The translations under genes were made by a program, and so were the position numbers. 64,000 bases of DNA from Albidovulum litorale (GTDB taxonomy: Bacteria > Pseudomonadota > Alphaproteobacteria > Rhodobacterales > Rhodobacteraceae): the NCBI RefSeq assembly GCF_025751495.1, contig NZ_JAOWKZ010000004.1, forward strand, positions 62,001 through 126,000. The letters are read 5' to 3'. Shown piece after piece: positions 1 to 64,000 of the stretch; position 1 is the first letter of the stretch, and every line of letters starts with the position of its first letter. The notes beneath the pieces are model-generated. The model made no database searches, was not told the origin of the DNA, and was given only the letters and a program-made list of their open reading frames with translations.

Positions 1-12
1 GGACAGGTGCGT

Positions 13-498
13 TCAGCTTTTGCCGATCTTGATCTTGCGTGTTCTGGATGCAGCCCCTTCGGGCTTGTCGATGTGCAGCTTCAGCACGCCGTCCTTGAAA
101 CGTGCCTGCACCTTGCCTTCGTCCGGCGTAAAGCCGAGCGACACCGAGCGGCGGAAACTGCCATAGCGGCGTTCGACAACGTGGTAGTTTTCCTCCTTCT
201 CCTCGTGATCGCTCGACTTCTCGCCCTTCAGCGTCAGAACGCCATCGGTAATTGACACATCGATGTCCTTTTCCGCGACACCGGGGATTTCAGCCGAGAT
301 GTCGATGGCCGTGTCGGTTTCGGCGATATCGAGCGCCGGCATGAGACTGTCTTCGCTGCGGTCCCAGAGATCGCGGGCCGACATTGGCCAACCGGTGCCG
401 AAGCGATCGAAAACACGTTCGATTTCGTCATGCAGGGACTTGAAAAAGGGACTGTCTTGCGCTGGCTCGATGCGGCTGGGAAGGGCTCTATGTTTCAT
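13..498 (-). CDS. Small heat-shock protein, Hsp20 family
   Basis: ATP-independent holdase chaperone of the alpha-crystallin family, 161 aa, cytoplasmic. The alpha-crystallin domain runs from about residue 55 to 150: an acidic start (ALDIAETD), the ISAEIPGVAEKDIDVSI strand pair, a GVLTLKGEK segment and the conserved A-x-x-x-(N/D)-GVL element near the end (ARFKDGVLKLHI). I start at the ATG at 498 because AGGAGA lies just upstream; an in-frame ATG at 543 lacks such a site. It is divergent from the bactofilin-like gene, and an FNR/FixK-like palindrome lies between them, which suggests low-oxygen control. Family assignment is firm; the inducing signal is inferred. Confidence 0.93.
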   Translation of the reverse strand: MKHRALPSRIEPAQDSPFFKSLHDEIERVFDRFGTGWPMSARDLWDRSEDSLMPALDIAETDTAIDISAEIPGVAEKDIDVSITDGVLTLKGEKSSDHEEKEENYHVVERRYGSFRRSVSLGFTPDEGKVQARFKDGVLKLHIDKPEGAASRTRKIKIGKS

Positions 499-575
499 GA
501 CGGCTCTCCTGACGGTATTCGGCTCCGCCCGACTCGGGGGCATGCGTGAGTCTAGGGCGGACTAGCCGGAAAGAC

Positions 576-589
576 CTGATTTCGATCAG
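576..589. promoter_or_regulatory. FNR/FixK-like palindrome between hsp20 and the bactofilin-like gene
   Basis: CTGAT-TTCG-ATCAG is a perfect inverted repeat with the 4-base spacer of the FNR/FixK consensus TTGAT-N4-ATCAA, differing at the outer base of each arm. Its centre (582.5) would place activated start sites near 624 on the plus strand and 541 on the minus strand, giving short leaders for both divergent genes. Weak -10-like hexamers (TATGGT at 612-617 and TAGACT on the minus strand at 549-554) fit. No binding data are available. Confidence 0.5.
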
Positions 590-645
590 TCGGGCGGGTA
601 TCGGCATGGCTTATGGTCAAACCCCGCAAGCCCGGAGGAGCAGTC

Positions 646-1842
646 ATGACGTTTCGCGCAGCAATCTTTGCCCTTCTGACAGCCGTGGCATCGCCGGCCG
701 GGGCCGGACCCGAGATTCAAGCGCTGGGCGGCGATCTTTTCATCGGCGGCTCGGGGACGGCGCGGTCGCTGGAGGCTGAACGAGATGTCTTCGCAGGCGG
801 TGCCTCGCTGGTCATCGACGGCAGGGTCGCCGAGGATCTGCATGTCAGCGGTTTCGACGTTGATGTCGATGCGCAGACCGCCGGAGACCTTTACGCGGCG
901 GGTGGCGCGGTGACGATCCGCGCCGCGACAGGCGGCGATCTGAGCGCTGCGGGTTTTTCCCTGCGCACGGCGCCGGCAGCTGAAACCGGCGGCAATGCGC
1001 GACTGGCGGGCGGGACGCTGACGATCGAGGGGCCCGTCAGGGGCGCGCTGGTGGCGACGGGCGCCGAGATCATATTCGATGCGCCGGTCGCAGGCGATGT
1101 CTGGTTGACCGCACACAACCTCACCTTGGGCGATGCCGCTAAGATCGGCGGCAAGCTGATCTATTCCACCCCCTCCGAGATCATCATCCCGCCCGGCGTT
1201 ATCGACGCAGACCGGATCACCTACCGGCCGCTCGACCGGATGCAGATGTTCGAAGAGGCCCGCGATGCCTGGGGGTCGCGTGAATACCCGGCCTTGCCCG
1301 GCTTCATGTCGTTCTTCGCCGGGTTCATCCTGATGCTCGCCTTCTTCCTCGGGCTTGCCGCGATCTGCCTGACCTTCCTGCCGCGACAGGTCGCGCATCT
1401 GAAAAGGAGCGCGGATAACCGGCCGGGCACGACCCTGCTGACTGGCCTTATCGGACTTTCTATCCTCTTCGGTCTCGTCCCGGTCAGTGCGCTGACTGTG
1501 ATCGGCTTGCCAATGGTGCCGATCGTCATCCTGACCATCATCGCGATCTGGGTGCTGGGATATGTTCTCGGCGCCTATGTGGTGACGATGCGGTTGACTG
1601 GCGCTTTCGGGCCCGGGGATTCGCCGGGGCGGATCGGCGAGCTTGGCCTTCTCGCGGTGACACTGACCGCAGCTGCGGTTCTCAACTTCATCCCGGTGCT
1701 CGGATGGGTGCTCAATTTCGGCCTCGTTCTTTTCGGAACCGGCGCGATTGCCAGCGTCATTTTTGAACGGATGATTGGATCGGCCGGGCCTGTGCGCGAC
1801 GCCGCGTTGGAACCGATTCCGGACGAACGCGACGGCGCGTGA
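646..1842 (+). CDS. Exported bactofilin-like beta-helix protein with C-terminal membrane domain
   Basis: 398 aa. The N-terminal 20 or so residues form a signal peptide ending at Ala-Gly-Ala. Residues about 22-190 are short repeated blocks (GGDLF, GDVWL, AGDLY, GGDLS types) like the right-handed beta-helix of polymer-forming cytoskeletal/bactofilin domains. Residues about 215-385 contain four to five hydrophobic segments. The beta-helix would sit outside the cytoplasm and the C-terminal part in the membrane. The ATG at 646 follows GGAGGAG; an in-frame ATG at 613 would add 11 residues and spoil the signal peptide. Its function is not established. It sits in the putative FixK-controlled island, divergent from hsp20. 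Confidence 0.8.
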   Translation: MTFRAAIFALLTAVASPAGAGPEIQALGGDLFIGGSGTARSLEAERDVFAGGASLVIDGRVAEDLHVSGFDVDVDAQTAGDLYAAGGAVTIRAATGGDLSAAGFSLRTAPAAETGGNARLAGGTLTIEGPVRGALVATGAEIIFDAPVAGDVWLTAHNLTLGDAAKIGGKLIYSTPSEIIIPPGVIDADRITYRPLDRMQMFEEARDAWGSREYPALPGFMSFFAGFILMLAFFLGLAAICLTFLPRQVAHLKRSADNRPGTTLLTGLIGLSILFGLVPVSALTVIGLPMVPIVILTIIAIWVLGYVLGAYVVTMRLTGAFGPGDSPGRIGELGLLAVTLTAAAVLNFIPVLGWVLNFGLVLFGTGAIASVIFERMIGSAGPVRDAALEPIPDERDGA

Positions 1843-1867
1843 TCTGGCTTTTGAACGAGAAAGACGG

Positions 1868-2166
1868 ATGCCTGCCAAGGGACTCAAAGTCATAGATCAC
1901 ACGGTACAATCGACGGATGAATGGTTCAATGAACTTCAGGAGCGCCTGCAACGGGCCAGCGCGCGTGATGTGCTGCTGGTGTTCCGGGTGACGATCCCAG
2001 CGCTACGCGATCGTCTCGGCATGACGCTACAGCCCAGTTCGCCGCGCAGATGCCGATCCTGATACCAGGTATCTATTACGAGGGCTGGAAACCCTCATCA
2101 CCACCCCTGACGGATCGGAATGTTGAGGATTGCGCAGGGCATATCGAGCGCGAGGTCGCGGGAGTC
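1868..2166 (+). pseudogene. DUF2267 gene remnant, frameshifted and truncated
   Basis: The first frame from 1868 (MPAKGLKVIDHTVQSTDEW...ALRDRLG) matches the start of DUF2267 proteins. At about 2020 the homology moves to the -1 frame, which continues HDATAQFAAQMPILIPGIYY then EGWKP, the family's signature segment. Homology ends near VAGVTILPP, where the sequence runs into the 3' end of the convergent fixK. The intact family is about 130-150 residues, so the C-terminal third is missing as well. DUF2267 genes often accompany Hsp20 and CBS genes in stress or microaerobic islands, which fits the neighbours. I read it as a decayed gene. Confidence 0.75.
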
Positions 2167-2857
2167 ACGATCCTTCCGCCATGGCCCGCAGCCGTGATGC
2201 GTCGAGCACGATCATCGTGTGCGCATCTTCAAGTGCGATGATCTTCTGCTCGCGAAACTGGGTAATAGACCGGCTGATCGTTTCAGGCGTCAGGCCGAGA
2301 TAGTCTGCGATGTCGGAACGGTTCATCGGCAGGTGGATCAGCCGGTAAGCGCCGAGCGGCTCACCGATCCGGTCGAGCAGCAGACACAGGAAAGCCGCGA
2401 CTTTCTCGCTGGCCAGCCGTCGGCCAAGCATCAGGAAATGATCCTGAAGCATGCTGATTTCGTCCAGCGCGGCTGCCATGATCACCGAATGAAACGAGGG
2501 ATCGCCGTCGGGCAGCACAAGAGGGTCGCAGCGATGCGCGACGATCTCAGTCTGGGTCACGGCATCGCATTCCGTCGAATGTCGTCCGTCGTTGGGCAGG
2601 CCGACCAGATCGCCCGGAAAACCGAAGGCAATCACCTGACGCCGACCATCCTTGTGTAGGCGGGTAAGGCGGACGACACCGGAGACAACTTCGTAAACGA
2701 ACCGTGCGGGGTCCGATTCAAAGTAGAGATGCTGCCCCTCGCTGAGCTGCCGCGACAGTCTTTCCACCACTGGTCGGGAACCGTTTGGAATGACGCGCAA
2801 GGTCTGCTGAACGGAATGAATGTCGCGAGTCGGTGCTGTTAACATGATCGCCCCCAT
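2165..2857 (-). CDS. fixK: Crp/Fnr-family regulator, FixK-like
   Basis: 230 aa transcription factor with a cNMP-fold sensor domain (about 25-145), a dimerisation helix (about 120-150) and a winged HTH (about 170-225). The recognition helix LGLTPETISRSITQF carries the E-x-x-S-R set that reads TTGAT half-sites in FNR/FixK proteins. The N-terminus has no cysteine cluster, and the few cysteines are not in FNR positions, so it should not sense oxygen through Fe-S. Oxygen control probably comes from the adjacent response regulator and FixL-like kinase. A direct repeat lies 51-66 bp upstream of the start. A second in-frame ATG at 2845 is possible. The fixK name rests on features and context. Confidence 0.85.
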   Translation of the reverse strand: MGAIMLTAPTRDIHSVQQTLRVIPNGSRPVVERLSRQLSEGQHLYFESDPARFVYEVVSGVVRLTRLHKDGRRQVIAFGFPGDLVGLPNDGRHSTECDAVTQTEIVAHRCDPLVLPDGDPSFHSVIMAAALDEISMLQDHFLMLGRRLASEKVAAFLCLLLDRIGEPLGAYRLIHLPMNRSDIADYLGLTPETISRSITQFREQKIIALEDAHTMIVLDASRLRAMAEGS

Positions 2858-2907
2858 GAATGCAGGAACAAGGTGAACGCGTCATGTCGCAGCCGTGTCG
2901 GTGGATT

Positions 2908-2923
2908 TGTATCAAAGTGTATC
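2908..2923. promoter_or_regulatory. Direct repeat TGTATC-AAAG-TGTATC, candidate FxkR box
   Basis: Two identical hexamers in direct orientation with a 4-base spacer lie between the divergent fixK and response-regulator genes. On the fixK strand they read GATACA-N4-GATACA. The K-box bound by FxkR in Rhizobium is, as I recall, GTTACA-N4-GTTACA, so each half differs at one base with the same spacing. The 10-bp period is typical of an OmpR-type head-to-tail dimer site. Confidence 0.55.
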
Positions 2924-3011
2924 GGGGGCGGAATACTACAAGAGATTGAATTCCGAACTGTGAATATTACATTCTAGGCGTGGCATGATGATGTGCCATA
3001 TTGGGGGGACA

Positions 3012-3749
3012 ATGACAGACTGCCGAATTCTCGTCGTCGACGACGACAAGGCGGTGCGTGGCTTGTTGCGGCGCTGTCTGGAAAGCGACGGATATGAGGT
3101 AGCCGAGGCCGCCGGTGTCGATGACGCCATGGCGGCAGTTCGCGATGGCAGCATCGACCTCATGACGCTCGACCTCAATCTCAATGGCCAGAACGGACTC
3201 GACGTGGCTCAGGCGGTGCGAAAGTTCTCGGACGTGCCGATCGTCATGGTGACCGGACGCGGCGACGTGATCGACCGGATCGTCGGGTTGGAGATTGGCG
3301 CCGATGACTACATCACGAAACCATTCCATGTGCGTGAGGTTCTGGCGCGCATCCACAGCGTCCTGAGGCGAAGCGGGGGCGAAACGCACCCTGCGTCGGA
3401 GCGCGGCGCCAATGAAGCCTGCCCAGAATATGTATTCGCCGGGTTTCGGGCCATTCCGGATCGGCTGGAGCTTTTTAACCCTCAAGGTGAACTGATCGAA
3501 TTGACGGGCGGCGATTATCGGTTGCTTAAGGTCTTTCTCGAAAGACCGCGCCGGGTTCTGTCGCGTGAACAGATCATGGATCTGGTGAACGGTACCGGCT
3601 GGTCGCCTCTTGACCGCACCATCGACAATCAGGTCGCGCGCCTGCGCAAGAAGATCGAGCGCGAGCCGGGGGCGCCGAAGCTGATCAAGACGGTGCGTGG
3701 TGTTGGTTATACATTTGCTGCCGAGGTCGCCGCGTCGGGCCGCCTGTAG
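3012..3749 (+). CDS. OmpR-family response regulator, FxkR-like
   Basis: 245 aa. The receiver domain is residues 1-120, with acidic pocket D10/D11, phospho-acceptor D54 (LMTLDLNLNGQNG), T81 and K103 (ITKPF). The C-terminal winged helix, about 140-240, ends in the OmpR/PhoB wing (TIDNQVARLRKKIE ... VRGVGYTF). It is not the LuxR-type effector of FixJ. Start 3012 follows a GGGGGGA stretch; an ATG at 2985 would add nine residues before the receiver. It is divergent from fixK and convergent with the FixL-like hybrid kinase, the gene set of the hFixL-FxkR-FixK cascade. Predicted role: relay phosphate from the kinase and activate fixK. Confidence 0.87.
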   Translation: MTDCRILVVDDDKAVRGLLRRCLESDGYEVAEAAGVDDAMAAVRDGSIDLMTLDLNLNGQNGLDVAQAVRKFSDVPIVMVTGRGDVIDRIVGLEIGADDYITKPFHVREVLARIHSVLRRSGGETHPASERGANEACPEYVFAGFRAIPDRLELFNPQGELIELTGGDYRLLKVFLERPRRVLSREQIMDLVNGTGWSPLDRTIDNQVARLRKKIEREPGAPKLIKTVRGVGYTFAAEVAASGRL

Positions 3750-3834
3750 CGTTTCGGCTTTTCGTTGAATCAGAATTCGAGCCTTTTTCTGTCGAAATCT
3801 GATGCTTGGTATCTCATCAAAAACACGAAGCGCT

Positions 3835-5370
3835 TTAGGTCGCCCGGCCTGACAGCAGGATTCTGAGGCGGGTTGCAAGCTCTCCCTGTCGGTAGGGTTT
3901 GGACAGCAACTGAAAATTCGTCGAAAACCCGTTGCCTGGATGGATCAGGTCGCCGGAAAAGCCTGAGGTGAGCAGGATCGCGATGTCGGGTCGTTCCGCC
4001 CGGACTTTGCGGGCAAGGTCCAGCCCGTTCATCCCGCCTGGCATCACGATATCAGTAAAAAGCGCGTCGATCGCGGGATTAGAGGCAAGCAGCGTCAGCG
4101 CCTCATTCGCGTTCGACGCAGGCAAGGCTCGGTAGCCAAGCGCCTCGATCCGACTTACCGAAAGGCGCAGGATGGCTTCTTCATCCTCAACGACCAGAAT
4201 GGTCTGACCGGTATCTGGCGTGCCTTCCGGTTCGGGCCATTGGGCATCCGGCGAAACCGATGCGCCCACAGCCGCGGGAAAGTGCAGGCCAATGGTCGTG
4301 CCCAACCCGACCTCGCTGTAAAGCGTCACGTGCCCACCCGACTGACGCATGAAACCGTAGACGGTGGCAAGACCAAGACCGGTCCCCTTCCCTGGGGCCT
4401 TTGTGGTAAAGAAGGGCTCGAACGCCCGCCGTCTTACGTCCGGGGCCATGCCCTGACCATTGTCCGTTACCGAAATGCGTGCGTAGCGGCCCGGAGTTGC
4501 GCCGGTTTCTGCGGCAACGAACGTATCCGCTTCGACATTTGATGAACTGATGACAATCTCTCCACCGTTGGGCATCGCGTCCCGCGCATTGACGACAAGA
4601 TTGATCAGCGCATTCTGCAACTGTGCCGGGTCGGCGTCGATTTGCAGCACATTGTCACCAAGCGCCGTGCTGAGCTTAACGTGGGGCGAGAGGGTGCGGG
4701 ACAGGAGCGTGGTCACCTCTTCGATGACCGCGTTCACATCCAGCCGGATGGGCTGAAGCGGGCCTCGACGGCCATGGACCATCAGCTTGTCGATGACCTT
4801 CGAGCCGAGTTCGGCTGCCGTCAGCGCCTCGTTTAGCAGCGCCTTCTGATTGTCATCGACAAGTTTTGCTTCGAGCAGTTCGAGATTGCCAATGATGATC
4901 GTAAGGAGATTGTTGAAGTCATGGGCGATGCCGCCTGTCAGCCGGGCAAGCGCCTCCATTCGCTGAGCCGCCTCGACCGCCTGCTGCGCCTGGTGGCGAT
5001 CCGTCAGGTCATGCAGAAAGCCGACAAAAACCGGCTGGTCGCCCATGGTGCCGTGCCCGACACTTAGATGAGCCGGGAAGATGCTGCCATCCTTGCGAAC
5101 CGCTTCGACATCGCGACCGACCCCGATGATGTGGGCCTTGCCGGTGGCAAGATAGGCGGCAATCTTGCTGCTGTGGCCGACCTCCTCCGTATTCGGCACC
5201 AGCACATCGATGGAATCGCCCTCCATGTCACCCGGCGCATAGCCGAACATGGTCGCGGCTGCCCGATTGACCCTGATCATCCGGCCTTCGATATCGGCTA
5301 CGATGATCGCGTCGACTGCCGCATCGAAAAGGGTATCGAGCAGATTAGAACTGTCACTCGCCTGCGTCAT
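3835..5370 (-). CDS. FixL-like hybrid sensor kinase (PAS-HisKA-HATPase-REC)
   Basis: 511 aa and apparently soluble. The PAS domain is about residues 8-125, followed by HisKA with phospho-His 150 ([11 protein letters not shown]), HATPase with N, G1 and G2 boxes ([28 protein letters not shown]) and a C-terminal receiver with Asp in [13 protein letters not shown]. Aligned to Bradyrhizobium FixL, His66 takes the haem-ligand His200 position, His80 is His214 and Arg86 is Arg220 (HIIGVGR); the 14- and 20-residue spacings agree exactly. This predicts a haem-based oxygen sensor. FixL Arg206 is Ala here. A GTG at 5421 is an alternative start. It lies 57 bp downstream of the M50 protease gene, probably in one transcript. 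Confidence 0.85.
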
Positions 5371-5427
5371 GACCGGGTGGCTTCCTTCGTCTTCCGGTCC
5401 CACCTTTGTCCGGCGGAGCACCGTCCG

Positions 5428-6609
5428 TCAATCTGCGGGACCGAGTTGTCCAGACCGCCGTCCTGCGGTTCCCGTCGAACGTATCGGTCCAAGCTCTTGC
5501 AGAACCGCCAGATAGGCCATGAGGTCAGATAGAGTGATGACGCCGAGTAACCGCCCGCCTTCGGCGACCAGGAACTTGCGGCGCCCGCCCGAGGCGATCC
5601 GCGTCATCAATGCATCCGTCGCCACATCCGGCGTGATCGTGTTCGTGGGATCGCTGCGGACGTAAATATCGCCGACGTGCGTGTCGCCCCAGTTCTCGCG
5701 ATCGATCTTCTGCAAGAGCGCCGTGTCAACATATCCAAGAAGGTGATCGCCCTCCGTTACCGGTACGAAGCTCACTGAATGGCGCAGCATGATACGGTTA
5801 ACCACATCACCGAGCGTGTCGTCGGGCGTTGCAGTATGTATGCTTCGGCTCATCATTGTCGCGACGCTCTTGTCTCTGAGCGCCGTCTTGACCATCAGCT
5901 GCTGATAGGTTCCGCGGGCGGCCGTCAATAGGAAAAGCCCAATCAGCGCCTGCCAGAAGCCACCGATGACCGCACCGGAAAAGAGTGAGACGAAGCCGAA
6001 TGCAATCAATGCGTAGGCAAGGATTGCAGACGCGGCCGTCGCGCTGCGCGTCGCCTTGACGAGATCGCCCGACCAGCGCCAGAGAGCCGCCCGCAAGACC
6101 CGCCCGCCATCAAGCGGGAAAGCTGGAAGCAGGTTGAACAGAGCAAGGACGAAGTTGATCAGGGCAAGGTATTCCAGAACTGCCTGCAGAGGTTCGGAAA
6201 TACCGGTGGCTTTCGAAAGAAGGAGTGCCAGATAAGCGAGCCCCGCCAGTGCGAAGGACATGATTGGGCCTGCAATCGCAATCCAGAACTCCGAACGGGG
6301 ATCGACCGGTTCCTCGTCAAGCTCCGCAACGCCGCCAAAGATGAACAGAGTGATCCCGCCGATACCAAGCCCGAACCGCCGTGCCACGAGCGAATGGGCC
6401 AGTTCGTGCAGGATCAGCCCGGCAAAGAGAGCGACCATGGCGATGATCGCAAGGACGAGGTAGTCGCCCGTTCTCAATCCCGGGACTTGGGCGGGAAAAT
6501 AGCCCGACATCAGCGACCACACGACCAGAAAAGCGATAAAGAACCAACTGGCGTCGACCTTAACCTGAAAGCCGAAAATCTCGACCAACCGAACCGTACG
6601 CGAAAACAT
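5428..6609 (-). CDS. Site-2-type M50 metalloprotease with two CBS domains
   Basis: 393 aa intramembrane zinc protease. About six membrane segments span residues 10-225. The HExxH motif is LILHELAHSLVARRFG (around 65), and the second zinc ligand is in LPAFPLDGGRVLRAALW. Residues about 240-370 form a CBS pair (SVATMMSRSIHTATPDDTL; TDALMTRIASGGRRKF), which typically binds adenosyl ligands. Site-2 proteases cut transmembrane anti-sigma factors or signal proteins; the substrate here is unknown. Start 6609 follows GGAGG. Placement directly ahead of the FixL-like kinase suggests shared expression and possibly a role in the same low-oxygen response. Confidence 0.9.
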   Translation of the reverse strand: MFSRTVRLVEIFGFQVKVDASWFFIAFLVVWSLMSGYFPAQVPGLRTGDYLVLAIIAMVALFAGLILHELAHSLVARRFGLGIGGITLFIFGGVAELDEEPVDPRSEFWIAIAGPIMSFALAGLAYLALLLSKATGISEPLQAVLEYLALINFVLALFNLLPAFPLDGGRVLRAALWRWSGDLVKATRSATAASAILAYALIAFGFVSLFSGAVIGGFWQALIGLFLLTAARGTYQQLMVKTALRDKSVATMMSRSIHTATPDDTLGDVVNRIMLRHSVSFVPVTEGDHLLGYVDTALLQKIDRENWGDTHVGDIYVRSDPTNTITPDVATDALMTRIASGGRRKFLVAEGGRLLGVITLSDLMAYLAVLQELGPIRSTGTAGRRSGQLGPAD

Positions 6610-7116
6610 CCCAAAGCCTCCGGACCATGAGCAACAGCAAGTTTAGCCCTGGAAAATAGGATTGGGCTGATCCCGATCAAAGCGCCCGCCCCGGTACCAC
6701 GTTTGTCTGCATCTTTCGTACTCATGCGCGCTTCATGCTCGACAGTGTGAGTTCCTCGCCTCCAATCATCGGCATGAGCGTCTTTGGCGGACTGCACCTC
6801 TTTTCGGCTATTAATCCCATGTAGCGGTGAGTGGATTGAAACGGCCCAGGAACACATGGGTTCAGTGTGCATCGGATGATCGTTCCACGGATGGTCCTGT
6901 CTTTCAGACCACACGACGCGAAAGCGATTGATATCCGTCAACGCGCCGATCCGTTCTCCGTGCGAGACTTCAAGGAACCTGCCGGTTGTAGTCAGCACGG
7001 CGCGGGTTGTCTGCAGTAGCCCGAACTTCCTCGCGCCCCTGAAGTCGCGAGGTCAGGGTCGTGAGCCTGGCGCCCTGTGACTCGTAGCAACGGCCGACCC
7101 GACAGGGAGGCGAGAG
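6610..7116. other. Intergenic region of about 500 bp between divergent genes
   Basis: No open frame here resembles a protein. A minus-strand frame overlapping the M50 gene (about 6510-6998) has no domain signature and runs through a putative regulator site. The region contains one near-consensus FNR/FixK palindrome at 6928-6941 and otherwise nothing I can name. Remnants of decayed genes are possible, given the pseudogenes on either side. Confidence 0.5.
6928..6941. promoter_or_regulatory. FNR/FixK-type box TTGAT-ATCC-GTCAA
   Basis: Nine of ten consensus arm bases match TTGAT-N4-ATCAA, and the spacer ATCC is identical to that of the box at 8325. It lies 319 bp upstream of the M50 protease start and 176 bp upstream of the membrane-protein start at 7117. 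If active at -41.5, leaders would be about 284 and 141 nt, so which gene it serves is uncertain. Confidence 0.6.
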
Positions 7117-7575
7117 ATGGTGACTCTGAGAGGGCAAGGCATCAACTACGCCCGTGTATGTCTCGGCGGTCTTGTTGCCGGGCTCCTGCTGGCCGCAGGC
7201 GAGTCGGTCCTCGCCACGGTCGTGCTCAGCGACGAATGGGACGCGACGGCCGTCGACCCCGACGCGATGGCCTATGGCACATTGCTTTCCCTGGCTCTCG
7301 TAGGTGTTGTTGTGCTCAACGGATTCGTGCTGATCTGGCTTTATGCCGCAATCCGTCCGCGTTTCGGTCCGGGACCGACTACGGCGGTCATTGCGGGCTT
7401 CACACTCTGGCTGATCGCCTGGGCGCTTATGGGGGTGTCGCTGACGCTCTCGGGTGTGGTGACGCCACGGGTCGCCGTCATATCGGCGATCTGGGGGCTG
7501 TTCGAGGTGCCTCTGGCAGCACTTGCCGGTGCCTGGCTCTATCGCGAAGTCGGCGCGGCAGCATCCGCCGCATGA
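7117..7575 (+). CDS. Small four-helix membrane protein of unknown function
   Basis: 152 aa with four hydrophobic segments (about residues 12-32, 50-75, 85-110 and 120-140) separated by short charged loops. The ATG at 7117 follows a good GGGAGG site. I recognise no catalytic motif; an overall membrane-protein composition is all the sequence shows. It lies downstream of the 6928 FNR/FixK-type box and just before the Lnt-like remnant, so it may belong to the same low-oxygen island. Confidence 0.7.
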   Translation: MVTLRGQGINYARVCLGGLVAGLLLAAGESVLATVVLSDEWDATAVDPDAMAYGTLLSLALVGVVVLNGFVLIWLYAAIRPRFGPGPTTAVIAGFTLWLIAWALMGVSLTLSGVVTPRVAVISAIWGLFEVPLAALAGAWLYREVGAAASAA

Positions 7576-7661
7576 AGTGTCCGCATGATCCGGAACATTT
7601 CGCCAACGGGATCGGGTTCGCGCGCCGCGACCCACCCGTCTATGGCCGTCCCGCCGAGATT

Positions 7662-8240
7662 ATGGGGGGAACACCAATAGAACGTGTATCTGACCCCAAC
7701 GCTGAAAACCCACCCGTCATCGCCGCGGCTGCGCTCTTCATCTTTGGCTTCGGCCTTTTCATGCTCTGCCGGCGGAGCGATTTCCTGCCCTGCGTGCCCT
7801 GGATGATCATCGTCGCGCCCATCCTGATCCTGCGATTCAGCCGTGCCCTGTGGTCCTGGCTCGCGGCCTCGATCAACCATGTCTGGGAACGCGGACTTGC
7901 CGTACGTCCAACTGCGATCACGGCGGCCGCGCTTGCCCTCGTGTTCGGCACACCCGGCCTGGCGGTCGAGAACGGCTTCACACATGTCCGGACCACCTAT
8001 GATGGCATCTCGTACGCGGTGGACCCCTAGGGTCGCATCCTCGGCCAGATGAACCGCGGCGTGGGAGAGGCCGACATCATGTGCATCGATGTGCCGACCG
8101 AAGGCGTGCGCACGGTCTACGCCCGCTTCGGCGACTGGCTGGGCTGGCCTTCCGTTATTCTCGTCGGCCTCTTCTCGGTGAGTGCCATAGTCTTCGGGGG
8201 TGGCGCGCCCGGAACGCACTTGCTGGCGGCGAGGAATTGA
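7662..8240 (+). pseudogene. Apolipoprotein N-acyltransferase-like remnant with in-frame amber codon
   Basis: The 3' half reads ENGFTHVRTTYDGISYAVDP, stop (TAG 8028-8030), then GRILGQMNRGVGEADIMCID and VPTEGVRTVYARFGDWLGW in the same frame. This is the C-terminal end of the nitrilase domain plus last membrane helix of Lnt-like proteins (VDP-x-GR ... YARFGDW). The 5' half encodes two hydrophobic segments like the N-terminal helices. The central region with the catalytic Glu-Lys-Cys is absent: only about 190 codons remain of about 500. The gene has therefore lost its middle and gained a nonsense codon. The housekeeping lnt presumably lies elsewhere. Confidence 0.72.
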
Positions 8241-8324
8241 GATGGCTTCAGGGCAGGCGTTCGGCGCAGTTGGGATCCGTCGGGGCGCTTGCCACGGTCG
8301 ATGCTCTGGCCGGATCGCAAATGA

Positions 8325-8338
8325 TTGATATCCATCAA
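8325..8338. promoter_or_regulatory. Perfect FNR/FixK box TTGAT-ATCC-ATCAA
   Basis: This is an exact match to TTGAT-N4-ATCAA. Its centre is 41.5 bp from the A of the sulfurtransferase start codon at 8373, the class II activator distance for a start site exactly at the ATG. No Shine-Dalgarno sequence precedes that ATG. Confidence 0.75.
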
Positions 8339-8372
8339 TGAGACCTGTCACTCCGACGTGCATCCTCCAACT

Positions 8373-9227
8373 ATGGACGGGCTGATATCGACAGACTGGC
8401 TGAACAGGCATCTCAGCGATCCCGATCTCGTGGTGCTCGACTGCACTGTGCACATTGACGAGACGCCGGAAGGGTTTATCAACCGCAGCGGCCTTGACGA
8501 TTACCTCCTTGGCCACATTCCGACGGCCGGATTTGCCGATCTGAAGGGCGACCTCTCGGACCAGTCCAGCCCGATCGAATTTGCGCCACCGAGTCCGGAT
8601 GCGTTCTGCGCCGCGATGGGCAGGCTCGGCGTTGGCGACGCGTCGCGCGTCGTGCTCTACGATTCCATGTTTTCTGCCTGGGCGGCACGGGTGTGGTGGA
8701 TGCTGCGTTGGGTTGGCTTTGATCACGCCGCGATCCTCGATGGTGGCTTAAATGCCTGGAAAGCCGAAGGCCGCTCGATCTCGACGGAACCGGCTATGCA
8801 TCCTCCCCGTGAATTGACGCCGCGTCCAAGGCCGGAGTTGATCGTCGGCGAGGACGAGGTGCGCGCAGCCATTGACAGCCCCGGGGCGCAACTGATCGAC
8901 ACCTTGCCGGCAGAGAGTTATCGCGGAGAGGTCGCCCTCTACGCCGACCGCGCTGGCCACATCCCGTCGGCTATCAACATCTCGGCACTGGACCTGATCG
9001 ACGAAACCGGTCGCTACAAGCCGCTTGTGCAGCTCGCGGCGATGCATGAGCTCGACCGGGACCAGCGGATCATCACCTATTGCGGAGGCGGAATCGCGGC
9101 CTCATCGGAGGCCTTCGCCTTGACGCGCCTCGGCTTCAAGGACGTCGCGGTCTATACGGCCTCGCTGCAGGAATGGGCCGCTAATCCCGCCAATCCGATG
9201 ACGCCGTCGTCGTCTGACTCGATATGA
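8373..9227 (+). CDS. Two-domain sulfurtransferase (rhodanese / 3-mercaptopyruvate type)
   Basis: 284 aa, tandem rhodanese domains. The N-terminal domain (about 5-135) includes RVVLYDSMFSAWAARVWWML and the GG-LNAWKAEG turn. The C-terminal catalytic domain (about 160-275) carries the active-site loop YCGGGIAAS, with Cys as persulfide carrier, and the GEVALYADRAGHIPSAINI segment. The CGGG-type loop favours 3-mercaptopyruvate/thiosulfate chemistry; the donor cannot be fixed. I start at ATG 8373 because homology begins there and an upstream TTG lies inside the FNR box. The stop overlaps the next start (ATGA), indicating translational coupling to the acyl-adenylate ligase. Confidence 0.88.
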   Translation: MDGLISTDWLNRHLSDPDLVVLDCTVHIDETPEGFINRSGLDDYLLGHIPTAGFADLKGDLSDQSSPIEFAPPSPDAFCAAMGRLGVGDASRVVLYDSMFSAWAARVWWMLRWVGFDHAAILDGGLNAWKAEGRSISTEPAMHPPRELTPRPRPELIVGEDEVRAAIDSPGAQLIDTLPAESYRGEVALYADRAGHIPSAINISALDLIDETGRYKPLVQLAAMHELDRDQRIITYCGGGIAASSEAFALTRLGFKDVAVYTASLQEWAANPANPMTPSSSDSI

Positions 9228-10654
9228 CAGGAGCAGGCGCGCCAGCTACCATGCGGATCAGCCTGCTCAAAGCGTTCACCTACGCGGCCGATGGGCTTTG
9301 GACGCATTGGGGCGGGCGCAGACGGATTGAAGCCCGGCAAGTCAGCCGCCTGCGGCGTCTGGTGGAGAGGGCGCGACGCGACTCGCCCCTGTTCGGGAGT
9401 CTCTACGCCGACCTGCCCGCGTCGGACAAGATCGACTTCGCCGATCTGCCAGTCACCCGTAAACCCGATCTTATGGACGGGTTCGATGACTGGCTGACAA
9501 TCCGGTCGCTTTCGCTCGAAAAGGCCCGCGCGCATCTGAGCGATATGGATAATGTCGGCGTGCCGGTCGGCGATGTCGCCGTATTTCAGACCTCGGGAAC
9601 ATCGGGCGAACCCGCGGTCATCGTCCTGTCCCCGGCATTTGTGGAGTACTACTTCGGCATCATGATGGCGCGCTTCGAGCGCTACCACTGGGCGATGATC
9701 CGCGACCTCAGAAACCGCGGCGTGCGGGTGACGATCACCGGTGGAAACGGTCATTTCGCGGGCAATGGGTTTAACAGGCTCGTACAGAACGTGAATCCGC
9801 GACTGGCTAGGGGCCTCGGCCTGACGTTCGTCGAGGCCGAGCAGCCAATCGATCGACTTGTCGAAAAACTGAATGCGATCCCTGACGTCGCGTGGATCGT
9901 CACTTATCCCAGTATGCTGAATATCCTCGTGCAAGAAAAGGAGGCCGGGCGGCTCAGGATCGAACCAGCACTCTTCAGCACGGGGGGCGAAACCCTCACA
10001 AGTGATCTCCAAGCGCGCGCCCTGCGGACCTTTCCCTCTCTCACATACGGCATTGCCGATTTCTACGGCTGCACCGAATGCCTCGCTCTCTCGTTCACCT
10101 GCAGCCAGGGCCGGAAGCATCTGAACGAGGACTGGGTGATCCTCGAAGCGGTCGATGAGGCGATGCAACCCGTTGCCGACGGCACCTTGTCGGACACGGT
10201 CCTGCTGACAGTCCTCGCCAACGAGGTTCAACCGTTCATCCGCTACGATCTTGGCGACTGCGTGCGGTTCCACACTGACACCTGCCCCTGCGGCTCACCG
10301 TTTCGCAGTTTCGATGTGGAAGGGCGACAGGCGACACTCGTGCGGGTCGGCAACGTCTCGCTGTCGCCGCTCGTCTTCGATCTGGAACACGAACAGGCCC
10401 GACGTGTCCAACTGGTACAGACCGGACAGAGAGCCTTCGAGGTGCGTATCCAACTGGTCGAAGGCGTGGCCGAAGGGCCGGTGTTTGACGCCGTCATCGA
10501 GTCGGTGGAACGGGTATTTCACGACAATGGGCTAGGAAATGTGACGATTAACGCGAGCGAAGCTCTCCCCGAATTCACCGCGAGCGGCAAATTCCACGAA
10601 GTCGTTCCTTTGCACGGCGCCGAGCTCCGGTTCTCCAAGCCATCGAATTTCTGA
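9224..10654 (+). CDS. Phenylacetate-CoA ligase / CapK-family acyl-adenylating enzyme
   Basis: 476 aa, AMP-forming ligase of the PaaK/CapK group. The P-loop-like TSGTSGEPAVIV lies near residue 125, the A5-type motif YGIADFYGCTEC near 285, and the acyl-adenylate motif IRYDLGDCVRF near 340. The family Cys-rich element TCPCGSPF follows, then the mobile C-terminal domain. The carboxylic acid substrate cannot be predicted. The start at 9224 overlaps the sulfurtransferase stop; ATG 9251 is an alternative. Coupling to a persulfide carrier raises the possibility that an activated acyl group meets sulfur rather than CoA; that is only an inference. Confidence 0.82.
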   Translation: MTGAGAPATMRISLLKAFTYAADGLWTHWGGRRRIEARQVSRLRRLVERARRDSPLFGSLYADLPASDKIDFADLPVTRKPDLMDGFDDWLTIRSLSLEKARAHLSDMDNVGVPVGDVAVFQTSGTSGEPAVIVLSPAFVEYYFGIMMARFERYHWAMIRDLRNRGVRVTITGGNGHFAGNGFNRLVQNVNPRLARGLGLTFVEAEQPIDRLVEKLNAIPDVAWIVTYPSMLNILVQEKEAGRLRIEPALFSTGGETLTSDLQARALRTFPSLTYGIADFYGCTECLALSFTCSQGRKHLNEDWVILEAVDEAMQPVADGTLSDTVLLTVLANEVQPFIRYDLGDCVRFHTDTCPCGSPFRSFDVEGRQATLVRVGNVSLSPLVFDLEHEQARRVQLVQTGQRAFEVRIQLVEGVAEGPVFDAVIESVERVFHDNGLGNVTINASEALPEFTASGKFHEVVPLHGAELRFSKPSNF

Positions 10655-10796
10655 CAAGTGGTATCTGAGTGTGACGACTACGTATTCTCGTCTCCGGGTT
10701 TCACATATTCGCCGACGTATCGGAGCGGGCGAATGGCGGCCCTGTGTGCAAATCCATGTCCGTCGTCAGAGTTTTCCGGACATCTTGGGCTGTTTA

Positions 10797-10816
10797 GTAA
10801 CGGAGGCTCTGGTTCA
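10797..10816 (+). repeat. Left terminal inverted repeat of the IS3-type element
   Basis: GTAACGGAGGCTCTGGTTCA. It pairs with the reverse complement of 12205-12225 apart from one inserted base and one substitution in the middle. It lies 14 bp outside the transposase stop codon. Confidence 0.8.
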
Positions 10817-10830
10817 GTTTCTGTTCAAGT

Positions 10831-11811
10831 TTAGGCAGCAGCGGCTTGGTTCTGCAACCGTCGTTTTCTGATTGTCTGTGTCTTGATCTCCTCTCTCATC
10901 TTCAGGATCTTCGCACTTCGGCCGTGGTAGACATCGGCCGGCGTCAGGTTGGCCAGGCTCTCGTGGTAGCGATGGTTGTTGTAATGGTCGACGAAGGCGC
11001 CGATCTGCCGCTCGAGATCGCCGGGCAGGAAGTAGTTTTCCAGCAGAACCCGGTTCTTCATGGTCTGGTGCCAGCGCTCGATCTTGCCCTGTGTCTGGGG
11101 ATGGTGCGGCGCACCGCGAACGTGATCCATGCCCTTGTCATCGAGATAGTCAGCCAGGTCGGCGGCGACGTAGGACGAGCCGTTATCGCTGAGCAGCCTT
11201 GGCTTGTGCACGACCATGGCCTGATCGCACCCAGACGCGTCCAACGCCAGGTCCAGCGTGTCGGTTACATCTGCGGCCTTCATCGTCGTGCAGAGCTTCC
11301 AGGCAATGATGTAGCGGCTGTAGTCGTCAAGGATCGTGCTGAGATAGAACCAGCCCCAGCCGATCACCTTTAGATACGTGAAGTCCGTCTGCCAGAGCTC
11401 GTTTGGTCAGCTGGTTTTGTCCCGGAACTCGTCCGCAGCCTTTATCACCACATGGGCTGGCGCAGTGATCAGGTCCTCGGCACTGAGAATGCGATACACC
11501 GAGGATTCCGACACGAAGTAGCGCTTCTCGTCGGTGTATTTGACCGCAAGTTCCCGGGGCGTCAGGTCCTCGTGCTCCAGAGCAAAATCGACAACATCGT
11601 CACGAACCGTGTCCGGGATGCGGTTCCAGACCGATCCGGGCCGGGGAGATCGATCGGCAAGCGCATCGATGCCACCATCGCACCAACGGGCATACCAGTC
11701 GTAGTAGGTGCTGCTGGGGATGCCGAGCATCTTCAGCGTTTGCCGAGTCGGCAGATGCGACGCCTCGACAGTGCGGATGATCTCGAGCTTCTCTGAGGCT
11801 GGGTATCTCAT
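10831..11811 (-). pseudogene. IS3-family transposase orfB with in-frame TGA
   Basis: The two parts are in one frame, separated by a single TGA at 11407-11409. The N-terminal 134 codons encode a HTH segment (TRQTLKMLGIPSSTYYDWYA). After the TGA the frame resumes PNELWQTDFTYLKVIGWGW and continues through the rve/DDE integrase core: D in WQTDFTYLK, D in LLSDNGSSYVAADL and E in QTQGKIERWHQTMKNR, so the DDE triad is intact. A CGA-to-TGA transition in the linker would explain the stop. Without readthrough or reinitiation at ATG 11367, no full OrfAB transposase can be made. Confidence 0.82.
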
Positions 11812-12182
11812 TCGTCGTCCTCCCCATCCCCGATCATGCTTTTTTTGAGCAGACGGTTCTCAAGCGTCAGCTCGGCCACGACCTCCTTCAGGGCCAATGC
11901 TTCAGATCGCAATTCTTTGACCTCAGGCGCTGTCGCCTGACGGGCCGTGTCACCCGCCAGGCGGTTCTTCCCAGCTTCAAGAAACTCCTTCGACCAGGAA
12001 TAATACAGGCTCTCGGCGATGCCCTCGCGGCGACACAGCGCGGCGATACTCTCCTCGCCACGCAAGCCGGCCAGGACGATCCTGATCTTCTCCTCGGCCG
12101 AGTAATGCTTGCGGGTCTTCCGCTTGATGCCCCTGACCAACTTGTCAGCGGCATCCTTCGATGTTCCGGGTTTCTGTTTCAT
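11808..12182 (-). CDS. IS3-family transposase orfA
   Basis: 124 aa DNA-binding subunit. An HTH of the IS3 OrfA type spans about residues 25-70 (YSAEEKIRIVLAGLRGEES ... LCRREGIAESLYYSW), followed by a leucine-zipper-like coiled coil (about 88-118, EVKELRSEALALKEVVAELT) used for OrfA/OrfAB multimers. The reading frame is intact. Its last codons include the A7 slip site that would fuse it to orfB. Confidence 0.87.
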   Translation of the reverse strand: MKQKPGTSKDAADKLVRGIKRKTRKHYSAEEKIRIVLAGLRGEESIAALCRREGIAESLYYSWSKEFLEAGKNRLAGDTARQATAPEVKELRSEALALKEVVAELTLENRLLKKSMIGDGEDDE

Positions 12183-12204
12183 CTGCGCTCCATAATGGCT
12201 TCGA

Positions 12205-12225
12205 TGAACCAGAACCCTCCGTTAC
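12205..12225 (-). repeat. Right terminal inverted repeat of the IS3-type element
   Basis: On the minus strand it reads GTAACGGAGGGTTCTGGTTC plus a final A. It matches the left end with one extra base. The chromosomal sequence resumes with GCAAACCCC, and no duplicate of the left flank is visible. Confidence 0.8.
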
Positions 12226-12246
12226 GCAAACCCCTGAAACTGTCCG

Positions 12247-12810
12247 GTGGGTGCTGACGTCAGACAAAAGGCGAGCGAACAGCTGACCGAAGTTCGCCGG
12301 GCATTGGGCGAGGTCCAGAGCGAGCTGCCGTCGCGCAGGGATATTCTGGAACGCACGATTGTAAGGTCGCAGATCGCCGGAACGGTCATGAACATGCGCG
12401 TCACCACGGTGACTGGCGTGATCGAACCGGGTCAGCCAATTCTGGATATCGTTCCGAACGACGCGGATCTCGTGATCGATGCGAAAATCAGGCCGACAGA
12501 TATTGATGACGTTCAGCCGGGAATGCAGGCGCGTGTGCTGTTGACGGCCTATCGCCAACGGAGCATGCCCCAGATCCATGGCCAGTTGCGCTCGGTCTCG
12601 GCCGATCGGTTTACCGATTCACGCACCGGAGAAGCCTATTTCCTCGCCAAGATCGTTGTCGATCCGGCTGAACTCACAAGTCTGTCGGACGTAAGGCTTA
12701 ACGCCGGAATGCCGGCGGATGTCATGATCCTGACGGGGGACCGGACGTTGTTCGAATACCTCGCGCAGCCACTGAGCGAGTCCCTGTGGAGAAGCTTCCG
12801 GGAGAACTGA
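12247..12810 (+). pseudogene. HlyD-family type I secretion adaptor, 5' truncated
   Basis: About 187 codons remain of a family usually near 430-440. What is left is the end of the coiled-coil hairpin (QLTEVRRALGEVQSELPSRR), the lipoyl-like segment (RTIVRSQIAGTVMNMRV) and the beta-barrel/membrane-proximal domain typical of PrtE/HlyD proteins (VIEPGQPILDIVPNDADLVI; LNAGMPADVMILTG). The N-terminal cytoplasmic tail, membrane helix and first half of the hairpin are missing. A stop codon (12235-12237) precedes the frame, and the IS end lies 21 bp upstream. No partner ABC transporter is in the window. It is almost certainly nonfunctional. Confidence 0.85.
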
Positions 12811-12875
12811 TTCACGCTCTCGGTGTGGCATGCGATCCGCCACCGCCAGCAACGCGTTGAAGACATTCCTCCCGG

Positions 12876-13193
12876 TCACCGCCGGTCGCCGGTATCATGC
12901 CGAGAGCTCTCTTTGCGCGCGAAGGGTTCGACATAGAGTTTCGAAGCAGCTTCCCCGATGGCCGAAGAAATCGCGATTACTCCGGTTGCCAGTGCGACGG
13001 GAACCAGAACCAGCCTCGCCGCCCAGACGCGTGCCCGGCTGTTCTGCGTTCCGGCAAAGGTACCTTCCGCCTCCGAAAGGTGCATCTTTTCGGCCCGCTG
13101 GCGCATGCGTTCGTCACGCGCACCGCGCGATACCGGCTTTTGTGTGCCACCAAATGTGAGCGTGCTATAGAGATCACCGTAAACCTTGTGCAT
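12876..13193 (-). CDS. Small single-pass membrane protein, unknown
   Basis: 105 aa. A polar, charged N-terminal two-thirds (MHKVYGDLYSTLTFGGTQK...) is followed by one hydrophobic helix (about residues 68-90, LVLVPVALATGVIAISSAIG) and a short tail. The ATG at 13193 has a GGGAGCA site; a longer frame to 13307 has no support. I recognise no family. It lies between the truncated hlyD and the SARP-type regulator, in an accessory-looking stretch. Confidence 0.6.
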   Translation of the reverse strand: MHKVYGDLYSTLTFGGTQKPVSRGARDERMRQRAEKMHLSEAEGTFAGTQNSRARVWAARLVLVPVALATGVIAISSAIGEAASKLYVEPFARKESSRHDTGDRR

Positions 13194-13373
13194 TGTCTTG
13201 CTCCCATGGTTTCGAAAGGGCGGGGCGCTAGCCCGATGGGAACAACAGTAGTCGGCACCCGTCCTTCGACCGTTATTCGGGACCTGAACGCAGGCCTGCT
13301 CACGCATTGCGGTACGTCATTTTGCCGTTAATAATTTCGGCACAGGCGTTATTTCGACCGACGAGGCGCTGAC

Positions 13374-14993
13374 ATGTATCGAATGAACCTCTTCGGCGCG
13401 TTTTCCCTGACCGATCCGGATGGGGTTGATGTTCCTTTGACATCCGCACGGGCCAAGGCGTTGTTGGCATATCTGTCGCAATCGCCGGGCATGCGTCGAA
13501 GCCGCGTAGAGATAATGGCATTGCTCTGGTCGAACCGGGGAGAGGCACAGGCGCGGGCCTCGCTGCGTCAGGTCCTGCATGGGTTGCGAAAGGAACTGGG
13601 CGAGCGGGGTGACGAGATCCTGCGCATCGAGGCGGATTGGGTAGGTCTGGCGCCCGGTAGGGTCGCATTGGGTTCGGCCGACGAAGGCGAATTCCTGTCA
13701 GGTCTTCAGGTGAACGACCCTTCCTTCGACGAATGGCTGCGTGACACGCGGCTGCGCGACGAAGACCATGATGCGCAACCAAAACCACACAACGCAGGCA
13801 CGATGCACGAAAAGCCCGTTGTGGCCGTTCTGCCGTTTGCCAATCTCTCCGAAGATCCGGAACAACAGTATTTCGCCGACGGCATCACCGAAGATATCAT
13901 TACCGAACTGGCGCGGTTCCAATCGCTTTGGGTCATCGGTCGCAGCTCGTCATTCGCATTCGCGGACATGGATCCCGATATCAAGGATGCGGGCCGACAG
14001 CTGGGCGTGGGCTATGTTGTCGAGGGAAGTGTACGCAAGGCGGGAGAACGCTTGCGTGTCACGGCGCAACTGGTCGAAGCGACAAGCGGGATGCGTATCT
14101 GGGCCGAACGCTACGATCGCATGATGGAAGACGTTTTCGCGGTTCAGGATGAAATCGCGGCTGCCGTCGTGACAAAGCTGAGCCTGAGCCTCGACAGCCG
14201 GGAAACGGCACTGGCACGTAACAGACCACACAAGAACCTGAGCGCTTACGATCTGCTTCTTCGGTCGCGTTCGGCGTGGTGGCACGGCAATGACAGCGAA
14301 GCCTATCAACTGGCGGCCAAAGCGGTCGAGGCCGATACAGCATCGGCGGTGGCGCACGCCTATTTCTCGCTGCAGAACGCCTATCAGTTCTACAGCGGCG
14401 CCATGGGTTTGTCTCTGGATGAGATCGGGCGCAAATGCCAGTTTCATGCCGAGGCCGCACTTTCGATAGATGATACCGACCCCATCATTCATGCCTATGT
14501 CGCCATGGGGTTTGCGTTCTCGCCGCTCGGGTTCAGGGAACGCGGCCTGAAACACGCCGAGATCGCTGGAAATCTCAACCCGCATGATTGCGAGATCATG
14601 CTGTTCCATGCGTGGAATCTGGCCTTTGCCGGCCGAACCGAAGAGGCGCTTGCGCTTCTGAAGAAAGCCGGCGCGCTCAACCCATTGGGCGGTTACATGA
14701 TCTCCGCCTGTTACGCCGACACACTTTACATGAATGGTGACTACGCTGCTGCGCTTGACAGTTTCAAAGGCTGGGCAGAGGCGCCGCCGGCTTTCGTTCC
14801 GGTTTTTGCGGCGTCACTGGCTCAGTTGGGCAGGATAGACGAGGCCAAAGCCTGCCTGGCCAAGCTGGAGCGGGAAAAGCCGGAACATTTTAGCCTGGAA
14901 AGCTATGCCAGAGCGCAATGTTTTACCTGTCACAAGGACAATGATCGCGAGAACTGGCGGCGTGGTTTCGAACTTGCCGGGATCAAATTGTGA
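13374..14993 (+). CDS. SARP-like winged-helix regulator with TolB-like and TPR regions
   Basis: 539 aa. Residues 1-95 form an OmpR/SARP-like winged helix (LFGAFSLTDPDG, LTSARAKALLAYLSQSPGM, SRVEIMALLW, RASLRQVLHGLRKEL). Residues about 140-270 are a TolB N-terminal-like/FlgO-type domain (VAVLPFANLSEDPEQQYFAD; RQLGVGYVVEGSVRKAG; IWAERYDR). Residues about 285-500 are TPR-like helical repeats. This architecture recurs in alphaproteobacteria as orphan one-component regulators or next to adenylate cyclases; the ligand is unknown. No membrane segment is visible. It is followed convergently by mdeB after 30 bp. Confidence 0.82.
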   Translation: MYRMNLFGAFSLTDPDGVDVPLTSARAKALLAYLSQSPGMRRSRVEIMALLWSNRGEAQARASLRQVLHGLRKELGERGDEILRIEADWVGLAPGRVALGSADEGEFLSGLQVNDPSFDEWLRDTRLRDEDHDAQPKPHNAGTMHEKPVVAVLPFANLSEDPEQQYFADGITEDIITELARFQSLWVIGRSSSFAFADMDPDIKDAGRQLGVGYVVEGSVRKAGERLRVTAQLVEATSGMRIWAERYDRMMEDVFAVQDEIAAAVVTKLSLSLDSRETALARNRPHKNLSAYDLLLRSRSAWWHGNDSEAYQLAAKAVEADTASAVAHAYFSLQNAYQFYSGAMGLSLDEIGRKCQFHAEAALSIDDTDPIIHAYVAMGFAFSPLGFRERGLKHAEIAGNLNPHDCEIMLFHAWNLAFAGRTEEALALLKKAGALNPLGGYMISACYADTLYMNGDYAAALDSFKGWAEAPPAFVPVFAASLAQLGRIDEAKACLAKLEREKPEHFSLESYARAQCFTCHKDNDRENWRRGFELAGIKL

Positions 14994-15023
14994 ATGAAAG
15001 CTGCGGGTCGGCGGCGGCAATAT

Positions 15024-17420
15024 TCAGTGGCCGGGGATCGGGGCCAGAATTCTGTGGCTTACATCTTTTCCATGCGTCAGGCCGTTCACCTTCTCGACAA
15101 TCGCCTCCGCGTCGATGCCGTGGTGGCGGTACAGGTCGCCGATGGTACCGGTTTGCCCGAAATGTTCGACCCCGAGTGGGATGGTCTGGTGCCCTGCGAT
15201 GGACCCCAGCCAAGATAACGTGGCCGGGTGACCGTCGATGACCGTGATGATCCGGCAATGTGGCGGCAGACCGGACAGGAGCGCCTCGGCATGTGACCTG
15301 GCACCGGCATGTCCCCGGGACCGCGCACGTTGCGCGGCTGTCCAACCCGCGTTCAGCCGATCCGCCGAGGTCACGGCAAGGACACCGACGTCTCGGCGGT
15401 TTTCGCCGATCAAGCCAGCGGCCCGGATCGCTTCCGGCGCAACCGCCCCCTGATAGGCGATCACGACGTCGCAATTAGGGCCGGGCTTGCGCAGCCAGTA
15501 GGCACCGTCAATCGCGCCCTGCCGAAAGCTGTCATCGACCCGTTTGCCGGGCTGTTCGATCGGGTTGGTGGTCAGCCGCAGATAGACCGACCCGCCGGTT
15601 TCGTCCCTCAGCCATGTGCGTTCATCCGGATCGCCCTCACCGTCGCGCTGAAGATAGTCGAAAGCCCATTCCATAATGACGGCAAGTTCGTCCGCAAAAG
15701 CCGGTTCAAACGCCGCCAGCCCGTCCTGGCTTATCCCGATCAGCGGCGTGCCGACCGATTGATGCGCCCCGCCCTCCGGCGCCAGCGTCACGCCCGACGG
15801 CGTGCCCACCAGAAGGAACCGCGCATCCTGATAGCAGGCATAGTTGAGCGCATCGAGGCCACGCGCCACGAAAGGGTCATAGACCGTGCCGATCGGGATC
15901 AGCCGTTTGCCGAAGAGCGAATGCGACAGCCCTGCAGCCCCAAGCAGCAGCATCAGGTTCATCTCGGCAATGCCCAGTTCGATATGCTGGCCCTCGGGCG
16001 TGAATTCCCATTTCGCGGTCGAGGGAATGCGGTGGTCGATGAATGCATCCGCTTGCGCGGTCCGGGCGAACAACTTGCGCCGGTTGCCCCAAGGGCCAAG
16101 GTTCGTCGTTCCCGTGACATCGGGGGAGGTCGTGACGATCCGCGCAGCCAGACCGCTGTTTCCTTTGCTCAGATCGTCCAGAATTTTGCCGAATGCCATC
16201 TGGGTTGACGTCTCACGGGCGCTGTCGATGGCAATCGCGGGTACAGACAGCCTGTTATCGCGGAAGCGCCGTGTGCCTCGGGCGAAGAATGGTACGCGCG
16301 ACAGGAAATCTCTCAGCGCCACGGGGTCTTCAACCCCCGCGAAAGGTTCCCATTCCTCGCCCGTGCCGATCCCCATATGAGTCTGCCAGTCGGTGAACTG
16401 GCTCGAGTTCATCAAACCGCCGTGGTTGTCCTTATGCCCGGCGATCGGCGTGCCCCAGCCCTTGATCGTGTAGGCAAGAAAACAGGTCGGACGGTCGTGA
16501 TCTATGGCAGCGAATGTATCCGCCATGGTCGCGACGCAGTTACCGCCGAGGTTTTCCATCAGTTCTGCCAGTTCGTCATCGCTGCGCCGCTCCAAAAGCG
16601 CCGTCACATCGCCCTGATCCCCCAGATCGTCCATCAGGCGTTTGCGCCAGACCGCCCCGCCCATGAAGGTCAGCGCCGAGTATTCCTGGTTCGGACAGGC
16701 ATCGATCCAGTCGCGCAGCGCCTCGCCGCCCGGCTCCTCGAACGCGGCCCGTTGCAGCGCGCCATATTTCACCCGCACCACATCCCAGCCGAAGGCGTCA
16801 AAGATCTTTTCGATCCGCCCGAACAACCCTTCACGCACGATCCCGTCCAGCGACTGCCGGTTGTAGTCGACGATCCACCAGGTGTTGCGCAGGTCGTTCT
16901 TCCATCCTTCCTGCAAGGCTTCGTAGATATTGCCCTCGTCGAGTTCAGCATCGCCGACCAGTGCGACCATCCGGCCCATGGGTGCATTCGCACCCCAGGA
17001 TTTGGCATGGATGTAGTCCTGAATAATCGACGCGAACGAGGTAATTGCCACGCCAAGCCCCACCGATCCGGTGGAGAAATCGACGTCGCAGGTATCCTTG
17101 GTTCGGCTGGGATAGCTTTGCACCCCGCCAAAGCCGCGGAAATTCTCCATCTTCTCGCGGGTTTGGTTGCCCATCATATACTGGATCGCGTGAAAGACCG
17201 GCGAGGCATGCGGTTTAACCGCCACACGGTCCTCGGGACGCAGCGCAGAGAAGTAGAGCGCGGTCATGATCGACACCATCGACGCTGAGGATGCCTGATG
17301 GCCGCCAACCTTGATCCCGTCGATCTTGGGCCGGACGTGATTGGCGTGATGGATCATCCAATGCGAGAGCCACAGCAGGCGCTGCTCAACGGCCTTCAGT
17401 TGGGTCAGATCGGCGGGCAT
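15024..17420 (-). CDS. mdeB: Homodimeric PDH-E1/transketolase-like 2-oxoacid dehydrogenase (MdeB-like)
   Basis: 798 aa thiamine-diphosphate enzyme. The N-terminal TPP domain has the GDAELDEGNIYEAL ... WWIVDYNRQSLDG motif around residues 150-190; a pyrimidine domain follows (PEGQHIELGIAEMNLMLLLG, about 480) and then a C-terminal transketolase domain. The organisation is that of the AceE-type E1. It lies directly downstream of methionine gamma-lyase, with a divergent Lrp regulator, as in the Pseudomonas putida mdeR-mdeAB locus, where MdeB handles the 2-oxobutyrate released from methionine. Role and symbol are inferred from this context; housekeeping E1 activity cannot be excluded. Confidence 0.78.
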   Translation of the reverse strand: MPADLTQLKAVEQRLLWLSHWMIHHANHVRPKIDGIKVGGHQASSASMVSIMTALYFSALRPEDRVAVKPHASPVFHAIQYMMGNQTREKMENFRGFGGVQSYPSRTKDTCDVDFSTGSVGLGVAITSFASIIQDYIHAKSWGANAPMGRMVALVGDAELDEGNIYEALQEGWKNDLRNTWWIVDYNRQSLDGIVREGLFGRIEKIFDAFGWDVVRVKYGALQRAAFEEPGGEALRDWIDACPNQEYSALTFMGGAVWRKRLMDDLGDQGDVTALLERRSDDELAELMENLGGNCVATMADTFAAIDHDRPTCFLAYTIKGWGTPIAGHKDNHGGLMNSSQFTDWQTHMGIGTGEEWEPFAGVEDPVALRDFLSRVPFFARGTRRFRDNRLSVPAIAIDSARETSTQMAFGKILDDLSKGNSGLAARIVTTSPDVTGTTNLGPWGNRRKLFARTAQADAFIDHRIPSTAKWEFTPEGQHIELGIAEMNLMLLLGAAGLSHSLFGKRLIPIGTVYDPFVARGLDALNYACYQDARFLLVGTPSGVTLAPEGGAHQSVGTPLIGISQDGLAAFEPAFADELAVIMEWAFDYLQRDGEGDPDERTWLRDETGGSVYLRLTTNPIEQPGKRVDDSFRQGAIDGAYWLRKPGPNCDVVIAYQGAVAPEAIRAAGLIGENRRDVGVLAVTSADRLNAGWTAAQRARSRGHAGARSHAEALLSGLPPHCRIITVIDGHPATLSWLGSIAGHQTIPLGVEHFGQTGTIGDLYRHHGIDAEAIVEKVNGLTHGKDVSHRILAPIPGH

Positions 17421-17430
17421 CGCTTTGTCC

Positions 17431-18633
17431 TCACTCAGCCGCGTACCTGGTGCGCATCGGCAGGGCCTGCTCCAGATCGCCCAGAATATCTGCCACCTCT
17501 TCCAGCCCCACCGACAACCGGATCAGCCCGTCGCTGATATCGTGTGCGGCACGCTCTTCGGGCGTATAGGTCGAATGGGTCATCGAGGCCGGGTGCTGGA
17601 TCAGCGTTTCCGCATCGCCGAGTGAGACCGCGCGCTGGATCATTTTCAGTTTGTTCATGAACCGGATGCCCGCGCTCATCCCGCCTTCGATCTCGAACGC
17701 AATCATTGCGCCGGGCTGTTCCATCTGCTTCCCCGCCAATGCGTGCTGGGGAAAGCTCTCAAGCCCGGGGAAATAAACCGTGCCAACGCCCGGATGCGCT
17801 TCCAGATAGTCGGCCACCACTCTGGCCGAGGCACAATGCCGGTCCATCCGCAGCGCCAGCGTTTTCAGCCCGCGCAGGATCAGCATGGCATTGAACGGCG
17901 CCATGACCGCGCCGGTCATGTCCTTCATGCCGACAAGGCGGATTTCGGAAATCTGGTCCCGCGTGCCGACGACCAGTCCGGCGATCACATCCCCATGCCC
18001 TCCCAGATACTTGGTGGCGGAATGCAGAACGATGTCGGCCCCATGTTCGATCGGGCGGGTGAGGTAGGGCGTGGCATAGGTGTTGTCGACAACCATGGTC
18101 GCACCTGCAGAGTGGGCGATCTCCGACACTGCCGCGATATCCACCAGCCGCATGTTCGGATTGGCGGGCGTTTCGAAATAGACGACCCGGGTCTTGTCCG
18201 ACACCGCATTGCGCAGGTTTTCAGGCTCTGTCATGTCCACATGGGTGATCGTGACGCCCCATTTCGCCAGCCCGTGCCGCATAAAGGCGAAGGTGCAGCC
18301 GTAAAGCGTCTTGTCGACAATGACCTCGTCACCCGGTGACAGCAGGGTCCACAAGACAGCCGTGATTGCCCCCATCCCACTTGACAAGGCCAGCCCCGCC
18401 TCGGCGCCCTCCAGGCTCGCGATGCGACGCTCCAAGAGGTCGCAGGTCGGGTTTGAAATCCGGCTGTAGATGTGGCCCTCGCGCTCGCCGGCGAACATCT
18501 CGCCCCCGGCTTCCGCGGTCTCGAACGTAAAGGTCGAGGTCAGATGCAGCGGCGGGGTCAGCGCCCCGTTGTTTTTAAGGGGGTCGTAGCCCAGATGAAT
18601 GGCTCGGGTGGCAAAACCGCCGGTTTTGGTCAT
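17431..18633 (-). CDS. mdeA: Methionine gamma-lyase
   Basis: 400 aa PLP enzyme of the Cys/Met metabolism family; it converts L-methionine to methanethiol, 2-oxobutyrate and ammonia. PLP-lysine motif SATKYLGGHGDV (Lys near residue 208), phosphate-binding SGMGAITAVLW, active-site Tyr/Arg in ERIASLEGAEAG and YSRISNPT, and the C-terminal HPASMTHSTYTPEERA typical of gamma-lyases. The second-shell Cys of methionine gamma-lyases is seen in KTLYGCTFAFMRHG. Start 18633 has AGGAG; an ATG at 18684 would add 17 residues inside the operator region. It lies 10 bp upstream of mdeB in the same operon. Confidence 0.87.
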   Translation of the reverse strand: MTKTGGFATRAIHLGYDPLKNNGALTPPLHLTSTFTFETAEAGGEMFAGEREGHIYSRISNPTCDLLERRIASLEGAEAGLALSSGMGAITAVLWTLLSPGDEVIVDKTLYGCTFAFMRHGLAKWGVTITHVDMTEPENLRNAVSDKTRVVYFETPANPNMRLVDIAAVSEIAHSAGATMVVDNTYATPYLTRPIEHGADIVLHSATKYLGGHGDVIAGLVVGTRDQISEIRLVGMKDMTGAVMAPFNAMLILRGLKTLALRMDRHCASARVVADYLEAHPGVGTVYFPGLESFPQHALAGKQMEQPGAMIAFEIEGGMSAGIRFMNKLKMIQRAVSLGDAETLIQHPASMTHSTYTPEERAAHDISDGLIRLSVGLEEVADILGDLEQALPMRTRYAAE

Positions 18634-18690
18634 GGCGAACTCCTGCATTGCGTTGACGCCATGATGAGTCAATTTCAAAGGCATTAGATT

Positions 18691-18747
18691 GCCAATTATG
18701 CCTCAAAGTGTTTAAATATTGGCAGATTATGCCAATCTGAGGCCAAT
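18691..18747. promoter_or_regulatory. Lrp-type operator region between mdeA and mdeR
   Basis: ATTGGC-N7-GCCAAT at 18718-18736 is a perfect inverted repeat. GCCAAT recurs at 18691-18696 and at 18742-18747, immediately before the mdeR start codon. Multiple phased half-sites in an AT-rich gap between divergent genes are typical of Lrp/AsnC binding. The site touching the start codon would allow autorepression. Confidence 0.6.
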
Positions 18748-19206
18748 ATGGACGACAAGGACAAGCAGATCATCCGGGCTCTTCAGAAAAACGGGCGCCT
18801 CACCAATCAGGATCTGGCCGAGGCCGTGAACCTGTCACCGTCTCCCTGCCTGCGCCGAGTCCGGAACCTTGAGGCTGAAGGCGTCATTCAGGGATATAGC
18901 GCTGATGTGGATGCTGCCGCTTACGGCCTCGCCATCACCGTCTTTGTCCGCGTCAAACTGGAACGACACAATCAGGCGGATGTACAGAACTTCGAGAAAC
19001 GCATTCGCATGATCGACGAAGTGCTCGAATGCCACGTGATGACAGGCGCGATGGACTATCAGTTGCGCGTGTTGGTGCCGGACCTGAAAGCCTATGAGGA
19101 TTTCATACGCAACCGGATACACCCGATCGGAGGCATCGCATCGATTGATACGAGCTTCGTATACGGGACAGTCAAAAGAACCGCGGTATTTCCACTGGCC
19201 CGGTGA
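18748..19206 (+). CDS. mdeR: Lrp/AsnC-family regulator (MdeR-like)
   Basis: 152 aa. An N-terminal HTH spans residues 4-60 (DKQIIRALQKNGRLTNQDLA, LSPSPCLRRVRNLE) and a RAM/effector domain spans about 65-145 (VECHVMTGAMDYQLRVLVPD type). Amino acids usually act as effectors. It is divergent from mdeA, and the intergenic gap contains repeated GCCAAT elements. By analogy with P. putida MdeR it should activate mdeAB when methionine is present; that is inferred from synteny. Confidence 0.85.
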   Translation: MDDKDKQIIRALQKNGRLTNQDLAEAVNLSPSPCLRRVRNLEAEGVIQGYSADVDAAAYGLAITVFVRVKLERHNQADVQNFEKRIRMIDEVLECHVMTGAMDYQLRVLVPDLKAYEDFIRNRIHPIGGIASIDTSFVYGTVKRTAVFPLAR

Positions 19207-19594
19207 ATTACGCCTTCAGTCAGTCCCGCCGCTGCCCAATTCACCGCGTTTTCGGCGGATGAGAGCGTGACCTTCAAAGGTTTGAGTCGCTGTTATATAG
19301 CGATGGTGTCCCGACCGAGCTGCCGGTATCCAGCCGTATGTCGACATTGGATGGGCAATCTTGTGCAGTTCGCAGCGGCCTGCTCAGCACTGGACGACGA
19401 TGCGACTCAAACGACTGGACCGGAGAACTATATGTATTCCGCGCGAAGGCGCGGTCGCCTGATTGAAATTAGCTTTCAATTCCGTCACGAAGCAGTCTCT
19501 CTCCGATGTATTTGATCGCCCAAACGCGAGAATTCGACGCCAAAAATCCCTCTCAAGGACTAGTCTCGGCGCAGCGACCCGTGGGAGCACCCTT
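19207..19594. other. Non-coding gap of about 390 bp before the M20 hydrolase
   Basis: No plausible protein or RNA gene was seen. The M20 frame is open upstream to 19463, but those 44 codons lack family similarity and a ribosome site. No clear terminator or operator stands out. Confidence 0.45.
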
Positions 19595-20740
19595 ATGGAC
19601 GAGCGTCATCAGAACCTGACCACGCTCAGGCACGCGTTTCATCGCGATCCTGAGCTGGGCTTTCAGGAACAGCGAACCAAAGCCAGGGTCGCGGCGCATC
19701 TGCGGGGGCTTGGCATCGAGGTTCATGAAGGCGTGGGCGTCGTCGGTGTCCTAAAGGCCGGGTCCGGCAACCGCGCCATCGGTCTCCGGGCCGATATGGA
19801 TGCCTTGCCGATCACCGAGAAGAGCACCCATGGCTACCTCTCGGAGAATCCGGGCGTCATGCATGCCTGCGGTCATGACGGCCATATGACCATGCTGCTT
19901 GGTGCGGCGGAAACCCTGGCCCACGAAAAGGATTTTGACGGCACCGTCGTGTTCCTCTTCCAGCCGAACGAGGAACACGGGCTGGGCGCACGCGCAATGA
20001 TAGATGCGGGCGTGCTGGAGCGGTTCCCCGTCGAAGAGGTCTATGCCATCCACAACCTGCCGGGCGCGCCTGTTGGGCAGGTCTCCACCCGGCCTGGCCA
20101 GATCTGCGCCTCTGAAAGCCTCTTTGAGATCGCGATTACCGGCAAGGGCGGCCATGCCTCGATGCCTCATGTCGGCGTCGATGCGATCACCGTCGGGGCC
20201 GAGATGGTGCTGGCCCTGCAGACCATCGTCTCGCGCAAGCTTGCACCGGGCGCAGGAGTCGTCGTGTCGGTGACGGAGTTCCTGACCGACGGACAAAGGA
20301 ACGTGCTGCCCGGTCACGCGACACTCAAGGGCGATGTCCGCGCCCGTCTGCCCGAGGATCGCAAGGCGGTAGAACGCTTCATGCGCCAGATCGTGGCCGG
20401 CGTCGCCGCGACCCATGGCGTGACCGCTGAGATGAGCTTCAACACCGAATTCATCGAAACGATCAACGCAACCGGCCCGGTCGAGGCCGTCGTCCGTGCC
20501 GCTCGCGCAGCGGGGCTGGAGGCCGACGGCAATCGCCCGCCGATGAGTTTCTCAGAGGATTTCGCCCATTTCTCCGCCGCCGTGCCGGGCTGTTTCCTTC
20601 TCATGGGGAACGGCACCGAAGGCCCGCAAGGCCAGCCGCTTCATGCCGCCGATTATGATTTCAATGATGCGCTCCTGCCCATCGGTGCTGCCTTCTGGGC
20701 GGAACTGGTGCGGGACCGTCTTCCTGCCCGAAAGGACTGA
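19595..20740 (+). CDS. M20D-family amidohydrolase (hippurate hydrolase/aminoacylase-like)
   Basis: 381 aa dinuclear metallo-amidohydrolase that splits N-acyl amino acids. Metal and catalytic signatures: RADMDALPI, HACGHDGHMTMLLGAA, LFQPNEEHGLGARAMI, and GKGGHASMPHVGVD in the dimerisation domain. The substrate is undetermined. Start 19595 follows GGGAGC. It is three bases ahead of dpaL, which overlaps the M24 gene, so the three form an operon that may release and degrade an acylated diamino acid or related amide. Confidence 0.85.
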   Translation: MDERHQNLTTLRHAFHRDPELGFQEQRTKARVAAHLRGLGIEVHEGVGVVGVLKAGSGNRAIGLRADMDALPITEKSTHGYLSENPGVMHACGHDGHMTMLLGAAETLAHEKDFDGTVVFLFQPNEEHGLGARAMIDAGVLERFPVEEVYAIHNLPGAPVGQVSTRPGQICASESLFEIAITGKGGHASMPHVGVDAITVGAEMVLALQTIVSRKLAPGAGVVVSVTEFLTDGQRNVLPGHATLKGDVRARLPEDRKAVERFMRQIVAGVAATHGVTAEMSFNTEFIETINATGPVEAVVRAARAAGLEADGNRPPMSFSEDFAHFSAAVPGCFLLMGNGTEGPQGQPLHAADYDFNDALLPIGAAFWAELVRDRLPARKD

Positions 20741-20743
20741 CCG

Positions 20744-21937
20744 ATGACCGACCTTTTGCCTCCCGCCCGCCTTGGCCATGTCGCCGTGACGCGCAAGACC
20801 GGCGACGCCGCGCACCGGGTTCTGACGCCCGAGGATTTCGCGACGGCTCAGGCCGAGATCATGGAATGGGACGGCTACGAGCCAACACCGCTTGTCTCGC
20901 TCAAGGCACTTGCGCAACGGATCGGCGTTGAGGCGGTCCTTTACAAGCATGAGGGCCCGCGTTTCGGGCTCGGCAGTTTCAAGGCGCTCGGCGGGTCCTA
21001 TGCGGCCCTGCGTGTACTCCAGCGCGAAATCTCGAAGCGCGTTGGCCAAGAGGTCAGCCTCGCCGATATCCGCGCGGGCAAATATCGCGACGAGGCGGCC
21101 GGGATCACGCTGGTCTCCGCGACTGACGGCAATCACGGCCGTTCGCTTGCCTGGGGCTGCCAGCGTTTCGGCGCGCCCTGCCGCATCTACATCCATGCCG
21201 AGGTCAGCGAAGGCCGGGCCGAGGCGATGCGCGATCTGGGCGCCGAGGTGATCCGGATCGACGGCGACTATGACGACTCGGTCGACCTTGCGAAGAGCGA
21301 GGCTGCGGCCAATGGCTGGTTCGTCGTCTCCGACACCTCCTGGCCGGGCTATTCCCAGCCGCCGCGGGACGTGATGGCGGGCTATGGCGTGATGACCCGC
21401 GAGATCTGCGAGGCAATGGGCGATGCCCCCACCCATGTCTTCCTGCAGGGCGGCGTTGGCGGCCTTGCCGCCGGTGTCGCCGCCGGGCTGCGCCAGCACT
21501 GGGGCGACAAGGCCCCGCGCGTGGTGATCGTGGAACCGGAACTGGCCGCCTGTCTTTTTGAAAGCGCCAAGGCCGGAACCCCCACCTCCGTCCTCATTGA
21601 GGAAGAGACCCTCATGGCGGGCCTTTCCTGCGGCGAACCGTCCCCGCTTGCCTGGGAAATTCTCGCCGAAGAGGCATCCGACTTCGTGACCATTCCCGAA
21701 AGCGTCGTCGCGCCGACCGTGCGGCTTCTCGCGCGGTCGCTGCCGGGCGACCCGGCCATCGAGGCTGGCGAAAGCGCGGTCGCGGGGCTGGCGGCGCTGA
21801 TCGCGGCGCGGGCCGATACGGGGCTTTCGTCGAAACTCGGGCTCGATGCCGACTCGCGCGTGCTGTTGATCGGCTCGGAGGGCGTGACCGACCCGGCGAT
21901 CTTCCGGATGATCATGGAGGGGCGCGATGCGGCCTGA
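20744..21937 (+). CDS. dpaL: Diaminopropionate ammonia-lyase
   Basis: 397 aa fold-type II PLP enzyme; it converts 2,3-diaminopropionate to pyruvate and two ammonia. PLP-lysine K80 in RFGLGSFKALGGSYA, asparagine/phosphate motif SATDGNHGRSLAWG, glycine loop LQGGVGGLAAG, and LMAGLSCGEPSPLAW matching the YgeX/DpaL family. Length matches the family (about 400). It is translationally coupled upstream to M20 (3-bp gap) and downstream to M24 (11-bp overlap). The context suggests diaminopropionate or a derivative is released by the neighbouring hydrolases. Confidence 0.87.
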   Translation: MTDLLPPARLGHVAVTRKTGDAAHRVLTPEDFATAQAEIMEWDGYEPTPLVSLKALAQRIGVEAVLYKHEGPRFGLGSFKALGGSYAALRVLQREISKRVGQEVSLADIRAGKYRDEAAGITLVSATDGNHGRSLAWGCQRFGAPCRIYIHAEVSEGRAEAMRDLGAEVIRIDGDYDDSVDLAKSEAAANGWFVVSDTSWPGYSQPPRDVMAGYGVMTREICEAMGDAPTHVFLQGGVGGLAAGVAAGLRQHWGDKAPRVVIVEPELAACLFESAKAGTPTSVLIEEETLMAGLSCGEPSPLAWEILAEEASDFVTIPESVVAPTVRLLARSLPGDPAIEAGESAVAGLAALIAARADTGLSSKLGLDADSRVLLIGSEGVTDPAIFRMIMEGRDAA

Positions 21938-23102
21938 CGCCCCCGAACGCGGTTTCCCCGAGGCGGAGTTCGCCGCCCGCACGGCCAAGGCACAGGCACG
22001 GATGGCCAAGCAGGGGCTCGCCGGGCTCCTTCTGATGACGGAACCGGATGTGCGTTATTTCTCGGGCTTCCAGACGCTCTTCTGGCAAAGCCCGACCCGG
22101 CCATGGTTCCTTTTCGTGCCTGCATCCGGCAAGCCCGTCGCGGTCATCCCGGAAATCGGCGGCGTTCTGATGCGGCGATCATGGCTTGACGATGTCCGCA
22201 CATGGTCCGCGCCCCGCCCGGAGGATGACGGGATCAGCCTTCTGACCGACCTGCTCGCGCCGCTTGCCAAGGCGGGCGGGACGATCGGCGTGATGAAGGG
22301 CCACGAAACCGCGCTCCGTATGCCGCTTGGCGATTGGGAACGCCTGATTACCAACCTGCCAGGCCTGCACATAGCCGACGCCACCCGGCTGGTGCAGGGC
22401 CTGCGCATGGTGAAATCCCCCGCCGAGATTGAAAAGCTCCGCCATATCTGCGCCATCGGGTCTGCCTCCTTCGCCCGGGTGCCAGAGATCATCGCCGAAG
22501 GGATGCCGCTCGAAGAGGTGTTCCGCACGTTCCGCCGTGAGGCGCTGGCGCAGGGCGCGGACGACGCGCCCTATGTCGTCGGTGCGGCAGAGCCCGGCGG
22601 TTATGCAGATGTCATCTCTCCCCCTTCGCGTCGCCCGCTTCAGTCCGGCGATGTGGTGATGCTCGATACAGGCTGTGTTTGGGACGGCTACTACTGCGAC
22701 TTCGACCGTAACTGGGCCATTGGCCGTGCAGATGACATGGCGCGACGCGCCCACGACACACTCTGGCGCGCGACCGAAGCCGGGCTGGCGGCGGCGAAAC
22801 CGGGAAATACCTGCCGCGACCTCTTCCGCGCCATGTCGGCCGTGATCGCCGAAATGGACAAGTCGGGCGGCGATATCGGGCGGCTCGGCCATGGACTTGG
22901 CACCCAGTTGACCGAACAGCCCTCGCATGCCGCGTTTGACGAAACCGTTCTGGAAGAGGGCATGGCGCTGACGCTTGAACCCTCGCTCGGCTATGGCAGT
23001 GGCCTGATGATGGTGCACGAGGAAAACATCGTCGTCCGATCCGGCGGGGCTGAACTCCTCTCGACCCGCGCGCCGCAGGAACTGCCGCTGATCGGCGCCT
23101 GA
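21927..23102 (+). CDS. M24-family peptidase/hydrolase (Xaa-Pro dipeptidase-like)
   Basis: 391 aa. An N-terminal creatinase-like domain (about 1-150) precedes a C-terminal pita-bread domain with the metal ligands: LDTGCVWDGYYCDFDR (two Asp), GHGLGTQLTEQPS (His), LTLEPSLGYG (Glu) and VHEENIVV (Glu). The family includes prolidases, creatinase and ectoine hydrolase DoeA; no ectoine partner genes (eutBC, doeB) are present, so DoeA is not supported. Start 21927 overlaps dpaL. Substrate unknown; probably an amide or imide linked to the operon's compound. Confidence 0.84.
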   Translation: MRPDAPERGFPEAEFAARTAKAQARMAKQGLAGLLLMTEPDVRYFSGFQTLFWQSPTRPWFLFVPASGKPVAVIPEIGGVLMRRSWLDDVRTWSAPRPEDDGISLLTDLLAPLAKAGGTIGVMKGHETALRMPLGDWERLITNLPGLHIADATRLVQGLRMVKSPAEIEKLRHICAIGSASFARVPEIIAEGMPLEEVFRTFRREALAQGADDAPYVVGAAEPGGYADVISPPSRRPLQSGDVVMLDTGCVWDGYYCDFDRNWAIGRADDMARRAHDTLWRATEAGLAAAKPGNTCRDLFRAMSAVIAEMDKSGGDIGRLGHGLGTQLTEQPSHAAFDETVLEEGMALTLEPSLGYGSGLMMVHEENIVVRSGGAELLSTRAPQELPLIGA

Positions 23103-23107
23103 GGACT

Positions 23108-23137
23108 GAGCGGCGTATCCCCCGGGATGCGCCGCTC
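23108..23137. terminator. Bidirectional hairpin between M24 and RpiR genes
   Basis: A 14-bp stem with one G-U/mismatch position, GAGCGGCGTATCCC pairing with GGGATGCGCCGCTC, and a CC loop, in the 40-bp gap between two convergent genes. There is no T-run, so it may work with Rho or act as an mRNA end stabiliser. Confidence 0.55.
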
Positions 23138-23143
23138 GCCGCG

Positions 23144-24016
23144 TTACTTCGACCGGCGGAAAAACCGGGCCCGGGAATACAGCTCCTCCAGCCGCTTCAT
23201 CCGCGCCTGCGTGTCCTCCCAAGTCAGGCTCTGCACCGCCGCCATCAGCGTTTCGACCAGCACCTGAATGGCCACAGTCGAGTCCCAGGCCGAGGGCACC
23301 TCGATATGCGCCGACAGCCGGTACCGCGCCCGCTCGGCGGCGGGCGAGACCCATTGGTCGGTGATCAGCACCACCTCCGCCCGCTGATCGGCGGCCATCT
23401 CGACCAGAGATAACACATTGTTTTCATAGCGTCTTATGTCAAAGGCCAGAACGACATCGCCTTTGCCCATGTCGATCAGGGCAGGGGGCCAGGCGTTGGA
23501 CATGTCGGAAATGAGGGTCACGTTCGGACGGATGACCTTCATATGGGTCACGAAATAATCCGCCATCGCATGGGTGATCCGCCCGCCCATGGCAAAGATC
23601 TTGCGCTCCTTGTCGGCCATCAGCCGCGCTACCGCGTCGAACTCGGCATGGTCGATCTGGCCCAAGGTGGACTGCAAATTCCCCACGACCGCATCCGCAA
23701 AACGGTTGAGAATATGCGTGTCCGGCACGCCGCCCGCCCAGCGGTCATGCTTCGTGATGGGGGAAATCAGGCGCTCCTCAACCTCGGACCTGACCACGGT
23801 CTGAAAATCCGGATACCCCTTGTAGCCGAGCTTCTGCACCAGCCGCACCACGGTCGGCGTCGACACCTCCGCCGCCTTCGCCAGCGCTGTGATGGAGCCC
23901 AGAACCGCCACCGGATAATGCCGCGTGATGTAGGAGGCCAACTGCCGCTCTGTCCGCGTCAACGCGTCGAAATGCGCCTTGATCTGCTGCTCGATGGTCC
24001 GCGTGGCGCCAGGCAT
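23144..24016 (-). CDS. RpiR/MurR-family regulator with SIS domain
   Basis: 290 aa. An N-terminal HTH_6 domain, about 1-80 (LTRTERQLASYITRHYP, LAKAAEVSTPTVVRLVQKLG), precedes a SIS sugar-isomerase fold, about 120-260 (IFAMGGRITHAMADYFVTHM, GDVVLAFDI). RpiR proteins usually sense phosphosugars, but many in alphaproteobacteria govern amine or amino-acid clusters. It is divergent from the TRAP/gamma-glutamyl gene set and convergent with M24. A TAACA-N8-TGTTA repeat lies in the promoter gap. The ATG at 24016 follows GGGAG; an ATG at 24040 is an alternative. Predicted local regulator of both flanking operons. Confidence 0.86.
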   Translation of the reverse strand: MPGATRTIEQQIKAHFDALTRTERQLASYITRHYPVAVLGSITALAKAAEVSTPTVVRLVQKLGYKGYPDFQTVVRSEVEERLISPITKHDRWAGGVPDTHILNRFADAVVGNLQSTLGQIDHAEFDAVARLMADKERKIFAMGGRITHAMADYFVTHMKVIRPNVTLISDMSNAWPPALIDMGKGDVVLAFDIRRYENNVLSLVEMAADQRAEVVLITDQWVSPAAERARYRLSAHIEVPSAWDSTVAIQVLVETLMAAVQSLTWEDTQARMKRLEELYSRARFFRRSK

Positions 24017-24066
24017 TCCGCTTCTCCCTCTGCCGGGCACCCCCGGAACCCTCTACGTAAAGATTG

Positions 24067-24084
24067 TAACAGAATTTTTTGTTA
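24067..24084. promoter_or_regulatory. Candidate RpiR operator TAACA-N8-TGTTA
   Basis: A perfect 5-bp inverted repeat with an A/T-rich spacer in an otherwise GC-rich region, in the gap between the divergent rpiR-type gene and the hydrolase gene. A TTGACA hexamer at 24095-24100 could be the -35 of the plus-strand promoter, so bound repressor would sit just upstream of or over it. Confidence 0.45.
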
Positions 24085-24156
24085 AGAAAACATCTTGACA
24101 GAAATGTGGGTGACGGAGGAGCCTTGAGGGAGTGAATCGGGGAGGATTCCGGGCAA

Positions 24157-24924
24157 ATGGCGGGGGCCAGCGACAAGACCCTTCCGGTCGTGACGACCGA
24201 GAACCGCGATGGCAGCGGGCCGTTCATGATCGTCTGCGAACATGCATCGAACCACTTCCCCCCTGCATTTGGCACGCTCGGCCTCGATGCGGAAACCCGC
24301 AAGGCGCATATCGCCTGGGATCCCGGCGCGCTGGGTTTGGCGCGGGGGCTGTCAAAGGCACTCGACGCCCCGCTGGTTTCCGCCGGCATCTCGCGCCTCG
24401 TCTATGATCTGAATCGCCCGCCCCATGCCCCGGGCGCGATGGCCGCGAAAAGTGAGGTCTTTGAGGTGCCGGGCAATGTCGGCCTGTCGCCAGCGGATCG
24501 CCAGCGGCGCACTGAGCTGATCTATCTGCCCTTCCACGCCGCCCTTCACGCCGAAATCGCCCGGCTTCTGGCGAAGGGTCGTCCGCCGGTCATCGTGACC
24601 GTGCACAGTTTCACGCCGGTCTATTACGGCCAGCACCGCGAGGTGGAACTTGGCATCATCCACGATGCCGACCCGACTTTCGCAGAGGCGGTTCTGGCCG
24701 AGGCGCAATCCCTCACCGGCCTAACCTGCCGCCTGAACGAGCCCTACTCAGCCGCCGATGGTGTCACCCATACGCTCCGCCTTCAGGCCACACCCTATGG
24801 CCTGCATCACGTCATGCTTGAGTTACGCAACGATCTTCTGGCCGACGATCTGGCCATTGCATCGATGGCCGACGGGCTCGCCCCCGTCCTGACCGCCGCC
24901 CTGACCCGGATCGGAACAACCTAA
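24157..24924 (+). CDS. N-formylglutamate amidohydrolase-family enzyme (HutG-like)
   Basis: 255 aa zinc hydrolase of PF05013. Conserved pieces: IVCEHASNHFP, HIAWDPGALGLARGLS, SRLVYDLNRPP, and VTVHSFTPVYYG with likely metal/catalytic His, plus HHVMLELRNDLL near the end. Family members release glutamate from N-formylglutamate or related amides. The rest of the histidine pathway is absent, so hut function is unlikely. Beside a glutamine-synthetase-like ligase it is a good candidate for removing a gamma-glutamyl group at the end of the pathway (inferred). Start 24157 follows GGGGAGGA; first gene of the TRAP operon. Confidence 0.82.
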   Translation: MAGASDKTLPVVTTENRDGSGPFMIVCEHASNHFPPAFGTLGLDAETRKAHIAWDPGALGLARGLSKALDAPLVSAGISRLVYDLNRPPHAPGAMAAKSEVFEVPGNVGLSPADRQRRTELIYLPFHAALHAEIARLLAKGRPPVIVTVHSFTPVYYGQHREVELGIIHDADPTFAEAVLAEAQSLTGLTCRLNEPYSAADGVTHTLRLQATPYGLHHVMLELRNDLLADDLAIASMADGLAPVLTAALTRIGTT

Positions 24925-24943
24925 AGAAAGGCAACCGCCTGAA

Positions 24944-25453
24944 ATGCCGAACTGGACCCGAACTTTCGTGCACTATGTCGATGCCGTGAACTACCGCATC
25001 GGGCGCTTTGCCATGTACCTTCTCTTCGTGCTGATGGGGGTCATGCTCTGGTCGTCCTTCGCACGCTCGGCACTGACCCCGGCGATCTGGACGGATGAGA
25101 CCGGCCAGTTCCTGCTTCTGGGCTATTTCATGCTGGGCGGCGCCTATTCGCTGCAACTCGACAGCGCGGTCAGGATGGACCTCTTCTACAGCCGCTGGAG
25201 CGACCGGACCAAGGCGATCGTCGATGTCGTCACCATCCTTGCGCTGATCTTTTACCTTGGGGTGCTTCTCTACGGCGCGGTCGAAAGCACCGCTTACGCG
25301 ATCGAATACGGCGAAAAGCGCCGCGGGCTCTGGCAGCCCTATATGTGGCCGATCAAGGTGGTGATGTGCGTGGGCATCGTGATGATGATCCTGCAATGCA
25401 CCTCGATCTTCTTCAAAGACCTTGCGACACTCCGCGGTGAGGACCTGTCATGA
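24944..25453 (+). CDS. dctQ: TRAP transporter small membrane subunit
   Basis: 169 aa, four membrane helices (about 15-40, 48-70, 88-110, 132-155) and the DctQ motif around MLGGAYSLQLDSAVRMDLFY, where an RMDLFY-like charged segment follows helix 2. It partners the large DctM subunit, whose start overlaps its stop by 4 bp (ATGA). It belongs to the RpiR-adjacent operon and should help import the substrate processed by the ligase and dehydrogenases. Confidence 0.88.
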   Translation: MPNWTRTFVHYVDAVNYRIGRFAMYLLFVLMGVMLWSSFARSALTPAIWTDETGQFLLLGYFMLGGAYSLQLDSAVRMDLFYSRWSDRTKAIVDVVTILALIFYLGVLLYGAVESTAYAIEYGEKRRGLWQPYMWPIKVVMCVGIVMMILQCTSIFFKDLATLRGEDLS

Positions 25454-26778
25454 CCCCCAACCTCATCGCCATGTCGATGTTCGGCGCGATGCTGGTCCTT
25501 CTGTTCTCGGGCCAGCGGATGTTCGGCATGATCGGCTTTGTCGCCGTGGTGGCGGCACTCTGGCTCTGGGGTGATCGCGGCGGTTATGACATCGCCTTCG
25601 CCCAGTCCATCAAGCTGATGAGCTGGTTCCCCCTGATGACGCTGCCGATGTTCATCTTCATGGGCTATGTCCTCAGCGAAAGCAGGCTCGCCGACGACCT
25701 CTACCGAATGTTCCACGTCTGGTTCGGCCCGGTGCCCGGAGGCCTCGCCATCGGCACGATCTTCCTGATGGTGCTGATCTCGGCGATGAACGGGCTGTCC
25801 GTGGCGGGCATGGCCATCGGGGCCACGATCGCGCTGCCGGAACTTCTGCGGCGCAACTACGACAAGCTGATGGTGACGGGCGTGATTCAGGCCGGATCGT
25901 CGCTCGGCATCCTGATCCCGCCTTCGGTCGTTCTGGTGCTTTACGCGATGATCGCGCGCCAGCCGGTCGGCAAGCTCTGGCTCGCCGGTGTGTTGCCCGG
26001 CCTGATGATGGCGGCGATGTTCATCATCTACATCTGGATCCGCTGCAAGATCACGCCCTCGCTCGGGCCCGTCCTGTCGGCCGAGGAGCGCGCGCAGGTC
26101 AGCCGCGCCGAAAAGATCCGCCTCCTGCGCGCGGGGCTTCTGCCCTTCGGCATCTTCCTTGCGATGATGGTGCCCTTCGTCACCGGCTATGTCCGCCTCG
26201 TCGAAAGCTCGGTCATCGGTGCGCTGGCCGCGGTTCTGGCGGCGGTCGTCAAGGGCCGCATGACCTGGACAGTGTTCGAGACCTCGGCCCGTCACACGCT
26301 GGCGATTTCCTGCATGTTTCTCTGGATCATCCTTGCCGCCCTCGCCTTCGGCGCGATCTTCGACGGGCTCCGCGCGGTCGACGCGCTGAAGGGGCTGTTC
26401 CTTGAGGACCTGCACCTGAACCGTTGGACCGTTCTGATCATCATGCAGCTGACGTTCCTTCTGATGGGCACCTTCCTCGACGACACGGCGATGCTGGTCA
26501 TCGTCGCGCCGCTCTATGTGCCCTTGGTCGACGCGCTGGGCTTCGATCTGATCTGGTACGGTGTCCTCTACACCATCACCACGCAGGTCGCCTACATGAC
26601 GCCGCCCTTTGGCTATAACCTCTTCCTCATGCGGGCTATGGCCCCGCCCGAGATCACGCTCTCTGACATCTACCGCTCGATCATACCCTTCGTGGCCGTG
26701 ATGATCCTTGCCCTGGCGCTCGTCATCATGTTCCCGCAGATCGCGCTCTGGCTGCCTGAGACGCTTTACAAACAATAA
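25450..26778 (+). CDS. dctM: TRAP transporter large membrane subunit
   Basis: 442 aa with about 12 hydrophobic segments; DctM family signatures include LMSWFPLMTLPMFIFMGYVL, SAMNGLSVAGMAIGATIALP, GVIQAGSSLGILIPPSVVLV and the C-terminal MGTFLDDTAMLVIVAPLYVP. The subunit conducts sodium-coupled substrate movement together with DctQ and the DctP receptor. Length is typical (about 430). The long minus-strand open frame over this gene is a codon-bias shadow. Confidence 0.9.
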   Translation: MTPNLIAMSMFGAMLVLLFSGQRMFGMIGFVAVVAALWLWGDRGGYDIAFAQSIKLMSWFPLMTLPMFIFMGYVLSESRLADDLYRMFHVWFGPVPGGLAIGTIFLMVLISAMNGLSVAGMAIGATIALPELLRRNYDKLMVTGVIQAGSSLGILIPPSVVLVLYAMIARQPVGKLWLAGVLPGLMMAAMFIIYIWIRCKITPSLGPVLSAEERAQVSRAEKIRLLRAGLLPFGIFLAMMVPFVTGYVRLVESSVIGALAAVLAAVVKGRMTWTVFETSARHTLAISCMFLWIILAALAFGAIFDGLRAVDALKGLFLEDLHLNRWTVLIIMQLTFLLMGTFLDDTAMLVIVAPLYVPLVDALGFDLIWYGVLYTITTQVAYMTPPFGYNLFLMRAMAPPEITLSDIYRSIIPFVAVMILALALVIMFPQIALWLPETLYKQ

Positions 26779-26827
26779 GGCGGGTCAACCGCCGATGAAC
26801 CCGAACTGCAACAAGGAGGAAAGACCG

Positions 26828-27862
26828 ATGACCACGAGACGCAAGTTCCTGACCACTGGCGCCGCAGTGGGGGCCGCTGGCCTCGCCGCGCCTGCTGTAC
26901 ACGGCCAGTCCGTCATCAAATGGCGGCTTCAGACCTATGCCGGTGCTGCCTTGGGCGAACACGTGATCAAGCCCGCCATCGACAGCTTCAACAAGATCGC
27001 CGAAGGCCAGATGGAGATCGAGCTTTACTTCGCCGACCAGCTTGTGCCGACGGGCGAACTGTTCCAGGCGATGCAGCGCGGCACGATCGACGCGGTGCAG
27101 TCGGATGACGACTCCATGGCCTCGCCGACCGAGGTGACCGTGTTCGGCGGCTACTTCCCCTTCGGCTCGCGCTATTCGCTCGACGTGCCCGCACTCTTCC
27201 ACAATTGGGGCCTCAACGAAATCTGGGCCTCGGAATACGAGAAGGTCGGCGTCAAGCACATCTCGGCCGGATCGTGGGACCCCTGCAACTTCGCAACCAA
27301 GGACCCGATCAACAGCCTTGCCGATCTTCAGGGCAAGCGCGTCTTCACCTTCCCGACCGCAGGCCGGTTCCTGTCGAAATTCGGCGTCGTCCCGGTCACG
27401 CTGCCGTGGGAAGATATCGAGGTCGCCGTGCAGACCGGCGAATTGGACGGCGTTGCGTGGTCGGGCATCACCGAGGACTACACGGTCGGCTGGGCCGACG
27501 TGACCAACTACTTCCTGACCAACAACATCTCGGGCGCATGGGTCGGCCATTTCTTCTCGAACATGGACCGCTGGAACGAACTGCCCGCGAACCTTCAGGA
27601 ACTGGTGCGGGTCTGCTTCGACTCGAGCCACTACTACCGCCAGCACTGGTACTGGGCGGGCGAGGCGCGCCTGCGGGTCGAAGGCACCAAGATGCAGCTG
27701 ACCTCCATCCCCGACGAGGAATGGGCACAGGTCGAAGCCGCCGCGCGCGATTTCTGGGAAGAGATCGCAGCGGAAAGCGAGACCAAGGCCAAGATCGTCG
27801 GTATCTTCAAGGCCTATAACGAGGCGATGGACAAGGCCGGCCGGCCCTACCGTTACGCCTGA
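26828..27862 (+). CDS. dctP: TRAP transporter substrate-binding protein with Tat signal
   Basis: 344 aa periplasmic receptor. The N-terminus TTRRKFLTTGAAVGAAGLAA is a twin-arginine signal with an AxA-like cleavage site near residue 27, unlike the Sec signals of many DctP proteins. The ligand domain shows RLQTYAGAALGEHVIKP, the conserved FPTAGRFLSKFG segment with an Arg-free turn, and GELDGVAWSGITEDY. The strong ribosome site AAGGAGGAAAG precedes ATG 26828, and an ATG at 26795 is too far upstream. Ligand unknown; a small amine, amino alcohol or amino-acid derivative is suggested by the downstream genes. Confidence 0.87.
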   Translation: MTTRRKFLTTGAAVGAAGLAAPAVHGQSVIKWRLQTYAGAALGEHVIKPAIDSFNKIAEGQMEIELYFADQLVPTGELFQAMQRGTIDAVQSDDDSMASPTEVTVFGGYFPFGSRYSLDVPALFHNWGLNEIWASEYEKVGVKHISAGSWDPCNFATKDPINSLADLQGKRVFTFPTAGRFLSKFGVVPVTLPWEDIEVAVQTGELDGVAWSGITEDYTVGWADVTNYFLTNNISGAWVGHFFSNMDRWNELPANLQELVRVCFDSSHYYRQHWYWAGEARLRVEGTKMQLTSIPDEEWAQVEAAARDFWEEIAAESETKAKIVGIFKAYNEAMDKAGRPYRYA

Positions 27863-27870
27863 TCACATCC

Positions 27871-27899
27871 GCCGGGCGGCGGCCAGCCCGCCGCCCGGC
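27871..27899. terminator. Strong GC hairpin after dctP
   Basis: A perfect 12-bp stem, GCCGGGCGGCGG with CCGCCGCCCGGC, and a 5-base loop lie right after the dctP stop. No T-run follows. It may terminate partially or protect the receptor mRNA, giving more DctP than the downstream enzymes. Confidence 0.6.
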
Positions 27900-27934
27900 A
27901 CCTTCTGAAACTGTACGAATCCCGCTGTTCAATA

Positions 27935-27946
27935 ATTTGATCAAAT
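27935..27946. promoter_or_regulatory. ATTTGATCAAAT palindrome upstream of the glutamine-synthetase-like gene
   Basis: A perfect 12-bp palindrome, AT-rich in a GC-rich background, 67 bp before the start codon at 28013. It is a candidate operator for a separate promoter driving the ligase and dehydrogenase genes; it does not resemble the TAACA-N8-TGTTA repeat. Confidence 0.4.
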
Positions 27947-28012
27947 GATATCTGCAGGAGCCAAGCGGATAAGAAATCCGCGCGACAGGGACTGATACAA
28001 GGGAGTGGCTCA

Positions 28013-29377
28013 ATGCCCGCCAATCTGACATTCGACGCGCTTAAGAAAGCCGTCTCCGCCGGGGAAATCGATACCGTCCTCGCCTGTTTCCCCGACATGC
28101 AGGGGCGGCTGATGGGCAAGCGCTTCGTCGCGAAGCATTTCGTCGACGGCGCATGGGAAGAGACGCATTGCTGCAACTACCTCTTGGCCGTTGATGTCGA
28201 GATGTACACGGTGCCCGGCTACAAGTCGGCAAGCTGGTCGAAGGGTTACGGCGACTATGTGCTGAAGCCCGACCTCTCGACCCTGCGCCATGTCCCTTGG
28301 CTCGAGGGCACCGCGATGGTGCTTTGCGATCTTCTTGACCATCACACGCATGAGGAAGTCGCCGTCTCCCCCCGCGCGATCCTGAAACGGCAGATCGCCC
28401 GCGCCAAGGAAATGGGCTTCGACGCGATGATGGCGACGGAGCTGGAGTTTTTCCTCTTTCAGGACAGCTTCGACGACCTGAACGATCGCGGCTACAGCAA
28501 CCTTCAGGCCCTTGGCCGCCACAATATCGACTATTCGATCTTCGGCACGACCAAGGAAGAAAGCGTGATGCGCGCCATCCGCAACGGGCTTTGGGGCGCA
28601 GGCATACCGATCGAAAACTCCAAGGGAGAGGCGGAAGTCGGGCAGGAAGAGATCAACGCGAAGTACTCCGACGCGATGGACACCGCCGACATGCACGCCA
28701 TCATCAAGAACGGCGTCAAGGAAATCGCCTTCCAAAAGGGCCGCGCCGTGACCTTCATGGCCAAGTACAGCCATGAAAAGGCAGGCTCTTCCAGCCATGT
28801 GCACCAGTCCCTGTGGAAGAACGGCAAGCCCGCCTTCCGCGATGAAAAGGACCCGCATGGCATGTCCGACCTCATGCGCCATTACGTGGCCGGGCAACTG
28901 ACCTATGCGCGTGAATTCACCCTCTGCCTCGCGCCCTATATCAACAGCTACAAGCGCTTCGTCGTCGGCATGTTCGCGCCCACGAAGGCGGTCTGGAGCT
29001 TCGACAACCGCACCGCCGGTTTCCGCGTCTGTGGCGAGAACACCAAGGCGATCCGCGTCGAATGCCGGATCGGCGGGGCCGACCTCAACCCCTATATCGC
29101 CTGTGCCGGTCTGCTGGCGGCGGGTCTGGCCGGGATCGAACAGAAACTGGAACTGGAACCGGCGATCACCGGCGACATCTACCACGCCAAGCGCGTGCGC
29201 GAGATCCCGCATACTTTGGGCGAGGCGGCGAGCCTGATGAACAAGTCCAAGATGCTGCGCGCCGCGTTCGGCGACGACGTGGTGGATCACTACGTCCATG
29301 CGGCGGAGTGGGAGATTCACGAACAGAACCGCGTCGTGACCGACTGGGAATTGAAGCGGGGCTTTGAACGGCTCTGA
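28013..29377 (+). CDS. Glutamine synthetase-family gamma-glutamyl ligase
   Basis: 454 aa. The glutamine-synthetase catalytic fold is complete: MMATELEFFLF (E-x-E metal), GEAEVGQEEINAKYSDAMD, SSSHVHQSLW (metal His), RTAGFRVCG (Arg/ATP) and RVECRIGGADLNPYIA. Sequence and context place it with the amine-specific relatives (PuuA, GlnA4, IpuC types) rather than with nitrogen-assimilating GlnA; there is no adenylylation loop. Predicted reaction: ATP-dependent gamma-glutamylation of an imported amine or amino alcohol. It starts the ligase-ALDH-ADH block after a hairpin and palindrome; GGGAG precedes the ATG. Confidence 0.82.
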   Translation: MPANLTFDALKKAVSAGEIDTVLACFPDMQGRLMGKRFVAKHFVDGAWEETHCCNYLLAVDVEMYTVPGYKSASWSKGYGDYVLKPDLSTLRHVPWLEGTAMVLCDLLDHHTHEEVAVSPRAILKRQIARAKEMGFDAMMATELEFFLFQDSFDDLNDRGYSNLQALGRHNIDYSIFGTTKEESVMRAIRNGLWGAGIPIENSKGEAEVGQEEINAKYSDAMDTADMHAIIKNGVKEIAFQKGRAVTFMAKYSHEKAGSSSHVHQSLWKNGKPAFRDEKDPHGMSDLMRHYVAGQLTYAREFTLCLAPYINSYKRFVVGMFAPTKAVWSFDNRTAGFRVCGENTKAIRVECRIGGADLNPYIACAGLLAAGLAGIEQKLELEPAITGDIYHAKRVREIPHTLGEAASLMNKSKMLRAAFGDDVVDHYVHAAEWEIHEQNRVVTDWELKRGFERL

Positions 29378-29414
29378 GGATAACGGGCGCCACCGGGCGC
29401 CGAGTGAGGACCAA

Positions 29415-30803
29415 ATGACCAAGATGATCCAATGTATCTCGCCCGTGGACGGGCGGGTCTATGCCGAACGCGCGCCCCTGTCGCCGGAGGCGGCGGCAGC
29501 CTCAGTGGCGCGAGCCAAGGCCGCGCAGGGCGCATGGGCCGCCCGCCCGCTTGAGGAGCGCATCAGGCTGGTGCAGGCCGGTGTCGCCAACCTCAACGCC
29601 GACAAGGACCGCATCGTCGAGGAACTGGCCTGGCAGATGGGCCGCCCGACCCGCTTCGGCGGTGAATTCGGCGGGCTGAACGAACGGTCGAACTTCATGG
29701 CCGGGATCGCGGCTGAGGCGCTTGCGCCGATGGTGGTTGAGGACAGTGGCACCTTCGCCCGCCGCATCGAATTCGCCCCCCATGGCGTCGTCTTCGTCGT
29801 GGCGCCCTGGAACTATCCCTACATGACCGCGATGAACACCATCGTTCCGGCGCTCATCGCCGGGAATGCGGTCATCCTGAAACATGCGAGCCAGACCCTC
29901 GTCGTCGGCGACCGCATCGCCGAGGCGCTGCACAAGGCGGGCGTGCCCGAGGATGTGTTCCAGAATATCGTCCTCGACCATTCAGGGACGGAAAAGCTGA
30001 TCGCCGACCGCAGCTTCGGCTTCGTGAACTTCACAGGCTCCGTCGGTGGCGGGCAGGCCATCGAACGCGCGGCGGCGGGCACCTTCACCGCGCTTGGCCT
30101 CGAACTCGGCGGCAAGGATCCCGGTTACGTGATGGAGGATGCCGATCTCGACTGGGCCGTCGACACGCTGATGGATGGCGCGATGTACAATGCAGGCCAG
30201 TGCTGCTGCGGGATCGAGCGCATCTACGTCAATCACAAGCTTTTTGACGATTTCGTCGAAAAGGCGGTGAGATGGGTCAATACGCTGAAACTCGGCAACC
30301 CGTTCGACGCCGAAACCACCCTTGGTCCGATGGCCAACAAACGCTTTGCCGCCACTGTCCGCGCCCAGACCGAAGAGGCCGTGGCCGCAGGTGCCAAGAC
30401 CCTGATCGAACGGCAAAACTTCCCGGCCGACGATGGTGGGGCGTACCTGATGCCGCAGGTTCTGGTGAATGTCGATCACTCCATGCGGGTGATGACCGAG
30501 GAGTCGTTCGGCCCCGTCGTCGGTATCATGCCGGTGAAGTCCGACGAGGAAGCGCTCGCCCTCATGAACGACAGCCCCTATGGCCTGACCGCCAGCCTCT
30601 GGACTCAGGATCAGGACCGCGCGTGGAACATCGCGCGCAAGATCGACACGGGCACCGTCTTCATGAACCGCGCCGACTATCTCGACCCGGCGATCTGCTG
30701 GACCGGCTGCAAGGATACCGGCCGTGGCGTCGGTCTTTCCAAGCTCGGCTACCAGTCCGTCACCCGTCCCCGTTCCTACCACTTCCGCAAGGTGAAAGCA
30801 TGA
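29415..30803 (+). CDS. NAD(P)-dependent aldehyde dehydrogenase
   Basis: 462 aa. The Rossmann and catalytic domains are complete: VVAPWNYPYMTAMNTIVPAL, GFVNFTGSVGGGQAIER, general base Glu in ALGLELGGKDPGYV, and nucleophile Cys in YNAGQCCCGIERIYV, followed by EESFGPVVGIM. Start 29415 follows GTGAGGACC. It sits between the gamma-glutamyl ligase and the Fe-alcohol dehydrogenase (ATGA overlap with the latter), so it would oxidise the aldehyde made from the gamma-glutamylated alcohol to the acid. Exact substrate unknown. Confidence 0.88.
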   Translation: MTKMIQCISPVDGRVYAERAPLSPEAAAASVARAKAAQGAWAARPLEERIRLVQAGVANLNADKDRIVEELAWQMGRPTRFGGEFGGLNERSNFMAGIAAEALAPMVVEDSGTFARRIEFAPHGVVFVVAPWNYPYMTAMNTIVPALIAGNAVILKHASQTLVVGDRIAEALHKAGVPEDVFQNIVLDHSGTEKLIADRSFGFVNFTGSVGGGQAIERAAAGTFTALGLELGGKDPGYVMEDADLDWAVDTLMDGAMYNAGQCCCGIERIYVNHKLFDDFVEKAVRWVNTLKLGNPFDAETTLGPMANKRFAATVRAQTEEAVAAGAKTLIERQNFPADDGGAYLMPQVLVNVDHSMRVMTEESFGPVVGIMPVKSDEEALALMNDSPYGLTASLWTQDQDRAWNIARKIDTGTVFMNRADYLDPAICWTGCKDTGRGVGLSKLGYQSVTRPRSYHFRKVKA

Positions 30804-31948
30804 CCGCGCCTACCGCCAACTGGTCCTATCCGACCGCCGTCAAATTCGGCCCCGGCCGCATCAGGGAACTTGCCGATCACTGCAAGGCCGTGGGCATGAA
30901 GAAGCCCCTTCTTGTAACCGACAAGGCGCTTGCCGCGCTGCCGATCACCGCGCAGGCGCTCGACATTCTCGACGCTGCCGGGCTCGGTCGCGCAGTCTTT
31001 TCCGAGGTCGACCCGAACCCCAATGAGATGAACATGGAGGCCGGGCTGAAGGTCTACCGCGCCGGGGGCCATGACGGCGTCGTCTGTTTCGGCGGTGGCT
31101 CGGCGCTCGATCTTGGCAAGATGGTCGCGCTGATGGTCGACCAGAAAGTGTCCGTCTGGGAGCTTGAGGATATCGGCGACTGGTGGACTCGCGCCAACCC
31201 CGCCACCATCGCTCCGATCATCGCCGTGCCGACCACGGCGGGAACCGGATCGGAAGTCGGCCGCGCTGGCGTCCTGACCAATTCCGCGACCCATAAGAAG
31301 AAGATCATCTTCCACCCGAAACTCCTGCCCGCCGTCACGATCTGTGACCCCGAACTGACCGTGGGCATGCCGAAGTTCATCACGGCCGGTACCGGCATGG
31401 ATGCACTCGCCCATTGCCTTGAGGCCTATTCCAGCCCCTTCTACCACCCGATGTCGCAGGGCATCGCGCTGGAAGGCATGCGGCTGGTGTTCGAAAATCT
31501 GCCTAAGGTCTATGCCAACCCGACCGACCTTGAGGCCCGCGCCCATATGATGAGCGCCGCCGCCATGGGGGCGGTGGCCTTCCAGAAGGGGCTTGGTGCG
31601 ATCCATTCGCTGTCGCACCCCGTCGGCGCGGTCTACGGCACCCATCACGGCACCACGAACGCTGTGGTGATGCCGATGGTTCTGGACTTCAACCGCCACG
31701 CCATCGATGGGCGCATCGAACAGGCCGCCGCCTATTTGGGCATCAAGGGCGGCTTTGACGGCTTCCGGGCACAGGTCATGGACCTGCGGTCTGAGCTTTC
31801 CATCCCCGAAAACCTCACCGCGATGGGGGTCGAGGCATCGCGGCTCGACGAGCTGACCGAGATGGCGCTCGAAGACCCGTCCTGTGGCGGCAACCCGGTC
31901 GAGATGACGCGCGACAATACCCGCGCGCTCTATCAGGCCTGTATGTAA
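30800..31948 (+). CDS. Iron-containing (type III) alcohol dehydrogenase
   Basis: 382 aa. Nucleotide-binding GGGSALDLGKMVALM (about 95-110) and VPTTAGTGSEV; metal ligands in GMDALAHCLEAYSS and LGAIHSLSHPVGAVYGTHHG (His residues about four and ten apart). The family oxidises or reduces small alcohols, including amino alcohols and lactaldehyde. Start ATG overlaps the ALDH stop. The order ligase-ALDH-ADH suggests oxidation of a hydroxyl group on the gamma-glutamylated substrate. A long perfect hairpin follows. Confidence 0.88.
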   Translation: MTAPTANWSYPTAVKFGPGRIRELADHCKAVGMKKPLLVTDKALAALPITAQALDILDAAGLGRAVFSEVDPNPNEMNMEAGLKVYRAGGHDGVVCFGGGSALDLGKMVALMVDQKVSVWELEDIGDWWTRANPATIAPIIAVPTTAGTGSEVGRAGVLTNSATHKKKIIFHPKLLPAVTICDPELTVGMPKFITAGTGMDALAHCLEAYSSPFYHPMSQGIALEGMRLVFENLPKVYANPTDLEARAHMMSAAAMGAVAFQKGLGAIHSLSHPVGAVYGTHHGTTNAVVMPMVLDFNRHAIDGRIEQAAAYLGIKGGFDGFRAQVMDLRSELSIPENLTAMGVEASRLDELTEMALEDPSCGGNPVEMTRDNTRALYQACM

Positions 31949-31950
31949 AC

Positions 31951-31988
31951 ACAGCCTCCGTCCCGACACCTGTCGGGACGGAGGCTGT
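31951..31988. terminator. Perfect 18-bp hairpin after the alcohol dehydrogenase
   Basis: ACAGCCTCCGTCCCGACA and its exact complement are separated by CC, two bases after the stop codon. No T-run follows. This is probably the end of the catabolic operon. Confidence 0.65.
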
Positions 31989-32116
31989 ACGGATAACATA
32001 CAAAAAACGCCCGCCTGCCATGCGTGGCTATAGTTGCATTTTTGCAAAGGCACTGGCGGCGGACCGCCCGAAAGACACGCCAGGGTAAGCTTGCCTCTGG
32101 AGGCGCTCCGCCAAGC

Positions 32117-34261
32117 ATGTATAGTGCCCCCCAACTAAGAATGGAGAGCAGGTTGCGGGGGCAGCATAGCGCAAGACTGGCACTGGCGGGGGCCGCGACA
32201 TTCGGCGCGGTGATGGCCTATGCCGATCCGATCTTGCAGCAGACACCGGGCACATTTGGCCTTCCGGGCCTGATCGACATGCCGACCGCCGAAAGCGCGC
32301 CGGAAGGCACGCTCGGCGCGACGTTGTTCCGGTTCGAGGGCGGTCTCAGGATGACGGCGACCTTCCAGGTCACCGACCGTCTGTCGGGTGCATTCCGCTA
32401 TTCCCGAGTGCCGGACGTCTTCACGGGCGGATCGGACCTTTATGACCGGTCCTTCGACCTTCACTACCGGATTCTCGATGAAAAGGGCTGGCGTCCCGCA
32501 GTTGCTGTCGGTCTGCGCGACTTCGTGGGAACCGGCATCTATTCGGGCGAATACCTCGTCGCCACCAAGACCATCACCCCGCGCCTCAAGGCGACGGCGG
32601 GACTTGGCTGGGGTCGGCTTGGCAGCAATGGCGATATCGGCAGTCCCTTCGGCGACCGCCCGCCCCTGGATTTCGGCGAGGGCGGCAAGGCCAATACCGA
32701 CCAGTGGTTCCGCGGCCCGGCCGCACCTTTCTTTGGCCTTGCCTGGCAGGCCACCGACAAGCTGAGCCTCAAGGCGGAATACTCGTCCGACGCCTATGAT
32801 ACGGAAACCGCCGCCGGGACCTTCAACCGCGACAGTTCGCTCAATCTCGGCTTCAATTACGCGATCAACCGGACGGCCAGCCTGTCGGGCTACTACCTTT
32901 ACGGGTCCGAGGTCGGGCTTCAGTTCAACCTCGCCATAGATCCGCGCCGACCGGTGGCGCCGAGCGGTCTGGAAACCGCACCGCTCCCGGTCCGGCCACG
33001 GCCAACCCGCGCCGCTGATCCAGAGGGCTGGGGGTCCGACTGGGTCAACGACCCCGAGGTGCATCCGGGCGTTCAGGTAGCGATTGCCATGGCGCTTGAG
33101 AATGACGGTCAGGTCCTTGAAAGCATGTCACTCTCGACGACGCGGGCCGAAGTGCGCGTGCGCAACGAACGCCACCTGTCCCAGCCGCAGGCGGTGGGAC
33201 GCACCGCCCGCATACTGACCCGCGCGCTGCCGTCCTCGGTGGAGATCTTCGTCATCACCTCGGTCGCAAGCGGCATCCCCGCCTCGTCGGTCACACTCCG
33301 GCGCAGTGATATTGAAGCGCTGGAAAGCGATGCCGCCTTCAAGATGCTGCGCACGGCGGAGTTCAGCGATCCCCTGAACGGCCCGGACGAGGGCCTTGTC
33401 CAGACGCCGGGCGTCCATCCCCGCTTCAGCTGGGCGCTGACGCCCTATGCCGAAATGTCGGTCTTCGACCCCGACGATCCGGTACGCGCCGATGCCGGGC
33501 TTCAGCTCAAGGGCCGCTATGAATTCGCTCCCGGCCTGGTCCTGTCGGGCAAGGTTCGCAAGAAACTCGTCGGCAATCTCGACCAGTCGACCCGGGTTTC
33601 GGATTCGATCGTGCACCACGTCCGGTCTGACCTTGTCGAATACCAGAAAGAGGGCGATCCCGCGCTCCACAACCTGACCTTCGCCTGGTATTCGCGGCCC
33701 GCCCCGAACCTTTACGGGCGCGTCACCGTCGGTCTTCTGGAACGCATGTATGGCGGCATTTCCGGCGAGCTTCTGTGGAAGCGCGTCGACAGCCCCTTTG
33801 CCCTCGGGGTCGAGGTGAACCGGGTCAAGCAGCGCGACTTCGACACGCTCTTCACCTTCCGCGACTATGAGACGACGACCGGCCATGTCTCGGCCTATTA
33901 CGATTTCGGCAATGGCTTCCACGGTCAGATCGACGCCGGGCGCTATCTGGTCGGCGACTGGGGCGCGACGTTCACGCTGGACCGCGAATTTGCCAATGGC
34001 TGGAAGGTCGGCGCCTATGCGACCGTCACCGATCTCTCCTCGGCTGAGTTTGGTGAGGGCTCGTTCGACAAGGGTATCCGGCTGACGATCCCCGTCGCCT
34101 GGGTCACCGGCCAGTCCACGCGCACCAAGGTTTCGACCGTGATCAAGCCGCTGAACCGCGACGGCGGCGCGCGGCTCGATGTAGACGGCCGGTTGTATCA
34201 GACGATCCGCGACACCCACCAGGGCGACATGCAGATCCAGTGGGGGAGGTTCTGGCGGTGA
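32117..34261 (+). CDS. yjbH: YjbH-family outer-membrane exopolysaccharide protein
   Basis: About 714 aa. After a signal-like stretch (LALAGAATFGAVMAYADP) comes the YjbH start TPGTFGLPGLIDMPTAESAP and a long beta-rich body with many alternating aromatic strands (WYSRPAPNLYGRVTVGLLER; GNGFHGQIDAGRYLVGDWGA) and C-terminal ...QIQWGRFWR, typical of the DUF940/YjbH porin-like family involved in exopolysaccharide export. ATG 32117 has GGAGG 13 bases upstream; ATG 32141 is an alternative. It overlaps the yjbF start by 4 bp. No YjbE or YjbG homologue is present. Confidence 0.84.
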   Translation: MYSAPQLRMESRLRGQHSARLALAGAATFGAVMAYADPILQQTPGTFGLPGLIDMPTAESAPEGTLGATLFRFEGGLRMTATFQVTDRLSGAFRYSRVPDVFTGGSDLYDRSFDLHYRILDEKGWRPAVAVGLRDFVGTGIYSGEYLVATKTITPRLKATAGLGWGRLGSNGDIGSPFGDRPPLDFGEGGKANTDQWFRGPAAPFFGLAWQATDKLSLKAEYSSDAYDTETAAGTFNRDSSLNLGFNYAINRTASLSGYYLYGSEVGLQFNLAIDPRRPVAPSGLETAPLPVRPRPTRAADPEGWGSDWVNDPEVHPGVQVAIAMALENDGQVLESMSLSTTRAEVRVRNERHLSQPQAVGRTARILTRALPSSVEIFVITSVASGIPASSVTLRRSDIEALESDAAFKMLRTAEFSDPLNGPDEGLVQTPGVHPRFSWALTPYAEMSVFDPDDPVRADAGLQLKGRYEFAPGLVLSGKVRKKLVGNLDQSTRVSDSIVHHVRSDLVEYQKEGDPALHNLTFAWYSRPAPNLYGRVTVGLLERMYGGISGELLWKRVDSPFALGVEVNRVKQRDFDTLFTFRDYETTTGHVSAYYDFGNGFHGQIDAGRYLVGDWGATFTLDREFANGWKVGAYATVTDLSSAEFGEGSFDKGIRLTIPVAWVTGQSTRTKVSTVIKPLNRDGGARLDVDGRLYQTIRDTHQGDMQIQWGRFWR

Positions 34262-34956
34262 TCCGGCGTAATCCGGCAAGGTCGGCCTTGCTCGCATCGC
34301 TTGTTGTGCTTTTGGCGGCCTGCGGCAGCGACCGGTCGCAGACCGATGGCGGCCGCGCCGCTTTGGGCGCGGCGAAGGCCATCGCGGCCAAGATGCGCGC
34401 GGGCAAGGCGCCCGCCCAATCGCCCGATCCCGAACAGATGGCGGCGACTGCGAAGGCCTCGTTCGAGGGCCCGCTGATCCTCGCCGAGATCGAGAACACC
34501 GGGCTGATGACGGCCCTGGGCGAATATGGCCGCAATGGGTCGGTGCGCACCTATTCGACACCGAACAAACAGACACTTTCGTTTCGCGGCGGCGTGCTGA
34601 TCGCCTCGCGCGGGCTTGGGTTTGACCTCATGTCATCCGACACCGGGAACGCGGTCGCGCTGATCACCGGGCGGCGGTCGGGGACCAGCGACCGCTCGTA
34701 TCGCTATCTCGACGGCGAGTGGCGCGAGCGGCCCTTGCCGATGACCTGTACCTACAGCTCCGGCGCGGCAAGGACGCTCAGCTTCGCCGGAACGAGCTAT
34801 GCCACGGTTCAGATCGACGAGACCTGTCAGGCGAAGGGTCAGTCACTGACGGTGACGAACAGCTACTGGGTGACCGGCAACGGCACGATCGCACTCTCAC
34901 GGCAATGGATCGGCCCGGCGCTGGGCCATGTCACCGTGCAGCTTGTCCGCCCCTGA
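34258..34956 (+). CDS. yjbF: YjbF/GfcB-family lipoprotein
   Basis: 232 aa. The GTG at 34258 follows GGGAGG and overlaps the yjbH stop (GTGA). The lipobox LVVLLAACGS puts the lipidated Cys near residue 22. The mature domain (about 60-230) has the GfcB/YjbF features: LIASRGLGFDLMSSD, RSYRYLDGEW and a C-terminal beta domain ending NGTIALSRQWIGPALGHVTV. It is anchored to the outer membrane with YjbH for polysaccharide secretion (family knowledge). Confidence 0.83.
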   Translation: MIRRNPARSALLASLVVLLAACGSDRSQTDGGRAALGAAKAIAAKMRAGKAPAQSPDPEQMAATAKASFEGPLILAEIENTGLMTALGEYGRNGSVRTYSTPNKQTLSFRGGVLIASRGLGFDLMSSDTGNAVALITGRRSGTSDRSYRYLDGEWRERPLPMTCTYSSGAARTLSFAGTSYATVQIDETCQAKGQSLTVTNSYWVTGNGTIALSRQWIGPALGHVTVQLVRP

Positions 34957-35062
34957 CGGGTGGGGAATACCTCCGGCATCCTTCTGTTGAATGCAGCGGT
35001 GATGACCGACCGTTGCCGTACGCTTTGCCGAAACCTGCCATACGTTTTGCCGCCAGCCCCCG

Positions 35063-35452
35063 TCAGCCATCGCCCGCCGGTTTCGGTCGCACGAATTTCG
35101 CCCCGCCCGCCTTCGTCACCGTGACCTGACCGTCGGCGGCCGTGGCGGGCGCACAGGCGATCCCGTCGCCGTCCGGGTCGTTCCGGTCGTGATAGCCAAG
35201 CTCGCCCATCCGCGCCCCCGCGAGCCCGATCGCCGCCGCAGCCGGGCAACCGGCACGCGCAATGAGATGGGCAAGCGCCTCAGCCGGGGGATAGGGGCTG
35301 GTGCGGATATAGATCGAAACCGCCGTCGCCACTGCGATAACCGGAATGGCCATTAGCTTGGCGAGGGTCGAGGACAGAATTCGTCCCAAACCCGGTCTGT
35401 TCCGGTCACGGCGGCCGGACGTTCGTTCCTGCAAATGTGGTCTTGCGGTCAT
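35063..35452 (-). CDS. Excalibur-domain membrane-anchored protein
   Basis: 129 aa. A basic N-terminal tail, one hydrophobic helix (about 32-50, LMAIPVIAVATAVSIYI), then a short extracytoplasmic Excalibur calcium-binding motif, HDRNDPDGDGIACAP, with the D-x-D-x-D-G-x-x-C pattern. Such domains are found on secreted nucleases and envelope proteins. No catalytic domain is present. Monocistronic between yjbF (convergent) and the DUF1344 gene. Confidence 0.72.
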   Translation of the reverse strand: MTARPHLQERTSGRRDRNRPGLGRILSSTLAKLMAIPVIAVATAVSIYIRTSPYPPAEALAHLIARAGCPAAAAIGLAGARMGELGYHDRNDPDGDGIACAPATAADGQVTVTKAGGAKFVRPKPAGDG

Positions 35453-35602
35453 GAACGCTGGCTATCCGAACACTATGACCTGATCATGGCAGGCGCGGTC
35501 GGGAGCAGTCGGCCTCACCACTCTGTGATACGCAAAAATCCCACTGCCCGACTCATCCGCCCGGTGATAGCGTGCGCCCGCAACCCCTTTGGAGTGACGC
35601 CC

Positions 35603-35857
35603 ATGCGCGCGCTTTTGCTTGCCCTGACTCTCGTTCTTTCCACCCCCGCCATCGCTGACGAAACCACGGGCAAGATCCTCGCCTTCGACCGCGTGGCGAA
35701 TGTCATCGTGCTTGACGACAAGACCATCTGGCCGCTGGCCGACACGACCGAAATCTCTCCCGACCTCGTCGCCGGGGACATGGTCAAGATCGACTATGTC
35801 GGTGGAGGTGATGCAGGCGTCGCCTCGATCACCAGCATCTTGAGGGTCGAAGGCTGA
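35603..35857 (+). CDS. Small periplasmic DUF1344 protein
   Basis: 84 aa. Signal peptide residues 1-18 (RALLLALTLVLSTPAIA) and a small beta domain: TGKILAFDRVANVIVLDD, KTIWPLADTTEI, GDMVKIDYVGGGDAG. It matches the DUF1344 pattern of short OB-like proteins common in Rhodobacterales and rhizobia; no known activity. The ATG at 35603 follows GGAGTG; upstream in-frame codons are unrelated to the family. Confidence 0.75.
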   Translation: MRALLLALTLVLSTPAIADETTGKILAFDRVANVIVLDDKTIWPLADTTEISPDLVAGDMVKIDYVGGGDAGVASITSILRVEG

Positions 35858-35912
35858 CGGTGTTTCGCGGACAGAGTGGACGGCAGTAACATATCCGCTA
35901 TCCTCTCCGTAC

Positions 35913-36698
35913 ATGAACGACACACCGCATCCAGACGCCTTCAAACCTGCCGAGATCGCCCGGCTTATAGAAGGCGCGGGCGTGGCCAAGGCTGCGCTGC
36001 CGCTGGTGCAGATGTTCGTGCTTGCCATGCTCGCCGGGGCCTTCATCGGTTTCGGGGCGGCGGCCTATACGATGGTCATGACAGGCACCGACATGGGCTA
36101 TGGCCCGGCGCGGATGCTCGGCGGTTTGGTCTTCTCGCTCGGGCTGATCCTTGTTGTGGTCGGCGGAGCGGAGCTTTTTACCGGCAATGCCCTGATGGTC
36201 ATGGCGGCAGTTGACGGGCGGATCACGCCACAACAGCTCTTTCGCAACTGGGCTGTTGTCTATCTCGGCAATCTGGTGGGCGCGGTCGGACTTGCGGTGG
36301 CCTTCGGCCTGTCCGGCCTTCTTGACGGAAAGATGGGCGGGACGGCAGCGCAGATCGCCCTGGCCAAGTCCAACCTGCCACCGGTGGAGGCCTTCGTGCG
36401 TGGCGCGCTCTGCAACGCGCTGGTCTGCCTTGCGGTCTGGCTGACCTTTGCCGCGCGGACGGCGGCGGGCAAGATCCTAGCCATTCTCTGGCCAATAACC
36501 GGTTTCGTGCTGCTTGGCCTCGAACATTCGGTGGCCAACATGTATTTCTTCCCGCAGGGCTGGGCCGCGGGAGGCGAAGTGGACCTGACGGGTGCGGTGA
36601 CCAATCTTCTCTGGGTAACGCTCGGAAACATCCTTGGTGGTGCGGGCGGCGTGGCGCTGGCCTACCGTTACGCCTATCTGGGACCGGCAGGCAGGTGA
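35913..36698 (+). CDS. Formate/nitrite transporter (FNT) family channel
   Basis: 261 aa with six membrane helices. FNT signatures: GAFIGFGAAAYTMVMTG, ELFTGNALMVMAAV, NWAVVYLGNLVGAV, RGALCNALVCLAVWL and the GLEHSVANMYFF motif with the central His. The pentameric channel carries formate, nitrite or similar monovalent anions; the substrate cannot be told from sequence. No formate hydrogen-lyase or nitrite reductase genes are nearby. Confidence 0.9.
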   Translation: MNDTPHPDAFKPAEIARLIEGAGVAKAALPLVQMFVLAMLAGAFIGFGAAAYTMVMTGTDMGYGPARMLGGLVFSLGLILVVVGGAELFTGNALMVMAAVDGRITPQQLFRNWAVVYLGNLVGAVGLAVAFGLSGLLDGKMGGTAAQIALAKSNLPPVEAFVRGALCNALVCLAVWLTFAARTAAGKILAILWPITGFVLLGLEHSVANMYFFPQGWAAGGEVDLTGAVTNLLWVTLGNILGGAGGVALAYRYAYLGPAGR

Positions 36699-36752
36699 TG
36701 CGACCGAACCGCCTGTCACCCGATCCCATCACCGCATCTAATTGGAGCAAGT

Positions 36753-37235
36753 ATGCAGATACGTCCGGCGACCGAGGCAGATGACGACAGCATCTGGGCC
36801 ATGCTGGAGCCCGTCTTCCGCGCGGGCGAAACCTATTGCATTCCGCGTGACGTAAGCCGTGACGAGGCGCTCGACTATTGGTCCGGCGCACCGCATCGGG
36901 TCTTTGTGGCCGAGGAAAACGGCATCCTCCTAGGCACCTATTTCCTGACCCCCAATCAGAAGGGTGGCGGGGCGCATGTCTGCAATTGCGGGTTTGTCAC
37001 GGCCACCGGGACGACGGGCAGGGGCGTGGCCCGGCACCTGCTGAGCCACGCGCTCCATGCCGCGAAGGCCGCCGGTTACCGCGCGATGCAGTTCAACTTC
37101 GTGGTTGCGACGAATACTAGGGCGATCGCGATCTGGGAAAGCCATGGCTTCAACACCATCGGCCGCTTGCCCGGGGCCTTTCTGCATCCGCGGGAGGGTT
37201 ACGTCGACGCGCTGGTCATGTACCGTGCGCTGTGA
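36753..37235 (+). CDS. GNAT-family N-acetyltransferase
   Basis: 160 aa. Single GNAT fold with acetyl-CoA loop TATGTTGRGVARHLLSHAL (Q/R-x-x-G-x-A type) about residues 88-106 and the NTRAIAIWESHGFNTIG motif near 130. ATG 36753 is preceded by TTGGAGCAAG. Substrate unknown; yeast and bacterial relatives of this length acetylate small amines or proteins. Likely monocistronic after the FNT channel. Confidence 0.85.
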   Translation: MQIRPATEADDDSIWAMLEPVFRAGETYCIPRDVSRDEALDYWSGAPHRVFVAEENGILLGTYFLTPNQKGGGAHVCNCGFVTATGTTGRGVARHLLSHALHAAKAAGYRAMQFNFVVATNTRAIAIWESHGFNTIGRLPGAFLHPREGYVDALVMYRAL

Positions 37236-37274
37236 CAGGGTGGTGGTTACGCCCTCCCGCACAGAAAGTAATCG

Positions 37275-37991
37275 ATGATGGCCCGCGCCGACATTCCCCT
37301 GCTTGCCGTTCTGATTGACGCCGACAATGTCGTTTCCCGAAATGCAGAGGCGATCCTGAAGGAAATCACGGCTTACGGAGAACCCGCTTTGCGACGGGTC
37401 TACGGCGACTGGTCTAACCCCCAGCTTAATGGCTGGAAGGAAAAAGCACGCCAGCTTGGCCTCGTGACGCATCAGGAATCGGCCAATACCAAGGGCAAAA
37501 ACGCCAGCGATATCGGCCTCGTGATCGACGCGATGGACATTCTGCATGCCGGCAAATTCGACGGATTCGTATTGATCTCGTCAGACAGCGACTTCACCCG
37601 ACTTGCAAGCCGTATCCGCGAGGAGGGACTGGAGGTGATCGGCATCGGCGAGGCAAAGACACCCGAAGCCCTGCGCAATGTCTGCAACCGATTCGTCTTT
37701 ATCGAGAACATAGTTGAGGATCCGGAACCCACCAAAGGTGCGGCAGCCAGATCCGGGGCGAAGCGGTCGCCTAAAGAAGCGGTCGATCTGATCATCCGGG
37801 CAATGGCCAAGATAGATCAGGAAGATGAATGGTATCTTCTCGGCCTCATCGGGCAAAGGATCGTGGCCGACAATCCCGATTTCGACACCAGGACCTACGG
37901 GAAGCGCAAGCTGAGCGATCTTGTAGGTGAACTCAAGCGTTTCGAGACCAAGCGCGAGGGTAATCATGTCTTTGTCCGCAGGATAGACTGA
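37275..37991 (+). CDS. NYN-domain nuclease-like protein with OST-HTH/LOTUS domain
   Basis: 238 aa. The NYN (LabA/PIN-like) domain about 5-145 keeps the acidic residues: LAVLIDADNV, NASDIGLVIDAMD and ISSDSDFTRLASRIREEG. A C-terminal OST-HTH/LOTUS domain (about 165-237, AVDLIIRAMAKIDQEDEWYL ... FDTRTYGKRKLSDLVG) binds RNA in other proteins. Predicted RNase or RNA-binding factor; activity not shown. Near-full-length single gene, no operon partner. Confidence 0.87.
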   Translation: MMARADIPLLAVLIDADNVVSRNAEAILKEITAYGEPALRRVYGDWSNPQLNGWKEKARQLGLVTHQESANTKGKNASDIGLVIDAMDILHAGKFDGFVLISSDSDFTRLASRIREEGLEVIGIGEAKTPEALRNVCNRFVFIENIVEDPEPTKGAAARSGAKRSPKEAVDLIIRAMAKIDQEDEWYLLGLIGQRIVADNPDFDTRTYGKRKLSDLVGELKRFETKREGNHVFVRRID

Positions 37992-38060
37992 CGCGGCTCG
38001 GATTGTCTGAAACCCAAGATAATGGGGCTTTAGAACTGCGCATTCCTTGGGGCTGAAGGC

Positions 38061-38687
38061 TCACTTCACCCCATATCGTGCCAGAAACATCTCGACCGCG
38101 CCCATGGCCACGCGGTTCCGGTCGTCCACCGAAAACTCGCGTTTGATGCCGAAGCAGACGCAGGGAAAGATGTCGGCCTTGCACAGTTCCGCGAACTGCG
38201 CGGCGGCAAGGGGAATGTCTTCGATCACCAGTTCGCCGCGTTCCACTGCCCCGGTCAGGTAGGCCGAGATACGTTCGTTCAGAAGCCCCGGCCCGGTCGC
38301 GTAGAATTCCTGTCCAAGCTCCGGGAACCGTTCAGCCTCGGCTACGCAGATGCGGAAGGTTGAGCGGCCGAAATCGCTCAGGAAGAAGTCGACGATCTTG
38401 CGGGCCGCCACGGGAAGGACCATCTGCGGCGGCGCTGTGAGCGTGACAAGCGCCTCGGCCTCGTCCGCCTGGCGCTGGCATTCGCCCTTGGCGACCTCGA
38501 TGAACAGCATGCGCTTGTCGGGGAAATAGGCATATAGCGTGGCTTTGGAGACGCCCGCCTCGGCTGCGATATCGTCAACGCTCGCGCCCTCGAACCCGTC
38601 CCGCAGAAACACGGTCCGGGCCCCTTCCAGCACCTGATCGAACTTGCGGCCCCTTTTGATGGTCGCAATGGCGGCGTTTGCTGTCAT
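38061..38687 (-). CDS. TetR-family transcriptional regulator
   Basis: 208 aa. N-terminal HTH about 15-60 (ARTVFLRDGFEGASVDDIAA, AGVSKATLYAYFPDK) and a C-terminal ligand domain of the TetR_C type (about 85-200, SDFGRSTFRICVAEAERFPE). An upstream region to 39074 carries several CAGTTCAGAA-type repeats that may be its operators. Effector unknown; neighbours suggest control of the small secreted protein or the ferritin-like gene. Confidence 0.87.
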   Translation of the reverse strand: MTANAAIATIKRGRKFDQVLEGARTVFLRDGFEGASVDDIAAEAGVSKATLYAYFPDKRMLFIEVAKGECQRQADEAEALVTLTAPPQMVLPVAARKIVDFFLSDFGRSTFRICVAEAERFPELGQEFYATGPGLLNERISAYLTGAVERGELVIEDIPLAAAQFAELCKADIFPCVCFGIKREFSVDDRNRVAMGAVEMFLARYGVK

Positions 38688-38747
38688 TCGGTCACTCCCC
38701 GCAGAAAGGATAGACCGCCTGCATCGCGGACGACAAGCGCGGACACG

Positions 38748-38775
38748 AAAAAACGGGCAGGCCTGAGCCCGCCCG
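38748..38775 (-). terminator. Intrinsic terminator for the small minus-strand gene
   Basis: On the minus strand a 9-bp GC stem (CGGGCGGGC with GCCTGCCCG, one mismatch) with a 4-base loop is followed by TTTTTT. It lies 30 bp downstream of the small gene at 38805 and ahead of the TetR gene, supporting transcription of that small gene. Confidence 0.65.
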
Positions 38776-38804
38776 AGGATCCCGCCGGGATGAGGCAGGG
38801 GTCG

Positions 38805-38981
38805 TCACTGACCTTTCGGTGCGCAGACCTGTGTGGTCACGCTGTGGCAGCCCCGGGTGGCGCCGGCACCATCGGTCGGAAACTGAAGTCGGGGAAGGTC
38901 AAACGTCACGCCGCCTGCAAGGGCCGGGGCTGCGGTCAGTCCAAGGGCGATTGCGGTGATAAGGGTGCGAATCCGTGTCAT
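38805..38981 (-). CDS. Small secreted protein of unknown function
   Basis: 58 aa from ATG 38981 (an ATG at 38990 is possible). The N-terminal 20 residues are a signal peptide (RIRTLITAIALGLTAAPALA), and the mature 38 residues contain two Cys that could form a disulfide (GCHSV ... VCAPK). No family recognised. Support comes from the signal peptide, the intrinsic terminator downstream and the repeat-rich promoter region upstream; there is no strong ribosome site. Confidence 0.55.
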   Translation of the reverse strand: MTRIRTLITAIALGLTAAPALAGGVTFDLPRLQFPTDGAGATRGCHSVTTQVCAPKGQ

Positions 38982-38993
38982 GGGAGACATCCG

Positions 38994-39074
38994 TTCTGAA
39001 CTGTTTCGTTTAGTAATTTCGATCTAAACCGATCAGTTCAGAATTTCAAGACCAAACTGAACTCATTAGTTCAG
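38994..39074. promoter_or_regulatory. Cluster of TTCTGAACTG-type inverted repeats
   Basis: TTCTGAACTG at 38994-39003 pairs with CAGTTCAGAA at 39034-39043, GTTTAG (39008-39013) with CTAAAC (39024-39029), and CTGAACT-CATT-AGTTCAG at 39057-39074 is a perfect repeat. Nested symmetric sites between the small gene and mbfA suggest a TetR-type operator array; the nearby TetR regulator is the obvious candidate. Confidence 0.5.
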
Positions 39075-39117
39075 AATTGGTCGCTTTCCGCTCTTGCCGC
39101 ACCGCCTCCGGCCCCCT

Positions 39118-39138
39118 AGTTTGGAATCGTTCCAAACT
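39118..39138. promoter_or_regulatory. Irr/ICE-like palindrome upstream of mbfA
   Basis: AGTTTGGAA-TCG-TTCCAAACT is a perfect 21-bp inverted repeat with 9-bp arms, 10 bp before the mbfA start. It resembles the alphaproteobacterial Irr iron-control element (TTTAGAA-N3-TTCTAAA type). A site so close to the start codon fits repression. Confidence 0.62.
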
Positions 39139-39148
39139 GGAGACCGCC

Positions 39149-40126
39149 ATGATCCCCGGCTTTGCCAGCCGCCGCCGTTTCTCGGACCTGAGCGAGCAAG
39201 AAGTGCTCGCGCTTGCGATTTCGTCCGAGGAGGATGACGCCCGCATCTACCGGACCTATGCCGAACGGTTGCGCGCCGACTTTCCTTCATCCGCCGCCGT
39301 TTTTGAGGCGATGGCGAAGGAAGAGGACACCCATCGCCATTGGCTGATCGAACGCCACAAGGCGCGGTTCGGGGATGTGATTCCGCTGATCCGCCGCGAA
39401 CATGTCGCCGGATTTTACGCCCGCCGACCCGTCTGGCTGGTGGAAAATCTCGGCCTTGACCGGATGCGGGGCGAGGCCGAGGCTATGGAGCGCGAGGCTG
39501 AGGCCTTTTACCGCCGCGCCGCCGCCGCGACCAAGGATGCCGAGACGCGGAAGCTTCTTGGCGATCTGGCTGCCGCCGAGGCCAAGCACGAGAAAAAGGC
39601 GGGCGATCTGGCCGAGGCGCATCTGGACGAAGCGGCAAAGGGGGAGGAAGACCGGGCCGCCCACCGCCAGTTCGTGCTGACTTGGGTTCAGCCGGGTCTG
39701 GCCGGGCTGATGGACGGTTCGGTTTCCACCCTCGCACCGATCTTTGCCACAGCCTTTGCGACGCAGGATACCTGGACGACCTTCCTCGTTGGTCTTGCCG
39801 CCGCCGTCGGCGCGGGCATCTCGATGGGCTTTACCGAAGTTGCGTCCGATGACGGTGTGCTCTCGGGCCGCGGCTCACCCATGAAGAGGGGTATTTCGGC
39901 CGGTGTGATGACGACTTTGGGCGGGCTCGGCCACGCACTGCCCTATCTGATCCCGGATTTCTGGACCGCGACAGTCATCGCCATCGCCATCGTCTTTGTC
40001 GAACTATGGGCCATCGTCTGGATCCAGAACCGCTACATGGAGACCCCGTTCCTACGTGCGACCTTTCAGGTCGTTCTGGGCGGCGCGCTGGTCTTTGCGG
40101 CTGGCGTTCTGATCGGGGGCGGGTAG
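39149..40126 (+). CDS. mbfA: Membrane-bound ferritin/VIT-type iron exporter
   Basis: 325 aa. An N-terminal ferritin-like (erythrin-vacuolar iron transport) domain about 10-160 has repeated E-x-x-x-H/E metal ligands (SSEEDDARIYRTYAERL, MAKEEDTHRHWLIERH, EAEAMEREAEAFYRRAA, AAAEAKHEKKAGDL). A C-terminal VIT1/CCC1-like domain (about 175-325) has four to five helices (LAGLMDGSVSTLAPIF, GAGISMGFTEVASDDG). This is the MbfA architecture that exports iron in Agrobacterium and Bradyrhizobium under Irr control. Start 39149 is preceded by GGAGA, and the Irr-like palindrome lies just upstream. Confidence 0.88.
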   Translation: MIPGFASRRRFSDLSEQEVLALAISSEEDDARIYRTYAERLRADFPSSAAVFEAMAKEEDTHRHWLIERHKARFGDVIPLIRREHVAGFYARRPVWLVENLGLDRMRGEAEAMEREAEAFYRRAAAATKDAETRKLLGDLAAAEAKHEKKAGDLAEAHLDEAAKGEEDRAAHRQFVLTWVQPGLAGLMDGSVSTLAPIFATAFATQDTWTTFLVGLAAAVGAGISMGFTEVASDDGVLSGRGSPMKRGISAGVMTTLGGLGHALPYLIPDFWTATVIAIAIVFVELWAIVWIQNRYMETPFLRATFQVVLGGALVFAAGVLIGGG

Positions 40127-40128
40127 TA

Positions 40129-40149
40129 TCCCCGGCAAACTGCCGGGGA
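40129..40149 (+). promoter_or_regulatory. Hairpin covering the ribosome site of the flavoprotein gene
   Basis: TCCCCGGCA-AAC-TGCCGGGGA is a perfect 9-bp stem after the mbfA stop. Its 3' arm contains most of GGGGAG (40145-40150), the likely ribosome site for ATG 40157. It may act as a terminator or lower translation of the next gene. Confidence 0.45.
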
Positions 40150-40156
40150 GTGATCC

Positions 40157-40852
40157 ATGTATTTCAAGGACAAGGTCAGCTATCAGCCGGTCCCCCTGCC
40201 TGACTGGGTGGCTTTGGGCGATGCGGAGGCCTTGAAAGCAGCCGAGGCATTCCGCGACTACATGAAGAAACGCCATACTGTGCGCGACTTCAGCCCCGAA
40301 CCGGTGCCGGATGAGGTGATCGCAGCCTGCGTCGCCGCTGCCGGCACCGCGCCTTCGGGAGCCAATCATCAGCCTTGGCATTTCGTGGCGATTTCGGATG
40401 CAGCGATGAAGGCCGAAATCCGCGCTGCCGCCGAGAAGGAGGAGGAGAATTTCTATGCAGGCGGCGCGGGCGAGGAATGGCTGAAGGCGCTGGAGCCGAT
40501 CGGGACAGGTGTCTACAAACCCCATCTCGATATCGCGCCCTGGCTGATCGTCGTCTTCGCGCAGCGTTACGGCGTGACCCATGACGGCGAGCGCTACAAG
40601 AACTACTACGTGCCCGAAAGCGTCGGCATCGCCACCGGCTTCCTGATCGCGGCCTTGCACCATGCCGGGCTTTCAACGCTGACCCACACGCCCAATCCGA
40701 TGAAGTTCCTCAACGGTCTCTGCGATCGCCCGGACAGTGAAAAGCCGGTGATGATCATCGCCGTGGGCCGTGCGGCGGCCGGAGCGACGGTGCCTGCGGT
40801 TGCGAAGATCAAGAAACCACTGTCACAGATTTTGACGGTTCGGAAGGGCTGA
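40157..40852 (+). CDS. Nitroreductase-fold flavoprotein, iodotyrosine deiodinase-like
   Basis: 231 aa FMN protein. FMN-binding RHTVRDFSPEPV (Arg), APSGANHQPWHFV and a C-terminal Gly-Arg segment (IIAVGRAAAG). The lid carries Glu, Tyr four residues later (EENFY) and Lys 21 residues after that Tyr (GVYKPHLDIAP). That spacing equals the E157/Y161/K182 set of human iodotyrosine deiodinase, which binds the substrate zwitterion. Length and YKNYYVPESVGIATGFLI also match that subgroup rather than nitro-drug reductases. Predicted reductive dehalogenation of halotyrosines or a related aromatic amino acid; not proven. Confidence 0.8.
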   Translation: MYFKDKVSYQPVPLPDWVALGDAEALKAAEAFRDYMKKRHTVRDFSPEPVPDEVIAACVAAAGTAPSGANHQPWHFVAISDAAMKAEIRAAAEKEEENFYAGGAGEEWLKALEPIGTGVYKPHLDIAPWLIVVFAQRYGVTHDGERYKNYYVPESVGIATGFLIAALHHAGLSTLTHTPNPMKFLNGLCDRPDSEKPVMIIAVGRAAAGATVPAVAKIKKPLSQILTVRKG

Positions 40853-40893
40853 GGCGCTGGTCCCGGCAATGGCACCGTGCTAGGCGGGGAGCG

Positions 40894-41823
40894 ATGCTGG
40901 CGATCTTCCTGAAAACACTTCCCTTCTTCGCGCTGATCGGCCTCGGCTGGTTCGCAGGCCGTATCCGTTTCTTCCCCGAAGCCGCGACTGAGTATCTCAC
41001 CCGCTTCGTCTTCTACTTCGCGCTCTCGGCGATGCTCTTTCGCTTCGCCGCCAAGCTGTCGCTGGCGGAGATCTTTGACGCGCGGTTCGCCGCTGCCTAT
41101 CTGACCGGCTGCCTCGCGGTCTACATTCTGGCGGCAATCGTGGCCCGGCTGCGCGGCATTCCCGCCACCGAAATGGCAGTGGAGGCGCAATGCGCCGTGA
41201 TTGGCAACACCGGCTTTCTCGGGGTGCCGCTCCTGACCGCACTTTTGGGTCCCGAAGCTGCAGGGCCTGTGCTGATGCTGCTGGCCATCGACCTCATCGT
41301 CTTTTCCAGCCTCATCACCCTCATCATCACCGGCGCACGGGAGGGACACCTTTCGCCCCGCATCTTCAAGACGCTGGCGCTTGGCCTTCTAAAGAATCCG
41401 ATGATCGTGGCGATGGTGCTTGGCCTTGCGGTCTCTTCCGCCAACCTGACGCTGCCTGCCCCGGTCGATGAATTCCTGATGATTCTAGGTGCTGCGGCCA
41501 CGCCCGGCGCGCTTTTTGCCATCGGTGCCTCGCTCGCGTCGAAAACGGCCGAAAGATTGTCGGTCGCGCTCTGGCTTTCCTTCGCCAAGCTGGCACTTCA
41601 TCCCTTGGCGGTTGCCATTGCAGCGCTGGTGGTTTTCAAGGTCGAACCCTTCGCGGCGGGCGTGATGATCGCGGCGGCAGCCTTACCGGTGGCGGGGAAT
41701 GTCTATATCCTCGCCCGCAATTACGGGGTCGCGCCACAGCGCGTGTCGGCCTCAATCCTGATTTCCACGATGGTCAGCATCGTGACCGTATCCCTGGTGG
41801 TCGCCTGGATCACCGGAGCCTGA
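40894..41823 (+). CDS. AEC-family (auxin efflux carrier-like) transporter
   Basis: 309 aa with about ten membrane helices in two five-helix repeats; PF03547 features: LPFFALIGLGWFAGRIRF, GNTGFLGVPLLTALLGP, and LPVAGNVYILARNYG in the second repeat. Bacterial members carry malate, malonate or other organic acids. Substrate unknown; it follows the deiodinase-like gene on the same strand and precedes fghA. Confidence 0.86.
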   Translation: MLAIFLKTLPFFALIGLGWFAGRIRFFPEAATEYLTRFVFYFALSAMLFRFAAKLSLAEIFDARFAAAYLTGCLAVYILAAIVARLRGIPATEMAVEAQCAVIGNTGFLGVPLLTALLGPEAAGPVLMLLAIDLIVFSSLITLIITGAREGHLSPRIFKTLALGLLKNPMIVAMVLGLAVSSANLTLPAPVDEFLMILGAAATPGALFAIGASLASKTAERLSVALWLSFAKLALHPLAVAIAALVVFKVEPFAAGVMIAAAALPVAGNVYILARNYGVAPQRVSASILISTMVSIVTVSLVVAWITGA

Positions 41824-41837
41824 AGAAAGGAAGACCC

Positions 41838-42671
41838 ATGCAGACGCTTTCCGAAAACAAATGCTTTGGCGGTATTCAGGGGGTTTACAGCCATGCCTCG
41901 GATGCCTGCGGCTGCGATATGACCTTCGGGCTTTTCCTTCCGGAAGAGGCCACGGACGGTCCCGTGCCGGTGCTGTGGTATCTGTCGGGCCTGACCTGCA
42001 CGCATGAGAATGCGATGGTGAAGGCAGGTGCCCAGGCTTGGGCGGCCGAGGCGGGCATTGCGCTCGTCTTCCCCGACACCTCTCCGCGCGGCGAGGGCGT
42101 GGCCAATGACGAGGCTTACGATCTCGGCCAGGGCGCGGGCTTTTACGTCAACGCGACCGAGAAGCCGTGGGCCCCGCATTTCCGGATGTGGGATTACGTG
42201 GCCGAGGAATTGCCCGCCATCGTCACCGCCAACTTCGCTGTGGCTGAGGACCGGCAGGCGATCACCGGCCATTCGATGGGCGGGCACGGGGCGCTGACCA
42301 TGGCAATGCGGCTTCCGGGACGGTTCCGCTCCGTCTCGGCCTTTGCGCCGATTGCGCATCCCAGCCAGTCGGACTGGGGCAGGAAACAGCTTGGCGCTTA
42401 CCTCGGTTCTGACGAAAACCTCTGGGCGCCGCACGATTCCACGCTTCTGATGCGCCGTCTCGGCTTCGATGGGCCCATACTCATCGACCAGGGCTCCAAG
42501 GACCAGTTCCTCGACCTCTTGAAGCCCGAGGCGCTGGCGCAGGCGATGATGGAGCGGCGTCAGAACGGCCAGTTCCGCATGCAACCCGGATACGACCACA
42601 GCTATTTCTTCGTCTCCTCCTTCATGCGCGACCACATCGCCTTCCATGCCGAAGCGCTCTATGCGGGGTAA
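41838..42671 (+). CDS. fghA: S-formylglutathione hydrolase
   Basis: 277 aa esterase-D-type alpha/beta hydrolase. Nucleophile elbow ITGHSMGGHGALTMAM (Ser about 147), LWYLSGLTCTHENAMVKAGA near 50, oxyanion/His region YDHSYFFVSSF near the end, with Asp in LIDQGSKDQFLD. It completes glutathione-dependent formaldehyde detoxification, S-formylglutathione to formate. Start 41838 follows GAAAGGAAG; 3 bp ahead of sthA in an apparent operon. Confidence 0.92.
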   Translation: MQTLSENKCFGGIQGVYSHASDACGCDMTFGLFLPEEATDGPVPVLWYLSGLTCTHENAMVKAGAQAWAAEAGIALVFPDTSPRGEGVANDEAYDLGQGAGFYVNATEKPWAPHFRMWDYVAEELPAIVTANFAVAEDRQAITGHSMGGHGALTMAMRLPGRFRSVSAFAPIAHPSQSDWGRKQLGAYLGSDENLWAPHDSTLLMRRLGFDGPILIDQGSKDQFLDLLKPEALAQAMMERRQNGQFRMQPGYDHSYFFVSSFMRDHIAFHAEALYAG

Positions 42672-42674
42672 GAC

Positions 42675-44099
42675 ATGAGCCATTATGACCTGATCATCAT
42701 CGGCTCCGGCCCGTCAGGCAAAGCCGCCGCGATTCAGGCGGGCAAGCTCAAGCGCAGGGTGCTGGTCATCGACCGCAAGGACCGGCTGGGCGGCGTCTCC
42801 GTCCATACTGGCACGATCCCGTCGAAGACCCTGCGTGAGACGGTGCTGAACCTTTCCGGCTGGCGCGAGCGGTCGTTCTATGGCCGCTCCTACCGGGTCA
42901 AGGAGGACATCAGTTCCGACGACCTGAAGAACCGGCTGCACAAGACCTTGGATTACGAGGTCGACGTGCTGGAGCACCAGTTCAACCGCAACCATGTCGA
43001 GACGCTTCTGGGCGCGGCGAAGTTCACCGGCCCGAACGAGGTGGAAGTGGCGACGCAGGCGGGCGAGACGGTGCAGATGACCGCCGACAAATTCCTGATC
43101 GCCACCGGGACCAAGACCTACCGGCCAAAGGACGTGCCCTTCAATGGGAAGACCGTGGTCGACAGCGACGACTTCCTCGAACTCGGGCAGTTGCCGCGCT
43201 CGCTCTGCGTCGTCGGCGCGGGGGTGATCGGCGTCGAATATGCCACCATGTTCACCGCCCTCGACGTGCGCGTGACCCTGATCGAACCGCGTGAGAGCTT
43301 TCTCGATTTCATCGACCGCTACACGATCAGCGAGTTTACCCATCAGGTGCGGGAAAACGGCCTCGACCTCCGGCTTGGATCGAAGATCGATAAGATCGAG
43401 GATGCGAAGACCCATGTTGAGGTGACACTGGAAAATGGCCGCCATGTCCGGACCGAGATGCTGCTCTACGCCGCCGGCCGCATGGGGGCGACGGATGCGC
43501 TGAATCTCAAATCCGTGGGGCTGGAAACCGACCATCGCGGGCGGCTGGAGGTCGACCGCAAGACCTACCAGACCAAGGTGCCGCATATCTACGCGGCGGG
43601 TGACGTGATCGGCCACCCCTCGCTTGCCTCCACCTCGCTGCAACAGGGCCGTGTTGCGGCCTGCCACGCGCTCGACACGCCCACACTGAAGGAAAGCCCT
43701 TGGTTTCCCTACGGCATCTATTCGGTGCCGGAGATTTCCACCTGCGGCATGTCCGAGGAAGAGGCGCAGGGCAGGGGCATTCCCTATGAGGTCGGCATCG
43801 CCCGCTTCCGTGAAACCTCGCGCGGGCATATCATGGGGCTGGAGCATGGCATGCTGAAGATGCTCGTCAGCCTCAAGACCCGGCGGCTGCTGGGCGTGCA
43901 GATCGTGGGCGAGGGCGCGACGGAACTGATCCATATCGCGCAGGCGGTGCTGAACCTGAAAGGCACGGTCGATTATTTCGTCGAGAACACGTTCAACTAT
44001 CCGACGCTCGCCGAAGCTTACCGCATTGCCGGGCTTGATGCCTTCAACCGCATGCCGATCCCCGAGGAGTTCAAGGTCAAGCGCAAGGGCAAGGCATGA
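42675..44099 (+). CDS. sthA: Soluble pyridine nucleotide transhydrogenase (Si-specific)
   Basis: 474 aa flavoprotein of the dihydrolipoamide dehydrogenase family. FAD site [18 protein letters not shown]; the redox disulfide is absent, replaced by [19 protein letters not shown], which is diagnostic of SthA; NAD(P) site [17 protein letters not shown]-terminal dimer motif [16 protein letters not shown]. It balances NADPH and NADH in the cytoplasm. It follows fghA by three bases and overlaps the DUF188 gene start (ATGA). Confidence 0.88.
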
Positions 44100-44539
44100 C
44101 GCTTTACGTCGATGCCGATGCCTGCCCGGTGAAGGAGGAATGCATCCGAGCCGCCGACCGGTTGCGCGTGCCGGTCAAGATGGTCTGCAATGGTGGCATC
44201 AGGCCGTCACCACATCCACTGGTCGAGACAGTCTTTGTCACCGAAGGCCCGGACGAGGCGGACAAGTGGATCGCCGAACGCGCAGGCAAGGGTGATGTAG
44301 TGATCACCGGCGACATCCCTCTGGCCGCGAAATGCGTGGAGGCCGGGGCGCTTGTGCTGAAACACAATGGCGAGGCGCTGACCGAGGCCAATATCGGCAA
44401 CGCGCTCGCCACTCGCGACCTGATGGCCGATCTGCGGTCTGCCGATCCGTTCCGAAAGGGCGGCGGACGGCCGTTTTCCAAACAGGACCGCGCGCGGTTC
44501 TCCTCCGCGCTTGATCGGGCGCTGAGGGCGGCTGCGTAG
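44096..44539 (+). CDS. YaiI/YqxD-family DUF188 PIN-like protein
   Basis: 147 aa. DUF188 signature: [40 protein letters not shown] and [20 protein letters not shown]. The fold is PIN-like with conserved acidic residues, but a nuclease role is unproven. The start overlaps the sthA stop; last gene of the fghA-sthA block, convergent with holA. Confidence 0.88.
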
Positions 44540-44584
44540 TCGGTTCGCCACCAAGTCCCGTCAACCAACACTTTCTGTGGGTCT

Positions 44585-45619
44585 TTACCGCCTGTTCAGC
44601 ATCGCAAGGCGGATCAGCGCGCGCTCCATTACCGCCATGGCAGGCGCGCGGGAGGTGGACCGAAGCGTCAGGTCGGTATCGGTCAACAACCCCAGCGCGG
44701 TTTCCAGCCGGTGCATGCCCCAGTTCTGCGCCTGTCTGAGCATCCGCTCGCGGCGCGGGCCGAAAACGGGAGGGCGCATGCGGGCGATGCCCTCGGCTGC
44801 GCCGCCGGGGGCGGACGCGGCAACATGCAGCGTGCGGAAATGGCGCATCGCTGCGATGGAGAGTGTGACCGGGTTCACGCCCTGCCCTTCAAGCCGCCGC
44901 ATCAGGGGGCCGATATCGCCCGCCCGCGCCTCGGCGGCGGCATGCAGGATATCGTCAACTTCGGCCTCGATCGTCGCGGGCGCGCAGGCAGCGACGTCGG
45001 CGGGCGTCAGCGGAGTCGCATCGCCGAACTTGTACAGCGCGACCTTCTCAACAGTCTGGCGGAAATCGCCGGGATCGAGGTCGCGGGCGAGCGCCAGCAG
45101 ATCGGTCATTGCCTCGCGCCCGATATCCTTCAGTCCTGCCTTGGCCAGTACCGCCTCGATTTCCTCGCGGCTCGGTGGATCGTCGTAGATGCCCGCAGCA
45201 TAGGCGTTCGGATGTTCCTCGAACGCCTTTTTCAGCGCCGAGGCCTTGGTCAGCGTTCCGGCGGTCACGACCAGCATCGCGTCGCCCTTCTGCCAGTCGG
45301 CAAGGGCCGCTTTCAGGACTGGGGCGAGCCCGTCGGTCGCGTCCTCGACAAAGGCGACACGCTGGCCGGGAAAGAACCCCTGCGCCTTTAGCGCATCGGC
45401 GACCAGCGCCGGGTCCTTGCGCAGATCACTTCCCGGGATACGGGTCAGCCGCATCTCGGCCTCTCCCTCCGGTCCGATCAGGGCGGCGATGACCTCCTGC
45501 CGCTTCAGTGCCACCCGCATCGCGTCAGCCCCGAAAATCAGCAGACCCGCACGGTCGTGTTCAGGCTGCGCAAAAAACCGGGTCGCTGCGGCGCCGGACA
45601 GTTTCACGGCCGGTTCCAC
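44585..45619 (-). CDS. holA: DNA polymerase III delta subunit
   Basis: 344 aa clamp-loader subunit. Features of HolA: N-terminal ALLIFGADAMRVALKRQEV-like ATPase-fold region without a P-loop, RVAFVEDATDGLAPVLKAAL, and a C-terminal collar domain (DIGPLMRRLEGQGVNPVTLS). It works with DnaX, HolB and the beta clamp. It overlaps lptE by 16 bp in the conserved leuS-lptE-holA order of alphaproteobacteria. Confidence 0.9.
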   Translation of the reverse strand: MEPAVKLSGAAATRFFAQPEHDRAGLLIFGADAMRVALKRQEVIAALIGPEGEAEMRLTRIPGSDLRKDPALVADALKAQGFFPGQRVAFVEDATDGLAPVLKAALADWQKGDAMLVVTAGTLTKASALKKAFEEHPNAYAAGIYDDPPSREEIEAVLAKAGLKDIGREAMTDLLALARDLDPGDFRQTVEKVALYKFGDATPLTPADVAACAPATIEAEVDDILHAAAEARAGDIGPLMRRLEGQGVNPVTLSIAAMRHFRTLHVAASAPGGAAEGIARMRPPVFGPRRERMLRQAQNWGMHRLETALGLLTDTDLTLRSTSRAPAMAVMERALIRLAMLNRR

Positions 45620-46101
45620 TCCGCCGAGGTGGCGATGAGCTGGGTCACGATCCTGTCGGCGAGAATACGCATGAGCCTTGTCCGGGCATCCGATTCGGAT
45701 GCCGCTGCGGCGACCGAGGTACCAAAGGCCGAATAGGCGGTGAAGGAGGACACCTTGCCCGAACTCAACGCCTCGTCCGTTCCTGCGTCGTGGAGCGTGT
45801 AGGCCACTTTGCCGATCACCTGATAACGATTGATGCGGTTGTCCTGCGCGATGGCTTGGCCTTCGACCTCTACCTCCACCCGGTAGGACAGGCGGAAAGC
45901 GGCGGCAGCGGGCCGACCCAGCCGTTCCTCAAGCCGCTCGACAAGGTCGAAATCGTCCTTGTTTTCAGGGGCATCCACCGTAACCCGGTCCAGAAGACCC
46001 GTAGCTTGACCGCCCGGCCCGTAGGCCGGCGCAAAGCCGCAGGCCGAGAGCGGCAGCGCTGCCGCCAGTATCAGAAAGGTTCTGCGGTCAGATGACAACA
46101 T
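45604..46101 (-). CDS. lptE: LPS-assembly lipoprotein LptE
   Basis: 165 aa. Lipoprotein signal [20 protein letters not shown] (lipobox LSAC) and a beta-alpha domain with the alphaproteobacterial LptE pattern ([51 protein letters not shown]). It plugs LptD in the outer membrane. Start 46101 lies inside the end of leuS (14-bp overlap); the longer frame to 46149 would bury the signal peptide. Confidence 0.88.
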
Positions 46102-48646
46102 TGACGATGCGCCCCGGCACGACGATGAGCTTTTTCGGCGCGCCGCCATTCAGCGCCCGGATGACAGCTTCGTCGGCCAGCACGATCTTTTCAACCTCGG
46201 ATGCGGGCATTTCCTTCGGAACGCTGATTTCCGCGCGGCGTTTGCCGTTGATCTGGATGGGCAGGGTAACGTTGTCGTCGACCAGCATCGCCGGATCGGC
46301 CTTTGGCCAGGGCGCTTGCGCGATCAGCCCTTCGCCGCCCTGATGGGCCCAGATATCCTCGGCCAGATGCGGAGTCATGGGCGACATGAGCTGCGCCAGC
46401 ACCATGATCGCCTGCCGCTGGACCGGCTTTGAGGCGTCGGATTTCTGGATCGCATTGGCGAATTCGTAAAGCTTGGCGATGGCCTTGTTGAAGGCGAAGC
46501 CCTCGATCGTCTGCGTCACGTCATGGATCGCCCGGTGCATGGCGCGGGCCAGATCCTCGTCCCCCGTGCCCGGCTTGCCGTCGGGCAGCGACCCGATCCG
46601 GTCTGAGAGCGTCCAGACCCGCGTCAGGTGCTTCTGCGCCGCCTCGGCCCCGGCGGCGGTCCATTCGACGTCGCGTTCCGGGGGGCTGTCGGACATGACG
46701 AACCAGCGTGCGGTATCGGCGCCGTAACGGGCAATGATGTCCATCGGGTCGACGACGTTCTTCTTTGACTTCGACATCTTGATGACCGGCCCGATATCGA
46801 CCGGCGTTCCATCGGCGAGCGTCGCGCCATCGGCAGTGCGGGTCACGTCATCCGGCGTATGCCAGACCGGGCGGCCGTCCTTGCCTTTGGTCGAATAGGT
46901 CTCGTGCGTCACCATCCCTTGGGTGAAGAGCGCATTGAACGGCTCGACCGCCTTTTTCGGCAGGTGGCCGCAGATATGCATCGCCCGGGCGAAGAACCTC
47001 GAATAGAGAAGGTGCAGGATCGCGTGTTCGATCCCGCCGATATATTGGTCCACATTCATCCAGTAATCGGCATCCTCGGCCACGGTTGGCGTGTTCGCGT
47101 GCGGCGCGGTGAAGCGGGCGTAGTACCAGGACGAATCGACGAAGGTGTCCATCGTGTCGGTTTCGCGCTTCGCGGGCGCCCCGCATTTCGGGCAGGCGCA
47201 GTCCCGCCAGGTCGGGTGACGGTCCAAGGGATTGCCCGGCTGGTCGAAGCTGACGTCATAGGGCAGTTCGACCGGCAGGTTTTCCTTCTTCTCCGCGACC
47301 ACGCCGCAGGCCTCGCAATGCACGACCGGGATCGGGCAGCCCCAGTAGCGCTGGCGGCTGACACCCCAGTCGCGCAGGCGGTAATTGGTGACACCCCGGC
47401 CGACGCCCTTGCCTTCGCAGAAAGCGATTGCGGCATCGACGGCCGCTTCGCCGGTCTGTACCTCATCCCCCGCAAAGCCGCGGACATAGCGGACGCGTTC
47501 GGATTTCATCGGCACATAGGCCTCGGACAAGTCCGCTTCCTCTGCCCCCTCGGCCACGAAAACCGGCGGGATCGGCAGGCCGTACTTCGTGGCAAAATCG
47601 AAGTCGCGCTGGTCATGCGCCGGGCAGCCGAAGATCGCGCCGGTGCCATAGTCCATGAGGATGAAATTGGCGATATAGACCGGCATTTCCCAAGCCTCGT
47701 CAAAAGGATGACGGACATGGATACCGGTATCCAGCCCCTTCTTCTCGGCCTTTTCCAGCGCCTCTTCCGACGTGCCGATGCGGCGGCATTCGGCGACAAA
47801 TTCGGCGATCTTAGGATCGTGGCGTTCCAGATGCTTGGCCAGCGGATGATCGGGCGAGATCGCCGCGAAACTCGCCCCCATCAGCGTGTCGGGCCGGGTC
47901 GTATAGACCTCCAGCCGGTCAAAGCCCTCAGGCGCATCGACGGTGGAGAACGCGAATTGCAGCCCGCGTGACTTGCCGATCCAGTTGGCCTGCATCAGCC
48001 GCACCTTCTCGGGCCAGTCCTTCAGCCCGTCGATGGCGTCCAAGAGTTCACCGGAAAAATCCGAGATGCGGAAGAACCACTGCGTCAGCTCGCGCCGCTC
48101 CACCTCGGCACCCGAACGCCAGCCCTTGCCGTCGATCACCTGTTCGTTCGCCAGAACGGTCATGTCGACCGGGTCCCAATTCACCACCGCGTTCTTGCGA
48201 TAGACCAACCCTTTTTCCATGAAGTCGATGAACATCGACTGCTGCTGGCCGTAGTACTCCGGGTCGCAGGTGGCGAATTCGCGGGACCAGTCGATGGAAA
48301 GGCCCAAGGGCTTCATCTGGCCGCGCATCTGCGCGATATTGCCGTAGGTCCAGTCTTTGGGATGGCCGCCCCGTTCCATCGCCGCGTTCTCGGCGGGCAT
48401 GCCGAAAGCGTCCCAACCCATCGGGTGCAAGACCGAAAAGCCGCAAGAGGATTTGTAGCGCGCCACGACATCACCCATCGTGTAGTTGCGCACATGGCCG
48501 ATATGGATGCGCCCCGACGGATAGGGAAACATCTCCAGCACATAGTATTTCGGCTTGGCCGGATCGCGCCGCGCGGTGAAGCATCCGGCCTCTTCCCAGG
48601 CCTTCTGCCATTTCGGTTCGATCTGGGCGGGGTCGTAACGCGACAT
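46088..48646 (-). CDS. leuS: Leucyl-tRNA synthetase
   Basis: 852 aa class I synthetase. HIGH-type motif [16 protein letters not shown] (about 45), CP1 editing domain about 220-410, zinc-like Cys pairs (CEACG; CPKCG), and KMSKS-type [14 protein letters not shown] (about 625). C-terminal anticodon and LeuRS-specific domains are present; length is normal. First gene of leuS-lptE-holA. Confidence 0.96.
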
Positions 48647-48748
48647 GCTTTATCCTCGGCGCTTGGTCCGCGCCGGTTATACAAGCGCCGTGGGCAAGGT
48701 CCAGAGTTTCCCTCTGTCCCTAAGCGCGTTCAGGCGTCGGAAAAAACC

Positions 48749-49330
48749 TTAAAGCTTGCTGTCCTGAATGCGCAACTGCCGCGCCCGGGTCAGAATCGCA
48801 TCCTCGACCGCACGCTGGGTCGCCGGATCGACCGGGCCGGACTGCGTCGCCAGCGCCACTTTCAGAGAGCGGGCGTCGAGTGCCGGATCCTGCACATAGA
48901 TCGTCGCGCGATAGGCACGTCCGCCACCCGGCGGCGTGCCGTAGCCGGTGACGATCACGCCCGAAAAGGGATCGACGGTCTGGATCGGCAGGAAATCAAG
49001 GATTTCAAGCGAGGCTTGCCAGAGATACGAGTTTACCTCGACCGTGTTGTTCGGATCGGCTTTATTCCCGAACAGGTCGAACAGCCCCCCGCGCTTCTGG
49101 TTTGCTCGCGCGCTTTCGGTTCGGGATTTCGACTTGGTGGAAAGGCCTTCGTTCACGCCACGCTGCCTCTCGGCAGCGGCCTCGCGCTCCGCAATGTCTT
49201 CTGCGGTTAGCGGGGCTGGGGTGCTGCGACGAAAGAGGCCGCTATCGCCGGAACCGATTCCATTGCAGGCGCCAAGGCTGGCGATCAGCCCCGTCAGAAT
49301 CGCCCCGCGCATGATGTTGAGGACCTTCAT
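48749..49330 (-). CDS. DUF3576-family lipoprotein
   Basis: 193 aa. Lipobox LIASLGACNG about residue 22; middle basic/low-complexity stretch; C-terminal DUF3576 domain (NTVEVNSYLWQASLEILDFL, DPFSGVIVTGYGTPPGG, RARQLRIQDS). Conserved in alphaproteobacteria upstream of leuS; function unknown, probably envelope. ATG 49330 is chosen because it starts the signal peptide; the frame is open to 49387. Confidence 0.84.
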   Translation of the reverse strand: MKVLNIMRGAILTGLIASLGACNGIGSGDSGLFRRSTPAPLTAEDIAEREAAAERQRGVNEGLSTKSKSRTESARANQKRGGLFDLFGNKADPNNTVEVNSYLWQASLEILDFLPIQTVDPFSGVIVTGYGTPPGGGRAYRATIYVQDPALDARSLKVALATQSGPVDPATQRAVEDAILTRARQLRIQDSKL

Positions 49331-49586
49331 GACCCACCCCGCGACTGTCGTTTCACGCTGTCTAACCGAGCCACTGGACGTGAACAAGGCTTTTCAGGTC
49401 AGGGGTTTCGCCGGGAATCTACCTCGGCTGCCGGGAACTGTGGCAAGTCTGCACCATCATTCACGAGTCTTCCCCGCCCTTGGGTCCTTTCCGTTGCATT
49501 GCGGGGGCGCAGGGCGGAAATAGAAGCATACCCAATTCGGATTCCCCTGAGTTGGGCCTACCTTATGATCAACGAGGGAATACGAA

Positions 49587-50597
49587 ATGAAAAAGATCCT
49601 TCTCGCATCCACCGCGATCGTCGGCTTCGCCGGCGCCGCGTCGGCTGCTGAAATCACCCTGTCGGGCTACGCCGAAATCGGTATCTTCGGCGGTGACGAC
49701 GTTGAAACCCAGTTCCACAATGACTGGCAGGTCAACTTCAACTTCTCCGGCACCACGGACAACGGCCTTGAGTTTGGCGGTAAGGTCCAGATCGAAGAAA
49801 ACAACAGCCCGTCGTCCACCAATGGCGGCCTGTCGATCGACGACGAGGCCTTCTGGGTTTCGGGCGCGTTCGGTAAAGTCACGCTCGGTGAAACCGATGG
49901 CGCCTACGACTGGGCTCTCTCGGAAATCTACACCGGCACCAGCATCTTCGATGACCACTCCACCCACGCTGGTGCGTACTGGTTTACCGGCCTCGACGGC
50001 GCCTATGACAACCAGATCATCCGCTACGAGTACTCGTTCGGTGACTTCGCGGTTGCGATCTCGGCCGAGCAGGACGATGGCCGCACCGTCACCGCATCGA
50101 GCGCGACGATCAGCGGCGTGCCGGTCACGACCATCCGCACGATCTTCAACTCCGGCCGTCCGACGCTCGACACGATCTGGTCGATCGGTGGTAAGTGGTC
50201 CGGCAACATGAACGGCGTCGACCTTTCGGCTGGTGTCGGTTACCAGTCCGGCGAAAACGCTGACACTTGGGGTCTGAGCGGTTCTGCTGGCTTCTCGAAC
50301 GGCATGTCGGTAGCTCTGGGCTATGCCGATTTCTCGTTCGGCAGCAACGATTCCAGCTGGTGGGGCATCGGCGTTGCCTACACCCCGACGACCATGCCGG
50401 CACTGACAGTCGGCGCGAACTACGGCGCCTATGACTTGGGGACCTCCAACGACCCAAGCGGCTTCGGTCTCGTCGCCAACTACGACCTCGGCGGCGGCGC
50501 GGTTGCGATGGCCGGCTACGGTTCGAGCAACAAGGGCGTGTCGTTCAACGGTAACGGCGAAGACACCTTCTCGCTGGGTCTCGGCCTGTCGTTCTGA
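49587..50597 (+). CDS. Rhodobacter-type general porin
   Basis: 336 aa. Signal peptide KKILLASTAIVGFAGAASA, then 16-strand-type porin sequence: EITLSGYAEIGIFGG at the start of the mature protein, constriction-loop region about 110-160, and the C-terminal strand ending in Phe (SLGLGLSF) required for outer-membrane assembly. Gene_4-like porin family of Rhodobacterales. The strong intrinsic terminator after the gene suits high expression; 49331-49586 separates it from the DUF3576 gene. Confidence 0.9.
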   Translation: MKKILLASTAIVGFAGAASAAEITLSGYAEIGIFGGDDVETQFHNDWQVNFNFSGTTDNGLEFGGKVQIEENNSPSSTNGGLSIDDEAFWVSGAFGKVTLGETDGAYDWALSEIYTGTSIFDDHSTHAGAYWFTGLDGAYDNQIIRYEYSFGDFAVAISAEQDDGRTVTASSATISGVPVTTIRTIFNSGRPTLDTIWSIGGKWSGNMNGVDLSAGVGYQSGENADTWGLSGSAGFSNGMSVALGYADFSFGSNDSSWWGIGVAYTPTTMPALTVGANYGAYDLGTSNDPSGFGLVANYDLGGGAVAMAGYGSSNKGVSFNGNGEDTFSLGLGLSF

Positions 50598-50619
50598 TCG
50601 AACGATCCTGACTATGGAA

Positions 50620-50652
50620 AGAGCGGGCATATTGTCCGCTCTTTTCTTTTTT
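50620..50652 (+). terminator. Intrinsic terminator of the porin gene
   Basis: AGAGCGG (50620-50626) pairs with CCGCTCT (50636-50642), and the T-rich tract TTTTCTTTTTT follows. Confidence 0.85.
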
Positions 50653-50729
50653 GATGCGCCGCTCCAACTCGACTTCGGCGGATGCCACGTCTATGGTCGG
50701 GCGCAATTCAATAGACAATCGGAAAGCCA

Positions 50730-52901
50730 ATGATGGCCGTGTTGAGCGCGAGCAAAATCCAGGCAACATACGCCAAGGCACTGAAGCTGCAAACTGAAAA
50801 AGATTTCAAGGCCGCCTTGCAGACATATGGGCGTATCCTGAAGAGCAATCCCGATATCGCCGAAGCGCACTATCAGATTGGTCGGATACTGTGCCAGACC
50901 GACGCGGCGATAAGAGCTTTGCCGCATCTTCGGAAAGCGGTGGAACTGCGTCCAAATGAGCGGGCGGTCTGGGAAGCTTTGGCCGAAGGTATCGCCTTGG
51001 GCGGAACGCGCGCCCAGGAAGCGGAGTTCCTCCGCGATCTGAAACAATCCCGCATTCCACCCGAAGCAAAACTGCGCCTGCAAGATCGTTTCGGATCGCT
51101 GCGTGCAGCCTCGCGTCCCGCGACCGGTGGCATGCCTATCGACGATATCCACAGACTGTTAGGCCAGATGAGCTTGGGACGATTCGCGGACGTAGAACGC
51201 GCAGCGGCCTTGGCAGTAAAAAAGTTTCCGAAATCGGCCGTGGCGTTCAATATTCTCGGTGCAGCCAGCATGATACTCGGAAAGACCCAGCAAGCGGGGG
51301 CGGCATTCAAGGCGGCGGTTCGCTTGGATCCGAATTATGCCGAAGCTTACGAGTACTACGGACGCTTATGTATGGAAGCCGGACGTGATGACGAGGCAGG
51401 CGAGTATTTCCGCAGGGCCGTTATTCTTGCACCCGGGCTTTTGTCCGCGCTTGGGGGATTGGCCAGTCTGCAAACCAAACTGGGCCACGCCGCAGCCGCT
51501 TTGCCCCTTTTGGAGAGGGCAATCGAGATCGACAGCAACTCGGCAGATATCTATCGCGCTTTGGGTAACGCGCTGAGTCGTCTGCGTAAATACGAAGCTG
51601 CCGAACAGGCTCTTCAAAAGGCAGTCGACCTCCATTCCGGACCAGTGTCGGCTGACATGGTTGCCCTTCTCGCGCAATCGAAAGCCAGGCTGGGCAAGGA
51701 TGAAGATGCTCTTGGCCTGTTCGATCGAGCCCTTGACCTCAATCCGGACGCTCCCTTGGCGGTTAGCGGAAAAGCACAGTTACTGCAGACGCTCGGCAGA
51801 TTCGACGATGCAAAGGATCTGTTTGAAAAGGGCTTTGAAATCGATCCCAACAATGGCGAAAACTATCGGCTCTTTTCCGCATCGTACAAGGCGAAAGCGG
51901 GCGATCCTTTTATCGGAATGATGCGCAAGAAATACGAAGATCCGGCGCTGGGCGATTCAGACAGGATGAATCTAGGTTTCGCGATTGCCAAGTCATTGGA
52001 GGACATCAAAGATTATCCTGAAGTTTTCCGGTATCTGGACGAAGCAAACGCGCTAATGCGCAAAGCCTTCCCGTACGACGTTTCCCGTCGTCGCAAGGAT
52101 GTTGAACTCGTGCAGAAGGCATTCGGTGACTTCGACTGGTATGGAGCGAAGGTTGAGGGAACGACCGACTTTGCGCCAATCTTCGTTACTGGCATGCCGC
52201 GATCTGGAACGACACTCATCGAGCAAATCATCTCCAGTCACTCGAACGTGACGGGCGCCGGCGAGGTCGGAGAAGCCGCTGGCAATGCACATGCCATGGT
52301 CATCGTGCATGGCAGAAATCGGCAGATGTCGGACGTGCCCCACGAGGAAATCGCAAAACTTGGACATGATTATGAGGCGTTTATCCACTCGCGCTTCCCG
52401 GAAGCGCAGCAGATCACAGATAAGTCGATCCAGAGCTATATGAGCCTTGGTGCGCTTAAGCTTGCAATGCCGAAGGCGCGGTTCGTCGTTGTGCGCCGGG
52501 ACCCGCGCGACAATCTTCTGTCGATCTACAAGAACAAATTCCCGGACGATACGCATCTTTACGCATACGACCAGCGTGACCTTGGTCTCTACTACGATAC
52601 ATTCGTGGATATGATCGATTTCTGGCGCGAAAGGGTGCCGGATTGGTTCTATGAGGTTCAGTATGAGGAGCTTGTCGCCAATCCTGAGGAAGAGACGCGC
52701 AAGCTGATCGCGGCTTGCGGGCTCGAATGGGAGGATGCCTGTCTCAATTTCCATGAAAACAAGCGCAAGATTGAAACCTTGTCGGTCTATCAGGCGCGTC
52801 AGCCGATCTCAAAGGCGTCCGTGGCGCTCTGGCAGCGCTATGAAAAGGACCTCAAGCCGATGCTCGATGCGTTGAAGGAAGGCGGGCATGTCCCTGGCTG
52901 A
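50730..52901 (+). CDS. TPR-repeat sulfotransferase
   Basis: 723 aa. Residues about 1-420 are TPR repeats (AEAHYQIGRIL, AVAFNILGAASMIL, AEAYEYYGRLCMEAG, ADIYRALGNALSRL). Residues about 475-710 are a sulfotransferase domain: PAPS phosphosulfate loop FVTGMPRSGTTLIEQI (about 484), 3'-phosphate motif FVVVRRDPRDNLLSIYKNKF (about 585), and YEELVANPEEETRKLI. Resembles bacterial TPR-sulfotransferases that modify polysaccharides or peptides; acceptor unknown. Start 50730 or 50733; it overlaps yggS by 14 bp. Confidence 0.87.
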   Translation: MMAVLSASKIQATYAKALKLQTEKDFKAALQTYGRILKSNPDIAEAHYQIGRILCQTDAAIRALPHLRKAVELRPNERAVWEALAEGIALGGTRAQEAEFLRDLKQSRIPPEAKLRLQDRFGSLRAASRPATGGMPIDDIHRLLGQMSLGRFADVERAAALAVKKFPKSAVAFNILGAASMILGKTQQAGAAFKAAVRLDPNYAEAYEYYGRLCMEAGRDDEAGEYFRRAVILAPGLLSALGGLASLQTKLGHAAAALPLLERAIEIDSNSADIYRALGNALSRLRKYEAAEQALQKAVDLHSGPVSADMVALLAQSKARLGKDEDALGLFDRALDLNPDAPLAVSGKAQLLQTLGRFDDAKDLFEKGFEIDPNNGENYRLFSASYKAKAGDPFIGMMRKKYEDPALGDSDRMNLGFAIAKSLEDIKDYPEVFRYLDEANALMRKAFPYDVSRRRKDVELVQKAFGDFDWYGAKVEGTTDFAPIFVTGMPRSGTTLIEQIISSHSNVTGAGEVGEAAGNAHAMVIVHGRNRQMSDVPHEEIAKLGHDYEAFIHSRFPEAQQITDKSIQSYMSLGALKLAMPKARFVVVRRDPRDNLLSIYKNKFPDDTHLYAYDQRDLGLYYDTFVDMIDFWRERVPDWFYEVQYEELVANPEEETRKLIAACGLEWEDACLNFHENKRKIETLSVYQARQPISKASVALWQRYEKDLKPMLDALKEGGHVPG

Positions 52902-53541
52902 TATCGTCGGGCGGCTGAACGCTGCCGAACGTGCGGCGGGTCGGGCGGAAGGCTCCGTGACGCTGATTGCCGTGTCCAAGGTGCAGCCGCTTGAGCGGGT
53001 CGAGGCGGTGCTGGCGGAGGGGCACCGGGTCTTTGGCGAGAACTATGTGCAGGAAGCGGCGGGCAAGTGGCCGGAATTGAAGGAGCGGTTCGCCGGAGTG
53101 TCGGTTCACATGATCGGGCCCTTGCAGACCAACAAGGCAAAAGCCGCCGTCGAACTGTTCGACGCGATCCACACGCTGGACAGACCGTCGCTGGCCCAGA
53201 AACTCGCACGTCTTGCGGACGCCCGCGGCACCTGTCCTGAGCTTTTCATTCAGGTCAATACCGGGTCCGAGCCGCAGAAGGCCGGCGTCTTGCCCGGTGA
53301 TGTGGACGGGTTCATCGCCGATTGCCGTGGCCTTGGCCTGCCGCTCTCGGGTCTGATGTGCATTCCACCGGAAGACGCCGACAGCACGCCGCATTTCGCG
53401 ATGCTGGCCGACATAGCCGAACGGAACGGTCTTGCCGGCCTGTCCATGGGGATGAGCGCCGATTTCGCGGCGGCCGTTGCGGCGGGGGCCACGCATGTGC
53501 GCGTCGGATCGGCAATATTCGGAGCCCGCGACTATCGCTGA
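52888..53541 (+). CDS. YggS-family PLP homeostasis protein
   Basis: 217 aa, alanine-racemase-like barrel. PLP lysine in VTLIAVSKVQPLERVE (about 33), HMIGPLQTNKAK, VNTGSEPQKAGV, LSMGMSADFAAAVAAGATHV and RVGSAIFG with the phosphate site. Binds PLP without known catalysis and balances vitamin B6 and amino-acid pools. GGAAGG precedes the start inside the end of the sulfotransferase gene. Confidence 0.92.
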   Translation: MSLADIVGRLNAAERAAGRAEGSVTLIAVSKVQPLERVEAVLAEGHRVFGENYVQEAAGKWPELKERFAGVSVHMIGPLQTNKAKAAVELFDAIHTLDRPSLAQKLARLADARGTCPELFIQVNTGSEPQKAGVLPGDVDGFIADCRGLGLPLSGLMCIPPEDADSTPHFAMLADIAERNGLAGLSMGMSADFAAAVAAGATHVRVGSAIFGARDYR

Positions 53542-53552
53542 GCGTGGCCGCG

Positions 53553-54212
53553 TCAGGCGTCGTGCTGTTGCCCCAACCCGTAGCCATTGAACTTGGCAAG
53601 AACTTCTTCGATCTGGTTGTCACTGAGCAGCGGCGGCTCGGTACCGGTTGCAAGGCAGGCGTGGTATTGCCGCGCCAGCGTCTCGACCTCGACCATGCGC
53701 CACATGGCTGTGGCCAGCGACGAGCCGACAACGATCACACCGTGATGCTTCAAAAGGCAGGCCGTGCGATCCTCAAGCGCGGTCAGGGCATGGGCCGAAA
53801 GTTCCGCCGAACCGAAGAGAGCGTAAGGCGCGCAGCGGATGTCCGAACCGCCGCATACTGCGACCATGTAGTGCAGTGGAGGGATCTTTTTCCCAAGGAT
53901 GGCGAGCGTCGTGCAATAGGTCGGATGGGCGTGGACCACGGCATTCAAATCGGTGCGGCTGGCCAGAATATCGCGATGAAAGCGCCACTCGCTTGACGGG
54001 CGGTTACGGCCCTGCGGCGTGCCGTCCGGGGCGAGAAAGACGATATCCTCAGGTTCAAGCCTGTCATAGGGCATGCTCGTGGGCGTGATCAGAAGGCCGT
54101 CGCCATGTCGGACCGAGATATTGCCGGATGTGCCCTGATTGATCCCGGTGCGGTTCATTTCCAGGCAGCTCGATATGATGGCGGCGCGTTTTTCGTATTC
54201 TTCGCTGTCCAT
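53553..54212 (-). CDS. Class II aldolase/adducin-family protein
   Basis: 219 aa zinc-dependent aldolase fold. N-terminal GTSGNISVRHGDGLLITPTS, catalytic EWRFHRDI, zinc His cluster AVVHAHPTYCTTLAI, and late HGVIVVGSSLATAM. Relatives act on fuculose-, rhamnulose- or ribulose-phosphates; the sugar is not identified. Convergent with yggS. Confidence 0.88.
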   Translation of the reverse strand: MDSEEYEKRAAIISSCLEMNRTGINQGTSGNISVRHGDGLLITPTSMPYDRLEPEDIVFLAPDGTPQGRNRPSSEWRFHRDILASRTDLNAVVHAHPTYCTTLAILGKKIPPLHYMVAVCGGSDIRCAPYALFGSAELSAHALTALEDRTACLLKHHGVIVVGSSLATAMWRMVEVETLARQYHACLATGTEPPLLSDNQIEEVLAKFNGYGLGQQHDA

Positions 54213-54372
54213 CGTTACCTCTTGTTTTATATCCCTACGATCACCAACCGAACGGTAAGCCGGGTGCGTTCCGATTGATATCCCACAATAGGGACGGTTT
54301 CGTTCTTTGTTGCGTGTCGTGGTGGGTCAGTCCTGATAGCATGGTGCAGAGGCAGTCGAGGACAATCAGCGT

Positions 54373-55746
54373 ATGCAGCGCGATGGGACAATTACCACCG
54401 GCCTGTGGTTCGGAATTTTCTGCGCCTATTTCGCGGTTCAGGCAATTCTGCGCATCTCGGTTCTCGGTCCGGCGCTGGAACTGGACGAAGCCGAGGCGTT
54501 CTGGTTTTCGCGGGACCTTGCACTTGGTTATGGCGCGCAGCCTCCTCTTTATTTCTGGCTTCAATGGATCGCCTTTGAGTTATTCGGCCAGTCGGTCATC
54601 GGTCTGACGGTGCTGAAAAACCTCATTCTGGCTGCGACCTCAGTGGCGGTTTTCGCGGTGTTTCGCCCGTTCGTTCCCCCCGCCATCGCCGGGGCGGCGG
54701 CCCTTTCGCTCGGGCTGTTGCCCGAAATTTCGTGGGAGGCGCAGCGCGCCCTGACGCATTCGGCGCTAGTGCTTCTTATGTCCGCTTTGACCCTGCTCGC
54801 CGTGCGGCGAGCGATGGAGGACGGGCGTTGGGGGAGTTGCGTTCTGCTCGGTTTGACTCTCGGCTTCGGTATGTTGTCGAAGCACAACTACCATCTTCTG
54901 TGGGTCGCGATCGCTCTGGCGGTGGTCACCGATCGCCGGATGCGGGCGGCGATGAACTGGCCGCGCCTTTTGCTGTCCGCCGCGATCGCAGTTCTGATGG
55001 TGCTTCCCTACGTTTACTGGGTGATTGGCCATCCGGAGCGTGCCACGGGGAGCGTGCAGAAGCTCGGCCTGACCGATTTTGGGTTTTTCGCAGCGCGCTT
55101 GCAGGGGATCGCCGATCTGGTCAGCATGCTCGTCGGGTTCTTCGCATTGGCGATCCTTTGGCTGGCGCCCGCCGTCATTCTGAAGCGCAAACATCTCCGT
55201 CCTGAGAGTTCCGACCAAGCCCGATTTCTCTGCCGTGTGGTTGTCAGCGCCTTTATCATAGTGCTGCTGCTGGTCGTCGTGGGTGGCGTCACGAACATCC
55301 GGGGCCGCTGGATCATGCCGCTTCTGTGGCCGGCGGTTCCGCTGTTTGTTGTTGCCCTCTGGCCGCTTCTCTCGGCGCGCGGTCGGCAGTACCTGACCGT
55401 CAGTTTCGGCGCGCTCTGGCTGGTAGTGATGGCAGCCCTGACAATGGTGACAAGCTATCGGGACGCTGACTTCAGAATGGCCTATACCCAATTGCCCGAA
55501 AACCTGCCGATCATCTGCGCGCAAACCTGGGTGCTTGGCAATCTCGCTATGATCGCGCCGGACCGGCCAGTTTATATGGTTTCGGATGATGACATCCCGA
55601 CTGGAGAGGCCATTCTGATTGCGCCGGTGGGCGGAATGGCCCAGTTAACCCGCGATCTCGGCTACGGACAGGACGTTACCGTGGCACCGCTCGATCTCGG
55701 ACCCGCCAAACTGAGCCGCGTATTCGAATACGCGGTCATAGATTAG
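54373..55746 (+). CDS. ArnT/PMT-like (GT39-family) membrane glycosyltransferase
   Basis: 457 aa with about ten to eleven membrane helices. The first external loop carries the acidic GT-C motif LELDEAEAFWFSRDL and QPPLYFWLQW; LLPEISWEAQRALTH and SKHNYHLLWV follow. GT-C enzymes transfer sugars from polyprenyl phosphates to lipids or proteins outside the cytoplasm; the acceptor is unknown. Isolated between the aldolase and IalB genes. Confidence 0.82.
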   Translation: MQRDGTITTGLWFGIFCAYFAVQAILRISVLGPALELDEAEAFWFSRDLALGYGAQPPLYFWLQWIAFELFGQSVIGLTVLKNLILAATSVAVFAVFRPFVPPAIAGAAALSLGLLPEISWEAQRALTHSALVLLMSALTLLAVRRAMEDGRWGSCVLLGLTLGFGMLSKHNYHLLWVAIALAVVTDRRMRAAMNWPRLLLSAAIAVLMVLPYVYWVIGHPERATGSVQKLGLTDFGFFAARLQGIADLVSMLVGFFALAILWLAPAVILKRKHLRPESSDQARFLCRVVVSAFIIVLLLVVVGGVTNIRGRWIMPLLWPAVPLFVVALWPLLSARGRQYLTVSFGALWLVVMAALTMVTSYRDADFRMAYTQLPENLPIICAQTWVLGNLAMIAPDRPVYMVSDDDIPTGEAILIAPVGGMAQLTRDLGYGQDVTVAPLDLGPAKLSRVFEYAVID

Positions 55747-55788
55747 ACGGACCGATAAGATCTCGCGGCTGAAAGGACCCTGACGCGC

Positions 55789-56322
55789 TCAGCCCGCGCA
55801 GCGTTTCTCGGCCTGATCAAGCGCCGAACTGACGCCGATGAGGGAGAACGTGTCCTTTGTCTGCGTGCCGCGCGACGAACGGGCTGTCAGGACTGCCGAT
55901 GCGCCAGCCTTCAGCGCCGCGACGATCTTGGCGTCTTCGTCTGGCGAGCCGGACCACGCCCATTCCGGGCTGTCGGTAAAGGTCGAGAGTTCGAACTTCG
56001 TGCCGCCGATATCGACCGAAACAGTCGAGCCTTCGGCGAAGGGATACCCGCCGGTGAAGGAAAGTTCGACCGGATTGCCGGGACGATAGGTCACGAAGAG
56101 CAGGATATCGCCGCGGCGCACCGAAACCGGGTTACCGTCCTTGGTGTTGACCGTCTCGGTCGGTGCCGAAACCGCCCAGCATTCCTTCGGGTTCTCGTCG
56201 ACAAAGACGCTCCATGCGGTTTCCGCCGCGACCCTGTTGGTCGAAACCTGCGCCTGCACAGCTGGTGCCAGTGCCAGTGTCAAAAGAACCGCGCCCGTGG
56301 CGCGCAGCATCGGTGAATTCAT
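55789..56322 (-). CDS. Invasion-associated locus B (IalB) family protein
   Basis: 177 aa. Signal peptide 1-24 (RATGAVLLTLALAPAVQAQ). Mature protein shows the IalB pattern: AAETAWSVFVDENPKECWAV, VELSFTGGYPFAEGSTV and a C-terminal Cys pairing. Periplasmic; family role uncertain outside Bartonella. Start 56322 has GGAGGCTGCGGAG just upstream; the open frame continues to 56397 without signal character. Convergent with nothing and divergent from the asparaginase. Confidence 0.85.
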   Translation of the reverse strand: MNSPMLRATGAVLLTLALAPAVQAQVSTNRVAAETAWSVFVDENPKECWAVSAPTETVNTKDGNPVSVRRGDILLFVTYRPGNPVELSFTGGYPFAEGSTVSVDIGGTKFELSTFTDSPEWAWSGSPDEDAKIVAALKAGASAVLTARSSRGTQTKDTFSLIGVSSALDQAEKRCAG

Positions 56323-56482
56323 CTCCGCAGCCTCCTGCTGGTGCCTCTCACGGGGTCCGCCGTTCTGCCTTCGCGGCGTTTTCCAATGGCAGGGCATCCG
56401 TCAACTCGATATGGACGTCTTAGCCCAAATACAAAGGGCTGGGAAAGCCCCGGTGGCATAAAATCGCGCAAGGGTGAGGAAG

Positions 56483-57478
56483 ATGGCTGCGGTTCCGATG
56501 GTCGAGCTTTGGCGCGGCGGTATTCTGGAGAGCATGCATGCCGGTCATGCAGTGATCTGCGATGACAAAGGCGGGATCGTCGAGGCGTGGGGAGACCCTG
56601 AAGCCGTCATCTTCCCGCGGTCTTCCTGCAAGATGGTCCAGGCTCTGCCGTTGATCGAAAGCGGCGCGGCAGCGGCATATGGCTTGAGTGACGCCCAACT
56701 CGCGCTTGCCTGTGCCAGCCATAACGGCGCAGCGATTCATACCGGTCCGGTCGTGCGTTGGCTGGCCGATCTTGGGCTGGGCGAAGCCGACCTTCGCTGC
56801 GGGCCGCAGATGCCCGATGACCGCGATGCGCGCAAGGGGCTGATCTGTTCCGACACCAAGCCGTGCCAGTTGCATAACAATTGCTCTGGGAAACACACGG
56901 GCTTTCTGACGCTGAACAAGCATCTGAACGGCGGTCCCGAATATATCGACCCGGATCATCCAGTGCAGCGCGCAGTGCGTGCGGTATTCGAGGAGGTCAC
57001 AGACCTGCCGTCTCCCGGCTTCGGCATCGATGGCTGTTCGGCACCAAACTTCGCGACGACGATGCACGGGCTCGCGCGCGCGATGGCGTTCTTTGCCACG
57101 GCACATGGCCGGGATGGCCTGCGGGACCGGGCTGCCACGCGGCTCGTCGGCGCGATGATGGCCTATCCCGAACTTGTCGCCGGCGAGGGACGCGCCTGCA
57201 CCAATCTGATGCGGGCGATGGGGGGACGTGTCGCGGTAAAGACCGGGGCCGAGGCGGTGTTCACCGCAATCCTGCCCGACCTGAAGCGCGGCATCGCGGT
57301 CAAGATCATGGATGGTGCTGACCGCGCGTCCGAGGCGGTGATCACGGCGCTGCTGATCCGGGTCGGCGCGCTCGACCGCAACCATCCGGTTGTCGAACGC
57401 TATCTGACCGGGCCTGTTCTCAACCGTCGCGGGATTGCCGCCGCCGAGATGAGGCTCGCGCCCGGATTTACGAGCTGA
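56483..57478 (+). CDS. Rhizobium-type (AnsA-like) asparaginase
   Basis: 331 aa, PF06089. Motifs of the thermolabile Rhizobium etli class: IFPRSSCKMVQALPLI (Ser-Ser-Cys-Lys), CASHNGAAIHTGPVVRWL, and HNNCSGKHTGFL with the Cys/Lys metal site, plus CSAPNFATTMHGLARAM. Converts asparagine to aspartate and ammonia. Different from E. coli-type asparaginases. ATG 56483 follows AAGGGTGAGGAAG. Confidence 0.88.
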   Translation: MAAVPMVELWRGGILESMHAGHAVICDDKGGIVEAWGDPEAVIFPRSSCKMVQALPLIESGAAAAYGLSDAQLALACASHNGAAIHTGPVVRWLADLGLGEADLRCGPQMPDDRDARKGLICSDTKPCQLHNNCSGKHTGFLTLNKHLNGGPEYIDPDHPVQRAVRAVFEEVTDLPSPGFGIDGCSAPNFATTMHGLARAMAFFATAHGRDGLRDRAATRLVGAMMAYPELVAGEGRACTNLMRAMGGRVAVKTGAEAVFTAILPDLKRGIAVKIMDGADRASEAVITALLIRVGALDRNHPVVERYLTGPVLNRRGIAAAEMRLAPGFTS

Positions 57479-57539
57479 GACTGGCGGTCATGCACAACAT
57501 CCCCCTAAGAACAGACCTGCTTCTGGACACTCAGCCAAA

Positions 57540-58412
57540 TCAGACGAAATCCCCGACCGCGTAACCCTGAATATAGAGCAGGGCGGTCAGGTCGCCGTGA
57601 TTGATGCGGATGTCACATTGCGCCGCGACGGATGGCTTGGCGTGCAACGCGACCCCGGCCCCGGCAAGCGAGAGCATGCCCAGATCATTGGCACCGTCCC
57701 CAACCGCCATCACCGCGTCATGGCTGATGCCCAGCCGTTCGGAGATATCCTTCAGCGCGGCAACCTTGGCCTCACGGCCGACAATGGGGCGACCGACATC
57801 CCCGGTCAGGCGGCCATCCTCGGTCAGAAGCGTATTGGCACGGTCTTCGTCAAAGCCGAGATGGGCTGCAACGGCAGAAGTAAACGCCGTGAACCCGCCC
57901 GAGACCAAAGCCGCGTAACCACCATTGGCCTTCATCGTTGCGATCAACTCGCGCCCGCCCGGCGTATAGGTGATCCGCTCCGCCAGAACCTGCCCGATGA
58001 CCTCTTCCGGAAGCCCTTTCAAAAGGCCGACACGTTCCAGCAGGGCACCTTCGAAATCCAATTCGCCATTCATCGCTCGCGCCGTGATATCGGCGACCCG
58101 GGCACCGACGCCGGCCATATTGGCCAGTTCGTCGATGCATTCCTGCCCGATCATGGTCGAATCCATATCGGCCAGCAGCATCACCTTCCGCCGCCCTTCG
58201 GCCCGCTGCACCACCAGATCGACGCCGATCCCCTGCAGCCCCTGCCAGACGTCCCAGCGGTTCACGGGAACCCCGGTCATGGAAAACTCCGCGGCCACCC
58301 CGGGGTTAAGCCAAAGCGCCTCGCCCCCGCCCCAGGCATCACGAAGAGATTCGACCGCCGTCCGGTCAAGGTCGGCCCGTGCGGGGTTGGCCAGAAGTGT
58401 GGCGATGAACAT
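57540..58412 (-). CDS. serB: Phosphoserine phosphatase
   Basis: 290 aa HAD phosphatase. Catalytic LLADMDSTMIGQECIDELA (first Asp nucleophile, about 86), cap with AMNGELDFEGALLERVGL, SGGFTAFTSAVAAHLGFD (motif II Ser), and GDGANDLGMLSLAGAGVALHA (motif IV). The N-terminal ACT-like region is degenerate but present. Last step of serine biosynthesis. Divergent from serC-serA. Confidence 0.94.
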   Translation of the reverse strand: MFIATLLANPARADLDRTAVESLRDAWGGGEALWLNPGVAAEFSMTGVPVNRWDVWQGLQGIGVDLVVQRAEGRRKVMLLADMDSTMIGQECIDELANMAGVGARVADITARAMNGELDFEGALLERVGLLKGLPEEVIGQVLAERITYTPGGRELIATMKANGGYAALVSGGFTAFTSAVAAHLGFDEDRANTLLTEDGRLTGDVGRPIVGREAKVAALKDISERLGISHDAVMAVGDGANDLGMLSLAGAGVALHAKPSVAAQCDIRINHGDLTALLYIQGYAVGDFV

Positions 58413-58565
58413 GGCAAGTTTCCGATAGTGGACGGCTGGCGTCGGTTTTAGTCACTCAAGCGCCGCACTAGACCACTTTTCCCGCTTGTGCCAGCCCTCG
58501 GCCCGCTCTATCGCTGGCGGCGGGACACCCCTCCCCAACGAGGGGCGCTTATCTGGAAGGATACC

Positions 58566-59723
<1,158 letters not shown>

Positions 59724-59732
59724 CCCCTGAAT

Positions 59733-59789
59733 TGTCACCCCCGCACAAGCGGGGGCCTTACACCGATACCCGCCTGTGCGGGCATGACA
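59733..59789. repeat. REP-like palindrome between serC and serA
   Basis: A 57-bp imperfect palindrome bounded by TGTCA and TGACA, built from two internal hairpins: CCCCCGCACAAGCGGGGG and CCCGCCTGTGCGGG. It fills most of the 77-bp gap between stop and start. Elements of this type (with a translated MPAQAG signature) recur in alphaproteobacterial genomes, so more copies are expected elsewhere. It may reduce serA expression relative to serC. Confidence 0.72.
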
Positions 59790-59800
59790 GGATAGCAAAA

Positions 59801-61396
59801 ATGGCACCCAAAGTACTCGTTTCCGACAAGCTCAGCGAAACCGCCGTGCAGATCTTCCGCGATCGGGGGGTCGAGGTAGATTTTGAGCCGGGCCTCGGCA
59901 AGGATAAGGATCGCCTGCTGGAGGTGATCGGCCAATATGACGGCCTCGCCATCCGCTCGGCGACCAAAGTCACCGAAAAAATCCTCGCCGCCGCCGACAA
60001 TCTGAAAGTCATCGGCCGCGCCGGGATCGGGGTCGACAATGTCGATATCCCGGCCGCGTCGAAGAAGGGCGTGATCGTGATGAACACGCCGTTCGGAAAT
60101 TCCGTCACCACCGCCGAACATGCCATCGCGATGATGTTCGCGGTCGCGCGGCAACTGCCGGAGGCAAGCACCTCCACCCATGACGGCAAATGGGAAAAGA
60201 ACCGCTTCATGGGGGTGGAACTGTTCAACAAGACGCTCGGCGTGATCGGCGCGGGCAATATCGGCGGCATCGTCTGCGACCGGGCGCTTGGCCTGCACAT
60301 GAAGGTCATCGCCTATGACCCGTTCCTGAGCGAGGAGCGGGCCAAGGCGATGGGTGTGACCAAAGTCGAACTGGACGAACTGCTGGCGCGGGCCGATTTC
60401 ATCACGCTCCACGTGCCCCTGACCGACAAGACCCGCAACATCCTGTCGGCCGACAACATCGCCAAGGCGAAGAGGGGCGTGCGCATCATCAACTGCGCGC
60501 GTGGCGGTCTGGTCGATGAGGCGGCTCTGGCCGAGGCGCTGAAATCGGGCCATGTTGCGGGCGCGGCCTTTGACGTGTTTGAGACGGAACCGGCAACCGC
60601 CTCGCCGCTTTTCCACCTGCCGAATGTCGTCGTCACCCCGCATCTCGGTGCCGCCACGACCGAGGCTCAGGAAAACGTGGCCCTTCAGGTGGCCGAGCAG
60701 ATGTCGGACTACCTGTTGACCGGGGCGGTGCAGAACGCGCTCAACATGCCCTCGGTCACCGCCGAGGAAGCAGCCGTGATGGGCCCGTGGCTGAAGCTGG
60801 CCCAGCATCTGGGCGCCTTCGCGGGCCAGATGACGGACGAGCCGGTCAAGGCGATCAATATCCTCTATGACGGAACGGTCGCGAAGATGAACCTGGAGGC
60901 GCTGAATTGCGGCGCCATCGCGGGCATCATGAAAGCCACGAACCCGGACGTGAACATGGTCTCGGCCCCAGTCGTGGCGCGGGAACGCGGCATTCAGATC
61001 TCGACCACGCATCAGGAAAAGGGCGGTGTCTTTGACGGCTACATGAAGCTGACCGTGGTGACGGGCAAGCGCGAACGCTCCATCGCGGGCACCGTTTTCA
61101 GCGACGGCAAGCCGCGTTTCATCCAGATCAAGGGCATCAATATCGACGCCGAGATCGGGGCGCATATGCTCTATACGACGAACGAGGATGTGCCGGGCAT
61201 CATCGGCACGCTGGGCCATACGCTCGGCGATGCCGGGGTGAATATCGCGAACTTTACCCTTGGTCGTGCAGGGCAGGGTGGCGACGCGATCGCGCTTCTC
61301 TATCTCGACGAAGCACCGAAGGTGGAGGTGCTGCGCGCGCTAGAGGCCACCGGCAAGTTCAGCCAGGTCAAACCGCTGGTGTTCGACGTAGCGTGA
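59801..61396 (+). CDS. serA: D-3-phosphoglycerate dehydrogenase
   Basis: 531 aa long-form SerA. NAD site LGVIGAGNIGGIVCDRAL, catalytic Arg/Glu/His in INCARGGLVDEAAL, FDVFETEPA and VTPHLGAATTEAQENVALQV, then the intervening domain (about 320-450) and a C-terminal ACT domain (about 455-530, TTNEDVPGIIGTLGHTLGDA) for serine feedback. First step of serine synthesis. Translation starts at ATG 59801 just after the REP element. Confidence 0.95.
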   Translation: MAPKVLVSDKLSETAVQIFRDRGVEVDFEPGLGKDKDRLLEVIGQYDGLAIRSATKVTEKILAAADNLKVIGRAGIGVDNVDIPAASKKGVIVMNTPFGNSVTTAEHAIAMMFAVARQLPEASTSTHDGKWEKNRFMGVELFNKTLGVIGAGNIGGIVCDRALGLHMKVIAYDPFLSEERAKAMGVTKVELDELLARADFITLHVPLTDKTRNILSADNIAKAKRGVRIINCARGGLVDEAALAEALKSGHVAGAAFDVFETEPATASPLFHLPNVVVTPHLGAATTEAQENVALQVAEQMSDYLLTGAVQNALNMPSVTAEEAAVMGPWLKLAQHLGAFAGQMTDEPVKAINILYDGTVAKMNLEALNCGAIAGIMKATNPDVNMVSAPVVARERGIQISTTHQEKGGVFDGYMKLTVVTGKRERSIAGTVFSDGKPRFIQIKGINIDAEIGAHMLYTTNEDVPGIIGTLGHTLGDAGVNIANFTLGRAGQGGDAIALLYLDEAPKVEVLRALEATGKFSQVKPLVFDVA

Positions 61397-61405
61397 CAAC
61401 AGCCG

Positions 61406-61430
61406 TTCGGGGCCGCGATCCGGCCCCGAA
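61406..61430. terminator. GC hairpin after serA
   Basis: TTCGGGGCCG and CGGCCCCGAA form a perfect 10-bp stem with a CGATC loop nine bases after the serA stop. No T-run; may be a Rho-aided end or weak terminator. Confidence 0.55.
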
Positions 61431-61490
61431 TGATCCGCTGGGGCCATGCAGAAATGGACAGCCGCGGTCCTCCGGCTTATGACCGGAACC

Positions 61491-61910
61491 ATGCTACGCA
61501 TCATTGACGATATCGTTCTGGCTGACTGGGAACTGACCGAGAGCTTCTCGCGCTCTTCCGGGCCCGGCGGGCAGAACGTGAACAAAGTCGAGACCGCTGT
61601 TGAGCTGAGATTTGAGGCAGAGCGCAGCCCCAATCTGACCGACGCGGTGAAGAAACGGCTGAAACGTCTCGCCGGGCGGCGTTGGACACTGGACGGCGCG
61701 ATCGTGATCCGCGCGGAGGAGACGCGCAGCCAGGCCCGCAACCGTGAAATCGCGCGTGAGCGACTGGTCGAACTGGTGCGCGAGGCTCTGGTTGCACCTA
61801 AAAGACGGATCGCGACTAAGCCGACATTGGGAAGCCAGAGGCGGCGGCTTGCTGCGAAGACAGCGCGTGGTCAGGTGAAGGCGCTGCGTGGCAAGATCGA
61901 AGACGAATAA
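61491..61910 (+). CDS. arfB: Peptidyl-tRNA hydrolase rescuing stalled ribosomes (ArfB)
   Basis: 139 aa class I release-factor-like protein with the catalytic GGQ in SRSSGPGGQNVNKVETAVEL (about residue 29) and the basic C-terminal tail (KTARGQVKALRGKIEDE) that enters the empty mRNA channel. It frees peptides from non-stop ribosomes without codon recognition. Start 61491 gives the usual length; an ATG at 61479 is possible. Confidence 0.88.
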   Translation: MLRIIDDIVLADWELTESFSRSSGPGGQNVNKVETAVELRFEAERSPNLTDAVKKRLKRLAGRRWTLDGAIVIRAEETRSQARNREIARERLVELVREALVAPKRRIATKPTLGSQRRRLAAKTARGQVKALRGKIEDE

Positions 61911-62029
61911 GCGGTTTTGGCCGCCCTTTGTGGATCAAAGCGGTCTGGTGCGATGAGAATACTTGCGGTTTAGCGGAATAGCGCTGACAACGATGCTTAT
62001 AGGCGCTTATTGGGACAAGTACGTTTGAG

Positions 62030-63448
62030 ATGTTGAAGAAAGCCCTCATGCTCGTTTCGGGCAATGCCTTCGGGTCGGCGCTTCTTCTTTTGCGCAATCT
62101 GATCGTCGCGCGCCTGATCAGCCCCGAAGACTACGGTATCGCCGCAACATTCGCGATTTCAATGTCGCTGGTCGAGATGCTGTCTTATCTCGGTCTGAAC
62201 CAGATGATCGTTGTCGACAAGGATGGCGACGATGAACACATGCAGAATGCATTGCAGGGATTTCAGCTTCTGCGCGGGATATTTTCCAGCACGGTCCTGT
62301 TCCTGATCGCCGTGCCCTATGCGCGATTTCTGGATATCGAACACGTCGCCTGGGCCTATCAAGTCATCGCATTGATTCCGCTGATCAGCGGGCTTCAGCA
62401 TTACGATATGCACCGCCTGAAGCGGCATCTGAAGTTTGGACCATCTGTCATTGCGCAGGCCGTTCCGCCGTTGGTTTCGGTGCTCGCGCTCTGGCCGCTG
62501 GCGCTGATCTTCGATGACTACAGGATCATGCTTGTGGCACTCCTGGTTCAGGCGGTCGCCTTGGTTGCATTGTCCCACCTGACTGCCGAACGGCGCTACC
62601 GGCTTCAATTCGACATCGCGATCATGCGCAGCGCGACAAAGTTCGGCTGGCCGCTGCTTCTGAACGGTATCCTTCTTTTCGGCGTCTTCAACGGAGAAAG
62701 ACTGATTGTTGGCCGGGAACTCGGGATGGGCCAGCTTGCAATCTTTTCCATGGCCATGACCCTTACCCTGACACCGACGCTGGTGCTGGCGGGGGCATGC
62801 CAGTCGCTGTTTCTGCCGCAGCTTTCCGGGGCGCTCGACAAACCGGGATCATTCCGCTGGCTCGGTGTTGCCTCGATCGAGGCAGGGCTTGCCATCGGCC
62901 TTCTTCTGATTTTGGGTGTTGTACTTTTAGGCGGGCCGCTGGTCCATCTGCTACTCGGGGACAAGTACCTGCCGATACTGAATATCCTTGTCCCGATTGC
63001 GGTCGTTCAGGCGATCCGCGTGATGAAATCGGGCAGTTCGACTGTGGCGCTTGCCAAGAAGATGTCCGGCAACTCGGCAGTTTCAAACCTGTTCCGCGTG
63101 ATCTCGTTGCCGGTGTCCTGGGTCGCGCTCATCCAGACCGGAGAGGTCATGATGGTGATTTACATCGCCATGGCAGCCGAGGTTTTGGGATACCTCGTTT
63201 CAGTCTATCTGGTCGTCAAGCGAACGGAACTGACCTTGTCACCGCTGATCGTCCCTTCTGTTGTGGCCGCCCTGACCTGCATTGCTGCACTTGTGAGCGA
63301 CTGGAACTATCCGCCAGAGCCTCATCTCGGCCCACATCTGCAGCACGGGTCGATGTGGCTGGTCGTTGCCTGCGGGCTTACCTCGCTGGCACTGATGTCC
63401 AATCTGCGCGGCTATCTGATACGTACCCTGCTTCGCCGCGAGCGGTAA
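62030..63448 (+). CDS. Polysaccharide flippase (MATE/Wzx-like)
   Basis: 472 aa with about 13-14 membrane helices; the N-terminal GSALLLLRNLIVARLISPED is typical of PF13440/PST flippases, followed by repeated LSYLGLNQMIVVDK, FSMAMTLTLTPTLVLAG segments. Moves undecaprenyl-linked oligosaccharide across the inner membrane. With the downstream acyltransferase it begins a polysaccharide locus that continues past the window. Confidence 0.86.
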   Translation: MLKKALMLVSGNAFGSALLLLRNLIVARLISPEDYGIAATFAISMSLVEMLSYLGLNQMIVVDKDGDDEHMQNALQGFQLLRGIFSSTVLFLIAVPYARFLDIEHVAWAYQVIALIPLISGLQHYDMHRLKRHLKFGPSVIAQAVPPLVSVLALWPLALIFDDYRIMLVALLVQAVALVALSHLTAERRYRLQFDIAIMRSATKFGWPLLLNGILLFGVFNGERLIVGRELGMGQLAIFSMAMTLTLTPTLVLAGACQSLFLPQLSGALDKPGSFRWLGVASIEAGLAIGLLLILGVVLLGGPLVHLLLGDKYLPILNILVPIAVVQAIRVMKSGSSTVALAKKMSGNSAVSNLFRVISLPVSWVALIQTGEVMMVIYIAMAAEVLGYLVSVYLVVKRTELTLSPLIVPSVVAALTCIAALVSDWNYPPEPHLGPHLQHGSMWLVVACGLTSLALMSNLRGYLIRTLLRRER

Positions 63449-63466
63449 GCTCGCCGTAACACACGG

Positions 63467-64000
63467 CTAGTGGCCCGTGCCGGCTTCGGGAATCCGCCGC
63501 TGTCCGACGACTTTCGCCGGATTGCCTGCCACGATGGCAAAGGCCGGAACATCCCTACGCACCACTGCACCCGCGCCTACGATCGCGTATTCGCCGATAG
63601 TCACGCCTGCCAGAACGACTGCACCATAGCCTAGCCAGACGTCGCGGCCGATCGTGATGTCGGCCTCATCCATTGCCTGTTCGGTAACCGGGCTGCCGTC
63701 GTTATAGCGATAGGTCGCGGCTGTGATCATGACGGACGGCGCGATCAGGACATCCGCTTCGATCACGATGCGGCCCGTGCCGGGGCCGGCCCAGATGCTT
63801 GTATTGGCGCCGATAGTCACGCCGTGCCCAAGTGAGATGTTGCGGCCATTGGCGAAACTCGCCGTCGGGCTGATGCGTTGGGTTCCGGTACGCTTCGTCT
63901 GACGCAACTCCGCGACGTGGGAATAGTTATAGTAGTTCAGAACTTTCAGCCCATGCGCATAGGCCCGTGGATCGAGAACCGAGCGGATCAGGCGCAGGAA
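63467..64000 (-). CDS. Hexapeptide-repeat acyltransferase, 5' end outside window
   Basis: Partial gene, 177 residues visible before the stop at 63467; the frame is open to the right edge (…SVLDPRAYAHGLKVLNYYNY). Left-handed beta-helix repeats: SLGHGVTIGANTSIWA, RIVIEADVLIAPSVMI, ITIGRDVWLGYGAVVLAGVT and IGEYAIVGAGAVVRRD; catalytic-type His in NISLGHG and NPAKVVG at the end. A CysE/LacA-like O-acetyltransferase for a polysaccharide is the best guess. A TTG codon at 63907 is not needed as a start. Confidence 0.84.
   Translation of the reverse strand, partial: FLRLIRSVLDPRAYAHGLKVLNYYNYSHVAELRQTKRTGTQRISPTASFANGRNISLGHGVTIGANTSIWAGPGTGRIVIEADVLIAPSVMITAATYRYNDGSPVTEQAMDEADITIGRDVWLGYGAVVLAGVTIGEYAIVGAGAVVRRDVPAFAIVAGNPAKVVGQRRIPEAGTGH

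Follow-up and report, generated by a model that had tools for sequence, protein, structure and literature searches.

Does the group of three genes close to the left end of a 64,000-nucleotide stretch of the Albidovulum litorale genome (hereafter the window) encode an oxygen relay of the type described in rhizobia? A survey of 50 alphaproteobacterial genomes, in the part of its text that is available, reported that R. etli, R. leguminosarum and S. meliloti have orthologs of hFixL-FxkR-FixKf; it traced the hFixL cascade back to the Rhizobiaceae, with Agrobacterium also named, and assigned FnrN alone to the Rhodobacterales (PMC4999443). The initial annotation of the window had proposed a complete hFixL-FxkR-FixK cascade formed by the following genes:

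2165-2857, minus strand: FixK-type Crp/Fnr regulator of 230 aa, with Crp HTH and cNMP-binding domains (Pfam) and without N-terminal Fe-S cysteines
3012-3749, plus strand: FxkR-like OmpR-family response regulator of 245 aa, with Response_reg and Trans_reg_C domains (Pfam) and phospho-acceptor D54
3835-5370, minus strand: hFixL-like hybrid kinase of 511 aa, with one FixL-type PAS, HisKA (AHDFNN box), HATPase and a C-terminal receiver

The description of these genes was accurate. The translation of the Crp/Fnr frame lacks the N-terminal cysteines, D54 was confirmed by counting on the translated regulator, and the regulator gene is divergent from the Crp/Fnr gene and convergent with the kinase gene, in which Pfam recognized PAS, HisKA, HATPase_c and Response_reg domains. 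The list of open reading frames opens the regulator frame at 2985, the 245 aa being counted from 3012, and extends the kinase frame to 5421. With a probability of about 0.85, and judging from sequence comparison, the cassette would be the Rhodobacterales version of the hFixL-FxkR-FixK relay; more precisely, its sequence describes a variant of that system, with one PAS and an altered K-box.

The compact three-gene layout is conserved beyond the window. At a threshold of E 1e-60, and among 390 Rhodobacterales genomes, 61 gave a match to the regulator, corresponding to 31 of 139 genera, and in the loci fetched from the 60 genomes other than the window's own, the order of fixK (leftward), regulator (rightward) and kinase (leftward) was kept in 51.

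The intergenic region between fixK and the regulator gene contains a further element of the relay:

2908-2923, minus strand: putative operator, a direct repeat of K-box type with the sequence GATACA-cttt-GATACA, lying 50 nt ahead of the start of fixK (2857)

No other exact GWTACA-N4-GWTACA occurs in the genome (4.05 Mb). Ahead of fixK the repeat was perfect in 35 of 56 relatives (shuffle mean 0) and had at least 11 of 12 matches in 51 of them (shuffle mean 0.16, largest 2), leaving 5 below that level, while no spacer length other than 4 gave more than 3 of the 56. All 52 boxes with at least 11 matches, the window included, face fixK, and the repeat lies at a near-fixed distance from this gene across relatives. 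Both halves in the window read GATACA, one base per half away from the rhizobial GTTACA, and the relatives mix the two forms. We also counted exact sites in whole genomes, sampling 30 of the 60 genomes with the cassette and 20 of the 329 without it. In the former, 20 of 31 sites were located at the cassette, spread over 18 genomes (compared by hand), and by a hand tally 11 lay elsewhere; the latter had 10, so that sites away from the cassette occur at background level. As the genome-wide numbers were not much above those of the reversed pattern (31 vs 22 with the cassette, 10 vs 12 without), the signal resides in the place of the sites. In Terrirubrum (L012) the genes are present but no convincing K-box was found, the best candidate having 10 of 12 matches at an odd distance. 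A one-mismatch anaerobox at 2902-2915 overlaps the K-box and was taken as its by-product. The letters of the K-box and the recognition helix of the regulator were also listed.

Searches of the genome with the R. etli proteins ranked the window genes first in both cases: hFixL retrieved the window kinase at 430 bits, compared with 269 for the next match, and FxkR the window regulator at 210 bits, compared with 153. A contig scan with the single regulator gave, among the best 80 of 587 matches, mostly unrelated OmpR proteins of Firmicutes and Gammaproteobacteria, which then served as tree outgroups. In two trees the cassette regulators and the rhizobial FxkR formed one clade, with moderate, not strong, support (82 in the first; 88/73 in the second, where the clade included the regulator of Terrirubrum). 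The cassette regulator is OmpR-type by Pfam, unlike FixJ, which is a NarL-type regulator.

The kinase resembles hFixL (395 bits for R. etli, 386 for pRL9) much more than it does the S. meliloti FixL region (135 bits), and it has a C-terminal receiver (Pfam); its alignment with hFixL begins only at residue 141. A FixL model gave 21 matches in the genome, of which only that of the window kinase reached the PAS part of the model. The best PDB matches of its PAS segment were FixL chains, and the residues equivalent to H200, I215 and R220 are all kept, H200 and R220 (B. japonicum FixL numbering) being the proximal His and the ligand-facing Arg. Among 57 aligned kinases (the window, the fetched loci, L011, from a Sulfitobacter strain with the cassette, and L017), the proximal His was found in 53 and the ligand Arg in 54. 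In a careful tree containing long branches, hFixL and the cassette kinases did not form an exclusive clade, and constraining them together was not rejected (p-AU 0.24).

These data bear on two alternatives. One holds that a generic OmpR two-component pair with a hybrid kinase lies by chance beside a Crp/Fnr gene, the likeness to hFixL-FxkR being at the family level. Such proteins are indeed very common (the regulator had 31 matches within the genome, receiver-only proteins counted in) and clade supports in the regulator and kinase trees are moderate, but a chance association is hard to reconcile with a layout shared by most of the fetched loci, a conserved repeat whose distance from fixK hardly varies and the first rank of both window genes in the R. 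etli searches, which makes it the most improbable of the explanations weighed here. The other accepts the relay and its operator and proposes that the PAS senses NO, CO, redox state (through heme) or another ligand instead of O2. The window pocket departs from FixL at positions 203 (K) and 206 (A), the proximal His is missing in 4 of the 57 kinases, including L134, whose regulator is the nearest to that of the window, and the neighboring genes are of general stress. The match of the PAS segment to FixL, the retention of H200, I215 and R220, and the FixK-type anaeroboxes that surround the cassette argue against this ligand change, which we regard as unlikely, albeit the least so of the alternatives.

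A reservation concerns the third component. The hFixL-FxkR-FixK reading was largely supported by the kinase and regulator matches, the heme-PAS residues, the operator and the boxes; the evidence on orthology of the window FixK with FixKf was mixed. The recognition helix has the E..SR of the FNR/FixK type; among NCBIfam models FixK (Caulobacter) was best at 142.6 bits and FnrL followed at 115.8, neither reaching the cut-off of 300, and in the PDB FixK2 scored 113 bits vs 73 for FNR. The R. etli FixKf query, however, separated the window FixK (87.5 bits) from FnrL (85.1) only marginally, and in one tree, whose outgroup rows were very long, FnrL was closer to the cassette FixK than FixKf is (96/81). 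Bit scores lean toward FixK proper over FixKf, but in topology tests grouping with S. meliloti FixK and FixK2 was disfavored (p-AU 0.028), and grouping with FixKf was not (p-AU 0.387). Identity with DnrF of Dinoroseobacter shibae looks unlikely, as the available part of the source names the adjacent locus number as a carnitine dehydratase gene. The genome encodes a separate FnrL-like protein (C7:425433-426032) with N-terminal cysteines; its gene adjoins a hemN-like frame and has an anaerobox in front.

The cassette was also said to have its own regulon around it, and FixK-type boxes do cluster about it, which would be compatible with local control by FixK:

13-543, minus strand: small heat-shock protein Hsp20; of the 60 loci from relatives, 22 have a homolog, which in 8 is preceded by an anaerobox
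576-589, no strand assigned: anaerobox-like CTGAT-N4-ATCAG between hsp20 and the membrane protein gene
613-1842, plus strand: membrane protein with no Pfam match; 31 of the 60 loci have a homolog, which in 19 is preceded by an anaerobox, the largest such group
5428-6609, minus strand: CBS-domain protease of the M50 family; 33 of the 60 loci have a homolog
6667-6680, no strand assigned: anaerobox-like CTGAT-N4-ATCAA, ahead of the gene for the M50/CBS protease
6928-6941, no strand assigned: anaerobox-like TTGAT-N4-GTCAA
8325-8338, no strand assigned: perfect anaerobox TTGAT-N4-ATCAA ahead of a rhodanese gene

The 60 loci contained 108 anaeroboxes in 0.98 Mb, with 3 occurrences of the reversed pattern, and the window's genome 38 in 4.05 Mb, a density about 12 times higher in the relatives' loci. 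Genes for Hsp20, USP, M50-CBS and DUF2267-like proteins recur beside the boxes of relatives. In the window the DUF2267-like neighbor is disrupted (1868-2165), the sole same-genus genome listed among the 390 gave no regulator match at E 1e-60, and the end branches are fairly long (kinase 1.13, FixK 0.84), though not flagged as extreme. These traits would fit a cassette that was acquired and, in the window's genome, is decaying or silent; with three intact frames that keep their catalytic residues and an operator whose halves are identical, we consider this quite improbable.

Returning to the relay, the kinase would bind O2 at its FixL-type heme-PAS and, when O2 drops, would autophosphorylate and act as phosphate donor for the FxkR-like regulator; the receiver of the kinase itself probably buffers or resets the signal. 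The phosphorylated regulator is predicted to bind the GATACA-N4-GATACA repeat and switch on fixK, and FixK, lacking the cysteines to sense O2 by itself, may act on TTGAT-N4-ATCAA-type boxes nearby and elsewhere, inducing a low-oxygen stress set of Hsp20, USP, M50-CBS and others. The sequence itself shows the gene content and order, the conservation of the heme residues and of the operator, and the enrichment of FixK-type boxes; the binding of heme, O2 and DNA, the phosphotransfer and the direction of regulation are inferred steps.

As in the window, R. etli CFN42 (p42f, L129) and R. leguminosarum/johnstonii 3841 (pRL9, L009) harbor a hybrid PAS kinase with a C-terminal receiver, an OmpR regulator and FixK, and in the rhizobial systems, too, fixK is preceded by a direct repeat whose halves are 4 bases apart; on pRL9, fixK9b and fxkR9 diverge around a common intergenic K-box, resembling the window arrangement. 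In contrast to the rhizobial hFixL systems, the window kinase has one PAS, the box lies roughly 20 nt nearer fixK (projected by alignment), and the three genes are adjacent, with stress genes instead of nif/fix as neighbors. The S. meliloti FixL-FixJ-FixK system shares a heme-PAS sensor, FixK output and downstream anaeroboxes, and differs in that the window regulator is OmpR-type; its pSymA stretch (L210) is unannotated, and its fix genes were assigned by match. FnrL/FnrN of Rhodobacterales share the DNA box class with the window FixK, but FnrL carries an Fe-S cluster with which it senses O2, and the window FixK lacks the cysteines. OmpR regulators that plasmids of Gemmobacter and Tabrizicola (L013, L015) encode next to metal-transport genes, although 47% identical to the window regulator, fall outside the FxkR clade, and their stretches gave no FixK or hFixL-like match.

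It is tempting, if rather speculative, to propose that hFixL-FxkR is a widespread mobile oxygen module of the Alphaproteobacteria that was not linked to nitrogen fixation at its origin. Its sole target in Rhodobacterales might be a locally recruited FixK, which would control an island of genes for protection at low oxygen (Hsp20, universal stress proteins, M50-CBS protease, DUF2267, P-type ATPase) reminiscent of a dormancy regulon, and the rhizobial symbiotic form might be a later specialization. What is new here is the probable relay in an order for which the available text of the 50-genome survey gave FnrN alone (PMC4999443), and the variety of the operator across relatives offers natural material for testing DNA recognition by FxkR. 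Since 51 of the fetched loci share a similar cassette with the window, mostly with the operator, a second, heme-based oxygen input to the FNR/FixK regulon would be expected in Rhodobacterales.

The initial annotation of the window had claimed a complete oxygen relay of the hybrid FixL (hFixL), FxkR and FixK type, and this three-gene set was borne out by open reading frames and Pfam domains:

2165-2857, minus strand, Crp/Fnr protein (FixK), N-terminal cysteines absent
3012-3749, plus strand, OmpR-type response regulator, D54 present
3835-5370, minus strand, kinase with PAS, HisKA, HATPase and receiver domains

The genome measures 4.05 Mb, and the window spans C9:62001-126000 in it. A search of this genome with the Rhizobium etli proteins singled out the kinase and the regulator clearly, and FixK only by a narrow margin. 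The hFixL of plasmid p42f (CFN42, L129) scored 430 bits against the kinase and 269 against the runner-up, and FxkR 210 bits against the regulator and 153 against the next protein, whereas FixKf scored 87.5 bits with the window FixK and 85.1 with an FnrL-like gene, whose product does carry N-terminal cysteines. Among NCBIfam models, Caulobacter FixK ranked first (142.6) and FnrL second (115.8) for the window FixK, both far under the cut-off of 300; its top PDB match was FixK2. The FixK proteins of the cassettes formed a group of their own (support 99/99), and joining it with FixKf was not rejected (p-AU 0.387); in an earlier tree, which had very long outgroup rows, FnrL was closer to them than FixKf (96/81).

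The regulator was found, at E 1e-60 or better, in 61 of 390 Rhodobacterales genomes, this one included, and in 31 of 139 genera; the single genome listed from the same genus gave no match at that threshold. In the loci fetched from the other 60 genomes, the arrangement of divergent FixK and regulator genes with a convergent kinase was kept in 51. A FixK match was missing beside the regulator in five (L177, L180, L183, L188 and L189), while the kinase was displaced in L165 and L166 and absent from the fetched stretch in L169 and L170. The same layout occurs in Terrirubrum (Hyphomicrobiales, L012) and on a named Sulfitobacter plasmid (L011), where it neighbors ccoO-Q-P-G, a FixH-family gene, a P-type ATPase, ccoS and universal stress proteins. 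On a Tropicibacter plasmid the kinase lies apart from the other cassette genes. In the window, transposase-like ORFs, IS3-type by eye, are found at 10831-12182, a few kb from the cassette; together with the plasmid copies elsewhere, they agree with mobility of the cassette.

In a quick tree of the regulator, 60 cassette sequences formed a clade with a support of 97 (57 of the 60 fetched loci, the window, L010 and L011; L131 was dropped for a stop, and L188 and L189 fell outside). These joined Terrirubrum and five rhizobial sequences in a larger clade (82), which a careful tree with 23 cassette rows also contained (88/73). For the kinase, a quick tree placed hFixL and the cassette kinases in one clade (96) that included L055, L075, L104, L116 and L193; they formed no exclusive clade in the careful tree, where such a grouping was not rejected (p 0.24). 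The L055 locus, from a Contendobacter MAG (Gammaproteobacteria), carries at approximately 10001-10705 a regulator 47% identical to that of the window, among the best 80 of 587 matches, and a 523-aa kinase match keeping the FixL His and Arg; by sequence, this is possibly a related relay outside Alphaproteobacteria. Near the FxkR-like gene of the R. etli plasmid locus L014 are the denitrification genes nirK, nnrS-type and nnrU-type.

FixL chains were the first PDB matches of the window kinase PAS segment. A rhizobial FixL model gave 21 matches in the genome, none at cut-off, and only that to the window kinase started in the PAS part (position 124), the others starting at 236 or later. We take residue numbers and roles to be those of FixL. 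In an alignment of 57 kinases (the window, fetched loci with a match spanning the PAS, L011 and L017), the proximal His was present in 53 and the ligand-facing Arg in 54, the window having both; the His was absent from L134, L176, L180 and L186. The window kinase also keeps I215 and L236 of FixL, and departs from it at 203 (K) and 206 (A).

Two papers (PMC4999443, PMC7888657) give GTTACA-N4-GTTACA, located upstream of fixK, as the sequence to which FxkR binds in rhizobia. The window contains GATACA-cttt-GATACA at 2908-2923, oriented towards fixK, the single occurrence of GWTACA-N4-GWTACA in the whole genome. Among 56 relatives with a FixK/regulator intergenic region (54 of the 60 fetched loci, L010 and L011; the duplicate L169 left out), this candidate box was perfect in 35 and matched at 11 or more of 12 positions in 51, the means of 100 dinucleotide shuffles being 0 and 0.16, respectively. 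With spacers of 0-3 or 5-12 bases, at most three of the 56 reached 11. All 52 boxes scoring at least 11, the window included, point towards fixK, 26-67 nt from its projected start (most commonly 54). Scored against GTTACA, the positive-control regions of fixK9b/fxkR9 and R. rhododendri reached 11 and 12; S. meliloti GR4 reached 10, as did Terrirubrum, at an odd distance. In 30 cassette-bearing genomes, 20 of 31 exact boxes lay at the cassette, by hand comparison of positions, and the reversed control gave 22; in 20 genomes without the cassette the counts were 10 and 12. Since exact boxes away from the cassette stayed at the background set by the reversed control, fixK may be the sole target of the regulator.

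Anaeroboxes, sites of the FixK/FNR type, cluster around the cassette. All four YTGAY-N4-RTCAR sites of the window (576, 6667, 6928 and 8325) are within its first 8.4 kb, and two more lie in the 20 kb to its left. Allowing one mismatch, TTGAT-N4-ATCAA occurs five times in the window against a shuffle mean of 1.07, a count reached by 0 of 100 shuffles, although one site overlaps the direct repeat and another is far away, at 61118. The 60 loci contain 108 TTGAY-N4-RTCAA boxes in 0.98 Mb, 75 of them outside ORF interiors (simple ORF caller), and three of the reversed pattern; the genome used for comparison, that of the window, has 38 in 4.05 Mb. Its ccoN gene is at a different site (C3:978523), accompanied by two anaeroboxes (C3:978200 and 978232).

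The 60 loci were found to contain homologs of M50-CBS (33), a CBS protein (33), the membrane protein at 613-1842 (31), P-type ATPase (25), Hsp20 (22, behind an anaerobox in eight), ppsA (5), ccoP (5) and ccoG (5); three universal stress protein queries from L011 had them in 1, 36 and 26. Among the relatives, the 613-1842 family, without a Pfam match, follows an anaerobox in more loci (19) than any other group does. A perfect anaerobox precedes rhodanese and AMP-binding-type genes at 8325-10654; these genes and that at 7117 had homologs in none of the 60 loci. A disrupted DUF2267-like frame (1868-2165) extends towards the fixK end; its 64-aa piece matched 24 of the 60 loci. L171 has an intact homolog, which Pfam assigns to DUF2267.

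Judged by its listing, work naming FxkR or hFixL is rhizobial or plant-related. As far as the excerpts searched extend, no hFixL-FxkR relay in Rhodobacterales was found, with a prior mention in Zamorano-Sanchez 2012 being possible, nor any treatment of it in literature naming both Rhodobacteraceae and FixL; by term count, FixL and FixK were absent from the main text of two D. shibae papers (PMC5398030, PMC7232146).

The genes, their order, the PAS residues, the operator-like repeat and the box enrichment established here suggest how the relay would work. The kinase PAS would bind heme and O2, thereby controlling the kinase, which would transfer phosphate to D54 of the regulator; the latter would bind the direct repeat upstream of fixK and activate this gene, and FixK would in turn act on anaerobox-type sites.
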